DNA of 48,764 nt. Source: Pelagibacteraceae bacterium AG-325-E08. GTDB taxonomy: Bacteria; Pseudomonadota; Alphaproteobacteria; Pelagibacterales; Pelagibacteraceae. Every line of letters starts with the position of its first letter. Positions within the stretch are counted from its first letter, which is position 1. A program made the position numbers and the translations under genes. The notes beneath the pieces are model-generated. The model saw only the letters and a list, made by a program, of their open reading frames with translations. It was not told the DNA's origin and made no database searches. This document shows positions 1 through 48,764 of this stretch, in pieces. The stretch is taken from the NCBI GenBank assembly GCA_003282985.1, contig QBYE01000008.1:1-48764 (forward strand), given 5' to 3'.

Positions 1-313
1 TAAAATATTTTTCAAACTTATTTTGCTCATCTTTATATTTTTCATGATCCATTGGGGGATCTTTTTTTTCAGTTATATTAGGCCAGATTTCAGAATATTT
101 TTTATTGACTTCTAACCATTGTTCACTCCCTTTCTCTGTATCAGCCTTAATAGCATCAACAGGGCACTCAGGTTCACAAACGCCACAATCTATACACTCA
201 TCAGGTTTAATTACAAGCATATTTTTTCCTTCATAAAAGCAATCAACTGGACAAACTTCAACACAATCCATCAATTTACATTTTATACATTTATCATTAA
301 CTATATAAGTCAT
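1..313 (-). CDS. fdxA: Seven-iron ferredoxin FdxA (3' end beyond window)
   Basis: This is a small soluble electron carrier. Reading from an ATG at 313, the frame stays open to the window edge for 104 codons. The N-terminal half carries two Cys clusters typical of 3Fe-4S/4Fe-4S ferredoxins: [17 protein letters not shown] near residues 9-25 and [15 protein letters not shown] near 40-54. The C-terminal tail is charged and helical, as in FdxA of about 107-112 residues, so only a few residues should be missing. Its ATG overlaps the stop of the TerB-like gene (TAATG), implying one transcript with it. In many alphaproteobacteria fdxA lies between a Suv3-like helicase and carD; the helicase is here and carD, if present, would lie beyond the window. 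Confidence 0.9.
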
Positions 314-726
314 TACAAAATTTCTTTTTTAATTTTCCCTTGTATACTTCCCATTATTTTATTATCAATGTACATTAATCCTGCAAGTCTTCGCATCAAA
401 TTAGTTTCATAAATATCAGCGTCTTTATTTGAATATATTATTCTCCAAAGAGTTTCTATAATTTCTATTTTCTTTTCTTCATCCATCATTTTTACTTCTT
501 TTGTAAAATCTAAAATTTGATTTGTATTTTCCTCAATTACTTTACTTTGCTCAATGATTTGTTCTATATTTTCAGTATTTGCACCCATTTTTAATAAAGC
601 TTGTTTTATAATCATTTCTTCTTGTTTTGAAAAATTTTCATCAATTTTACCAGCATGTATCATCAAAGCTGCTATTTTTATTAATTGGCTATTACTTTGT
701 TTCTCTATTTTTTTTTTAAAAAACAT
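313..726 (-). CDS. TerB-like small helical protein
   Basis: A 137-residue, probably cytoplasmic helical protein. The pattern resembles TerB/DjlA-N-type domains: [22 protein letters not shown] near residues 16-37 and [13 protein letters not shown] near 112-124, acidic helix-loop segments like those that bind divalent metal in TerB. The basic start (MFFKKK) is followed by no signal peptide or membrane segment. It begins 3 bases after the helicase stop and shares one base with the fdxA start, so it sits in a helicase-TerB-fdxA operon. Related alphaproteobacteria often have an S4-domain RNA-binding gene at this place. The family assignment rests on pattern only and the function is unknown. Confidence 0.7.
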
Positions 727-729
727 GAT

Positions 730-3207
730 TTAATTTAAATTTAAATTTTTTAAAATACCAAAAGGATTTTCTTTTTCTATCTTTTTACCTGCTTTTTTAA
801 ATATTTTTTTAGGTTTATATTTAAAATAAGTTTCATCATTTTTTTCTAAAACAATATAATTCATACTTTTAAGAAGTTTTTTAAAATTTTCTTTATTACA
901 TCCTAATAAATTAAGCATTTCTGGCATCATTTTAACTTGTTTTTCTTTTTCAGAACTAGAATTAATGATTTGGACAAATAGTCTCTCTAAAATATCAATT
1001 CTTACAAAGAAATTTTCAAACTTTTCAAATCCACAAAGTAACATAAAATTTCTATCTTTAACTTTATTATTATCTAAAAAGTTTAATCCAAAAGTAGGAG
1101 GTTTTAGACTGAAATTTTTTTGGTTGTAGTTTTTCCAAAGCAAGGTTCGTAATGAAACAGCATCAGGCTTTATTAATCTATGTAAAAAGACATGATATCT
1201 TCCAAATTTAACACCAAGATCTCTTAGGATTTTTCTTTCATTTTGTCCTAACTTTTTTAAATACTCAGACACTTGGTCTCTTTTAAGAACTCCATTATTT
1301 TCATAAAGTTGATAAGCTAAAGCTTTCATAGAGGAATTTTTTTCTTTTAGATTTTTTAGATCAATAAGACTTTTTAAAGTTATATTAATTTTATTTTTCA
1401 GCCAACTTTCTAAAAATTCAAGTAATTTTTGACTTTGATTTTTTTCTAAAATATCATCAACTATTAATTCAATATTTGGATTTAAGTAGTCTCTACCTGA
1501 TAATAATCTTGCAATAGGTGAATCTTTCCAATAAATTTTGAAATCATTTTCGAGATTAATTAAACCTGTTTCAATTATAATTTGAATTCTTTTTTCAAGT
1601 TCTGGACTAACAGTTTGCCTTGCTGCCTTTTTAAGAGATTTAATATCAGTTTCTAGGGCTCCTTTTTTTAAATCTAGCTCCAATTTAAGACCATTAATTT
1701 TACCAATGAATTGATCATCAATCATAACTTCATTATTATCTAAAATTTTTGTATCAAATTTCATATCCTGTTTTAAACCTCTTGCAAGAATACTAGCTCT
1801 TTTATCAATAAAGGTTTTTGTAAGTTCTTCATGTAGCCTATCCGAAAGCTTGTCCTCCAATGATTTTGTTTTTTCTATCCAATAGTCTTGATTTTCTATC
1901 CAATTTTTTTTATTTGAAACATATGACCAAGTTCTAACATTTGCAATTCTATTTGATAAGGAATCTACATTTCCATCTAATTTATCTAATTTCATTAGTT
2001 GTAAGCGAATGTAATTATCACTTATTTTAGCTTTTTTACTGTTTAAATATTTAAATACACTTGCAATTACATCGTAGTGATTTCCATAAGTTTTTTTAAC
2101 AAAATCTGGTATTTGACAACATTCCCACAAAAGAATTAACTTTTCTCTATTAAACTCGATATCTTTTAAATTTATATCTCTCAAGAAAAACTTAAGAGCT
2201 TTTTCGTCTTCGCATTCATGTATTTTTCTCAACCATTTTTTTTTTGGTTTTTCATCTAACGAATTTATTAAAGTTGAGGGATTATTAAAATTTAAATCGG
2301 AGTTTCTCCAAAATAGGGATTGAATTTCTTCAAATTTATGATTTTCTAATAAATTAACCTCTTCAGCACTAATCTCTTTACATTGACCTGTAATACCAAA
2401 ATTACCATCATTTAGATATCTACCAGCCCTTCCAGCAATTTGTCCAATTTCAGATAGATTAAGTTTTCTTAATTTTTTACCATCAAATTTTTTCAAATTT
2501 GAAAAATAAACCTGATCTAGATCCATATTAATTCCCATGCCTATTGCATCAGTGGCAACAAGAAAATCTACATCACCTGACTGATATAATTCAACTTGGG
2601 CATTCCTTGTCTTTGGACTAAGAGAGCCCATCACTATTGCTGCTCCCCCCTTTTGTCTCCGTATTAATTCTGCGATTGCATAAACTTCTTCTGCTGAAAA
2701 AGCTATAATTGCAGTTTTTCTTTGTATTCTTGAAATCTTTTTATGTCCAGCATATGAAAGTTTAGATAATCGGTTTCTATTAATAAATTCTACATCATCA
2801 TCTAACTTCGAAATAATATTTTTAATAGTATTTGAACCCATTAGCATTGTTAATTTAGTTCCTCTCATATTAAGAAGTCTATCCGTAAAAATATGTCCAC
2901 GTTCATGATCTGCACACATTTGTATTTCATCTACTCCCACAAAATCTAAGTGTTTATCTATAGGCATAGACTCAACAGTACATAAGTAATATTTTGCATT
3001 CGTGGGTATAATTTTTTCTTCCCCAGTGATTAAAGCAACCTTATCTAAACCAATTTTTTTGATGACTTTATCATAAACCTCTCGAGCTAATAATCGCAAA
3101 GGAAAACCAATCATTCCACTATCAAAAGACAACATAGTATCTATTGCTAAATGGGTTTTGCCGGTATTTGTTGGACCTAGAACAGCAGTAATTTTATATT
3201 TAGTCAT
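730..3207 (-). CDS. Suv3-like superfamily 2 RNA/DNA helicase
   Basis: An 825-residue ATP-dependent helicase related to mitochondrial SUV3, the form widespread in alphaproteobacteria. Walker A is GPTNTGKT at residues 11-18. The DExH-like box is DEIQ near residue 93. Motif VI appears as QIAGRAGRY near residue 256, and a further helicase-C signature, ATDAIGMGINMD, lies near 219. The lysine-rich C-terminal half is typical of this family and is probably used for RNA binding. SUV3 enzymes unwind structured RNA during degradation; the bacterial role is inferred. It is the first gene of the run to the TerB-like gene and fdxA. No S4 domain is visible at its C-terminus or downstream. Confidence 0.88.
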   Translation of the reverse strand: MTKYKITAVLGPTNTGKTHLAIDTMLSFDSGMIGFPLRLLAREVYDKVIKKIGLDKVALITGEEKIIPTNAKYYLCTVESMPIDKHLDFVGVDEIQMCADHERGHIFTDRLLNMRGTKLTMLMGSNTIKNIISKLDDDVEFINRNRLSKLSYAGHKKISRIQRKTAIIAFSAEEVYAIAELIRRQKGGAAIVMGSLSPKTRNAQVELYQSGDVDFLVATDAIGMGINMDLDQVYFSNLKKFDGKKLRKLNLSEIGQIAGRAGRYLNDGNFGITGQCKEISAEEVNLLENHKFEEIQSLFWRNSDLNFNNPSTLINSLDEKPKKKWLRKIHECEDEKALKFFLRDINLKDIEFNREKLILLWECCQIPDFVKKTYGNHYDVIASVFKYLNSKKAKISDNYIRLQLMKLDKLDGNVDSLSNRIANVRTWSYVSNKKNWIENQDYWIEKTKSLEDKLSDRLHEELTKTFIDKRASILARGLKQDMKFDTKILDNNEVMIDDQFIGKINGLKLELDLKKGALETDIKSLKKAARQTVSPELEKRIQIIIETGLINLENDFKIYWKDSPIARLLSGRDYLNPNIELIVDDILEKNQSQKLLEFLESWLKNKINITLKSLIDLKNLKEKNSSMKALAYQLYENNGVLKRDQVSEYLKKLGQNERKILRDLGVKFGRYHVFLHRLIKPDAVSLRTLLWKNYNQKNFSLKPPTFGLNFLDNNKVKDRNFMLLCGFEKFENFFVRIDILERLFVQIINSSSEKEKQVKMMPEMLNLLGCNKENFKKLLKSMNYIVLEKNDETYFKYKPKKIFKKAGKKIEKENPFGILKNLNLN

Positions 3208-3311
3208 TTCTACTTTTAGTATACTTTTTTTTTTACCTACTAGATCTTGTTAGATGTATAGAACAAAAATAGACTAAAACATGACCGAATCAGAGAATAA
3301 AAAGTTCTCAT

Positions 3312-3713
3312 TTATCTTTTAGCTAAAATTTTCCAAACTCCCGAAGCTGAGGTAATAATTTTGTCATTACATTTTAATTCACAGAATAAAAAAACCAAAG
3401 TTTTTGTTTTCTTAAGTATTTTAACTTTTCCAATTATTTCGTCATCAACTTTTGATGCCCCTATAAATTTTAAATCTAAAGAAATTGTTACACATGGTGA
3501 ATTTTCAGCAGATCTATGAGCAGCTGTACCAGCACCAGCATCAATTAAAGCAGATAGATATCCACCATGAGTTATACCAGCCATATTTAAATGATTTTTG
3601 TTTATTTTAGTTTTAAATTCGTATTCATTTTCTGAAATATTTCTGAACAAAACACCTCCATTATGTTTCATAAATCCAGGATTTAAGCTAATTTGTTCAA
3701 AATCTTTAGACAT
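3312..3713 (-). CDS. PaaI-family hotdog thioesterase
   Basis: A 133-residue single-domain hotdog protein, the normal PaaI/YbgC size. The signature HGGYLSALIDAGAGTAAH near residues 49-66 contains the conserved HGG followed by the aspartate of the long central helix, which in acyl-CoA thioesterases places the thioester and nucleophilic water. The region after it (VTISLDLKFIG) fits the following beta strand. It should hydrolyse an acyl- or aryl-CoA in the cytoplasm; the substrate cannot be read from sequence. It lies downstream of tRNA-Arg and a possible small membrane ORF on the same strand, with 98 bases before the helicase start. Confidence 0.85.
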   Translation of the reverse strand: MSKDFEQISLNPGFMKHNGGVLFRNISENEYEFKTKINKNHLNMAGITHGGYLSALIDAGAGTAAHRSAENSPCVTISLDLKFIGASKVDDEIIGKVKILKKTKTLVFLFCELKCNDKIITSASGVWKILAKR

Positions 3714-3719
3714 TATTTA

Positions 3720-3818
3720 TTATAATACAAAAGTTAAAATTAATAAAATTATAAAAATTAATATAAAAAAATAGATCACAGATTTTTGTAGTGAAGATTT
3801 TATAAACCAATCAAACAT
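3720..3818 (-). CDS. Possible 32-residue single-span membrane peptide
   Basis: A short open frame from ATG at 3818 to TAA at 3720-3722 gives 32 residues: a polar, slightly basic start (MFDWFIKSSLQKS) and one hydrophobic stretch of about 18 residues to the end. It fits between tRNA-Arg (3' end at 3832) and the thioesterase start at 3713, with the same strand and tight spacing, so co-expression is possible. There is no recognisable family. In DNA this A+T-rich, hydrophobic codons such as ATT and TTT arise easily by chance, so the call is tentative. Confidence 0.4.
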   Translation of the reverse strand: MFDWFIKSSLQKSVIYFFILIFIILLILTFVL

Positions 3819-3831
3819 ATTTACCTTTTCT

Positions 3832-3908
3832 TGGTGCGCCTGCTAGGAGTCGAACCCAGAACCTCCTGGTCCGTAGCCAAGCGCTCTATCCAGTTGAGCT
3901 ACAGGCGC
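3832..3908 (-). tRNA. tRNA-Arg (anticodon ACG)
   Basis: On the minus strand the 77-base cloverleaf has acceptor arms GCGCCUG/CAGGCGC, discriminator A and an encoded CCA (TGG at 3832-3834 on the plus strand). The anticodon stem CUUGG/CCAGG encloses loop CUACGGA, giving anticodon ACG, normally read as ICG after A34 deamination. The T-arm GGTTCGACTCC is intact. This is the usual bacterial tRNA for CGU/CGC/CGA arginine codons. Confidence 0.97.
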
Positions 3909-3925
3909 ATTTTTAATTTTATTTA

Positions 3926-3931
3926 ATTATA
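3926..3931 (-). promoter_or_regulatory. Candidate -10 box of tRNA-Arg
   Basis: The minus strand reads TATAAT here, 17 bases before the mature tRNA 5' end, so transcription would start near 3919 and leave a leader of about 10 bases. No convincing -35 hexamer is visible, and the region is A+T-rich enough for chance matches. Confidence 0.35.
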
Positions 3932-3979
3932 ATATAACAATTTTTAGTGTATTTTAACTACAAGAGAAAACTAAATTTC

Positions 3980-5155
3980 ATGAGTGATAATTCAAAAGAT
4001 GTAGTTATAGTAGAGGCAGTAAGAACTCCTATAGGTACTTATAATGGGTCCCTTAAAGACATAAGAGCACATCAACTTGGATCGATAGTAATTAATGAGG
4101 TTTTAAAAAGAAGCAATGTAAATCCTGATGAAGTGGATGAAATAATTATGGGTCAGGTTTTAACTGCAGGAATGGGACAGAATCCTGCTAGACAAGCTGC
4201 AATCAATGCAGGAATACCTGTTTCAAAACCTGCTTATATTGTAAATCAAGTTTGTGGTTCAGGATTAAGAGCTATAATTTCAGGATTTCAATCAATTAAA
4301 TTGGGAGACTCAAAAATAGTTATTTCTGGCGGACAAGAAAACATGTCAATCGCCCCCCAAATAGCTCTTAAAGAAAATGAAAAAAAAAATTCAGAAAACA
4401 AATTTTTAGATGTAATGATGAATGACGGATTACTTGATGCATTTAAGAATTATCACATGGGTGTAACGGCTGAAAATGTTGCAAAGAAATTCAATATATC
4501 GAGAGAAGAACAGGATGAATTTGCATTAAATTCTCAAAAAAAAACTTTAGCAGCAATAAAAAATAATAACTTTGAAAAAGAAATAATTGAGGTAAATTTT
4601 AACGGAAATACTTTAAAACTTGATGAACATCCAAGAAATAATTTAACCTTAAAGGATTTACAAAAATTAAAAACAGTCTTTCAAGAAAATGGAACAGTCA
4701 CTGCAGGAAATTCATCAGGTATCAATGATGGAGCAGCCGCTTTAATGTTATTAAGTTTAGAAGAGTCAGAAAAAAAATCACTTGAGGCGTTAGCTAGAAT
4801 AGTATCTTGGGCGTCAGTTGGGGTAGATCCTTCACTTATGGGATTAGGACCTATTGGAGCAATTAAAGAAGCTGTTAAAAAAGCTAACTGGAAATTAGAG
4901 GATATAGATCTATTTGAGATAAATGAAGCTTTTGCAGCACAAACTATTGCAGTTATTAAAGAACTGAATATTGATATAAGCAAAGTGAATATTAATGGTG
5001 GAGCTATAGCTTTAGGTCATCCAATTGGAGCATCAGGAGCAAGAATATTAATTTCTCTAATATATCAAATGAAAAAACTTAATAAAAAAAAGGGATGTGC
5101 CTCACTTTGTATTGGTGGAGGTATGGGTATTGCAATATGCGTTGAAAGAAATTAG
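3980..5155 (+). CDS. Acetyl-CoA C-acetyltransferase (thiolase)
   Basis: A 391-residue biosynthetic-type thiolase that condenses two acetyl-CoA to acetoacetyl-CoA, or the reverse. Motifs are the acyl-enzyme cysteine in NQVCGSG (C92), NEAFAAQ, GGAIALGHPIGASGAR with its catalytic histidine, and the C-terminal CIGGGMG with the second catalytic cysteine. The start was set at the ATG at 3980 (MSDNSKDVVIVEAVRTP), where thiolase homology begins; an upstream in-frame ATG at 3947 would add 11 residues without family resemblance. It stands alone, divergent from tRNA-Arg. No acetoacetyl-CoA reductase or PHB synthase is adjacent, so a role in polymer storage cannot be assumed; phaA/atoB type is the best label. 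Confidence 0.93.
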   Translation: MSDNSKDVVIVEAVRTPIGTYNGSLKDIRAHQLGSIVINEVLKRSNVNPDEVDEIIMGQVLTAGMGQNPARQAAINAGIPVSKPAYIVNQVCGSGLRAIISGFQSIKLGDSKIVISGGQENMSIAPQIALKENEKKNSENKFLDVMMNDGLLDAFKNYHMGVTAENVAKKFNISREEQDEFALNSQKKTLAAIKNNNFEKEIIEVNFNGNTLKLDEHPRNNLTLKDLQKLKTVFQENGTVTAGNSSGINDGAAALMLLSLEESEKKSLEALARIVSWASVGVDPSLMGLGPIGAIKEAVKKANWKLEDIDLFEINEAFAAQTIAVIKELNIDISKVNINGGAIALGHPIGASGARILISLIYQMKKLNKKKGCASLCIGGGMGIAICVERN

Positions 5156-5268
5156 GAACTAATTTTTCCGTATTTCTTCTCTAATAAAATTTTTTGAATC
5201 CATGTTTTAGCATCTATATAGGTGCTAACTTTTGGTTGAATAAGTACATTTAATAATTTTTTAATCAT
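5152..5268 (-). CDS. Possible 38-residue hypothetical protein
   Basis: An ATG at 5268 opens a 38-codon frame encoding a basic peptide (MIKKLLNVLIQPKVSTY at the start, a mixed hydrophobic/charged helix, then KKYGKISS). Its stop TAA at 5152-5154 overlaps the thiolase TAG on the other strand, the kind of tight convergence seen throughout this window. Composition is balanced, with Trp, Tyr and Asp rather than only A+T-driven Lys/Ile/Phe, which slightly favours a real gene. It is not recognised, and no ribosome-binding site is visible. Confidence 0.45.
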   Translation of the reverse strand: MIKKLLNVLIQPKVSTYIDAKTWIQKILLEKKYGKISS

Positions 5269-5363
5269 TTTATTAATTTGAACTTAAAGAATGTCAAAAA
5301 ATTGAACAGAATGTGTTAAAATTTGCAATTTACTAAGCATTTATGGTGTATAAAACATAATTA

Positions 5364-8300
5364 ATGACTGAAAAATTATTAGTTCCTGATATTGGAGAAT
5401 TTGAAGGTGTTGAAGTAATAGAAATTCTAGTTCAAGAAGGTCAAGAAATAAAAAAAAATGATCCAATAGTTACTATTGAAAGTGACAAATCAAGTGTAGA
5501 AATTCCATCAACTATTGAAGGTAAAATAGAAACAGTTGTTGTAAAAATTGGAGATAAAGTTTCAAAAGGTGATTTATTACTTACGACAACAGGGACAAAA
5601 ATTTCTACAAAAACAGCAGAGGACGTACCCAAAAATACTGAAAATTTAATAAAAGAAGCTGAAAATTCATTAAAAAAATCTCAAGAAGAAATAATTGAAA
5701 AGCCTATAGCTCAAAGTCAAAAAACCACAAATAAAATTTTAATAAAAGAAGAAAATAAAACTGATAATATTCAAGTTGTTAACAAAGGTGATATTGATCC
5801 AACTGAAACAAATGAGTGGTTGGAGTCTTTGTCTGCAGTAATTCAAAAAGATGGGAATCAAAGGGCTCATTATTTAATAAAGGAGTTAATAAATAAAGCC
5901 TATAGAGAAGGCGCAAATATTCCTTATACGCAAAATACCCCTTATATAAATACTATACCAGTCAGTGAGGAACAAAAATCTAATGGAGATCAAAATATAG
6001 AAAGAAAAATTAGATCTTTGATTAGGTGGAATGCTGCAGCTATGGTAGTAAGAGCTAATAAAAAGTTTCCTGAACTTGGTGGTCACATAGGTACATTTGC
6101 TTCAGCAGCAACTCTTTATGATGTGGGTATGAATCATTTTTGGAGGGCGAAAAATAATAAATTTGGAGGAGACTTAGTTTATTTTCAAGGTCATAGTGCT
6201 CCAGGTATGTATGCAAGAGCTTTTTTAGAGGGAAGACTTAGTGAAAAACAATTGGATAGTTTTAGGCAAGAAGTGAATCCTGGAGGTTTATCTTCTTATC
6301 CTCATCCTTGGTTAATGCCAAAATTTTGGCAATTTCCCACTGTTTCAATGGGTTTAGGTCCAATGTTAGCAATCTACCAAGCTAGATATATGAAGTATCT
6401 GATCAACAGAGGCCTTATTAAAGATGAAGGAAGAAAAGTTTGGGCTTTTTTAGGAGATGGTGAGATGGATGAACCGGAGTCTTTAGGCGCTATTGGTTTA
6501 GCATCAAGAGAAAAATTAGATAATTTAATTTTTGTAGTCAATTGTAATTTACAAAGATTGGATGGTCCAGTTAGAGGTAATGGAAAAATAATTCAAGAAT
6601 TAGAAGGAATTTTTAGAGGTGCTGGTTGGAATGTGATTAAAGTTATTTGGGGATCTTATTGGGACTCATTATTAGCAAATGATAAGTCAGGCCATCTTGT
6701 TAAGATAATGAATGAAACAGTCGATGGAGAATACCAAGCGATAAAAGCAAGAGATGGTGCTTTTGTTAGAGAAAAATTTTTTGGAAAATATCCAGAGACA
6801 GAAAAATTAGTTTCAAGTTTATCTGACAAAGATATTTGGAGACTAAATAGAGGTGGTCATGATCCCCATAAAGTTTTTGCTGCATATGATAAAGCTTCAA
6901 AAAACATTGGAAGCCCAACAGTTGTAATTGCTAAAACAATAAAAGGTTATGGGATGGGTAAAAGTGGAGAAAGCGTTAACACTACGCATCAAACAAAAAA
7001 ATTAGATATTGATGATTTAATGTACTATAGAGATAGGTTTGATGTTCCATTGACAGATGATCAAGTAAAAAATATTGAATATTATAAACCTGATACTAGT
7101 TCAGCTGAGATTAAATATCTAAAAGAAAGAAGACTTCAACTTGGTGGATTTATTCCTGAGAGGACAACTTATGCTAAATCTATAAAAGCACCCCCTAAAA
7201 ATATTTTTGATAATATGAAAGAATCTACCGGTAAAAAGGAGATGTCTACTACAATGGCGTTAGTAAGAATGCTTACAAGTTTACTTAGGGATAAAAATGT
7301 TGCACCAAGACTGGTTCCAATTATTCCCGATGAAGCTCGAACATTTGGTATGGAGGGTTTTTTTCAAAAGGTTGGAATATATGCTCATGAAGGCCAAAAG
7401 TATGAACCTGAAGATGCTGCTCAACTAAGTTCTTACAAAGAAGAAAAAAGTGGTCAAGTATTAGAAGAGGGAATTACTGAAGCAGGAGCCATGTCTTCTT
7501 GGATAGCTGCAGGAACTTCCTACACAAATCATGATATAGAAATGATACCCATATATTTATTTTATTCTATGTTTGGATTCCAAAGAATTGGAGATTTTGC
7601 TTGGGCAGGAGCTGACAGCCAATCAAGAGGTTTTTTAATTGGTGCTACAGCTGGAAGAACAACATTAGCTGGAGAGGGACTGCAACATCAAGATGGCCAC
7701 AGTCATTTGATGGCATCAACAATACCAAACTGTATTTCTTATGATCCAACATTCCATTACGAATTAGCAGTAATTTTTAGGGAAGGTTTAAAAAGGATGC
7801 ATGAAAAAAATGAAAATATTTTTTATTATATTACTACAATGAATGAAAATTATTCCCACCCAGAAATGCCAAAAGATAAAAATTGTGAGGAGGGAATTCT
7901 CAAAGGTATGTACAAAATCAAAGAGTTTAATAAACATAAAAAAAGTAAAATTCAGTTTTTAGGCTCTGGTACAATTTTAAGAGAAATGATTGCGGGTGCT
8001 GAAATATTACAAAAAGAATATAATATAGATAGTGAAGTTTGGAGTGTTACAAGTTTTAATGAATTAAGAAAAGATGGACTAGAGGTAGAAAGATATAATC
8101 TTTTAAATCCTAATAAAGATCAAAAAAAATCGTACGTTGAAAAATGTTTAGAAAAAACAGAGGGACCAATATTAGCAGCTTCAGATTATATGAGAATGAA
8201 TTCTGATCAGATAAGACCATATATAAATAAAAGCTTTTATTCTTTAGGAACAGACGGGTTTGGAAGAAGTGATACTAGAAAAAATTTAAGAAAATTTTTT

Positions 8301-8438
8301 GAAGTAGATAAAGAACATGTAGTTGCTTATGGATTAAGTATATTGGCAAAAGAACAATTTTTACCATCTAAATATGCTTCAGATGCTATAAAAAAATATA
8401 AAATCGACCCTAACAAACCAATGCCATCAAGATTATAA
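5364..8438 (+). CDS. aceE: Lipoyl domain-AceE fusion, pyruvate dehydrogenase E1
   Basis: A 1024-residue protein in two parts. Residues 1-76 form a biotinyl/lipoyl domain, with the lipoylation lysine expected at K42 in ESDKSS. After a charged linker (about 77-147), residues 148-1024 match the homodimeric AceE type of pyruvate dehydrogenase E1 (E. coli AceE is 887 residues). The thiamine diphosphate motif runs from GDGEMDE (G364) to NCN near 393. E1 decarboxylates pyruvate on thiamine diphosphate and reductively acetylates a lipoyl arm; here the arm is on E1 itself. Its stop TAA is followed at once by the ATG of the E2 gene, which lacks a lipoyl domain. The frame is continuous with no stop, so the fusion is read directly from sequence. 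Confidence 0.95.
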   Translation: MTEKLLVPDIGEFEGVEVIEILVQEGQEIKKNDPIVTIESDKSSVEIPSTIEGKIETVVVKIGDKVSKGDLLLTTTGTKISTKTAEDVPKNTENLIKEAENSLKKSQEEIIEKPIAQSQKTTNKILIKEENKTDNIQVVNKGDIDPTETNEWLESLSAVIQKDGNQRAHYLIKELINKAYREGANIPYTQNTPYINTIPVSEEQKSNGDQNIERKIRSLIRWNAAAMVVRANKKFPELGGHIGTFASAATLYDVGMNHFWRAKNNKFGGDLVYFQGHSAPGMYARAFLEGRLSEKQLDSFRQEVNPGGLSSYPHPWLMPKFWQFPTVSMGLGPMLAIYQARYMKYLINRGLIKDEGRKVWAFLGDGEMDEPESLGAIGLASREKLDNLIFVVNCNLQRLDGPVRGNGKIIQELEGIFRGAGWNVIKVIWGSYWDSLLANDKSGHLVKIMNETVDGEYQAIKARDGAFVREKFFGKYPETEKLVSSLSDKDIWRLNRGGHDPHKVFAAYDKASKNIGSPTVVIAKTIKGYGMGKSGESVNTTHQTKKLDIDDLMYYRDRFDVPLTDDQVKNIEYYKPDTSSAEIKYLKERRLQLGGFIPERTTYAKSIKAPPKNIFDNMKESTGKKEMSTTMALVRMLTSLLRDKNVAPRLVPIIPDEARTFGMEGFFQKVGIYAHEGQKYEPEDAAQLSSYKEEKSGQVLEEGITEAGAMSSWIAAGTSYTNHDIEMIPIYLFYSMFGFQRIGDFAWAGADSQSRGFLIGATAGRTTLAGEGLQHQDGHSHLMASTIPNCISYDPTFHYELAVIFREGLKRMHEKNENIFYYITTMNENYSHPEMPKDKNCEEGILKGMYKIKEFNKHKKSKIQFLGSGTILREMIAGAEILQKEYNIDSEVWSVTSFNELRKDGLEVERYNLLNPNKDQKKSYVEKCLEKTEGPILAASDYMRMNSDQIRPYINKSFYSLGTDGFGRSDTRKNLRKFFEVDKEHVVAYGLSILAKEQFLPSKYASDAIKKYKIDPNKPMPSRL

Positions 8439-9368
8439 ATGTCAAAAAAAGATTTATTAAAAATTGTTCCAGCATCACCAAAAGCAAGAAAATTTGCAAG
8501 AGAACTTGGTGTAGATATTAATAAAGTACAGGGCACTGAAAGAGATGGTCGTGTAATAGTAAAAGATATTAAATTATTTGTTTCTAATAAATCAGGTCAA
8601 AATGAGAAGGTTCATATTAATAAAAATGAAGAAAATAAATTAGAATATGCTCATTCAGAATTTGGTGAAATTGAAATAAAAGACATTCCTAGAGTAAAAA
8701 AAATTTCATCAAAATATTTAGTTAATTCCTGGACACAAATACCTCATGTTACAAACCATGATGAAGCAGACATCACTGAAATGGAAGAATTTAGAAACTC
8801 CCTTACAGATATATATACAGGGGAAAAAAAGAAAATAACGCCTTTAGCATTTATTGTTAAAGCTTTATCCGCATCTTTAAAAAAGTATCCTAGTTTTAAT
8901 TCTTCAATAGATGAAATTGATAATGGAAAAATGACATTTAAAAAATATTACCATATTGGTATAGCAGTAGATACACCACATGGATTAATGGTTCCTAAAT
9001 TAAGAAATGCTGAAAATAAAAATATTTCCTTAATTGCTGATGAATTAAAAAAGATAAGTGAAGAATGTAGAAATCTTAAAATTGATAAAAAGGAACTTTT
9101 TGGGGGATCAATGACCATAACGAGTCTTGGTGGAATAGGAGGTTCATTTTTTACCCCGATTATTAATTATCCTGAAGTCGCGATTTTAGGAATTGGGAAA
9201 TCACAAAAAAAACAAATTTATTTAAATGGCAGATTTCAAATTCGTACAATGTTACCTTTATCTCTATCATACGATCATAGAATAATTGACGGTGCTGAAG
9301 CAGCTAGATTTAATAATGAATTAAAGGAAAATTTAGGAAAAAATTTTGCTTATAAATTAGCTGTTTAA
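8439..9368 (+). CDS. aceF: Pyruvate dehydrogenase E2 lacking a lipoyl domain
   Basis: A 309-residue dihydrolipoamide acetyltransferase that transfers acetyl from a lipoyl arm to CoA and builds the complex core. It begins directly with the peripheral subunit-binding domain (about residues 10-47: ASPKARKFARELGVD, then GRVIVKDI). After a short linker comes the catalytic acetyltransferase domain from about residue 80, ending with HRIIDG (H280 and D284), the CoA/lipoate active-site motif. Typical E2 proteins are 400-630 residues with one to three N-terminal lipoyl domains; none is present here. It starts on the base after the aceE stop, so the two are translated from one message. No E3 (lpd) gene is in the window. 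Confidence 0.93.
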   Translation: MSKKDLLKIVPASPKARKFARELGVDINKVQGTERDGRVIVKDIKLFVSNKSGQNEKVHINKNEENKLEYAHSEFGEIEIKDIPRVKKISSKYLVNSWTQIPHVTNHDEADITEMEEFRNSLTDIYTGEKKKITPLAFIVKALSASLKKYPSFNSSIDEIDNGKMTFKKYYHIGIAVDTPHGLMVPKLRNAENKNISLIADELKKISEECRNLKIDKKELFGGSMTITSLGGIGGSFFTPIINYPEVAILGIGKSQKKQIYLNGRFQIRTMLPLSLSYDHRIIDGAEAARFNNELKENLGKNFAYKLAV

Positions 9369-9376
9369 ATAAACTT

Positions 9377-10267
9377 ATGTCAAAAACAGTATCTTTACTT
9401 AGCGCCCTATTGTGTACATTTATTTGGGGGACAACTTTTATTGCTCAAGACACTGGCATGGATGACATTGGTCCATTTACTTTTAATGCTGTAAGATTTT
9501 TTGTTGGTTTCTTGGCGATACTTCCTCTTGTATTTTTATTTGAAATAAAAAAGTTTAAATCTGAATTTAAATTAGATATCAAAACATTTGTTATCCTCTC
9601 TACATTAATTGGAATATCACTTTTTTTAGGCTCTGCTTTACAGCAAGTTGCTTTACTTCATACAGATGTGGCAAATGCAGCTTTTTTCACAATTTTTTAT
9701 GTTCCAATGGTACCAATTATAGTTTTTTTATTTAAAAAAAAATCAATTCATTGGAGTGTATGGCCATCAGTAGTTTTATGTTTAATTGGAGGATATTTAC
9801 TTACAAATTTTTATGATGCAACTGTAAGATTAGGAGATAGTTTAGTATTACTAGGGGCTTTTTTTTGGAGTACTCATATTATTTTTACTGGCATGATTGT
9901 TATCAGGTACAATCTTCCTCTTACAATAGGAGCTCTGCAAACATTAACTGTGGCAGTATTTTCTTTTATAATTGGTTCAATTTATGAAGAGTTTATTTTA
10001 AACAATATTTTAAAAGAAATCGATTCTATTCTATATGCAGGAATTTTATCTGGAGGATTTGCATTTGTTCTTCAGATTTATGCTCAAAGAAGAATTGCAC
10101 CAGCTCCTGCTGCAATAATTTTTTCTTTAGAGGGAGTATTTGCTACTATTGCAGCTTGGCTTTTGCTTAATCAAATATTGGATATTAATAATATTTTAGG
10201 ATGTTTTTTTATTTTATGTGGAGTTTTATTATCACAACTTTTACCTTTAATGAAAAAAACTGCCTAA
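9377..10267 (+). CDS. EamA-family DMT transporter
   Basis: A 296-residue integral membrane protein with about ten hydrophobic segments in two EamA halves of five each, the drug/metabolite transporter layout. The opening LLCTFIWGTTFIAQDTGM and the internal duplication near residue 160 (SLVLLGAFFWSTHIIFTGM) are characteristic. Such proteins export or import amino acids and other small metabolites in the inner membrane; the substrate cannot be inferred. It starts 8 bases after aceF and is probably read through from that operon. Its end overlaps the convergent uppP stop by 4 bases. Confidence 0.85.
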   Translation: MSKTVSLLSALLCTFIWGTTFIAQDTGMDDIGPFTFNAVRFFVGFLAILPLVFLFEIKKFKSEFKLDIKTFVILSTLIGISLFLGSALQQVALLHTDVANAAFFTIFYVPMVPIIVFLFKKKSIHWSVWPSVVLCLIGGYLLTNFYDATVRLGDSLVLLGAFFWSTHIIFTGMIVIRYNLPLTIGALQTLTVAVFSFIIGSIYEEFILNNILKEIDSILYAGILSGGFAFVLQIYAQRRIAPAPAAIIFSLEGVFATIAAWLLLNQILDINNILGCFFILCGVLLSQLLPLMKKTA

Positions 10268-11031
10268 GAATATATTATCAAAAATAATATTGAAGCAATA
10301 AAAATTCTATAAATAATAAAAACATTCAATGAGAACCTATTTATATAACTTAGAAAAAATTTGACTGTAACATATGAAAATAAAAATGATAAAATTATTG
10401 AAAGTATTATAAGATAATTTATTTCAAGAGGTTGATTAGCTGCATTTTTGAGGCCCAGAAAACTTGCACCTGCTAAAGCTGGGATTGATAATAAAAATGA
10501 AATCTTGCTTGAGTCAACTCTATTAAACTTTAAAAATCGTGCTGCAGTTAATGTAATACCCGCTCTACTCACGCCAGGGATTAATGCCAGGATTTGAAAT
10601 AGACCAATAAATATTATAGATTTAATATTTAAATTTGTAGATATATTTTTATCGATTTTTTGCTGATCAGCAAAAAATAAAACTATTCCAAAAAACAATG
10701 TTGTCCATGCTATAACTTTTAAATTTCTGAGTAGATAAATAAGCTCAGTTGAGTGGAGCAAGTATCCAAAAATGATTAAAGGTATAGAGCCAAGTAAAAT
10801 GAGTTGTAAAAGTTTTTTATTATTCTTTAAATCTAGTAGGTCTTTTCTGAAATAAAATATAATCGCAAATAAAGAACCTAAATGTAAACTGATATCTATT
10901 AATAAAGAGCCTGTTCTTAAATCATAGAAATTAGAAACTAAAATTAAGTGTGCAGAGGAACTAATTGGTAAAAATTCAGATATTCCTTGAACCGCGGATA
11001 GAATAAGGATTTCTATAAATTCTTGAAACAT
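10264..11031 (-). CDS. uppP: Undecaprenyl-diphosphate phosphatase UppP
   Basis: A 255-residue multi-span inner-membrane enzyme that dephosphorylates undecaprenyl diphosphate so that the lipid carrier can be reused for peptidoglycan and polysaccharide export. The two family signatures are clear: EFLPISSSAHL near residues 18-28, with the catalytic glutamate and serines, and PGVSRAGITLTAARFL near 153-168, with the essential arginine. Length is close to the usual 260-275. It is divergent from gltD across a 184-base gap and convergent with the EamA gene, overlapping it by 4 bases. Confidence 0.95.
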   Translation of the reverse strand: MFQEFIEILILSAVQGISEFLPISSSAHLILVSNFYDLRTGSLLIDISLHLGSLFAIIFYFRKDLLDLKNNKKLLQLILLGSIPLIIFGYLLHSTELIYLLRNLKVIAWTTLFFGIVLFFADQQKIDKNISTNLNIKSIIFIGLFQILALIPGVSRAGITLTAARFLKFNRVDSSKISFLLSIPALAGASFLGLKNAANQPLEINYLIILSIILSFLFSYVTVKFFLSYINRFSLNVFIIYRIFIASILFLIIYS

Positions 11032-11132
11032 ATAAGTGTCGTAACTTAAAAAATATTGATTTTAAACAATTCGATTTACTCATAATAGGTATGCAAAAAT
11101 TGGAATTCTCATATATATTGCTATTAATTCAT

Positions 11133-11163
11133 TTATTTAGGTCATATATACTGACCTAAATAA
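11133..11163. promoter_or_regulatory. Perfect inverted repeat between uppP and gltD
   Basis: Two perfect 12-base arms, TTATTTAGGTCA and TGACCTAAATAA, flank a 7-base spacer (TATATAC). The centre is 68 bases before the gltD start and 117 bases before the uppP start. A dyad with a GGTCA...TGACC core is typical of a site for a dimeric regulator. No U-tract follows on either strand, and both flanking genes point away from it, so a transcription terminator is unlikely. The regulator is unknown. Confidence 0.6.
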
Positions 11164-11215
11164 TTCTTTTACTAATAAAAACAATGTATATTTTGCCTTA
11201 AATTTATAAAAAAAT

Positions 11216-12655
11216 ATGACTGATAAAATGCTAAAGTTTGTGAAAATAGGTCAACAAACTCCACCTAAAAGAGAGGTTGGCACTAGAAAAGAAGATTTCA
11301 ATGAAATTTATGATGAATTTATTAATCAAAAGGCCCAAGAACAATCAAGCAGATGTTCACAATGCGGGGTCCCATTCTGTCAAGTCCACTGTCCACTTAG
11401 TAATAATATACCAGATTGGTTAAAGTTAACTGCGGAGGGAAGATTAAAAGAGGCTTATGAGTTATCACAAAGCACAAACAATATGCCTGAAGTATGTGGA
11501 AGAATATGCCCACAAGACAGATTGTGTGAGGGTAATTGTGTTATAGAACAATCAGGCCATGGAACTGTAACTATTGGTTCAATGGAAAAATATATTACTG
11601 ACAATGCCTGGGAACAAGGATGGGTCAAACCTATTGAAGTGAAGTATGAAAGAGATCAAAGTGTAGGTATAATTGGGGCAGGACCCGCAGGACTTGCTGC
11701 TGCAGAACAATTAAGAAAAGATGGATATAAAATTACAGTTTATGATCGATATGATCGTGCAGGGGGATTATTAATTTATGGAATTCCTAATTTTAAATTA
11801 GAGAAATATGTTGTAGAAAGAAGAACAAAACTATTAAAAGACGGGGGTATTGAATTTATCCAAAATTTTGAAATAGGAAAAGATGCCAATCTAGATCAAC
11901 TTAGAAAAAAACATGATGCAATTTTAATTGCAACTGGAGTTTATAAACCTAGAGAAGTTGAGTTACCAGGAAATGATTTAGATCATATTTTCCCTGCAAT
12001 GGAATTTTTAACAGCTTCAAATAAAAAAGGTTTAGGTGATGAAGTTGAACTCTTTGATAAAGGGATATTGAATGCAGAAGGTAAAGATGTTGTAGTCATA
12101 GGTGGTGGAGATACTGCTATGGATTGTGTTAGAACTTCAATAAGACAGAAAGCTAAATCTGTTAAGTGCCTTTATAGAAGAGATAAAGAAAATATGCCAG
12201 GATCTGCTAGAGAAGTTGCTAACGCAGAAGAAGAAGGAGTTGAATTTGTTTGGTTATCAAGTCCTAAAGAATTTCAAGGAAAAAATAAAATTGAAAAACT
12301 AATAGTTGATCAAATCAAATTGGGTGAGCCAGATGATTCTGGAAGAAGAAGACCAGAAATTAAAGAGGGTTCAGAGTTTGAAATTAAAGCAGATATGGTT
12401 ATCAAAGCCTTAGGCTTTGACCCAGAAAATTTACCACTATTATTTGATGCACAAGAATTACAGGTTACTAAGTGGGGAACTATTAAGACAGATTTTGATA
12501 CTATGGAAACAAATTTAAATGGTGTTTTCGCTGCAGGAGACATAGTTCGAGGAGCATCATTAGTTGTTTGGGCTATCAAAGATGGAAGAGATGCGGCCTC
12601 ATCAATGAAAAAATATCTTGAAAATATTGCAATAAAAAAAACACAAGTAGCTTAA
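11216..12655 (+). CDS. gltD: Glutamate synthase small subunit
   Basis: The 479-residue NADPH-oxidising beta subunit of glutamate synthase. The N-terminal third holds the Cys clusters for 4Fe-4S centres (CSQCGVPFCQVHCPL near residues 47-61 and CGRICPQDRLCEGNC near 94-108). An FAD Rossmann motif GIIGAGPAGLAAAEQL lies near residue 152 and an NAD(P)H motif VVIGGGDTAMDC near 294. It passes electrons from NADPH to GltB. Its TAA shares one base with the gltB ATG (TAATG), so translation is coupled. The order gltD-gltB is the reverse of E. coli gltBD. Confidence 0.97.
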   Translation: MTDKMLKFVKIGQQTPPKREVGTRKEDFNEIYDEFINQKAQEQSSRCSQCGVPFCQVHCPLSNNIPDWLKLTAEGRLKEAYELSQSTNNMPEVCGRICPQDRLCEGNCVIEQSGHGTVTIGSMEKYITDNAWEQGWVKPIEVKYERDQSVGIIGAGPAGLAAAEQLRKDGYKITVYDRYDRAGGLLIYGIPNFKLEKYVVERRTKLLKDGGIEFIQNFEIGKDANLDQLRKKHDAILIATGVYKPREVELPGNDLDHIFPAMEFLTASNKKGLGDEVELFDKGILNAEGKDVVVIGGGDTAMDCVRTSIRQKAKSVKCLYRRDKENMPGSAREVANAEEEGVEFVWLSSPKEFQGKNKIEKLIVDQIKLGEPDDSGRRRPEIKEGSEFEIKADMVIKALGFDPENLPLLFDAQELQVTKWGTIKTDFDTMETNLNGVFAAGDIVRGASLVVWAIKDGRDAASSMKKYLENIAIKKTQVA

Positions 12656-15600
12656 TGAAAAATTACAAAAATAATCTGGAACTACTCTCTAAAAATCATG
12701 TTTATTCTCATGAGATGGAACATGATGCTTGTGGAGTAGGTCTAATTGCTTCTACAGAGGGAAAAAAATCAAGAGCAGTTGTTGAGTATGGAATCGAGGC
12801 TCTAAAAGCCGTTTGGCATCGTGGTGCAGTAGATGCAGATGGAAAAACAGGTGATGGAGCAGGGATACATTTAGAAATACCAAAAGACTTTTTTATAGAA
12901 AAAATTCAAGTTACTGGACATCACCATGATAATTCTGAAATTTGTGTTGGAATGATTTTTTTACCTAAAAATGATTATTCATCTCAAGAAAACTCTAAAA
13001 CTATAGTTGAAAGTGAATTAACCAAAAATGATTTTAATATTTATGGATGGAGACAAGTTCCTGTAAACCCAAAAGTTTTAGGTGAAAAAGCTTTACAAAC
13101 AATGCCAGAGATAATCCAAGTTTTATTTAAATCAAACAATCCAAATTTACTTGATAAAGAACTTGAAAGAAAAATTTATGAAACTAGAAAAAAAATAGAA
13201 AACTCAGCTAATAGACTATCTTTAAATAATTTTTATGTATGTTCTATGAGTTCTAAATCAATAATTTATAAAGGAATGTTTTTAGCTGAAGCAATTTCAG
13301 ATTTCTATTTAGATTTAAAAGATGAGAGATTTATTTCAAGATATGCTATTTTTCATCAAAGGTTTTCTACAAATACTGCTCCTAGCTGGAGTTTAGCTCA
13401 ACCATTTAGGGCTATAGCTCATAATGGAGAGATAAACACTTATAAAGGAAATAAAAACTGGATGAAAGTTCATGAAGAAGAGATGAGTAGTCCTTTATTT
13501 GAGAATGTAGAAAATTTAAAACCTGTAATTTCTCAAGGAGTTTCAGACTCAGCTGCGCTAGATAACGTTTTTGAATTATTAAATAAGTCAGGTCAACCTG
13601 CTCCTCTAGCTAAATTAATGCTAGTTCCAGATGCATGGTCAAAAAAAAATAAAACACTCTCAAGAAATCATCAGCAGTTATTTAATTTCTTAAACAGCAC
13701 TATGGAGCCCTGGGATGGACCTGCAGCGATCGCAGCCACTGATAATGAATGGGTTATAGCTGCAAATGATCGAAATGGACTGAGACCTCTTAGGTATGCA
13801 ATCACCAAAGATAAACTACTTTTTGCTGGGTCAGAAACTGGGATGATAAAGCTGAATGAAAAAAAGATCTTATCCAAAGGAAGATTAGGACCAGGCGAAA
13901 TTATTGGAGTAAGAATTGAAAAAGGAAAAGTTTTTTCAAACAATCAAATTAAAGATTTTTTAGCAAAAGAATTTAAACATTTTAACTCACAAATTATTGA
14001 TTTAGATGAAAAAATCTTCATCGCAAAAGAGAAGCATAATTTTGCAGGGGAAGACTTAAGAAGAAGACAGCATACCTTTGGAATAAGTTTAGAAGATTTA
14101 GAATTAATTTTACATCCAATGGCAGAGGATGCAAAAGAGGCAACTGGTTCAATGGGAGATGATACACCACTAGCAGTATTATCAGACAAATACAGGCCTC
14201 TTTACCATTTTTTTAGACAAAATTTTAGTCAAGTAACTAATCCTCCAATTGATTCCTTAAGAGAAAATAAAGTTATGAGTTTGAAAACTAGATTTGGAAA
14301 CTTAGGAAATATTCTAGATTTTGACACGCTGACTAAAGAGAACATTTACGTTTTAAACAGTCCAATTTTGTCTAATTCTCAATTTAATAAATTCATAAAC
14401 TATTTTGGAAAAAACTCTTTATCAATTGATTGTACATTTTCTGATGATGAAAATTTAACACTTGCTATTAAAAGAATTCAAAAAGAAGCTGAAATCGCTG
14501 TTAGACAAGGTGTATCACAAATAATTTTAAGTGATAAAGATCTATCATCAAAAAAAATACCAATGCCAATGCTTTTGTGTGTGGGAGCAATTAATACTTT
14601 TCTTATTGATAAAAAGTTAAGAGGATATGTGTCAATAAATGTTCAATCAGGCGAGGCACTAGATACGCACTCATTTGCTACCTTGATCGGAGTAGGAGCT
14701 ACAACCGTCAATCCTTATCTAGCTTTTGACAGCTTATATCAAAGATATGAAAAAAAGTTATTTGGGCAGTACAGTTTTGATGATTGTGTGCATAGATATA
14801 TAAAATCAATAAATGCAGGTCTTTTAAAGATAATGTCTAAAATGGGCATATCTGTTCTTAGTTCTTATAGAGGTGGATGTAATTTTGAGACAGTTGGATT
14901 GAGCAGGACTATTGTTAGTGATTATTTTCCTGGCGTAGTTTCTAAAATCTCAGGGATTGGTCTGATAGGAATTGAAAAAAAGATACGTCAGATTCATAAA
15001 GAAGCATTTGAAAGTACAGATACAGTTTTACCTATCGGAGGTATTTATAGATATAGAAAGAATGGTGAAACTCATCAATATCAAGGTAAATTAATACATT
15101 TATTACAAAGTGCCGTAGGTTTAAATTCTTATTCAGCGTATAAAAAATATGCTGAAGGAATATATAATTTACCTCCAATCAATTTGAGGGATTTAATTGA
15201 TTTCAGAAAAAAAAAAATTGGCCCCTCGATAGAATTATCTGAGGTAGAACCTATAGAAAAAATACTCAAAAGATTTGGAAGTGGGAGTATGTCTCATGGA
15301 GCCCTATCTAAAGAAGCACATGAAACCTTAGCTATCGGTATGAATAGAATCAAAGGAGCTTCTTGCAGTGGAGAAGGTGGTGAGGATGCAGAGAGATTTA
15401 AGATTATGGATGGAGGAGATAGTGCGAATTCAAGAGTTAAACAAATCGCATCTGCAAGATTTGGTGTAACTGTAAACTATTTAAATAATTGTAATGAAAT
15501 AGAAATAAAAATGGCTCAAGGTGCAAAACCAGGAGAAGGAGGACAACTACCAGGTTTTAAAGTAACTGAGGAAATAGCTAAATTAAGACACTCTACACCA

Positions 15601-17160
15601 GGGGTAACTTTAATTTCACCCCCACCACATCATGACATTTATTCAATAGAGGATCTTGCACAACTTATTTATGATCTTAAACAAATAAATCCTAAAGCAA
15701 GAGTTGGTGTTAAGTTAGTTGCTTCTTCGGGTATTGGGACTATTGCAGCTGGAGTAGCTAAAGCTAAGGCAGATATTATTTTAATTTCAGGGCATAACGG
15801 TGGAACAGGTGCAACACCCCAAACTAGTGTTAAATATGTAGGTATACCATGGGAGATGGGCCTAACAGAGGCTAATCAAGTTCTTACATTAAACAACTTA
15901 AGACATAAAATAACTTTGAGAACAGACGGTGGAATTAAAACAGGTAGAGATGTTGTTATCGCAGCTATGATGGGAGCAGAAGAATATGGAGTTGCAACAA
16001 CAGCTTTAGTTGCAATGGGATGTATTATGGTAAGACAGTGTCACTCAAATACTTGCCCAGTTGGTGTGTGTACACAAGATGAAAAATTAAGAGAAAGATT
16101 TACTGGCACACCAGACAAAATAGTAAACTTATTTACATTTATTGCTTCTGAAGTCAGAGAGATTTTAGCCAAGCTAGGCTTTAAATCATTAAATGATATT
16201 ATTGGAAGAACTGATTTATTAATGCAAGTAAATAAAGGTTCACCTAATTTAGATGACCTAGATTTAAACCCGTTATTTGTTCAAGCTGATCCTGGTAGCA
16301 ATAAAAGATATTGTGAGATACCTGAAATCAATAAGGTGCCAGATACATTAGATCAAGAGATTTGGCCTGAAATTGAAAAATCACTTAACAACTCAGAAAA
16401 GATTGAAAAAGAATTTATTATTCATAATACCAATAGAGCTGTAGGTACTAGAATTTCCCACCTTCTTTATAAGAAATATGGTTATGAAAAATTAAATGAA
16501 AATTTTCTCACATTAAATTTCAAAGGCTCCGCAGGACAATCGTTTGGAGCTTTTTCGTCTAAAGGATTAAAACTTAATCTTAAAGGAGATGCAAATGATT
16601 ATGTTGGTAAAGGACTATCAGGAGCAACTATTTCTATAAAACTTTCTGATGAAAGTAATTTAGTTTCAAATGAAAATACAATTATTGGAAATACAGTCCT
16701 TTATGGAGCAACATCAGGCAAACTTTTTGCTGCTGGTCAAGCAGGAGATAGATTTGCAGTAAGAAATTCTGGTGCAATAACTGTTATAGAAGGATGTGAC
16801 TCAAATGGCTGTGAATATATGACTGGAGGCACTGTAATAATTCTAGGACAAGTTGGTGACAATTTTGCAGCAGGTATGACAGGTGGTATGGCTTTTATTT
16901 ATGATAAACAAAAAGATTTTGAAAAAAAAGTAAATTCTGAGTCAGTCGTCTGGCAAAACGTTGAAACTTCATATTGGAAAAATTTTTTAAAAGATTTGGT
17001 TCTTGAACATTCAAATGAAACTGGATCTTTATTATCAAAAAGTTTAATTTCAAATTTTGAGGATGAAATAAAAAATTTTGTTCAAGTTTGTCCAAAAGAA
17101 ATGTTAGATAAACTCAAAAATCCAATCACTTTGAATGCTAAAGTAAAAGAAGTTAGTTAA
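12655..17160 (+). CDS. gltB: Glutamate synthase large subunit
   Basis: The 1501-residue alpha subunit makes two glutamates from glutamine and 2-oxoglutarate and is the main ammonia-assimilation partner of glutamine synthetase. A 25-residue propeptide precedes the glutaminase nucleophile C26 in DACGVG. The class II amidotransferase domain follows (about 26-440), then a central domain, the FMN-binding TIM barrel (about 860-1230) and the C-terminal beta-helix gxgxG domain. The 3Fe-4S cysteines are C1123, C1129 and C1134. Length matches the family. Its 3' end overlaps the convergent hydrolase gene by 8 bases. Confidence 0.97.
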   Translation: MKNYKNNLELLSKNHVYSHEMEHDACGVGLIASTEGKKSRAVVEYGIEALKAVWHRGAVDADGKTGDGAGIHLEIPKDFFIEKIQVTGHHHDNSEICVGMIFLPKNDYSSQENSKTIVESELTKNDFNIYGWRQVPVNPKVLGEKALQTMPEIIQVLFKSNNPNLLDKELERKIYETRKKIENSANRLSLNNFYVCSMSSKSIIYKGMFLAEAISDFYLDLKDERFISRYAIFHQRFSTNTAPSWSLAQPFRAIAHNGEINTYKGNKNWMKVHEEEMSSPLFENVENLKPVISQGVSDSAALDNVFELLNKSGQPAPLAKLMLVPDAWSKKNKTLSRNHQQLFNFLNSTMEPWDGPAAIAATDNEWVIAANDRNGLRPLRYAITKDKLLFAGSETGMIKLNEKKILSKGRLGPGEIIGVRIEKGKVFSNNQIKDFLAKEFKHFNSQIIDLDEKIFIAKEKHNFAGEDLRRRQHTFGISLEDLELILHPMAEDAKEATGSMGDDTPLAVLSDKYRPLYHFFRQNFSQVTNPPIDSLRENKVMSLKTRFGNLGNILDFDTLTKENIYVLNSPILSNSQFNKFINYFGKNSLSIDCTFSDDENLTLAIKRIQKEAEIAVRQGVSQIILSDKDLSSKKIPMPMLLCVGAINTFLIDKKLRGYVSINVQSGEALDTHSFATLIGVGATTVNPYLAFDSLYQRYEKKLFGQYSFDDCVHRYIKSINAGLLKIMSKMGISVLSSYRGGCNFETVGLSRTIVSDYFPGVVSKISGIGLIGIEKKIRQIHKEAFESTDTVLPIGGIYRYRKNGETHQYQGKLIHLLQSAVGLNSYSAYKKYAEGIYNLPPINLRDLIDFRKKKIGPSIELSEVEPIEKILKRFGSGSMSHGALSKEAHETLAIGMNRIKGASCSGEGGEDAERFKIMDGGDSANSRVKQIASARFGVTVNYLNNCNEIEIKMAQGAKPGEGGQLPGFKVTEEIAKLRHSTPGVTLISPPPHHDIYSIEDLAQLIYDLKQINPKARVGVKLVASSGIGTIAAGVAKAKADIILISGHNGGTGATPQTSVKYVGIPWEMGLTEANQVLTLNNLRHKITLRTDGGIKTGRDVVIAAMMGAEEYGVATTALVAMGCIMVRQCHSNTCPVGVCTQDEKLRERFTGTPDKIVNLFTFIASEVREILAKLGFKSLNDIIGRTDLLMQVNKGSPNLDDLDLNPLFVQADPGSNKRYCEIPEINKVPDTLDQEIWPEIEKSLNNSEKIEKEFIIHNTNRAVGTRISHLLYKKYGYEKLNENFLTLNFKGSAGQSFGAFSSKGLKLNLKGDANDYVGKGLSGATISIKLSDESNLVSNENTIIGNTVLYGATSGKLFAAGQAGDRFAVRNSGAITVIEGCDSNGCEYMTGGTVIILGQVGDNFAAGMTGGMAFIYDKQKDFEKKVNSESVVWQNVETSYWKNFLKDLVLEHSNETGSLLSKSLISNFEDEIKNFVQVCPKEMLDKLKNPITLNAKVKEVS

Positions 17161-17899
17161 TAATTAATTTTAATTCTTTTTTTAACATCGTTAAGTGTTT
17201 AGGTGAAGATAGACTGTGATCACCATTTTTGATAATTACTAACGTCTTTCTGCTATTTTTAAAAATTTTTAACACTTTTTTTGAGTAGGAAACTGGAACA
17301 ACTTCGTCTTTTTGACCATGGACCATTGTAATATTTATTTTATAATTTATTTTTTTATTTAAAACCTTATTTTTTCTTCCATCTTTTATTAATTGAAGAG
17401 TTATTGGATAAATGTAGTCTCCATGTTTTAAATTATAAATCCTATTTTTTATTATCTCAGCTTTCATTTTTTTTGAAAATTTATTCCACATTAAATTTTC
17501 CAGAAATTCTGGTGCTGAACCAATACCCAAGAAACCTTTAATCTGTTTTTTAAAAATTTTGAATTGGTTTAATGAGATCCATGCACCCATGCTAGAACCA
17601 ATAAAGATTATTTTATTTTTTTTAACTATTTTTTTTATTAAAATACTCGTTTCTTTAGTCCATTTAGAAATATTGCCATTTGTAAATTTACCAGATGATT
17701 TTCCGTGGCCAGAGTATTCTAATGCCAAAAAGCCTAATTTATTCTTTTTAGCAAATTTTAAAAATGATTGAGGTTTCTTGCCATCTAAATCAGACATAAA
17801 TCCATGTAAAAAAACAATATAGTCTCGGTTTTTTTGATAAAGTTTTAGATATCTTATTTTCTTAGTTTTACTTAATTTATAATAGTTAAATTTTGTCAT
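17153..17899 (-). CDS. Alpha/beta-hydrolase
   Basis: A 248-residue cytoplasmic alpha/beta-hydrolase without signal peptide. The strand-turn HGFMSD near residues 32-37 fits the oxyanion region. The nucleophile elbow is GSSMG with S103. An aspartate in HGQKDEVVP and a histidine in NGDHSL near the C-terminus complete the expected catalytic triad. It resembles the serine aminopeptidase/esterase S33-type subgroup; the substrate is not predictable. It overlaps the end of gltB by 8 bases and is divergent from the glycosyltransferase gene with 42 bases between starts. Confidence 0.8.
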   Translation of the reverse strand: MTKFNYYKLSKTKKIRYLKLYQKNRDYIVFLHGFMSDLDGKKPQSFLKFAKKNKLGFLALEYSGHGKSSGKFTNGNISKWTKETSILIKKIVKKNKIIFIGSSMGAWISLNQFKIFKKQIKGFLGIGSAPEFLENLMWNKFSKKMKAEIIKNRIYNLKHGDYIYPITLQLIKDGRKNKVLNKKINYKINITMVHGQKDEVVPVSYSKKVLKIFKNSRKTLVIIKNGDHSLSSPKHLTMLKKELKLIIN

Positions 17900-17927
17900 T
17901 AAAGTTTATTAGTTTTATCTATTATTA

Positions 17928-17933
17928 TATAAT
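17928..17933 (+). promoter_or_regulatory. Candidate -10 box for a nearly leaderless transcript
   Basis: TATAAT ends 8 bases before the ATG of the GT4 gene at 17942, so initiation 6-8 bases downstream would give an mRNA with a 0-2 base leader. The 42-base divergent spacer holds no Shine-Dalgarno sequence. The -35 position is weak, so this is a suggestion only. Confidence 0.3.
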
Positions 17934-17941
17934 CTTATCTT

Positions 17942-19096
17942 ATGTCATCTAATATAAATGTTTTACAGGTAATACCAAAATTAGGATATGGTGGGGCAGA
18001 AACGGGCTGTTATGATATTGCACACTTTCTACCTGAAAACAATTGCAAATCTTTCATTGTAACTAGTGGTGGTGAATTAACCAAGTTTATAGATAAAACA
18101 AAAGTAAAATTAATTAAGCTTCCTGTTCATAGTAAAAATCCTATAATAATATTTTTTAATTCAATAATTATAATTGGAATAATTTTATTTTTTAACATTA
18201 CAATAGTTCATGCCAGAAGTCGTGCACCAGCATGGTCATGTCTCCTAGCAACTAAATTGACTAGAAGAAAATTTGTAACTACATTTCATGGTACTTATAA
18301 TTTTAGTGGTAAAATAAAAAAACTCTATAACTCTGTGATGGTTAGATCTGATTTGATAATTGCGGGATCGAATTTTATTTTTTCACATATTAAAGATAAT
18401 TATTCTGAATTTTTAACACTAAAAAAAAAATTTCTCGTAATATTTAGAGGTATAAATGTAGATTATTTTGATCCGTCTTCAAAATTAGAGGAGGATGAAA
18501 AAAAACTTCTTTTGAAATGGGAGATTAATAAAGAAAAAAAAATTATTTTGGTACCAGGTAGACTTACTTCTTGGAAAGGACAGGAAATGCTTATCGAGGC
18601 AATTAATTTAACTAAAGTTGAATTAGGCTATGAAGCTTTTCATCTTATTATATTAGGAAGTGATCAAGGAAGAGATTTATATAAAAAAAAATTGATTCGT
18701 ATTACTGAACAACATCGTTTAACTAATCAAATTAAATTTATAGATCACTGTAAAGATATGGCTTTGGCCTATAAAGTCTCAGATATTGTTATATCACCTT
18801 CAATAGAGCCAGAGGCTTTTGGTAGAGTTGCAGTAGAGGCACAATCTATGGAGAAGTTAATTATTGCAAGTAATATAGGAGGTTCAAACGAAACAATAGT
18901 AAATGAAAAAACTGGATTTTTATTTGAAGCAGGAAACGTTAATTCTTTAAGTAAAAAAATTATTCAAGCAATAACAATGGATGAGTCATCCCTTAAATTA
19001 ATGGGTAAAGAGGGAAGAAAAAACATTATCAAGAAATTTAATGTTGAAAAAATGTGTTTTTCTACTTATTCAGAGTATAAAAGATTAGTAAATTAA
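17942..19096 (+). CDS. GT4-family glycosyltransferase
   Basis: A 384-residue GT-B glycosyltransferase. The N-terminal glycine-rich loop (PKLGYGGAETG near residues 11-21) and the C-terminal family 4 signature SIEPEAFGRVAVEAQSM near 284-300, with its two conserved glutamates, place it with WaaG/PimA-like enzymes that use nucleotide sugars with retention of configuration. A hydrophobic segment near residues 62-82 may associate it with the membrane. Donor and acceptor are unknown; a surface glycan or LPS core role is likely. Its stop is directly followed by the thrS ATG, so it is the first gene of the translation-factor transcript, an unusual partner for thrS. Confidence 0.87.
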   Translation: MSSNINVLQVIPKLGYGGAETGCYDIAHFLPENNCKSFIVTSGGELTKFIDKTKVKLIKLPVHSKNPIIIFFNSIIIIGIILFFNITIVHARSRAPAWSCLLATKLTRRKFVTTFHGTYNFSGKIKKLYNSVMVRSDLIIAGSNFIFSHIKDNYSEFLTLKKKFLVIFRGINVDYFDPSSKLEEDEKKLLLKWEINKEKKIILVPGRLTSWKGQEMLIEAINLTKVELGYEAFHLIILGSDQGRDLYKKKLIRITEQHRLTNQIKFIDHCKDMALAYKVSDIVISPSIEPEAFGRVAVEAQSMEKLIIASNIGGSNETIVNEKTGFLFEAGNVNSLSKKIIQAITMDESSLKLMGKEGRKNIIKKFNVEKMCFSTYSEYKRLVN

Positions 19097-21016
19097 ATGC
19101 CAACTATTACACTACCAGATGGAAACAGCCTAAATTTTCCAAATAAAGTTACTGGAATTGAAGTAGCTGAAAAAATTAGCAAATCATTAGCAAAACAAGC
19201 ATTGATAATGAGTGTAGATGAAGAGTTAAAGGATTTATATTTTTCAATAAATAAAGATTGCTCGGTGAAAATTTTTACAGCAAAAGATCCTGAGGGATTA
19301 GAAGTCATTAGACATGACACTGCACACATTATGGCTATGGCTGTTCAAGAGCTATACCCGAACACTCAAGTTACAATTGGTCCAGTAATTGAAAATGGTT
19401 TTTTTTATGACTTTGCTAGGAAAGAAACTTTTACAGAGGATGATCTTAAGAAGATTGAAAAAAGAATGTCAGAGATAATTGATAAAGATGTCAAAACAAG
19501 AAGAGAAGTTTGGGAAAGAGAAAAGGCAATTAAACATTTTAAAAAAATTGGTGAAAAATATAAAGCTGAAATAATTGAAAGTATTCCAAAAAATGAGGAA
19601 CTTTCTGTTTATCATCATGGTGATACTTGGCATGATTTGTGTAGAGGCCCGCATCTAACCTCTTCTAGTAAAATTGGTAAAGCCTTCAAATTAACAAAAG
19701 TTTCAGGAGCTTACTGGCGTGGTGACTCTAATAATGAGATGCTTCAAAGAATTTATGGTACCAGCTGGGCATCCCAAAAAGATTTAGACGAATATTTAAA
19801 GAGGATAGAAGAAGCAGAAAAAAGAGATCATAGAAAACTTGGTAAGGAAATGGATTTATTTCATTTTAGAGAAGAAAGCCCTGGCTCTGTCTTTTGGCAT
19901 GAAAAGGGCTGGTCTCTATTTCAGAAATTAATAAATTATATGCGAGCTAGACAGGATGCTGCTGGATATAGAGAAGTAAACACCCCCGAGGTATTAGATA
20001 GATTGTTGTGGGAAAAATCTGGTCATTGGGAAAAATATGGAGAGAATATGTACACTTCAGAAACTCCAGATGAAAAAGTTTTTGCAATTAAGCCAATGAA
20101 TTGTCCAGGCCATATCCAAGTTTTTAATCAAGGTTTAAAAAGCTATAGAGATTTACCTCTACGGATAACAGAATTTGGAAAAGTTCATCGATACGAGCCA
20201 TCAGGAGCACTTCATGGACTTTTAAGAGTAAGAGCCTTTACACAAGATGATGCTCATATATTTTGTACTGAGGATCAAATTACTAGTGAATGTTTAATCG
20301 TTACAAATTTGATCTTAGATATTTATAAAGATTTAGGTTTTGAAAATGTAGTTCTTAAATATGCAGATAGACCAGAAGTGAGAGTTGGTGATGATAAAGT
20401 TTGGGATAAAGCTGAAGCTTCATTATTAAAAGCAGTTAAAGCATCAAAATTAGAATATAGCATTAATAAAGGTGAGGGTGCTTTTTACGGTCCAAAAATT
20501 GAGTTTGTTTTAAGAGATGCAATTGGTAGAGATTGGCAATGTGGTACTTTACAAGTCGATTTCAATTTACCTGGAAGATTGGATGCTTCATACATTGATA
20601 AAGATGGAACAAAAAAAGTTCCCGTGATGTTACATCGAGCTTTATTTGGGTCTCTTGAAAGATTTATTGGAATTTTAATTGAAAATTATGCAGGAAAATT
20701 TCCATTTTGGATTTCACCATTACAAACAGCTGTAATACCAATCTCAGAAGACTTTGAAGATTATGCAGTTAAAGTATCTGAAAAAATTAAATCAGCTGGT
20801 ATGAGCTCATTAGTAGATTTAAAAAATCATAACTTGAATTATAAAATTAGAGAACATTCTCTTGCAAAAGTCCCTGTTTTATTAATTTGTGGTAAAAAAG
20901 AAGTTGACAGTAACTCTGTAACCATTAGAAGGTTGGACTCTAACAAACAAGAAAATATGGAATTAAATACATTTCTAAAAAAATATTCTGCTTTAAATAA
21001 AGTATCTTCAAATTAA
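19097..21016 (+). CDS. thrS: Threonyl-tRNA synthetase
   Basis: A 639-residue class II aminoacyl-tRNA synthetase, full length. The order is TGS domain (1-61), editing domain with HDTAHIMAM near residue 74 and the cysteine/histidine site LCRGPHL near 181, a catalytic core with zinc ligands C336, H387 and H513 (each two residues after the E. coli positions), and a C-terminal anticodon-binding domain from about 535. The ATG follows the previous stop with no gap, and the TAA is followed directly by the infC GTG. The threonyl operator region that E. coli ThrS uses for autoregulation has no room here. Confidence 0.97.
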   Translation: MPTITLPDGNSLNFPNKVTGIEVAEKISKSLAKQALIMSVDEELKDLYFSINKDCSVKIFTAKDPEGLEVIRHDTAHIMAMAVQELYPNTQVTIGPVIENGFFYDFARKETFTEDDLKKIEKRMSEIIDKDVKTRREVWEREKAIKHFKKIGEKYKAEIIESIPKNEELSVYHHGDTWHDLCRGPHLTSSSKIGKAFKLTKVSGAYWRGDSNNEMLQRIYGTSWASQKDLDEYLKRIEEAEKRDHRKLGKEMDLFHFREESPGSVFWHEKGWSLFQKLINYMRARQDAAGYREVNTPEVLDRLLWEKSGHWEKYGENMYTSETPDEKVFAIKPMNCPGHIQVFNQGLKSYRDLPLRITEFGKVHRYEPSGALHGLLRVRAFTQDDAHIFCTEDQITSECLIVTNLILDIYKDLGFENVVLKYADRPEVRVGDDKVWDKAEASLLKAVKASKLEYSINKGEGAFYGPKIEFVLRDAIGRDWQCGTLQVDFNLPGRLDASYIDKDGTKKVPVMLHRALFGSLERFIGILIENYAGKFPFWISPLQTAVIPISEDFEDYAVKVSEKIKSAGMSSLVDLKNHNLNYKIREHSLAKVPVLLICGKKEVDSNSVTIRRLDSNKQENMELNTFLKKYSALNKVSSN

Positions 21017-21562
21017 GTGGCAGATTTCAAACAAAATTATTTTCAAAGAAGAACGAAGGATCGTGGCCCAAAATTTAATAATAGGATTTCTTCACCGGAG
21101 GTTCAAGTTATTACAAGTGATGGTGAAAATTTAGGAACTATTAACACAAATGAGGCAATTTCTATGGCTAAAAATCAAGGCTTAGATTTAATAGAGATAG
21201 CTGCAAATGCGAGCCCTCCTGTATGTAAGATTATGGATATGGGTAAATTTAAATATGATGCACAAAAAAAAGCTAATTTAGCAAAAAAGAAACAAAAAAT
21301 TGTAGCTCTTAAAGAAATTAAGATGAGACCTGTAACAGAAACTCATGATTATGAATTTAAAGTGAAAAATGCAAAAAAATTTATAGCTAAAGGAGATAAA
21401 GTAAAATTTACAATAAGATTTAAAGGTCGAGAACTTCAACATTCTCATTTAGGCAATGAGCTTATGACTAAAATTAAAGAAGACATGAAAGATATTGGCA
21501 AAGTAGAATTACACCCAAAGTTTGATGGAAAACAAATGATAATGGTAATTCAGCCTTTATAA
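21017..21562 (+). CDS. infC: Translation initiation factor IF-3 (GTG start)
   Basis: A 181-residue factor that binds the 30S subunit, blocks 50S joining and checks the start codon and initiator tRNA. The N-terminal domain (NNRISSPEVQVITSDGENLG), the lysine-rich linker helix (near residues 79-96) and the C-terminal domain (IKMRPVTETHDYEFK and beyond) are all present. The start is the GTG at 21017, immediately after the thrS TAA; no in-frame ATG gives a complete N-terminus. E. coli infC uses AUU for self-regulation; GUG is an ordinary alternative start, so such control is not shown here. Confidence 0.95.
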   Translation: MADFKQNYFQRRTKDRGPKFNNRISSPEVQVITSDGENLGTINTNEAISMAKNQGLDLIEIAANASPPVCKIMDMGKFKYDAQKKANLAKKKQKIVALKEIKMRPVTETHDYEFKVKNAKKFIAKGDKVKFTIRFKGRELQHSHLGNELMTKIKEDMKDIGKVELHPKFDGKQMIMVIQPL

Positions 21563-21615
21563 GCCTTAATATAGGTTGTAAATATTCTTTAATCTTTGTA
21601 TAACCTCGCTCAATT

Positions 21616-21822
21616 ATGCCAAAACTAAAAACAAAAAGCTCAGCAAAAAAACGTTTTAAAATATCAGCTAGAGGAAAAGTCATGATGGCTCAAGCTGGTA
21701 AGAGGCATGGTATGATTAAAAGAACAAATTCTCAAATTAGAAAATTAAGAGGCACTACAGCGATGTCAAAACAAGATGCAAAAATCGTTAAATCGTACAT
21801 GCCATATAGTTTAAGAGGTTAA
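21616..21822 (+). CDS. rpmI: 50S ribosomal protein L35
   Basis: A 68-residue, highly basic ribosomal protein. The start [15 protein letters not shown] and the following [16 protein letters not shown] match bL35 closely, and the length is normal. It is 53 bases after infC and 1 base before rplT. The spacer from infC (21563-21615) holds nothing I can identify; the pseudoknot through which L20 represses rpmI in E. coli cannot be recognised by eye. Confidence 0.97.
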
Positions 21823-21823
21823 A

Positions 21824-22180
21824 ATGGCAAGAGTTAAAAGAGGTGTTACAAGTAAAGCTAAACATAAAAAAGTCCTAAAAGCTGTTAAGGGTCAATGGGG
21901 AAGAAGAAAAAATACAATCCGAGTTGCAAAGCAAGCTATGGAAAAAGCTTTGCAATATGCTTACAGAGATCGTAGAAATAAAAAAAGGGACTTTAAATCT
22001 CTTTGGATACAAAGAATTAATGCAGGCGTGAGATCTGAAGGTATGACTTATTCTAGGTTTATTAATGGATTAAATAAGTGTGGAATTAAAATTGATAGAA
22101 AAATTCTAGCTGAGATAGCGTATGATAGTCCAGAAGCCTTTAAAATTATAGTTCAAAAAGCACAATCTGCTTTAAATTAA
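21824..22180 (+). CDS. rplT: 50S ribosomal protein L20
   Basis: A 118-residue basic protein needed early in 50S assembly. The start [19 protein letters not shown] and the region [20 protein letters not shown] are diagnostic of bL20. The C-terminal globular half ([17 protein letters not shown]) is the part that in E. coli and Bacillus represses its own operon. It begins 1 base after the rpmI stop. A 43-base spacer separates it from pheS. Confidence 0.97.
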
Positions 22181-22223
22181 TCTTCACTATTGTTTTATTT
22201 TTCTGAATAAATAATCTGTAAAG

Positions 22224-23291
22224 ATGTCTGATCTAAAAAAAATAAGAGATGAATTTATCTTAAAACTAAATGGTAAATTAGATTTCTCAGAGATAGATCA
22301 AATAAAATCAGATCTATTTGGTAAAAATGGATTGATTTCATCTCAATTTAAAAAAATTAGAACGATGGTTGAGTCTGAAAGAAAAAAATTTGCATCCGAT
22401 TTGAATGTTATTAAAGATGAGCTACAAGATCTTATAAATTCAAAAATAAATGAAATTGAAAATGCAGAAATAAATAAAAAATTAGATAAAGAAAAAATTG
22501 ATATAACTTTACCAGAAAGACCTTTTGTTAGAGGAAAAATTCATCCAGTTTCACAAACAATTGATGAAATATCGTCTATATTTTCTGAGATAGGTTTTAG
22601 CGTAGAAGAAGGTCCTGATGTCGAAAATGAATATAATAATTTTACTGCACTAAATACTCCTGACAACCACCCAGCAAGAGATATGCACGACACTTTTTAT
22701 CTAGATGAAAAAAAACAAAAACTATTACGTACTCATACTTCTCCAGTTCAAATTAGAACTATGTTAAAAGACAAACCGCCATTTAAGATTATTGCACCTG
22801 GTAGAACTTATAGATCAGATAGTGATCAGACACATGCTCCTATGTTCCACCAAGTTGAGGGTTTACATATAGACAAAAATATAAATATGGGTCATTTGAA
22901 AGGATGTTTAAATTATTTGATCAAAGAGTTTTTTGAAGTAGATAAAATAAAAATGAGATTTAGACCAAGTCATTTTCCTTTTACTGAACCATCTGCTGAA
23001 GTTGATATTGGATACGAAATGAAAGATGGGAAAATAATAATTGGAGAAGGTAATCAATGGCTAGAAATTTTAGGATGTGGTATGGTTCATCCAAATGTTT
23101 TAAAAAATGTGAAAGTCGATCCAGCAAAGTTTCAAGGTTACGCATTTGGTATTGGCATTGATAGATTGGCAATGTTAAAATATGGAATCAATGATTTAAG
23201 AGCATTTTTTGATTGTGATTATAGATGGCTGAATCATTTTGGATTTGATCCTTTAGATGTACCAACAAACTATAGAGGCCTTAGTAGATGA
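22224..23291 (+). CDS. pheS: Phenylalanyl-tRNA synthetase alpha subunit
   Basis: A 355-residue catalytic subunit of the alpha2-beta2 enzyme. The N-terminal coiled coil (about residues 1-85) binds tRNA. The class II core follows, with [12 protein letters not shown] near 171 (motif 2 region), [20 protein letters not shown] near 192, and motif 3 GFGIDR-like sequence ([14 protein letters not shown] near 311). Length is close to the usual 330-350. It overlaps pheT by 4 bases (ATGA), a standard coupling of the two subunits. No phe leader peptide is visible upstream. Confidence 0.96.
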
Positions 23292-25693
23292 AAATCACAT
23301 TTGATTGGCTTCAAGATCATTTAAAAACTAATTTAAAAGAAAAACATCTTTTAGAACAACTTACCAATATAGGATTAGAAGTGGAAAGTGTGGATAGTCT
23401 CTCTGCTGATAATGAGCTATTTAAAATAGCAAAAATTGTTAAAACTGAAAAACACCCAAATGCAGATCGACTTAAAGTTTGTGATGTCGATGTTGGAGAA
23501 AAAGAATTTAAAAAGGTTATTTGTGGGGCTGCTAATGCAAGAAAAGGACTAATTACTATTTATGCACCTCCAGGTGCAACTATTCCTAAAACAAAAACAA
23601 AATTAGCTGTATCCAAAATTAGAGGTGTCACTTCTTATGGAATGCTTTGTTCAGAGTCTGAATTAGATTTGTCTAATGAAAGTGAAGGGATAACTGAATT
23701 ATCAACTAAATATGAAAAAAATATTGGAAAAAAATTTTTTTCAAAATCAAAATCCAATCTTATTGATTTATCAATAACACCTAACAGACCAGACTGTCTT
23801 GGCGTTAGAGGAATAGCCAGAGATCTTGTTGCATCAGGTTTTGGAAAACTGTTGGAGTTAAAAGAAAAAAAAATTAAATCAACAACAAAACAAACTTTAA
23901 AAGTTAAAATTAATAGAGAAAAAAATCAAGGATGTACTGCTTTTGGTAGCTGTTTAATTACAAATGTAAAAAATACAGAAAGTCCCCGATGGCTTAAGGA
24001 TAAATTAATTTCAGTTGGTCAAAAACCAATATCAGCGATAGTTGATATTACAAATTATGTTATGCTTGATATAAATCGTCCACTACATGCATATGATGCT
24101 GATAAAATTGAAAAAGGTATAATTGTTCGAAGTTCAAATTCTGGAGAAAAATTTACTGCTCTAGATAATAAAAATTATAAATTAGAGAAGGGCATGTGTG
24201 TGATAAGTGATCAAAAAGGAGTTTTAGGATTAGGAGGAATTATTGGAGGAACCAGATCAGGAACAGAATTAGATACTAAAAATATATTGTTAGAGTCAGC
24301 CTATTTTGAACCAAGATCAATAAGAAATACATCAAAAAAATTAAATCTTGATACAGATGCAAAGTTTAGATTTGAAAGAGGTATTGATCCATCATCCATT
24401 GAAGATGGTTTAAATAAAGCAGCACTTTTAATCAAAGACATTTGTGGTGGAGAAATTAGTAAAATTGATATTCAAAGAATTGAAACAAGCAAAATTAAAA
24501 CTATTAAATTTGACCCTAATTTATTTGAGAAAATAACTGGATTTAAGATTTCAATTAAAGAAATATTTAAAATCTTAGAAGATCTTGGTTTTAAAATTAA
24601 AAAAGAAAAAAAAAATTTAAAATTAACTATTCCAACATGGAGACCCGATATTTCACAAGAAATAGATATTGTTGAAGAGTTAGTAAGAATAACTGGATAT
24701 GATAAGATCAAAATTATTGATCCAAATAAAGAAAGAACTAAATCTACTTTAACTCAATCACAAAAATTATTTCATTTCTTACAAAGAGCAATTGCTTCAA
24801 AAGGTTATTTAGAGGCAATAACATGGTCATTTACTAACTCAAATTACAATGATCATTTTAAAGATAAAAATAAAGAAATTAAGATTGTAAATCCAATAAG
24901 TTCAGATTTAGGAGTGTTGAGAAACTCAATATTTTCAAATTTAATAATGTATATGAATAAGAATTTAGACAGAGGTTTTAAAGATTTATCAATATTTGAA
25001 ATAGGTCCTGTTTTTACCGGTTCTAATCCAGGTGAACAAAATACTGTAGTATGTGGTTTGTCGGTAGGTAAAAAATCAAGATTATCATGGATTGAAAGAG
25101 AGAGAAATGTTGATGTATTTGATGTTAAAAGAGATGTAGTTCAAACTTTAGTTGAAGCAGGGTACAATTCAAATAATTTTTTTATAGATAATGAAACTCC
25201 AAATTATTACCATCCAGGGAAGTCTGGTAGATTGTTTTTAAATAGAGACAAAGATAAAGTCGTAGCTTATTTTGGGGAAATACACCCTAATATTTTAAAA
25301 AAGATAGATCTAAAAACAGAGTCTTTAGTAGGTTTTGAAATTTTAATAGATAATTTGAAATTACCAAAAAAAACACTTAATGATCAAAAAACTAAATTCG
25401 AAGTCTCTGATTATCAAAAATCTGAGAGAGATTTTGCATTTATAGTTGCTAAAGAGGTAAAAGCTCAGGATTTAATTAATGCTATTTCGAAAGTGGATCA
25501 AAAATTAATTAGCAATATTAATGTTTTTGATATTTATGAGGGTGAAAATATTCCCGAAAATAAAAAATCAATAGCAATTAGTTTAACCATACAATCAACC
25601 GAGAAGACATTAAATGATAATGATTTAGAAAACATTAATGATTTAATAATTAAAACTGTTGAAAGCAAAACTGGCGCCAAGATACGTTCTTAA
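23288..25693 (+). CDS. pheT: Phenylalanyl-tRNA synthetase beta subunit
   Basis: An 801-residue partner of PheS. The order is the N-terminal EMAP-type tRNA-binding domain (about residues 40-150, [15 protein letters not shown]), B3/B4 editing domain (about 210-385), B5 (about 405-475), a core-like domain, and the C-terminal ferredoxin-fold anticodon-binding domain (about 708-800, [14 protein letters not shown]). Length is normal. It is 5 bases upstream of lepA, so the whole thrS to lepA stretch appears to be one transcript. Confidence 0.96.
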
Positions 25694-25698
25694 AGTAA

Positions 25699-27504
25699 AT
25701 GAGCAATATTGATAATATTAGAAATTTTGCAATTATTGCTCATATTGACCATGGAAAATCTACGATAGCGGATAGAATAATCCATAGCTGTGGTGGACTT
25801 ACTGAAAGAGAAATGAAAGCTCAAGTTTTAGACTCAATGGATATTGAGCGTGAAAGAGGCATTACAATTAAAGCTCAAACAGTAAAGCTCAATTATAAAG
25901 CGAAAGATGGCAAAGATTATATTTTAAATATTATAGATACCCCAGGTCATGTAGATTTTAGTTATGAGGTAAGTAGATCTCTTTATGCCTGTGAAGGTTC
26001 AATTTTAATTGTTGATAGCACTCAAGGCGTAGAAGCCCAAACTCTCGCAAACGTTTATCAGGCTCTTGATATTAATCATGAAATAATTCCAGTTTTAAAT
26101 AAAGTAGATCTTCCGGCTTCAGATTTAGATAGAACAAAAACACAAATTGAGGAGGTGATAGGCATTGATACAGAGGGAGCAATTCCTTGTTCAGGAAAAA
26201 CAGGTGAAGGTATAGAAGATATTTTGGAACAAATTATTAAAGTTTTACCCAGTCCTAAAGGTGAAAGTTTAGGTGATCTAAAATGCTTATTGGTTGATAG
26301 TTGGTATGATACATATTTAGGGGTTGTTATTCTTGTAAGGGTTATTGATGGTAAAATTTCAAAAAATATGAAAATTAAAATGATGTCCACTAATCAAGAA
26401 TATATTGTTGAAAAAGTTGGTGTTTTTACACCAAAAGCTAAAGATATTAATGAGTTAAACGCTGGAGAAATAGGCTTTATAACAACAGGGATAAAAGTTT
26501 TATCTGAAACAAAGGTTGGTGACACAATATGTGATGTTGCAAAACCTTTGAAAGAAGCACTCCCAGGTTTTAAACCAAGTAAACCCGTAGTATTTTGTGG
26601 ATTATTTCCGGTAGATAGTTCTGAGTATCAAAAATTAAAAGATGGTTTAGCTAAATTACAATTAAACGATGCAAGTTTTTCATTTGAAACTGAGTCTTCT
26701 TCAGCATTGGGACTAGGGTTTAGATGTGGTTTTTTAGGATTACTTCATTTGGAAATTGTTACTGAAAGATTAGAAAGAGAATTTGACGTAAACTTATTAA
26801 CAACAACCCCGGGAGTTGTATATAAAGTTCATATGAATAAAGGAGATATAATTGATCTACATAATCCTTCAAGTTTACCAAATCCAACATTAATTAAAAT
26901 GATTGAAGAACCATGGATAAAAGCAACAATAATAACTCCAGATGAATATTTAGGCTCAATAATAAAGATGTGTCAGGATAAAAGAGGAGTGCAAACTAAT
27001 TTAAGTTATTCAGGAAATAGAGCAGTTGTAAATTATGAATTACCTTTAAATGAAGTTGTTTTTGATTTTAATGATCGTTTAAAATCAATGACTAGTGGAT
27101 ATGCTAGTTTTGATTATGAAATAATTGAACATAAAGAAGGTGATTTAGTAAAACTTGGAATTTTAGTTAATGCAGAACCAGTCGATGCATTAGCAATGAT
27201 GATACATAAAGATTTTGCTCAAAAGATAGGTAGAGAAGTATGTGAAAAATTAAAAGATTTAATACCTAGACACAATTTTATGATTCCAGTTCAGGCTGCA
27301 ATAGGTGGTAAAATAATAGCAAGAGAAACGATAAAAGGCTTTAAAAAAGACGTTTTAACCAAGATTCATGGTGGAGGTGCAACTGACAGAAAAAGAAAAC
27401 TTTTGGAGAAGCAAAAAAAAGGTAAAGCAAGATCAAAACAGTTTGGTAGAGTAGAGATACCACAGGAAGCATTTATAGGAGTGCTAAAAATACAAAAAGA
27501 ATAA
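25699..27504 (+). CDS. lepA: Elongation factor 4 (LepA)
   Basis: A 601-residue translational GTPase that acts on 70S ribosomes under ionic or cold stress and in initiation/biogenesis. G1 is AHIDHGKST near residues 14-22, G3 is DTPGHVDF near 80, and G4 is NKVDLPA near 134. The EF4-specific C-terminal domain is present, ending with [18 protein letters not shown], which reaches the peptidyl-transferase region. Length is the family standard. It lies 1 base before the oxidoreductase gene. Confidence 0.97.
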
Positions 27505-27505
27505 T

Positions 27506-28537
27506 ATGGAAAATATAAATTGGGGTATCTTAGGGCTGGGAGATATAGCCAATACATTTTCGAAAAGTTTTGAAGAAACATCAAATGCTAAACTTTTAGC
27601 TGTAGCAAGTAAAGATCTTGAAAAACTAAATAAATTTAAAGATAAATTTAATTTCGAGAATAAATTTTTATTTAACAATTATGAAGATTTAATTAATTGC
27701 AAGGAAGTAGATATTATTTATATTGCATTACCTAATTTTTTACATCATCATTGGGCATTAAAAAGCATCAGAAATAAAAAGCATGTTCTTGTAGAAAAGC
27801 CAGTAACTTTAAATCTTAATGAAATCAAAAATATTAAAAAAAACCTTGATGACAAGAAAATATTTTTTGGTGAAGCATTTATGTATAGGTATCATCCACA
27901 AATTAAAATAATTTTAGATATTATTAGAAATAATGACATTGGTAACTTGCTCAATATGAAATCTCAGTTTGGGACTAATTTTTTATCAAAAAAAAAATTA
28001 TGGTTTTTTAATAAAAAAAAAAAAATTGACCCTAATAGTAGACTTTTTAGTAAAAAATTAGGTGGTGGTTGTATTTTAGATTTAGGATGCTATCCATCAT
28101 CATTTAGTTTATTAATTTCATCTTTAGCATCAAAAAAAGATAAATCAGAAATAAAACTATCAAATATTTTTAGAGAAATGGGTGAGACTAATGTCGATGT
28201 AGATTGTTATGCCAAAATTATATTTGAAGATAATTTTTTTTCAGAAATCTATGCTTCATTTAAAAAAAACTTAGGTAGAAAAACTGAAATTCATGGTGAA
28301 AAAGGTTCAATAGTTATCAATGATAGCTGGTTTGGCAGTAAAAGTATTATTAAAAAAGATTATAAAGGAGAACGGGTTATTAATATAAACAATATAAAAA
28401 AAAGTATTTACTCTTATCAAATTGAAAATATTAGCGAAGTTATACTTAACAATTTATACAAACCTAAATTTCCAGGTATCAGTTTAAATGAAAGTATAAT
28501 AAATATGAAAATAATAGAAGATTGGCAAAATGCGTAA
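27506..28537 (+). CDS. Gfo/Idh/MocA-family oxidoreductase
   Basis: A 343-residue NAD(P)-dependent sugar-type dehydrogenase. The N-terminal Rossmann motif is GILGLGDIA near residues 7-15. EKPVTLN near 98-104 supplies the family's conserved EKP lysine, and FMYRYHP near 121-127 begins the C-terminal substrate domain, with GGGCILDLGCYP near 185. Such enzymes oxidise or reduce sugars, inositols or nucleotide-sugar intermediates. It overlaps the next gene, a GT17 glycosyltransferase, by 8 bases, which suggests a sugar-modification role together. Substrate unknown. Confidence 0.85.
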   Translation: MENINWGILGLGDIANTFSKSFEETSNAKLLAVASKDLEKLNKFKDKFNFENKFLFNNYEDLINCKEVDIIYIALPNFLHHHWALKSIRNKKHVLVEKPVTLNLNEIKNIKKNLDDKKIFFGEAFMYRYHPQIKIILDIIRNNDIGNLLNMKSQFGTNFLSKKKLWFFNKKKKIDPNSRLFSKKLGGGCILDLGCYPSSFSLLISSLASKKDKSEIKLSNIFREMGETNVDVDCYAKIIFEDNFFSEIYASFKKNLGRKTEIHGEKGSIVINDSWFGSKSIIKKDYKGERVININNIKKSIYSYQIENISEVILNNLYKPKFPGISLNESIINMKIIEDWQNA

Positions 28538-29336
28538 GAATAAAATTTATGACTGTATAACTTTTTTTCAAGAAAACTTTATTACAAACATTAGGTTTGA
28601 GATTTTAAATAAGCATGTAGATTTCTTTATTGTTTGTGAAAGTATCTACGATCACAGAGGAAAAAAAAAGGATATAAATTTTAAATTAAAAAATCCTTAT
28701 TTTAGAGACAAAGTAAGACATATTATTTTAAGAGATCCATTTCCAGAAAAATTGAATTCATGGGAAAGACAGGCTTTTCAAAGAGAATATATTTTTAACG
28801 GAATTAAAGACTCTCATGACGAAGATTATATTATGTTTTCAGACCCAGATGAAATCCCTAGGCCAGAAGAATTGAAAAATTTTATTTTAAAAAAAAAATA
28901 TGCAATTTTTCAACAAAAATGTTTTAACTATAAATTTAATCTCTTAAATATAAGTGAAACTCCTTGGTCTGGAACTAGGCTGACAAAAAGAAAGTTTTTA
29001 AAATCGTTTGATTATATGAGACAGAAAATACTAAAAAAAAATATAAAAAAATGGTGGAAATTTAATGTTGAGCGAAATATTCAAATTATAGATGATGGAG
29101 GTTGGCATTTTAATAATTTATTTTCCCCTGAGATGATATCAATTAAGTTAAAGACTTTTGCTCATAATGAGTTTGCAGCAGAAGAGTATAGTAATATTGA
29201 GATTATAAAAGAAAAAATTGATCAAAAAAAAGATTTATTTAATAGAGATCACAAGTTAGAGAGGGTAGATATTGACGAAACATATCCTGACTATATTATT
29301 AAAAAAATGTCAGAACTAGAAAAGTTTATATTATAA
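28530..29336 (+). CDS. GT17-family glycosyltransferase
   Basis: A 268-residue enzyme resembling glycosyltransferase family 17, the family of the eukaryotic bisecting N-acetylglucosaminyltransferase MGAT3. Recognisable elements are the opening YDCITFFQEN, the acidic metal/donor motif SDPDEIPRP near residues 109-117, SWERQAF near 73 and GGWHF near 189. No signal peptide or membrane helix is present, so it should act in the cytoplasm. The gene is lysine-rich and A+T-rich even for this genome. It lies at the end of the lepA run, coupled by overlap to the oxidoreductase, and precedes the rmlB remnant. Confidence 0.8.
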   Translation: MRKNKIYDCITFFQENFITNIRFEILNKHVDFFIVCESIYDHRGKKKDINFKLKNPYFRDKVRHIILRDPFPEKLNSWERQAFQREYIFNGIKDSHDEDYIMFSDPDEIPRPEELKNFILKKKYAIFQQKCFNYKFNLLNISETPWSGTRLTKRKFLKSFDYMRQKILKKNIKKWWKFNVERNIQIIDDGGWHFNNLFSPEMISIKLKTFAHNEFAAEEYSNIEIIKEKIDQKKDLFNRDHKLERVDIDETYPDYIIKKMSELEKFIL

Positions 29337-29350
29337 TAATTTTTATTTAC

Positions 29351-29458
29351 TTAAATTTTTATTTTTTTAGGATTTTCTTTAGATCTATCTACATGAGTTT
29401 CAACTGCTAAATTAAATATACCAATAGGATTATATTTTTTAAAAATTTTTTGATAGTC
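29351..29458 (-). pseudogene. Remnant of dTDP-glucose 4,6-dehydratase (rmlB)
   Basis: A 35-codon open stretch on the minus strand, with no start codon and ending at TAA 29351-29353. It reads KIFKKYNPIGIFNLAV then ETHVDRS, matching the RmlB segment in which a helix precedes the HLAAESHVDRS core (NAD-binding strand plus the conserved SHVDRSI motif). The rest of the roughly 340-residue enzyme is absent: the frame meets TGA at 29459-29461 and then, 19 bases on, tRNA-Ser. The second Ala of LAAE is Val and the Ile after DRS is Lys, consistent with decay. It is evidence of a lost dTDP-sugar (rhamnose-type) gene. Confidence 0.75.
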
Positions 29459-29479
29459 TCAGACTTAAAAATTATAAGA

Positions 29480-29569
29480 GGAGAGATGGCTGAGTGGTTG
29501 AAAGCGCACGCTTGGAAAGTGTGTAAAGAGGCAACTCTTTCGTGGGTTCGAATCCTACTCTCTCCGCCA
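29480..29569 (+). tRNA. tRNA-Ser (anticodon GGA)
   Basis: A 90-base class II tRNA with acceptor arms GGAGAGA/TCTCTCC, discriminator G and encoded CCA at 29567-29569. The anticodon stem CACGC/GTGTG holds loop TTGGAAA, giving GGA, which reads UCC and UCU. The long variable arm (TAAAGAGGCAACTCTTTC) forms the serine-specific hairpin, and the T-loop GGGTTCGAATCC is normal. Confidence 0.97.
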
Positions 29570-29572
29570 ACT

Positions 29573-30274
29573 CTAATCTTTTATCAATAATTTATTAAGA
29601 TACTTGTAGTGTTTTTTTGAAATAAATATTATAAAAAAAAAAATTAGGTTGTTCCAAATGTTTATCTTTTTTTTAAATGTCCAATCGAAATTATTATGAT
29701 CAATGCCTGAACCATTATATGAATAATTAAATTTTAAAAATTTTTTTAATATATTAATTTTTTGATTAAAATCTAATTGTAGATGTTCAAAAGAGAAGTT
29801 CGTAATTTCGAATTTTTTTAAGTTTATATCTTGAATAACTTCATAATCCATTCCCTCTATATCAATAGAAAAATAATTAATTTTTTTATCATTGAAGTTT
29901 TTATCTAGAAATTCGTTTATTTTTATACAATCAATGTATTTAAATTTAATCCTATTTAAATCTTTGTAATATTTTTTAACATGTTCAATATCATTTGAAA
30001 ATAGTTGATAGTGTGGAGCGTCGTTCAAACTATAATAAAATTTAATTTTTTTTTCATACTTGACTGAAGAAGAGATCGCAAAATTAAAAATTTTTACATT
30101 TTTATAATTTTTCCATGTTTCCTCTAATTTTGAAATATTGGATGGATTTGCCTCTACAACATATATTCTTTTGTCGTCATCATCAATTTGTTTAACAAAT
30201 TCTGAAAATCCATCCCTAAAAAGTGCTCCTGCATCTAAATCACCAGCACCAGCTCCAATATGAACATAAATCAT
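29573..30274 (-). CDS. FkbM-family methyltransferase
   Basis: A 233-residue S-adenosylmethionine-dependent methyltransferase. The SAM motif I region is IYVHIGAGAGDLDAG near residues 2-16. A later strand motif is VVEANPSNISKLE near 39-51, and the FkbM-typical core is YFSIDIEGMDYEVIQDI near 134-150. FkbM enzymes O-methylate sugars or other glycan/polyketide hydroxyls, fitting a surface-polysaccharide context with the GT17 gene and the rmlB remnant. The tail is very Lys/Phe/Ile-rich. Its stop lies 3 bases from the convergent tRNA-Ser, so read-through would be antisense to that tRNA. No recognisable gene precedes it in the 150-base gap to gyrB. Confidence 0.85.
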   Translation of the reverse strand: MIYVHIGAGAGDLDAGALFRDGFSEFVKQIDDDDKRIYVVEANPSNISKLEETWKNYKNVKIFNFAISSSVKYEKKIKFYYSLNDAPHYQLFSNDIEHVKKYYKDLNRIKFKYIDCIKINEFLDKNFNDKKINYFSIDIEGMDYEVIQDINLKKFEITNFSFEHLQLDFNQKINILKKFLKFNYSYNGSGIDHNNFDWTFKKKINIWNNLIFFFIIFISKKHYKYLNKLLIKD

Positions 30275-30357
30275 CTTATATATTTAGAATTTTTTTGAAA
30301 AAAACTTTATCCAAATAATCATTGATTTTAAACAACTTTTTAGTTTGTTTTACTGTG

Positions 30358-30375
30358 TAATTTAAATTTAAATTA
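30358..30375. repeat. 18-base A/T-only palindrome upstream of gyrB
   Basis: A perfect self-complementary run, TAATTTAAATTTAAATTA, centred 58 bases before the gyrB ATG, inside the 150-base divergent region between fkbM and gyrB. It may be part of the promoter, but low-complexity A/T palindromes occur by chance in this genome. Nothing else is visible in the 30275-30424 gap. Confidence 0.45.
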
Positions 30376-30376
30376 A

Positions 30377-32488
<2,112 letters not shown>

Positions 32489-32491
32489 AAG

Positions 32492-33772
32492 ATGAAGTTG
32501 TTTGAAACTTCAAAGCAATATTCTTTAAAAAAATCAATATACATTAATCTTAGATGGATTGGAACCATTGGTCAATTTATATCAGTATATCTCGTATATT
32601 TTTACTTTAATTTTAATTTTAATTTTTTGTATTCAAATATTATTATAGCTATAGGAGTTATAAGTAATCTTTATTTAATTTTCATTTATAAAAAAACTCA
32701 ACTTAGTGATAGATCAGCTTTAGTTTATTTGTTTATTGATATTATTCAGTTAAGTGGACTTCTATATCTAACAGGGGGGATAGTAAATCCATTTGTAATT
32801 TTCTTAATTATTCCAAGTGTTTTTGCTTCATCAAATTTAAGTTTTAGAACAAACACCTTGCTAGTGTTTATTACTTCTATATCAATCTTATTTTTGACAT
32901 TTTACTCTCAGGAACTACCTGAGCCTCTAAACGACCATTTTCATGTTAGTCCTTATTATTATTATTCTATACCCTTGGCTTTGATAATAGCTTTACTTTT
33001 TTTAAATTATTTTGCCATTATTTTTGGAGCAGAGTCTAAGCTAAGAAAAGATGCTTTGAATAAAATGGAAGAAATAATGGCTAATGAGCATGAAATGCTA
33101 TCTTTGGGTGGTCAAGCAGCAGCAGCAGCTCACTCATTAGGTACCCCTTTATCAACAATTAAAATTATAACACAAGAATTGTCTAAACAACTTAAAGGAC
33201 AAAAAGACGTAAAACAGGATATCGAACTTTTATCTAGTCAAGTTGAAAGATGCAATGAAATATTAAAGAAATTATCCCTAAATCCCAATGAAGAAGATGA
33301 TTTTATTGATGAAGATTTATCAATGAGAGATTATCTTAAAGAAATTATTTTATCATTTAAAGAAACAAGTAAAAAAGATTTTATTTTAAATTTAGATCAA
33401 GATTTTAATTCTAAAAGGATTACAAAATCTATTGAGATTGTTTATGGTTTAAGAAATTTTATAGGTAATGCAAATAAGTTTTGCAAAAGTAAGGTTTTTA
33501 TTAGTCTAAAGAGTAATAGTGATTTTACAATAGTTGCCATTGAAGATGATGGAGATGGATATCCTAGTGATATTTTATCAAAAATAGGTGAACCATATTT
33601 GAGATCAACTAAGGCTTTTAATAAGGAAAAAAAAGGATTAGGTCTAGGACTATTCATAGGTAAAACCTTATTAGAAAAAAATTTTGCTTCAGTAAATTGT
33701 TCTAATTCTGAAACCAGAAGCGGAGCTGAGGTAGTAATTAAATGGAATAATAAAGATTTATTCAATCTTTAG
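32492..33772 (+). CDS. regB: RegB/PrrB-like redox sensor histidine kinase
   Basis: A 426-residue membrane histidine kinase with about six N-terminal transmembrane segments. The ubiquinone-binding heptad GGIVNPF is at residues 95-101. The phosphoacceptor is H214 in [13 protein letters not shown], the RegB-type H-box. C254 in QVERCNEIL lies 40 residues after H214, the same spacing as H225 and C265 of Rhodobacter RegB, where that cysteine senses redox state. ATPase boxes are N in [18 protein letters not shown] and [10 protein letters not shown]. In other alphaproteobacteria regB neighbours regA and senC; here it follows gyrB by 3 bases and overlaps the convergent cobT by 4. Confidence 0.9.
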
Positions 33773-35574
33773 TGTAAATTTTTTTTATTCTTAAATAATT
33801 CACTTAGTTGTGAAATCATTACGTCACCCAATTCGTTTACATCTGTAATTTTTATAGCTCTACTATAATACCTTGATACATCATGGCCTATACCAATTGC
33901 CAAAATTTCTGTTTCGGTTTTATCTTCAATAAACCTAACAATTTTTTTTAGATGCTTTTCTAAAAAATCTCCTGAATTAACAGATAGGGTTGAGTCATCT
34001 ACTGGAGCTCCATCTGAAATTACCATTAATATTTTGCGTTCTTCTTTTCTTTTTTTTAATCTGCTAAAAGCCCAGGAAATAGCTTCCCCGTCTATGTTTT
34101 CTTTTAATAATCCCTCTTTAAGCATTAAACCAAGATTATTTTTTGATTGTCTCCATTGTGTGTCAGCTCCTTTATAAATTATATGTCTTAAGTCATTGAG
34201 TCTTCCAGGTGTTTTTAATTTTCCTTCTTTATTCCATAATTCTCTACTTTTACCACCCTTCCAATTTTTGGTTGTAAAACCTAATATTTCAACTTTTACT
34301 GAACACCTTTCTAGAGTTCTTGACAAAATATCTGCACAAATGGCTGCTATAGTTATTGGTCTTCCTCTCATTGAACCAGAATTATCAATCAATAATGTAA
34401 CTACGGTATCTTTAAAATCTAAATCTTTTTCTTTTTTAAATGATAAAGAATTATATGGATCTAAAATAATTCGTGGCAATTTAGAACTATCTAATAATCC
34501 CTCTTCCAAATCAAATTCCCAAGTTCGATTTTGTTTTGCTAGTAGTTGTCTTTGAAGTTTATTTGCAAGTTTTGTTATTATATCTTGAAAACTGACTAAT
34601 TGTTGATCTAAGGTTTTTCTTAACTTTGAAGCCTCTTCAGAATTTTCTAGATTTTCAGCTTTGGTAATTTCATCAAATTTACTTGTGAAAATTTTATAAT
34701 CCAAATTTAAATCTGAGACATTTTTTTTTTGAAGAATCTGCTCTTTTTGTTGATCAAAATTTGTATCAACTAATTGTTCATCCAATCTATATTCATCGAC
34801 TTCATAATCAGAATCAAGACTGGCGTCTGTTTCGTCTTCTTTATTTTGATCCTTTTTATCCTCAGTATCGCTCTCTTGATCATCATTAGAGGGATTGTTT
34901 TGACCATCCTCTTGGTTTTCATCATTTTTTTCTTCGTTATCTTCATTTTGAAATATTTCCATTTCTTGTAATATTTCTGAAAATTTTGAGGAATATTCAT
35001 TTTGGAATTCCAAATTTTCTTTTAAAAAATCTATATGTTTTTCAATTGCTTGATCAAAGTCTTTTTCCCAGAAACTTAACATAGCTTTTGATTGTGTATT
35101 TAATTCTATTCCATGAAATTTTTTAAGCATATATAATTCAAAGGCTTCGTTTATGATAACATCTTCTTTGTTTTTTAACTGATCTTTTCTTTTTAATTCA
35201 ATTATTTGATTATAATTTTCTATAAGATTTTTTTGTATCCCTTTAAGCATTTTACAACCTAAAGATTCATATCTTATTTTCTCAGCAATAGAATAAAGAG
35301 ATTTACATGAGAAATTAGATGGTGAATTTTTCTTAAAAATTTTGTCATCAGAAAATTTTTTTTTTAAGGCCAAAGAATCAGCCTCAGCTCTTGCTTTAAT
35401 AAAATCACTTTTTGAGTCTAAATTTTCTAAATTAAAATTGTCAAAAAATTTTGATTTTTCATTCTTATCTGTCTTGTCATTGTATTTGAAATCATCCGAA
35501 ATTGCTCTTGCCGTGGATGTTAAAGCTTGTTTTAATTTTTCTTTTAAAATTTCATTCTTGTTGTCACTTTTCAT
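33769..35574 (-). CDS. cobT: CobT-like VWA protein (cobaltochelatase-type subunit)
   Basis: A 601-residue protein matching CobT. It has an N-terminal helical region, a strongly acidic Asp/Glu/Asn/Gln linker (about residues 200-250) and a C-terminal von Willebrand A domain. The MIDAS motif DNSGS is intact (D397, S399, S401), with the later metal-site region [11 protein letters not shown]. In aerobic B12 synthesis CobT works with AAA+ CobS and CobN to insert cobalt into hydrogenobyrinic acid diamide. No cobN or other corrin gene is visible here. The gene starts 1 base after the cobS stop. In organisms without corrin synthesis the CobST pair may act like MoxR/VWA chaperones; that is inference. 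Confidence 0.9.
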
Positions 35575-36549
35575 CTAAATTTGAATATTTGCTAGAGACT
35601 CAGGAAGCTCTTCTCCAAAACATCTTTGATAATATTCTGCAATAGTGTTTTTTTCTATTTCGTCACATTTATTCAAAAAGGTCACTCTGAAGGCATATCC
35701 TGTATCCTTAAAAATTTCAGCATTTTCTGCCCAATGTAAAACGGTTCTAGGACTCATTACTGTAGATATATCTCCCGCTATAAATCCTTTTCTGGTTAAA
35801 GAGGCTACCTTGATCATATTAGATACTTTCTCTTTACCTTTAGTATTATTTAAATTTTTATTTTTTGCCAAAACAATATCCATTTCTTTTTCAAGATTAA
35901 GATAGTTCAACGTTGTTACAATATTCCACCTGTCCATTTGTCCTTGGTTTATTTGTTGTGTCCCGTGGTAAAGGCCAGTTGTATCTCCTAGACCTACAGT
36001 ATTAGACGTAGCAAATAATCTAAAAAATTTATTTTGTTTAAGAACTTTGTTTTTATCTAAAAGGGTAAAGTTACCTTCTGCCTCGAGGATTCTTTGTATA
36101 ACAAACATTACATCCGGTCTACCAGCATCGTATTCATCAAAAACTAATGCAACTGGATTTTGAATAGACCATGGTAAAATTCCTTCATTAAATTGAGTAA
36201 CTTGTTTTCCATCTTTCAAAACAATTGCATCTTTTCCAATTAAATCAATACGACTTACATGACTATCAAGATTAACTCTTATACATGGCCAATTTAATCT
36301 TGCTGCTATCTGTTCAATATGTGTTGATTTACCTGTTCCATGGTAACCTTGAACTAAAACTCTTTTATTGAATGCAAAACCGGAAATTATTGCAAGAGTG
36401 GTATCTCTATCAAACTTATAACTCTTATCTATTTCAGGCACATATTCACTTTTTTCAGAAAAAGCTTTTACTTCCATTTCAGTATCAATTCCAAAAGATT
36501 GTTTTATGGAAACTTTTATATCAGGCTGTACGTTTAAGTTAGGTGTCAA
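35575..36549 (-). CDS. cobS: CobS-like AAA+ ATPase
   Basis: A 324-residue MoxR-clade AAA+ ATPase matching CobS. Walker A is GYHGTGKST at residues 68-76, Walker [12 protein letters not shown] near 136-146, sensor 1 ATSN near 181. The N-terminus resembles the CobS leader that in alphaproteobacteria precedes the ATPase. CobS forms a hexameric ring that binds CobT and drives the CobN chelatase. It overlaps the J-domain gene upstream by 11 bases and abuts cobT downstream, so the three form one operon with coupled translation. See cobT for the doubt about a cobalamin role. Confidence 0.92.
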
Positions 36550-37066
36550 TTTTTTTCCTATAAGTATTTTTTAGTTGAGTATAAGCTAATGTAATTAATT
36601 TAAGTTTTTCTTCATATTTTATATTTCCAGAATTCATATCAGGGTGAAATTTTTTGACAAGTATTTTGAATTTTTCTTGAACTTTTGTCCATTTTATACC
36701 CACTGAGACTCCTAAGATACTAAAGGCTTTTATATCTTTATGATCAAATTTAAATTGACGCATATGATTAAACTCACTTTTAAATTTTTCTTTATCTAAT
36801 TCATCTTTTAAAGTGTCATTCCATAAAACTTTAAAAAAGTTATCTGAAGAACTAAAGCTTTGTGTGGGTTTATGCCAAATCATGTCAGATTTTAAAAAAT
36901 CAATTACTTGCTGATCATCCATACCTGAAAAATAATTCCAATTCTTATTGAATTCTTTCACATGCTCTAAGCACAACATTCTGTATTTTTTACTATTATC
37001 CTTTTCTATTGGAGCCTTATATTCTCCATATTCTTTACAATTATTCCAGTCACAAATATTTTTCAT
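36539..37066 (-). CDS. J-domain protein adjacent to cobS
   Basis: A 175-residue protein with the J domain at its C-terminus: the FSILGVS start of helix I near residue 116 and the HPD tripeptide in [10 protein letters not shown] near 141, which stimulates DnaK ATPase. The N-terminal half has paired cysteines ([15 protein letters not shown] and MLCLEHV), a possible metal-binding knuckle. The start was placed at the ATG at 37066 (MKNICDW); the longer frame from 37102 adds a hydrophobic 12-residue leader and would overlap bolA's start. A J-domain gene beside cobS and bolA recurs in alphaproteobacteria. It is a likely Hsp70 co-chaperone with an unknown client. Confidence 0.82.
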
Positions 37067-37070
37067 GATA

Positions 37071-37076
37071 TATAAT
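37071..37076 (+). promoter_or_regulatory. Candidate -10 box for bolA in a 21-base divergent spacer
   Basis: TATAAT ends 11 bases before the bolA ATG, implying a leader of only a few bases. Only 21 bases separate the bolA and J-domain starts, so the -35 region would lie inside the J-domain gene. No Shine-Dalgarno sequence is visible on either strand. Confidence 0.3.
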
Positions 37077-37087
37077 AAATAATACTT

Positions 37088-37348
37088 ATGGATATAAATC
37101 AATTAATTGCAATTATAAAAAAAAAGTTATTAAATCAAATCAAAATAGACAATATCCTGATTGAAGACAAATCCTTCCTTCATAAAAATCATCCCGGCAA
37201 TCAACAAAATAAATTTCATTTAAAGATTTCTTTAAAGTCCAAAGAATTAAAAAAAATGAATAGAATTGAAAGTAATAAAAAAATTTATAATATTTTAGAA
37301 GAAGAATTAAAAAAATTTATTCATTCCTTGCAAATATTAATTGATTAA
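37088..37348 (+). CDS. bolA: BolA-family protein
   Basis: An 86-residue BolA-fold protein. The expected pattern is present: an N-terminal helix (INQLIAIIKKKL), a short strand with IEDKSFLHKNHPG in the position of the H-x-G loop, NKFHLKISLKSKELKKMNRIESNKKIYNILEE corresponding to HF.v.ivS..F.g...v.RHr.v...L, and the LQILI terminus. The RHR triplet common in BolA is degenerate here (NRIESNK). BolA proteins bind monothiol glutaredoxins and Fe-S clusters and affect iron homeostasis. It is divergent from the J-domain gene, and its end overlaps the aroB end by 12 bases. Confidence 0.82.
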   Translation: MDINQLIAIIKKKLLNQIKIDNILIEDKSFLHKNHPGNQQNKFHLKISLKSKELKKMNRIESNKKIYNILEEELKKFIHSLQILID

Positions 37349-38443
37349 TTCTTTTTTTAAAAATAGGCTTAGGGGAGCCTTTTTATATCTTTTGCTAATT
37401 ATTGGACTCCCAATCTTTTTTAATAAAACTAAATTTATTTTATTAGAATTATTTTTTTTATCTGTCATCATAAAATTCAAAATTTTATTGAGATCTTTTA
37501 ATGAAAAATATTTTTTTAAGTTAAATGGTAATTTTGAATTATAAATATGTTTTCTTATTAAGTTGTACTCTTTAAAATTTAAAAATTTATTTTTATAACT
37601 AAATGATAAAGCTGTATTCATGCCTAAAATTACAGCTTCACCATGATTTAATTTTTTAGAAAAACCTAATGATGCTTCATATGCATGAGCAAAAGTATGA
37701 CCAAAATTTAATATTTTTCTCATACCATTTTCTTTCTCGTCTTTTTCAACAACTAATTTTTTTATTTTACAACTTTCATATATAGCCTTATCTATAAATG
37801 GTGATTTAAGTTTTATAATATTGAAAAAATTTTTATTTAAAAAATTATAAAAAACTTTATTTGATATAATTGCGTGTTTCAAAATTTCACCATATCCACA
37901 AATAATCTCTCTTTTGCTAAGAGATTTTAAAAAATTTGTATCACTAATTACTAATCTTGGCTGATAGAAACTTCCAATAAGATTTTTCCCTTGATTTGTG
38001 TTTATTCCAGTTTTGCCTCCTATAGATGAGTCTACTTGAGATAGTAAAGTAGTGGGTATGTTTATAAATTTTAAACCTCTTTTAAACAAACTTGCAGCAA
38101 AACCACTCACATCACCTGTAATTCCACCTCCAACTGCTATTAAACAATCTTCCCTAGAAAAATTTTTATCAAGCAAAATTTGAAGTATTGAATTAGTTGT
38201 TTTTTGATTCTTATTTTTTTCATTAGCTGTTATTAAAAAAATAAATAATTTTTTATTTCTTAATGATTTCCTTATTTTAGAAATAAATTTTTTTGGAACA
38301 TTTTTATCTACCACTAATAAGCATTTTTCAAAATTTATTGAGTTATTAATCATTAACTTGGATATATTAGAGATTATATTAGAACCTATTAATATAGGGT
38401 ATTTTCCAGAACTTGATTTAATTATTAGTTTGGATATTTTCAT
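37337..38443 (-). CDS. aroB: 3-dehydroquinate synthase
   Basis: A 368-residue NAD-dependent enzyme that converts DAHP to 3-dehydroquinate, step two of the shikimate pathway. Conserved pieces are VGGGITGDVSGFAAS near residues 103-117, PTTLLSQVDSSIGGKTGIN near 129-147, GYGEILKHAII near 182, and the metal histidines in LNFGHTFAHAYE near 245 and LNHGEAVILGM near 265. Length is normal. It overlaps the end of aroK by 26 bases and converges on bolA with a 12-base overlap. The gene is strikingly Lys/Asn/Ile-rich but all core motifs are intact. Confidence 0.95.
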   Translation of the reverse strand: MKISKLIIKSSSGKYPILIGSNIISNISKLMINNSINFEKCLLVVDKNVPKKFISKIRKSLRNKKLFIFLITANEKNKNQKTTNSILQILLDKNFSREDCLIAVGGGITGDVSGFAASLFKRGLKFINIPTTLLSQVDSSIGGKTGINTNQGKNLIGSFYQPRLVISDTNFLKSLSKREIICGYGEILKHAIISNKVFYNFLNKNFFNIIKLKSPFIDKAIYESCKIKKLVVEKDEKENGMRKILNFGHTFAHAYEASLGFSKKLNHGEAVILGMNTALSFSYKNKFLNFKEYNLIRKHIYNSKLPFNLKKYFSLKDLNKILNFMMTDKKNNSNKINLVLLKKIGSPIISKRYKKAPLSLFLKKELIN

Positions 38444-38942
38444 ATTTATCTATAATTTTATTTATTATTTCAGTTTTTGATTTATTATTACAATTTATTT
38501 TAAATAAGGCTTTAGCATAATATTTAGATCTATTTTTAATCATATTTGTTAATTGAGTATTAGAAGTATTTAATACTAAAGGTCTTTTAGTACTATTTTT
38601 AATTCTTTTTATAAGCAAATCGCTGTTTAATTTAAGCCAAAAAGATAAGTGGTTATTAATAACTTCATTTCTTATATTCTTATTAATAAAAGCGCCTCCA
38701 CCCAAAGCAACGATAATTTGTTTTTTTTTCAGTATATCTAGTGTTAATTTTTCTTCAAGTTCTCTAAAAAATTTTTCACCCTTAATCTTAAAAATATTTG
38801 AAATTTTCATTCCTAACTTATCTTCTATACATTTATCAACATCAAAAAAATCTAATTTAAGTTTTTTAGAAATTAAAAAACCAATAGATGATTTTCCAGA
38901 TCCCATCATACCTAAAAACACAATATTTTTACTTGATTTCAT
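38418..38942 (-). CDS. aroK: Shikimate kinase
   Basis: A 174-residue kinase that phosphorylates shikimate at the 3-hydroxyl. The P-loop is GMMGSGKSS at residues 11-19, the shikimate-binding aspartate region is DFFDVDKCIE near 31-40, GGGAF lies near 80, and the lid KRPLV is near 117. The start was set at the ATG at 38942 (MKSSKNIVFLG); an upstream ATG at 39005 would add 21 residues with no counterpart in the family and would cross the divergent membrane-protein start at 39000. It forms a two-gene operon with aroB, overlapping it by 26 bases. Confidence 0.93.
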   Translation of the reverse strand: MKSSKNIVFLGMMGSGKSSIGFLISKKLKLDFFDVDKCIEDKLGMKISNIFKIKGEKFFRELEEKLTLDILKKKQIIVALGGGAFINKNIRNEVINNHLSFWLKLNSDLLIKRIKNSTKRPLVLNTSNTQLTNMIKNRSKYYAKALFKINCNNKSKTEIINKIIDKYENIQTNN

Positions 38943-38999
38943 AATTTTCTTTATTGAAAAATCACAAATATGTCTTAATTTGAAATTAACTAAAGTTAT

Positions 39000-39179
39000 A
39001 TGCAATTTATAAAAAAAACAAGTTCAAGTAAGAGTATTATTGGGATAATTACTAAAATAGCTTTAGTTTCAATTACTATTCTTTTAGTTATTTTTTTATT
39101 AAATAAAATAGATTTTCCCGCACCTAAAAAAGAAATAGAGAAAATAATTACTAATGAAAATTTTAAAATTGTTAAATAA
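39000..39179 (+). CDS. Small single-span membrane protein
   Basis: A 59-residue frame from ATG 39000 to TAA 39177-39179. It has a basic N-terminus (MQFIKKTSSSKS), one clear transmembrane stretch (IIGIITKIALVSITILLVIF split by one Lys, about residues 13-34) and a charged, Pro-containing tail (DFPAPKKEIEKI). It overlaps the start of the next gene by 26 bases, so the two are probably translated together; that gene encodes an exported protein, suggesting a membrane or envelope pairing. Not recognised as a known family. It is divergent from aroK with 57 bases between starts. Confidence 0.6.
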   Translation: MQFIKKTSSSKSIIGIITKIALVSITILLVIFLLNKIDFPAPKKEIEKIITNENFKIVK

Positions 39180-40929
39180 AAACAGTTTATCAATTATACT
39201 AATTTTGCTATTTGGACTTAATTCATTTGCAGAAGATCAACCTGTTGATATCTGGAACATTGATAAAGATAAATTAGAAACTAATTCTTCGAGTGATGAC
39301 GATAAGGCAATAAAAGAAGAAATAGTAATTGAAACAGAATTCAAATCTAATGTTTATAAAATGCAATCAGAGAAAAAGGTAAATGCAATTAACCTTGAAG
39401 ATAGATTTGGCTCACAGGAAATTAAAATTGTTGGATTGTATGATCCTGATGATTATGGTCTTAATATAAATATGTGGTCTAATACTAACGGAGACCAATT
39501 AAAAATTCTATTTGATAAATTAAATAAAATGCCTTTATCAAATGATGCTATAGAAATTATTAACATATCTCTTTTGACTAACTCTTATTATCCACAAAAA
39601 AATATTACAGAAAAAGAATTTCAAAAATTTAAATCAGATTGGTTAATTAAAAACTCAAATTTAGAACTTATTGAAGAATATTTGATTAAAAATCAAATCA
39701 TAAATTTACATCCACAATTAACTAAGTTTTTAGTCGATCAATATTTGTCAGATACGAATATTAAAAAGGCATGTGAAATTTTTTCAAAAAATACTGAGCC
39801 AATATTTGATGAATATCTTTCAAAATTCAATATTTATTGTTTAATTAAGGATAATAAAAAAGAGGAAGCACAGCTAATTTTAGATCTTAAAAAAGAACTT
39901 GGATTTAAAGATAAATATTTTGAAAAAAAGATTAATTATCTACTTGAGTATACAGACAAAATAGATGATGAAATTTCTGAAAAATCAATTTTTGATTTTT
40001 ACTTAGCTCATCAAACTAATCCAAATTTTAATTTTGAGCCAAATGATAAAACAAAGAAAATAATTTGGAAATATCTTTCCTCAGCCAATTTATTGAATTC
40101 TTTCAAAGAAACGGACACTTCTGAATTAGACAAAATTGCAACTATCGAAAAAGCAGTTCATAATCAGAATTATCCTGAAAAAGATTTATTAGAATTATAT
40201 AAAAGATTTCAATTTAATATAAATCAACTTTTAAATGCTAAAGATGCTTATAAAACTTTACCCAATATAGAAGCAAGAGCACTAGTATATCAAAAAATTT
40301 TATTAGAATCTGAAATAGTTGAAAAATTAAAATTTCTAAAGATATTAAAAGAATCTTTTGAAAATGATGGTCTAGCAAATGCTTTTGATACAGAGTTAAA
40401 AACGTTTCTTAAGGGCATAAAACCAACTGAGATACCAGATAATCTAACAAGTTTTTATTATACAAATATTAAAATTGAAAAAAATTTAGATAAAAAAATA
40501 AAAATTAATAATGATATTATTCATCAATCAAAGCTTATTAATTATTTCAATGGGGATTATGCAAAATCTAAAATTGAAAAAGATACTAATAACTTATTAA
40601 AGAAGATACAAAAAAACAAAAAATATTTTTTGTCTAAGAAAGATGTCATTTTGATAGAGTCATTAAAATATGATGGAATAGAAATCTCAGAAAAATATGA
40701 CGATTTATACAATATAGATGAAAATGAGATTCCAACTGATATTCAAATAATGATTAACAACGAAGAAACTGGTTTAGCTCTTTTGAGAATTGCTGAAGTT
40801 ATTGGTCAAGATAGAATTGAAAGAATTGATGAAGATACTATTTATTTTATAGTTACTACGCTCAATCAATTAAATATTGATAGAATAAGAAATCAAATAC
40901 TACTTCAAGTTCTCCCTTTAAAAGTTTAA
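39154..40929 (+). CDS. Exported alpha-helical protein of unknown function
   Basis: A 591-residue protein with a standard signal peptide: Lys-rich start, hydrophobic core (LSIILILLFGLNSFA, residues 12-26) and probable cleavage after SFA. No membrane helix follows, so the mature protein should be periplasmic or envelope-associated. The body is mostly amphipathic helices with alternating Lys/Glu/Leu patterns, which may be TPR/HEAT-like repeats from about residue 140 to 560, though no clear consensus repeat can be written. A single pair of cysteines occurs near residues 207 and 229. I do not recognise the family. It follows the small membrane protein gene with a 26-base overlap and lies 23 bases before def. 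Confidence 0.75.
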   Translation: MKILKLLNKNSLSIILILLFGLNSFAEDQPVDIWNIDKDKLETNSSSDDDKAIKEEIVIETEFKSNVYKMQSEKKVNAINLEDRFGSQEIKIVGLYDPDDYGLNINMWSNTNGDQLKILFDKLNKMPLSNDAIEIINISLLTNSYYPQKNITEKEFQKFKSDWLIKNSNLELIEEYLIKNQIINLHPQLTKFLVDQYLSDTNIKKACEIFSKNTEPIFDEYLSKFNIYCLIKDNKKEEAQLILDLKKELGFKDKYFEKKINYLLEYTDKIDDEISEKSIFDFYLAHQTNPNFNFEPNDKTKKIIWKYLSSANLLNSFKETDTSELDKIATIEKAVHNQNYPEKDLLELYKRFQFNINQLLNAKDAYKTLPNIEARALVYQKILLESEIVEKLKFLKILKESFENDGLANAFDTELKTFLKGIKPTEIPDNLTSFYYTNIKIEKNLDKKIKINNDIIHQSKLINYFNGDYAKSKIEKDTNNLLKKIQKNKKYFLSKKDVILIESLKYDGIEISEKYDDLYNIDENEIPTDIQIMINNEETGLALLRIAEVIGQDRIERIDEDTIYFIVTTLNQLNIDRIRNQILLQVLPLKV

Positions 40930-40952
40930 AATTTAGTTTATTTAATTAATAA

Positions 40953-41477
40953 ATGAGCATTAAAAAAATTATTACCGTACCAGATGAAACTTTAAAAAAA
41001 ATCTCTGTACCCATTGAAAAAGTTGGACTAAACGAAAAAAAATTAATTAATGATTTATTTGAAACAATGTATCATTCTAAAGGTATTGGGTTAGCAGCAG
41101 TACAAGTGGGTATACTTAAAAGGATTTTAGTTATTGATATATCAGCTAAAGATGAAAAAAATAAGCCTTTAAGCTTTATAAATCCTAAAATAAAAAAAAT
41201 TAGTGATGAAACTTCAATTTATGAAGAAGGATGTTTATCAATACCTGATACTTTTATTGAAATTGAAAGACCTAAAATTTGTGAAGTAGAATATATAGAT
41301 TTAGATGGCAAAGTTCAAAATATGAAATGTGATGGACTTTTATCAACTTGTCTTCAGCATGAAATAAATCATTTAGATGGTAAATTGATAATTGATCATT
41401 TGTCAAAGTTAAAAAGAGATTTGATTATTAAAAAAATCTCAAAGACAAAAAAAAATCCAGATAGAATAGTAGTTTAA
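40953..41477 (+). CDS. def: Peptide deformylase
   Basis: A 174-residue metalloprotease-fold enzyme that removes the formyl group from new proteins. All three motifs are intact: GIGLAAVQVG near residues 45-54, EGCLS with metal ligand C94, and HEINH with H136, E137 and H140. Length is normal for type I enzymes. The TAA is followed directly by the fmt ATG. Pairing with Met-tRNA formyltransferase puts both ends of the formylation cycle in one transcript, as in many bacteria. Confidence 0.97.
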   Translation: MSIKKIITVPDETLKKISVPIEKVGLNEKKLINDLFETMYHSKGIGLAAVQVGILKRILVIDISAKDEKNKPLSFINPKIKKISDETSIYEEGCLSIPDTFIEIERPKICEVEYIDLDGKVQNMKCDGLLSTCLQHEINHLDGKLIIDHLSKLKRDLIIKKISKTKKNPDRIVV

Positions 41478-42410
41478 ATGGCCAAAAAAATTATTTTTAT
41501 GGGTACACCTTTATTTGCTGTACCAATTTTGAAGTCATTATATCAAAATGGTTATCCAATTTCTGTGGTTTATACTCAACCACCTCAAAAATCTCATCGA
41601 GGTCAAAAAATAAACAAATCTCCAATTCAGGGTATTTCTGAAACATTGAACATAGATTTTAGATGTCCAGAAAATTTAAAAGATAATGATGAAGAATATG
41701 AATTTATAAAAAATTTAAATGCTGATCTTGCTATTGTTGTAGCTTATGGCAAGCTAATTCCTAAAAATTTTTTAAACTTAACGAAAAAGGGGTTCATAAA
41801 TATCCATGGATCTATTCTGCCTAGTTGGAGAGGGGCTGCTCCAATTCAAAGATCAATTATGAATTTAGATAAAGAAACGGGCATAAGTGTTATGAAATTA
41901 GTTGAAACATTAGATAGTGGACCTGTCAGTAATATTTACAAAATTAAATTAGATCAAAATAATAGTGCTGAAGAAATTTCAGAAAAACTATCCTTTTTAG
42001 CTGCTGAAAAAATTTTAGATGATATTGATGATATATTAGATGATAAAGCAAATTTTATAGATCAAGATCATTCAAAAGCCTCTTATGCTAAAAAAATTGA
42101 AAAAATCGAAGGTCAAATTAATTGGAATGATGAAGCAGAAAAAATAATTGGAAAAATTAATGGTTTATTTCCTGTTCCTGGTGCTTTTTTTAATTTTAAA
42201 GGTGAAAGGTACAAAATTTTAAAAGCTGAAATAGGAAATGGTATAGGCCAAACCGGCGAAGTGTTATCTGATAAATTAGAAATTGCGTGCACAAACAATC
42301 AATCAATAAAAATCCTTGAGATACAAAGACAAGGAAAAAAACCTCAAAAAATTGGGGAATTTATGCTGGGATCAAGTATTAGAAAAGGTTCATTATTATC
42401 TAATGCCTAG
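41478..42410 (+). CDS. fmt: Methionyl-tRNA formyltransferase
   Basis: A 310-residue enzyme that formylates initiator Met-tRNA using 10-formyltetrahydrofolate. The N-terminal formyltransferase domain has the catalytic triad N108, H110 (NIHGSILPSWRGAAPIQ) and D146 (TLDSGP), each two residues after the E. coli positions. The C-terminal OB-fold domain (about 205-305) binds tRNA. HGS replaces the more common HAS. It abuts def and overlaps truA by 8 bases. Confidence 0.96.
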   Translation: MAKKIIFMGTPLFAVPILKSLYQNGYPISVVYTQPPQKSHRGQKINKSPIQGISETLNIDFRCPENLKDNDEEYEFIKNLNADLAIVVAYGKLIPKNFLNLTKKGFINIHGSILPSWRGAAPIQRSIMNLDKETGISVMKLVETLDSGPVSNIYKIKLDQNNSAEEISEKLSFLAAEKILDDIDDILDDKANFIDQDHSKASYAKKIEKIEGQINWNDEAEKIIGKINGLFPVPGAFFNFKGERYKILKAEIGNGIGQTGEVLSDKLEIACTNNQSIKILEIQRQGKKPQKIGEFMLGSSIRKGSLLSNA

Positions 42411-43143
42411 ATATCAGATATTAGTAGAATATGCTGGAAGTAACTTTAGAGGATGGCAAGTTCAAAAAAAAGGGAAGACGGTTCAGGGCTTGATACAGGA
42501 AAAAATTTCAAAACTTTTAAAAGAAAAAATAATTATTTATGGGGCAGGTAGACTTGATAGTGGAGTTCATGCAAAAGAACAGTCTGCACATTTTGATTAT
42601 AATATTGAAATAAAAAAAAAAGACAGGTTTTTACAATCAATAAATCATTTTTTAAGAAATGAAAATATTACAATTCTCAATTTAAAAAAGAGAGACAAAA
42701 ACTTTCATGCAAGGTTTTCTGCTAAAATGAGAATTTATAATTATATTATTATCAATCGATTAGGCCAACCTACTTTAGAAAAAAATAGGTGTTGGCACAT
42801 TATGAAAAAACTTGATTTAGACATAATGAAAAAAGGTGCTAAAAAATTATTAGGGACTAGAGATTTTTCAACTTTCAGAGCATCTAGTTGTAGGGCAAAA
42901 AGTCCAATAAAAACTATGAAGTTGGTAAAAATAAAGTCCTCAAAAAATAAAATTGAAATAGAGTTTAGATCTCAATCATTTTTACAAAAACAAGTACGTT
43001 CAATGGTGGGCTGTTTAAAGTATTTGGGTGAAAAAAAGTGGTCGTTAAATAAATTTGAGAATGTTATGAAGTCAAAGAAAAGAAGTTTATGTGCTCCACC
43101 GGCACCACCAGAAGGGCTTTATTTAACTAAAGTTATTTACTAA
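42403..43143 (+). CDS. truA: tRNA pseudouridine(38-40) synthase TruA
   Basis: A 246-residue pseudouridine synthase that modifies positions 38-40 of tRNA anticodon stems. The catalytic aspartate is D52 in GAGRLDSGVHA, with Leu where the more usual motif has Thr (GRTDxGVHA). FSTFRASSC near 177 and FLQKQVRSMVG near 207 are also typical. The start is the ATG at 42403 (MPRYQILVEYAGSNFRGWQ); an in-frame upstream ATG at 42316 lies within fmt and adds no homologous sequence. It overlaps the fmt end by 8 bases and the convergent SET-domain gene by 4. Confidence 0.94.
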   Translation: MPRYQILVEYAGSNFRGWQVQKKGKTVQGLIQEKISKLLKEKIIIYGAGRLDSGVHAKEQSAHFDYNIEIKKKDRFLQSINHFLRNENITILNLKKRDKNFHARFSAKMRIYNYIIINRLGQPTLEKNRCWHIMKKLDLDIMKKGAKKLLGTRDFSTFRASSCRAKSPIKTMKLVKIKSSKNKIEIEFRSQSFLQKQVRSMVGCLKYLGEKKWSLNKFENVMKSKKRSLCAPPAPPEGLYLTKVIY

Positions 43144-43610
43144 CTTTTTTTACTCATAGCGAATTTTTTATGGATTCGCCATCTAGACTCTTCTCGAACA
43201 ATATAACCACAGCAATTTTTAGCTCGACATTTGCATGGAAATTGTTTGTAGTCTTTATCAAAGCCAAATCCATAATCACAAGTAAATTCCTCTCCTTTTT
43301 TAATATCTTTTATAGCTGTTATCCAAATTTTTAAACCTTTGCCATCATATTGAGAGTTAGGATCACAGCTATGGTTAATTAATCCGGCTGTATTCCATGA
43401 AAAATCTCCATCGAGTGTATACCTTTTGTTTAAAGTAAATAAATATATTGGTTTATTGTTGTCGTATTTATCGGACTCATCAACTTGCTTGTTAGTAATT
43501 ATCTTACCTGTGTAATTAATAATTTTTGTTCCTTCTTTAATATCTTTGGCTGCATAAAGTCCCCGACCTTTATTATCAATTTTTGATTTTTTAATTTTAT
43601 ATAATTTCAT
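43140..43610 (-). CDS. SET-domain protein (putative lysine methyltransferase)
   Basis: A 156-residue protein that is almost entirely a SET domain: GRGLYAAKDIKEGTKIINYTG near residues 15-35, the SAM-binding NHSCDPNS near 78-85, and EEFTCDYGFGFD near 107-118 with the catalytic tyrosine. A post-SET-like cysteine knot (CKCRAKNC) follows and should bind zinc with the NHSC cysteine. SET enzymes transfer methyl from SAM to protein lysines; bacterial targets are mostly unknown. It converges on truA with a 4-base overlap and is read in the same direction as the dap genes upstream, separated by the HDAC remnant. Confidence 0.9.
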   Translation of the reverse strand: MKLYKIKKSKIDNKGRGLYAAKDIKEGTKIINYTGKIITNKQVDESDKYDNNKPIYLFTLNKRYTLDGDFSWNTAGLINHSCDPNSQYDGKGLKIWITAIKDIKKGEEFTCDYGFGFDKDYKQFPCKCRAKNCCGYIVREESRWRIHKKFAMSKKS

Positions 43611-43640
43611 GAGGGATATTTATAACGGGCTAGAAATTAA

Positions 43641-43817
43641 TCAATTGAATTCAATAAGTGCGCTAACATGTTCATTTGAACAATCAGCTAAAGCATTTAA
43701 ATCATTCCTTTTTTTTAATTTTTCAGTAATTGTAATAATCCTTTCAGGTCTTTCTGGATGACCATTACCTGTTAAATGATTTATTGATGTATCTGAAGTT
43801 ATAATTGCAGTATTCAA
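43641..43817 (-). pseudogene. N-terminal remnant of a histone deacetylase-family gene
   Basis: A 58-codon frame from TTG at 43817 to TGA at 43641-43643. It opens NTAIITSDTSINHLTGN followed by GHPERPERIITITEKLKK, the N-terminal signature of the bacterial histone deacetylase/acetoin-utilisation/acetylpolyamine amidohydrolase family (GxGHPERPER plus first helix). Family members are about 300-370 residues; the zinc-site HHG and Asp motifs and everything else are gone. Its TTG overlaps the dapE TGA as TTGA, the usual coupling pattern, so it looks like a former dapE operon gene deleted from the 3' side. The short peptide could still be translated. Nothing is seen in 43611-43640. Confidence 0.78.
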
Positions 43818-44953
43818 TTAAAATAATTTTCTAAAATTTGATTATATATTCTTGTTAACTTTTTTAAATCTGACACAGAAGTCTTTTCATCAATCTGATG
43901 TATAGTATTATTTCTCAAGCCCAATTCTAATCTAGGTATTTTGCCAAGAAAACGACTATCACTAGTGCCTCCTCTACAATTTAATTTTGGTGAATTACCA
44001 GTAATTTTTTTGACAATTTTTTTAACCATTAAGATATTTTTATTAGGCTGAGTATAAAAAGCTTCTCCACTTACCCTATATTCTATCTTAACTTTACATT
44101 TTTCTTTTTTAGCAGTTGTACTAATTATTTTATTCAACTTTTTCTTTAAAGAGGATGATTTATATTTAGTATTAAATCTGACATTAAATTTTGCATTAGC
44201 TGACTGCGGCACAACGTTTTCTGATAAATTATCGACATTAATTTTGGTAAATTCTAGATTAGATGGTGGCATAAACTTAGTGCCGTTATCTAAAGATAAA
44301 TCTTTTAACTTTGATATTATTTTTGCCAATGCAGTACATGGATTAATGAAATTTTTAAAAGCAGCATGACCACTTTTACCATAAACCGTAATTATTCCAT
44401 TCATAGACCCACGCCTTCCAATTCTAATCTCATCACCAATTGACTTATTTGATGTTGGTTCCCCAACAATAGAAAAATCAATTTTTTCACTTCTTTTTCT
44501 CAAATATTTCATGACAGCAGGAGTTCCTAATCCAGTAGTTTCTTCATCTGCAGCAATAATTATTGAAATAGATCCTTTGAATTTTTTATTAGCCACAAAC
44601 TTACTGATTGCACTGATGAAGCAAGCAACTCCACCTTTCATATCTTGAGCCCCTCTACCATTCAAATTTCCTTTTCGTACAACACCTTTGAATGGAGGAA
44701 TCTTCCAATTAGATAAATTACCAACTATATCTGTATGACCTAAAAAATTGATGTGTGGTCTTGATTTACCTAGTCTTGCATACAAATTTAACGCAGGTTT
44801 TAAACCTGGGCCTTTTGATTTAATAATTGTACATTTAAAACCGATAGCAGTAAGTTTTCTTGATAAGAATTTCATAATACCCTTATCTTCAGTTTTAATT
44901 GTTGGAAATCTTATTAGCTCTTGAGCTAATTTTAATTCATTAAGAGTTTTCAT
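43814..44953 (-). CDS. dapE: Succinyl-diaminopimelate desuccinylase
   Basis: A 379-residue M20-family metallohydrolase that releases LL-diaminopimelate from its N-succinyl form, for lysine and peptidoglycan synthesis. The zinc ligands are in FLGHTDIVG near residue 70 (His-x-Asp) and GRGAQDMKGG near 97 (Asp); the catalytic/metal Glu pair is in ADEETTGLGTPA near 132. A dimerisation domain follows (GHAAFKNFINP near 195). GTSDSRFLGK near 327 completes the site. It begins 2 bases after the dapD stop and is coupled at its end to the HDAC remnant. Confidence 0.95.
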   Translation of the reverse strand: MKTLNELKLAQELIRFPTIKTEDKGIMKFLSRKLTAIGFKCTIIKSKGPGLKPALNLYARLGKSRPHINFLGHTDIVGNLSNWKIPPFKGVVRKGNLNGRGAQDMKGGVACFISAISKFVANKKFKGSISIIIAADEETTGLGTPAVMKYLRKRSEKIDFSIVGEPTSNKSIGDEIRIGRRGSMNGIITVYGKSGHAAFKNFINPCTALAKIISKLKDLSLDNGTKFMPPSNLEFTKINVDNLSENVVPQSANAKFNVRFNTKYKSSSLKKKLNKIISTTAKKEKCKVKIEYRVSGEAFYTQPNKNILMVKKIVKKITGNSPKLNCRGGTSDSRFLGKIPRLELGLRNNTIHQIDEKTSVSDLKKLTRIYNQILENYFN

Positions 44954-44955
44954 TA

Positions 44956-45774
44956 TCAGTCTCTTAGAAGGTCGTTTATTGACGTTTTAGATCTTGTTTT
45001 TTCATCAACCTGTTTGACGATAACTGCACAATATAGACTAGGGCCACCTGGTTTTTTGGATGGAAGAGACCCTGGAACGACAACACTTCCTTCAGGAACT
45101 TCACCAGTCATTATCTCATTTGTCTCTCGATTTATTATACGCGTGGAAGCGGTTAGATATACACCTGTAGCCAAGACACTATTTTTTCTAACTATAACAC
45201 CTTCGGCCACCTCGGCGCGTGCACCAATAAAGCAATTATCTTCTATAATTGTTGGTGAAGCCTGAACAGGCTCTAGGACACCTCCAATACCAACTCCACC
45301 TGATAAATGTACATTTTTTCCAATTTGAGCACCCGACCCAACAGTACTCCAAGTATCGACCATCGTACCGCTGTCAACAAATCCACCAATATTTATAAAA
45401 CAAGGCATCAAGACGACTCCAGGAGCAATATAACAGCCCTTCCTCGTCATTCCATTAGGTACGTAACGAAATCCTGCTTTTCTATGATCCTCTTCAGTCC
45501 ACCCAGCTGTTTTAAATCCAACCTTATCCCACCATACAGAATATGGACCCGCTGTAGTGGTCATTTTACTAGTTCTAAATGATAAAAGTATTGCTTTTTT
45601 GGCTACTTGATTAGTTTCCCACTTTCCATCAGGTTGACGATTTGCTACTCGAATTTTTCCTTGATCTAATAATTCTATTGTTTCATTTACAGCATCAATA
45701 ATGCTTTTGTCAGAATCAGGAGATATATCTTTTTTATTCTCCCAAGCATCATTTATGATTTTTTCTAAAGACAT
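44956..45774 (-). CDS. dapD: Tetrahydrodipicolinate N-succinyltransferase
   Basis: A 272-residue left-handed beta-helix (hexapeptide-repeat) acyltransferase that succinylates tetrahydrodipicolinate. The N-terminal helical domain (1-105) is followed by repeats such as [46 protein letters not shown] and [14 protein letters not shown], and the C-terminus ends in the family's substrate-binding tail. Length matches E. coli DapD (274). With dapE downstream it shows that the succinylase route to diaminopimelate is used. It starts 2 bases after the HAD gene stop. GC is visibly higher here than in neighbours. Confidence 0.97.
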
Positions 45775-45776
45775 AA

Positions 45777-46466
45777 TTAATTACTTTTTAATAGCCTTAT
45801 TTCTTTAAGAAATAAAGATAGATTTTCAATTTTGTGTGAAATAAAATCTTTATCAGCATCCATCTTTCCAAAATGCTCATCATTAATTAACCAAACGGTT
45901 GTACAACCTCGTTCGTGACCTATACTTAAATTTTTAGCTATATCTTCAATGTAAATAGTCTCTTTTGGATCAATGCCAAATCTATGAGTCATTTTGTCAA
46001 AATTTTTAGCGTGAGGTTTTGGAACATATTCTGCATCCTGAATGTCAAAAACTTTTTCCCTGCCAAATAGATCCCAAACTCCAAGATGAGTTAATATATT
46101 TCTTGCGTGATCGGCTGAGCCATTAGTATAAATAAATTTTTCCATATCAAGTTTTTCAAGTTCATTTCTCATAATTTTGTCTTCTTTCATGAATGAGATA
46201 TCTACATCGTGGACAAACTTTAAGAATTCTTCTCCCATGACACCATGATTTTTCTGAAGCCCTGAAAGAGAAGTATTATATTTATAAAAATAATTTGTTT
46301 GAAGCTCCTTGGCTTCTTTTTCACTGAGATTTAATTTTTGTTGTATAAACAAAGTCATTCGGCGGGAAATCATTCCAAAAACATGATCTAATGGATAGCC
46401 ATTATGTGACCCATACATAACTCCATCTAGATCAAAAAGTATATTTTTTTTTTCTTTTAAATTCAT
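45777..46466 (-). CDS. HAD-superfamily pyrimidine 5'-nucleotidase-like phosphatase
   Basis: A 229-residue HAD phosphatase. Motif I is FDLDGVMY near residues 11-18 with the nucleophile and general acid aspartates, motif [10 protein letters not shown] near 113-120, the motif III lysine in KPHAKNF near 149, and motif [10 protein letters not shown] near 172. The layout resembles the SDT1/YjjG-type pyrimidine 5'-nucleotidases found between argB and dapD in alphaproteobacteria. The substrate is uncertain. It overlaps argB by 4 bases (ATGA) and precedes dapD by 2. Confidence 0.85.
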
Positions 46467-47323
46467 TTTCTAATTAATGTGCCTGAGCCTTTATCAGAAA
46501 ATAACTCAAAGAGTATCGAGTGTTTTGGTCTTGCATCAATTATTCCTACAGCAGTAACCCCATTATTTATAGATTCTAGCCCCATATTAATCTTAGGGAT
46601 CATACCACCAGTGATAGTCTCATTTTTAACCATTTCTAAAATCTCAGAAGAAGATATTTCCTCAATTAATTTTTTATTTTGATCTAATACACCTTCAACA
46701 TTAGTCATCAAAAGTAATCTTCTGCATTTAAGTGATTGTGCTATTTTACCAGCTGCTACATCTCCATTGATATTAAAAGCTTGATTTTCTTGTAGACCTA
46801 AGGGCGATATAATAGGAATTTTATCGTCTTTAATAATATTTAGTATAATTTCATTATTTATTTTATTTGGTGTTCCAACAAAACCTAGTTCAGGTTCATC
46901 TCGTTTAACTTCAATAGCATTATTTTTTTTGGTATGGATCCCAACTGCTTTTGTACCCATTTTTTCTAATGAAGTTACTATGTCGTTATTAAAATCAATA
47001 AGAACATTCTCAACAATGTCTATCATTTTTTCAGTAGTAACTCTCAATCCTCTTATAAACTCTGACTGAATATTTGACTTTTCTAACTCTTTTTTTATTC
47101 TTGGGCCACCACCATGAATTACAATAATTGAAAGACCCAATTTGTTTAAAATACTGAGGTCGTGAATGAAATTGTTAAAGATTTCGCGATCCAAAAATAC
47201 ATTCCCCGAATATTTCAAACAAATTATATCATTTTTATATTTTTTGATATATTTTGAAACCTGCTCTATTGGTGGTCCATCGTTGGGAATAATCTTTTTT
47301 AATTCCTCTAGTTGTAAATTCAT
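46463..47323 (-). CDS. argB: Acetylglutamate kinase
   Basis: A 286-residue amino-acid kinase that phosphorylates N-acetylglutamate, the second step of arginine synthesis. The phosphate-binding KYSGNVF near residues 38-44 and IVIHGGGPRIKKEL near 68-81 form the N-terminal site. NINGDVAAGKIAQSL near 193-207 and the C-terminal ATP segment TGGMIPKI near 240 are conserved. The first codon follows the yidC stop with no gap. The usual family opening lysine (KYGG) appears as KYSG. Confidence 0.95.
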   Translation of the reverse strand: MNLQLEELKKIIPNDGPPIEQVSKYIKKYKNDIICLKYSGNVFLDREIFNNFIHDLSILNKLGLSIIVIHGGGPRIKKELEKSNIQSEFIRGLRVTTEKMIDIVENVLIDFNNDIVTSLEKMGTKAVGIHTKKNNAIEVKRDEPELGFVGTPNKINNEIILNIIKDDKIPIISPLGLQENQAFNINGDVAAGKIAQSLKCRRLLLMTNVEGVLDQNKKLIEEISSSEILEMVKNETITGGMIPKINMGLESINNGVTAVGIIDARPKHSILFELFSDKGSGTLIRK

Positions 47324-48764
47324 TTATGACTTAACTTTGATCGATCGATTGATAACGTACTGCTGGACGATAGTTAACAAATTTGTCATTGTCCAATAGA
47401 GAACCAAACCGCTTGCAAAACCAGCTAAAATTATTGTTATAAATAATGGAAAAAATTTAAATATTTTTTGTTGCATTTGTGCCATTGGGTCATTTCCAGT
47501 TGTTGGAGCCGAAAGTTTCATTTGTGCCCACATGGAAACTCCCATAATACACGGTAGCAGTCCTACTTCAAGAAAACCAGGAACAGAAAAAGGTAGTAGT
47601 CCAAATAAGTTAAACACTGATAAGGGGTCCTTGGCGGCTAGGTCTTCCCAAATCCAAAACCAAGGGGCGTGCCTCATAGCGATGTCAAGAAGCAATAATT
47701 TATACAATGAGAAGAAAATCGGTATCTGAATCAATATAGGGAAGCAAGACGATGCGGGGTTTACTGAATTTTGTTTATATAATTTCATAATCTCTTTTTG
47801 TTGTTGTTGCTTATCTTGTTTAAATTTATCTTTAATAATATTCATCTGTGGTGTGAGCGCCTTGATTCTCGCCATTGATTTCATTGAATATTGATTTAGA
47901 GGAAAGAAAACTAATCTTATTAATATTGTAAGGATTATAATTGAGTATCCATAATTATTAGTAAACTTAAATAAATAATCTAACACTACCCAAAGTGGGC
48001 GCACAACGAAATACATTACACCGTAGTTTACAATTAGATCTAATTTTTCTAATTGAAGCTCTTCAGCATATTTATCAATTAATGATATTTCTTTTGCACC
48101 TATCAGTGATTTGATATTGTGTTGTATTGTTGAATTAGGACCAACTTCATAACCGGTCATATCAATATATGACGACCTGTACTTATTATTGTAATCTATA
48201 TCAAATCTAAATTTTCTACCTTGTTGTGGTATTAAGCTAGTCATCCAATATTTATCTCCAATTAAAAGATAGCCAGTACTAGCTTCAGTTGAATATTTTT
48301 TTTCTTTTACATCTTTGTAATCTACTTCTTCAAGTTCATCATTTTTTAAAACTGAGTAGCCTTCATGTAAAATGTAAAAATCTGTTAGATCTTCAGGTAA
48401 ACTATTTCTATGGATTAAACCATATGGATAAAATTTATAAGTATTATTTGAATTATTTATTATTTTTTGATCTATATTAAAAAGATAATTGTTATCTATG
48501 CTTATTGTTCTCTCAAAAATAATACCTTGAGTATTTTTGAAAAAAATTTTGATGGGACTATCAGGAGTTAAATTATGCGTAGTTTTAGCTTTCCACACCG
48601 TTTTTGAATCTGGTACATCCACATTATCATTGGTAGTCCAGCCCGTATTTAAAAAATATCCATTTTTAACATTGGCAGGATTTAATAAGATGATTTTTTT
48701 ATTACTACCTAATTCTTGATTATATTTTTTAAATTTAAAATCATCAATTGCACCACCATTAGTT
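47324..48764 (-). CDS. yidC: Membrane protein insertase YidC (5' end beyond window)
   Basis: The insertase and foldase for inner-membrane proteins, acting alone or with SecYEG. The frame is open to the window edge for 480 codons. The periplasmic beta-sandwich domain is clear upstream of the internal GTG at 48622 (NGGAIDDFKFKKYNQE, then NGYFLNTGWTT), so that GTG is not the start. The C-terminal 60KD/Oxa1 domain (about the last 210 codons) has five membrane segments, including YGYSIIILTILIRLVFFPLN and PASSCFPILIQIPIFFSLYK. The missing part should be the first transmembrane helix and 70-90 residues. It is the first gene of the argB/dapD/dapE run seen here. Confidence 0.95.
   Translation of the reverse strand, partial: TNGGAIDDFKFKKYNQELGSNKKIILLNPANVKNGYFLNTGWTTNDNVDVPDSKTVWKAKTTHNLTPDSPIKIFFKNTQGIIFERTISIDNNYLFNIDQKIINNSNNTYKFYPYGLIHRNSLPEDLTDFYILHEGYSVLKNDELEEVDYKDVKEKKYSTEASTGYLLIGDKYWMTSLIPQQGRKFRFDIDYNNKYRSSYIDMTGYEVGPNSTIQHNIKSLIGAKEISLIDKYAEELQLEKLDLIVNYGVMYFVVRPLWVVLDYLFKFTNNYGYSIIILTILIRLVFFPLNQYSMKSMARIKALTPQMNIIKDKFKQDKQQQQKEIMKLYKQNSVNPASSCFPILIQIPIFFSLYKLLLLDIAMRHAPWFWIWEDLAAKDPLSVFNLFGLLPFSVPGFLEVGLLPCIMGVSMWAQMKLSAPTTGNDPMAQMQQKIFKFFPLFITIILAGFASGLVLYWTMTNLLTIVQQYVINRSIKVKS

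Follow-up and report, generated by a model that had tools for sequence, protein, structure and literature searches.

A startless 35-codon frame on the minus strand beside a tRNA-Ser gene contains a true remnant of rmlB, the gene for dTDP-glucose 4,6-dehydratase. With a probability of about 0.9 we regard this remnant as the non-functional rest of an ancestral rmlB-rmlA pair that was lost through two short deletions, in a species represented by one assembly. The frame lies between lepA and gyrB, an interval that serves in Pelagibacteraceae as a slot for a varying set of surface-glycan genes.

The locus and the remnant

The stretch of DNA analysed here, called the window, covers 48,764 nucleotides of Pelagibacteraceae bacterium AG-325-E08, a marine member of the SAR11 group, and has a GC content of 28.8%; its own genome comprises 1.02 Mb in 34 contigs and is 88.7% complete. 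The gene order is lepA, Gfo/Idh/MocA oxidoreductase, glycosyltransferase family 17 (GT17), fragment, tRNA-Ser(GGA), FkbM methyltransferase and gyrB. The conserved left flank of the slot (25699-27504, plus strand) and the conserved right flank (30425-32488, plus strand) are genes which we take to be lepA and gyrB, judging by their sequences and by the constancy of their position among relatives. Both were placed on the relatives by tblastn, lepA also on the sister genome introduced below (98.5% amino acid identity).

Between the flanks are a full-length Gfo/Idh/MocA oxidoreductase (27506-28537, plus strand; PF01408, E 5.8e-23), a full-length GT17 gene (28530-29336, plus strand; PF04724, E 1.7e-12), an intact tRNA-Ser(GGA) found with ARAGORN (29480-29569, plus strand) and a 233-aa ORF of the FkbM methyltransferase family (29573-30274, minus strand; PF05050, E 1.6e-12). 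The sequence-only reading had named these three protein-coding neighbours correctly, as the Pfam matches show. It had also called the whole an eroded sugar island, which holds for the rmlBA module; Gfo, GT17 and FkbM are ORFs of normal length, and erosion is thus confined to rmlBA.

The frame runs from stop to stop at 29351-29458 on the minus strand, contains no ATG, GTG or TTG, and reads DYQKIFKKYNPIGIFNLAVETHVDRSKENPKKIKI. Its length, strand and missing start were as first described, while its distance to the tRNA, given as 19 bases, is actually 21. Similarity to RmlB was found with Pfam PF16363 (E 3.4e-4), with TIGR01181, the dTDP-glucose 4,6-dehydratase model (E 5.9e-4), and with the solved RmlB structure 8du1 (E 5.4e-5). 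At the DNA level the fragment is 95% identical over 86 bp to an intact rmlB of the sister genome G294 (E 5.9e-33), which makes it rmlB by sequence origin. Chance similarity to RmlB was considered and is ruled out by these matches. Against the TIGR01181 cut-off of 365.1 bits the remnant stays below with 19 bits, and the intact 341-aa G294 protein lies above with 399.7 bits.

The claimed RmlB core is therefore similar to RmlB far beyond chance, but only 29380-29455 (minus strand) derives from rmlB. This part consists of 22 in-frame codons corresponding to residues 69-90 of the 341-aa protein. It is followed by a remnant of rmlA, the gene for glucose-1-phosphate thymidylyltransferase, at 29359-29382 (minus strand, coordinates counted from the sequence), namely the final seven codons LKKILKK and the stop codon, where G294 has LRKILKK and stop. 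The 76 bp of rmlB are joined out of frame to these last seven rmlA codons, so that the odd C-terminus of the 35-codon frame is a misread rmlA tail. With RmlB the remnant shares the 22 codons of the conserved ETHVDRS region; more than 90% of the protein is missing, the start included, and the enzyme cannot be made. The remnant itself thus has no likely function.

Read from the alignment with G294, the rmlB core carries one substitution and one 1-bp insertion in about 75 bp. Since it is so little changed, the loss of rmlBA in the window lineage may be recent, and the word 'eroded' is possibly too strong.

No RmlB or RmlA above cut-off was found elsewhere in the window's genome, where at 88.7% completeness an unassembled copy is possible; the best other scores were 139 of 365.1 bits for RmlB and 38.4 of 360.65 bits for RmlA. 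The dTDP-sugar branch has therefore probably been lost, and the cell probably lacks the rmlBA route to dTDP-4-keto-6-deoxyglucose. This compound is a precursor of rhamnose and related surface sugars, and the probable loss of rmlBA gives a testable prediction about the surface of the cell.

The intact pair in a sister species

When positions 29337-29479 were searched against 399 same-genus genomes, the single strong relative was G294 (uncultured Pelagibacteraceae bacterium isolate AG-916-L21), which shows about 94-97% DNA identity to the window. The G294 matches are split, with 95% identity over query positions 34-119 and 96% over query positions 1-48, lying 1.6 kb apart. Collinear blocks of G294 cover window positions 21951-29384, 29370-29455, 29451-29580 and 30123-40598, with an identity of 94.5-95.8% in the long blocks and about 95% in the two short ones. 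For the single genes the DNA identity is 97.2% (lepA), 94.0% (Gfo/Idh/MocA), 95.3% (GT17) and 94.1% (gyrB), and the tRNA agrees in 88 of 90 bases (97.8%). Upstream of the tRNA, the window lacks only the sequence between the G294 collinear blocks.

This sequence contains, between GT17 and tRNA-Ser(GGA), a full-length rmlB and rmlA, both on the minus strand. The rmlA-like protein has 289 aa and scores 309.3 bits with TIGR01207, below the cut-off of 360.65. An intact homologue with collinear flanks is accordingly present in a close relative. Furthermore, when G294 and the ten next-best DNA matches of the fragment were inspected, 11 of 11 lay inside full-length RmlB matches. The two findings that had been named as telling against an rmlB fragment, absence of RmlB similarity and the same short ORF conserved with a start codon in many relatives, were thus not obtained.

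Two probable deletions and their junctions

At the first junction (29380-29384), where 1600 bp of G294 are missing, the shared motif is TAGAT, 5 bp within a 15-bp imperfect repeat, and rmlB after residue 90 is joined to the final rmlA codons. The second (29451-29455) has the 5-bp shared motif TGATA and lacks 303 bp of G294, the 5' part of rmlB and its leader; it connects rmlB, immediately ahead of residue 69, with a position that precedes the tRNA by 24 bases. For random breakpoints of similar spacing, at least 5 bp were shared in 0.016 and 0.019 of the draws. The intact sister pair, the collinearity, the breakpoints and the short homology are all seen directly in the two genomes.

On this basis, the common ancestor with G294 would have carried the rmlB-rmlA pair on the minus strand between GT17 and tRNA-Ser(GGA). 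Two deletions between 5-bp matching motifs, of about 1.6 kb and 0.3 kb, would then have occurred in the window lineage, taking nearly all of rmlB and rmlA and leaving the out-of-frame fusion. We infer slippage or microhomology-mediated joining as the mechanism, and the order of the two deletions is likewise a reconstruction. The loss could have been neutral, or favoured through a changed surface sugar, phage escape or streamlining. The event is of an ordinary kind and is unusually well documented.

Alternative explanations

An artefact of amplification or assembly, in which rmlBA is still present in the cell and a chimeric join arose during whole-genome amplification, is the strongest competitor and in our judgement improbable. 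Isolate names beginning with AG presumably denote single cells, from which we take G294 to be a single-cell genome and the window's genome to be perhaps another. MDA chimeras often begin at 2-21 nt of complementarity, according to passages of PMC1855051. The artefact would however need two separate joins in direct orientation, and direct joins of less than 10 kb make up 11 of 475 MDA chimeras in the same passages (PMC1855051), a proportion that weighs against it short of exclusion. On either side, moreover, the collinearity of the window with G294 extends over kilobases.

Genomic islands commonly sit at tRNA genes, and an island that integrated site-specifically at tRNA-Ser and was excised again could also have left a fragment; tRNA copies do occur in two relatives, as an exact 80-bp 3' copy in G069 and as a decayed 61-bp copy (77%) in G016. 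The window's interval, on the other hand, holds no second or partial tRNA copy, the breakpoints coincide with 5-bp motifs within rmlA, within rmlB and 24 bases ahead of the tRNA, and the three genes around the scar (Gfo, GT17, FkbM) gave no match to an integrase family. We consider excision still less probable than an artefact. The sequence-only reading had seen here the scar of a surface-polysaccharide cluster that recombined at the tRNA. Sugar genes have indeed been lost, as the G294 pair shows. The second half of the claim does not stand: the deletions end in rmlA, rmlB and the leader, and with an intact, unduplicated tRNA and no integrase beside the scar, recombination at the tRNA is unsupported for it.

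That the piece was imported already broken, as the ragged end of a cassette, would agree with the wide differences among slot cassettes of relatives. It is contradicted by G294, which has the full genes at the same position and the same bases flanking both sides of the scar, and we give it hardly any credence. Equally little is given to a short functional ORF or peptide: an open frame of 35 codons exists, but it has no start codon, its tail is an out-of-frame reading of rmlA, and G294 and the ten next-best DNA matches are all in full-length RmlB genes. The loss of an ancestral pair through two deletions is therefore the reading which we retain.

The reverse case in G294 and a third species

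G294 is itself a mirror case of the window, with rmlBA whole and the fkbM gene across the tRNA cut, so that the opposite half of the slot has been lost. Compared with the window, its fkbM has a 551-bp deletion at the 7-bp motif CTCTAAT, which is expected by chance in 0.4%. What is left of the G294 fkbM (L147, 10325-10477, plus strand of the locus) comprises 51 codons, is interrupted by two in-frame stops and extends as far as the tRNA.

In a third species, G248, the order is lepA, Gfo, GT17, tRNA, fkbM, gyrB, and rmlBA is absent. Its fkbM has 233 aa and is 85% identical, which indicates that the truncation in G294 is derived; its Gfo and GT17 are only 46-49% identical. Because G248 has no rmlBA, the pair is perhaps a recent gain in the window/G294 lineage and not part of an old large island. 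Given an ancestor of window and G294 that had the pair, rmlBA may either have entered that lineage or have disappeared from G248, and the low identity of the G248 Gfo and GT17 makes the choice less certain still.

The lepA-gyrB slot in relatives

For comparison of the slot we fetched 59 relatives, picked from the best tRNA matches listed among 90 same-genus genomes, and left out the other 31. Both flanks were in view in 49 of the 59, the remaining 10 being incomplete. Among the 49, the slot was empty in 13, occupied only upstream of the tRNA in 24, only downstream in 1 and on both sides in 11. Empty slots have 8-11 bases from the last aligned lepA codon to the tRNA, while the 36 occupied ones carry genes on one or both sides of it, and slot size ranges from 0 to 10 genes. 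The flanks are thus conserved and the content differs across these 49 relatives.

The content consists mainly of surface-glycan functions, judged from 130 proteins encoded in the 36 occupied slots of the 59-relative set. Pfam counts, among the 25 of 56 families listed and with overlap between families, are Glyco_transf_17 20, Epimerase 18, Glycos_transf_2 13, DUF4422 11 and Methyltransf_21 9. Sixteen proteins of G294, G394 and G246 were left out of this tally because these genomes had been chosen for having rmlB. The comparison of the interval, proposed with the original reading, thereby yielded both of the things looked for, variable glycan genes and, in G294, G065, G246 and G394, intact rml genes.

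A slot rmlB at 50% identity or more was present in 1 of the 59 relatives (G065), and G015 has a match at 42%. In all four genomes with intact genes (4/4), rmlB lies on the minus strand and rmlA comes after it; three of them, G246, G394 and G294, were found via the fragment itself. Of the 399 genomes, 186 have an RmlB gene at E 1e-50 or better; for those fetched that lie outside the slot, the nearby tRNA is mostly tRNA-Met. A DNA search with the tRNA region in 150 relatives gave mostly matches to the tRNA itself, the one fragment match without tRNA being the rmlB of G064 (83%). In the remaining fetched relatives, the fragment is absent from the region preceding the tRNA.

Additionally, the slots were scanned for gene fragments in 107 spacer pieces (19,845 bases). 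This gave 13 matches at E 1e-4 or better, and 0 on single-base shuffles of the same pieces. After removal of five matches at contig ends and one of nearly full length, 7 pieces in 6 loci are counted; these include the window and G294, and the G015 piece is weak.

Taken together with the mirror case, a two-sided exchange slot can be proposed tentatively, and we hold it to be somewhat doubtful: surface-glycan genes would be acquired upstream or downstream of the tRNA and lost again through short-homology deletions, sister species would keep different halves, and the locus would turn over quickly beside HVR2, with possibly phage-driven variability.

Two relatives, G003 (L068) and G007 (L097), have rmlA-like genes, 64-65% identical to the rmlA of G294, downstream of tRNA-Ser; no rmlB at 40% identity or more was found in the same downstream stretch.

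Relation to known islands

The slot belongs to a known kind of region, the hypervariable region or replacement island. Passages of Wilhelm et al. 2007 (PMC2217521) describe four such regions in SAR11, HVR1-4, among them a 48-kb HVR2 with surface genes between 23S and 5S rRNA and an HVR4 flanked by tRNA genes; they propose homologous recombination in the conserved flanks for the spread of these regions. As far as these passages go, HVR1-4 and the present slot are alike in that conserved flanks enclose a variable content with genes for the cell surface and for sugars, and in that close strains differ by gene indels. HVR2 differs in its position and its 48 kb, whereas the present slot is flanked by lepA and gyrB, has tRNA-Ser in the middle and holds 0-10 genes; the term gyrB has 0 occurrences in the text of PMC2217521.

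With the replacement flexible genomic islands of Lopez-Perez et al. 2014, as portrayed in the abstract of PMC4033161, the slot shares that one locus carries different genes for exposed structures in each lineage, but the present case shows short deletions inside the slot instead of wholesale replacement. A replacement island at tRNA-Ser(gga) in Methylophilaceae, outlined in parts of PMC10872708, is comparable, as there too a variable island adjoins tRNA-Ser(GGA) in a pelagic bacterium with a streamlined genome; this is a distant family, however, and the flanks here are lepA and gyrB. A limited search of the SAR11 literature returned nothing on a lepA-gyrB slot or a tRNA-Ser island, and novelty of the slot is not claimed.

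In the streamlined genomes of SAR11, gene loss is seldom met at an intermediate stage. As the sister G294 keeps the genes, the loss of rmlBA can be followed nearly base by base. Since the slot is small, the turnover of surface sugars is traceable in a large number of single-cell genomes more easily than with the 48-kb HVR2, and the slot is worth a survey.

tRNA-Ser as a probable insertion site

A second tRNA 3' end, beyond an insert, is absent from the window's interval and was found, among 60 loci, in G069 and G016; a third match, of 19 bp in G061, is negligible. In the slots of relatives, an integrase may occur among the families beyond the 25 of 56 listed. The copies in G069 and G016 indicate that insertion at tRNA-Ser probably happens in relatives, but it is not the cause of the scar in the window.

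The exact copy in G069 (L045, minus strand of the locus) lies 1.38 kb downstream of the full tRNA, and the insert contains a 287-aa gene whose product has a T5orf172 domain, while CTTGTCGTC motifs recur close to either end. This has the look of a very small element integrated at the tRNA. The decayed copy in G016 (L060) is about 2.05 kb downstream, just before gyrB, and is separated from the intact tRNA by two ORFs of 306 and 331 aa; it is perhaps an older insertion of the same kind. As a further observation on slot genes, the GT17 gene in the G246 slot (L162, 7544-8340) is split into ORFs of 135 and 100 aa, apparently by a frameshift.
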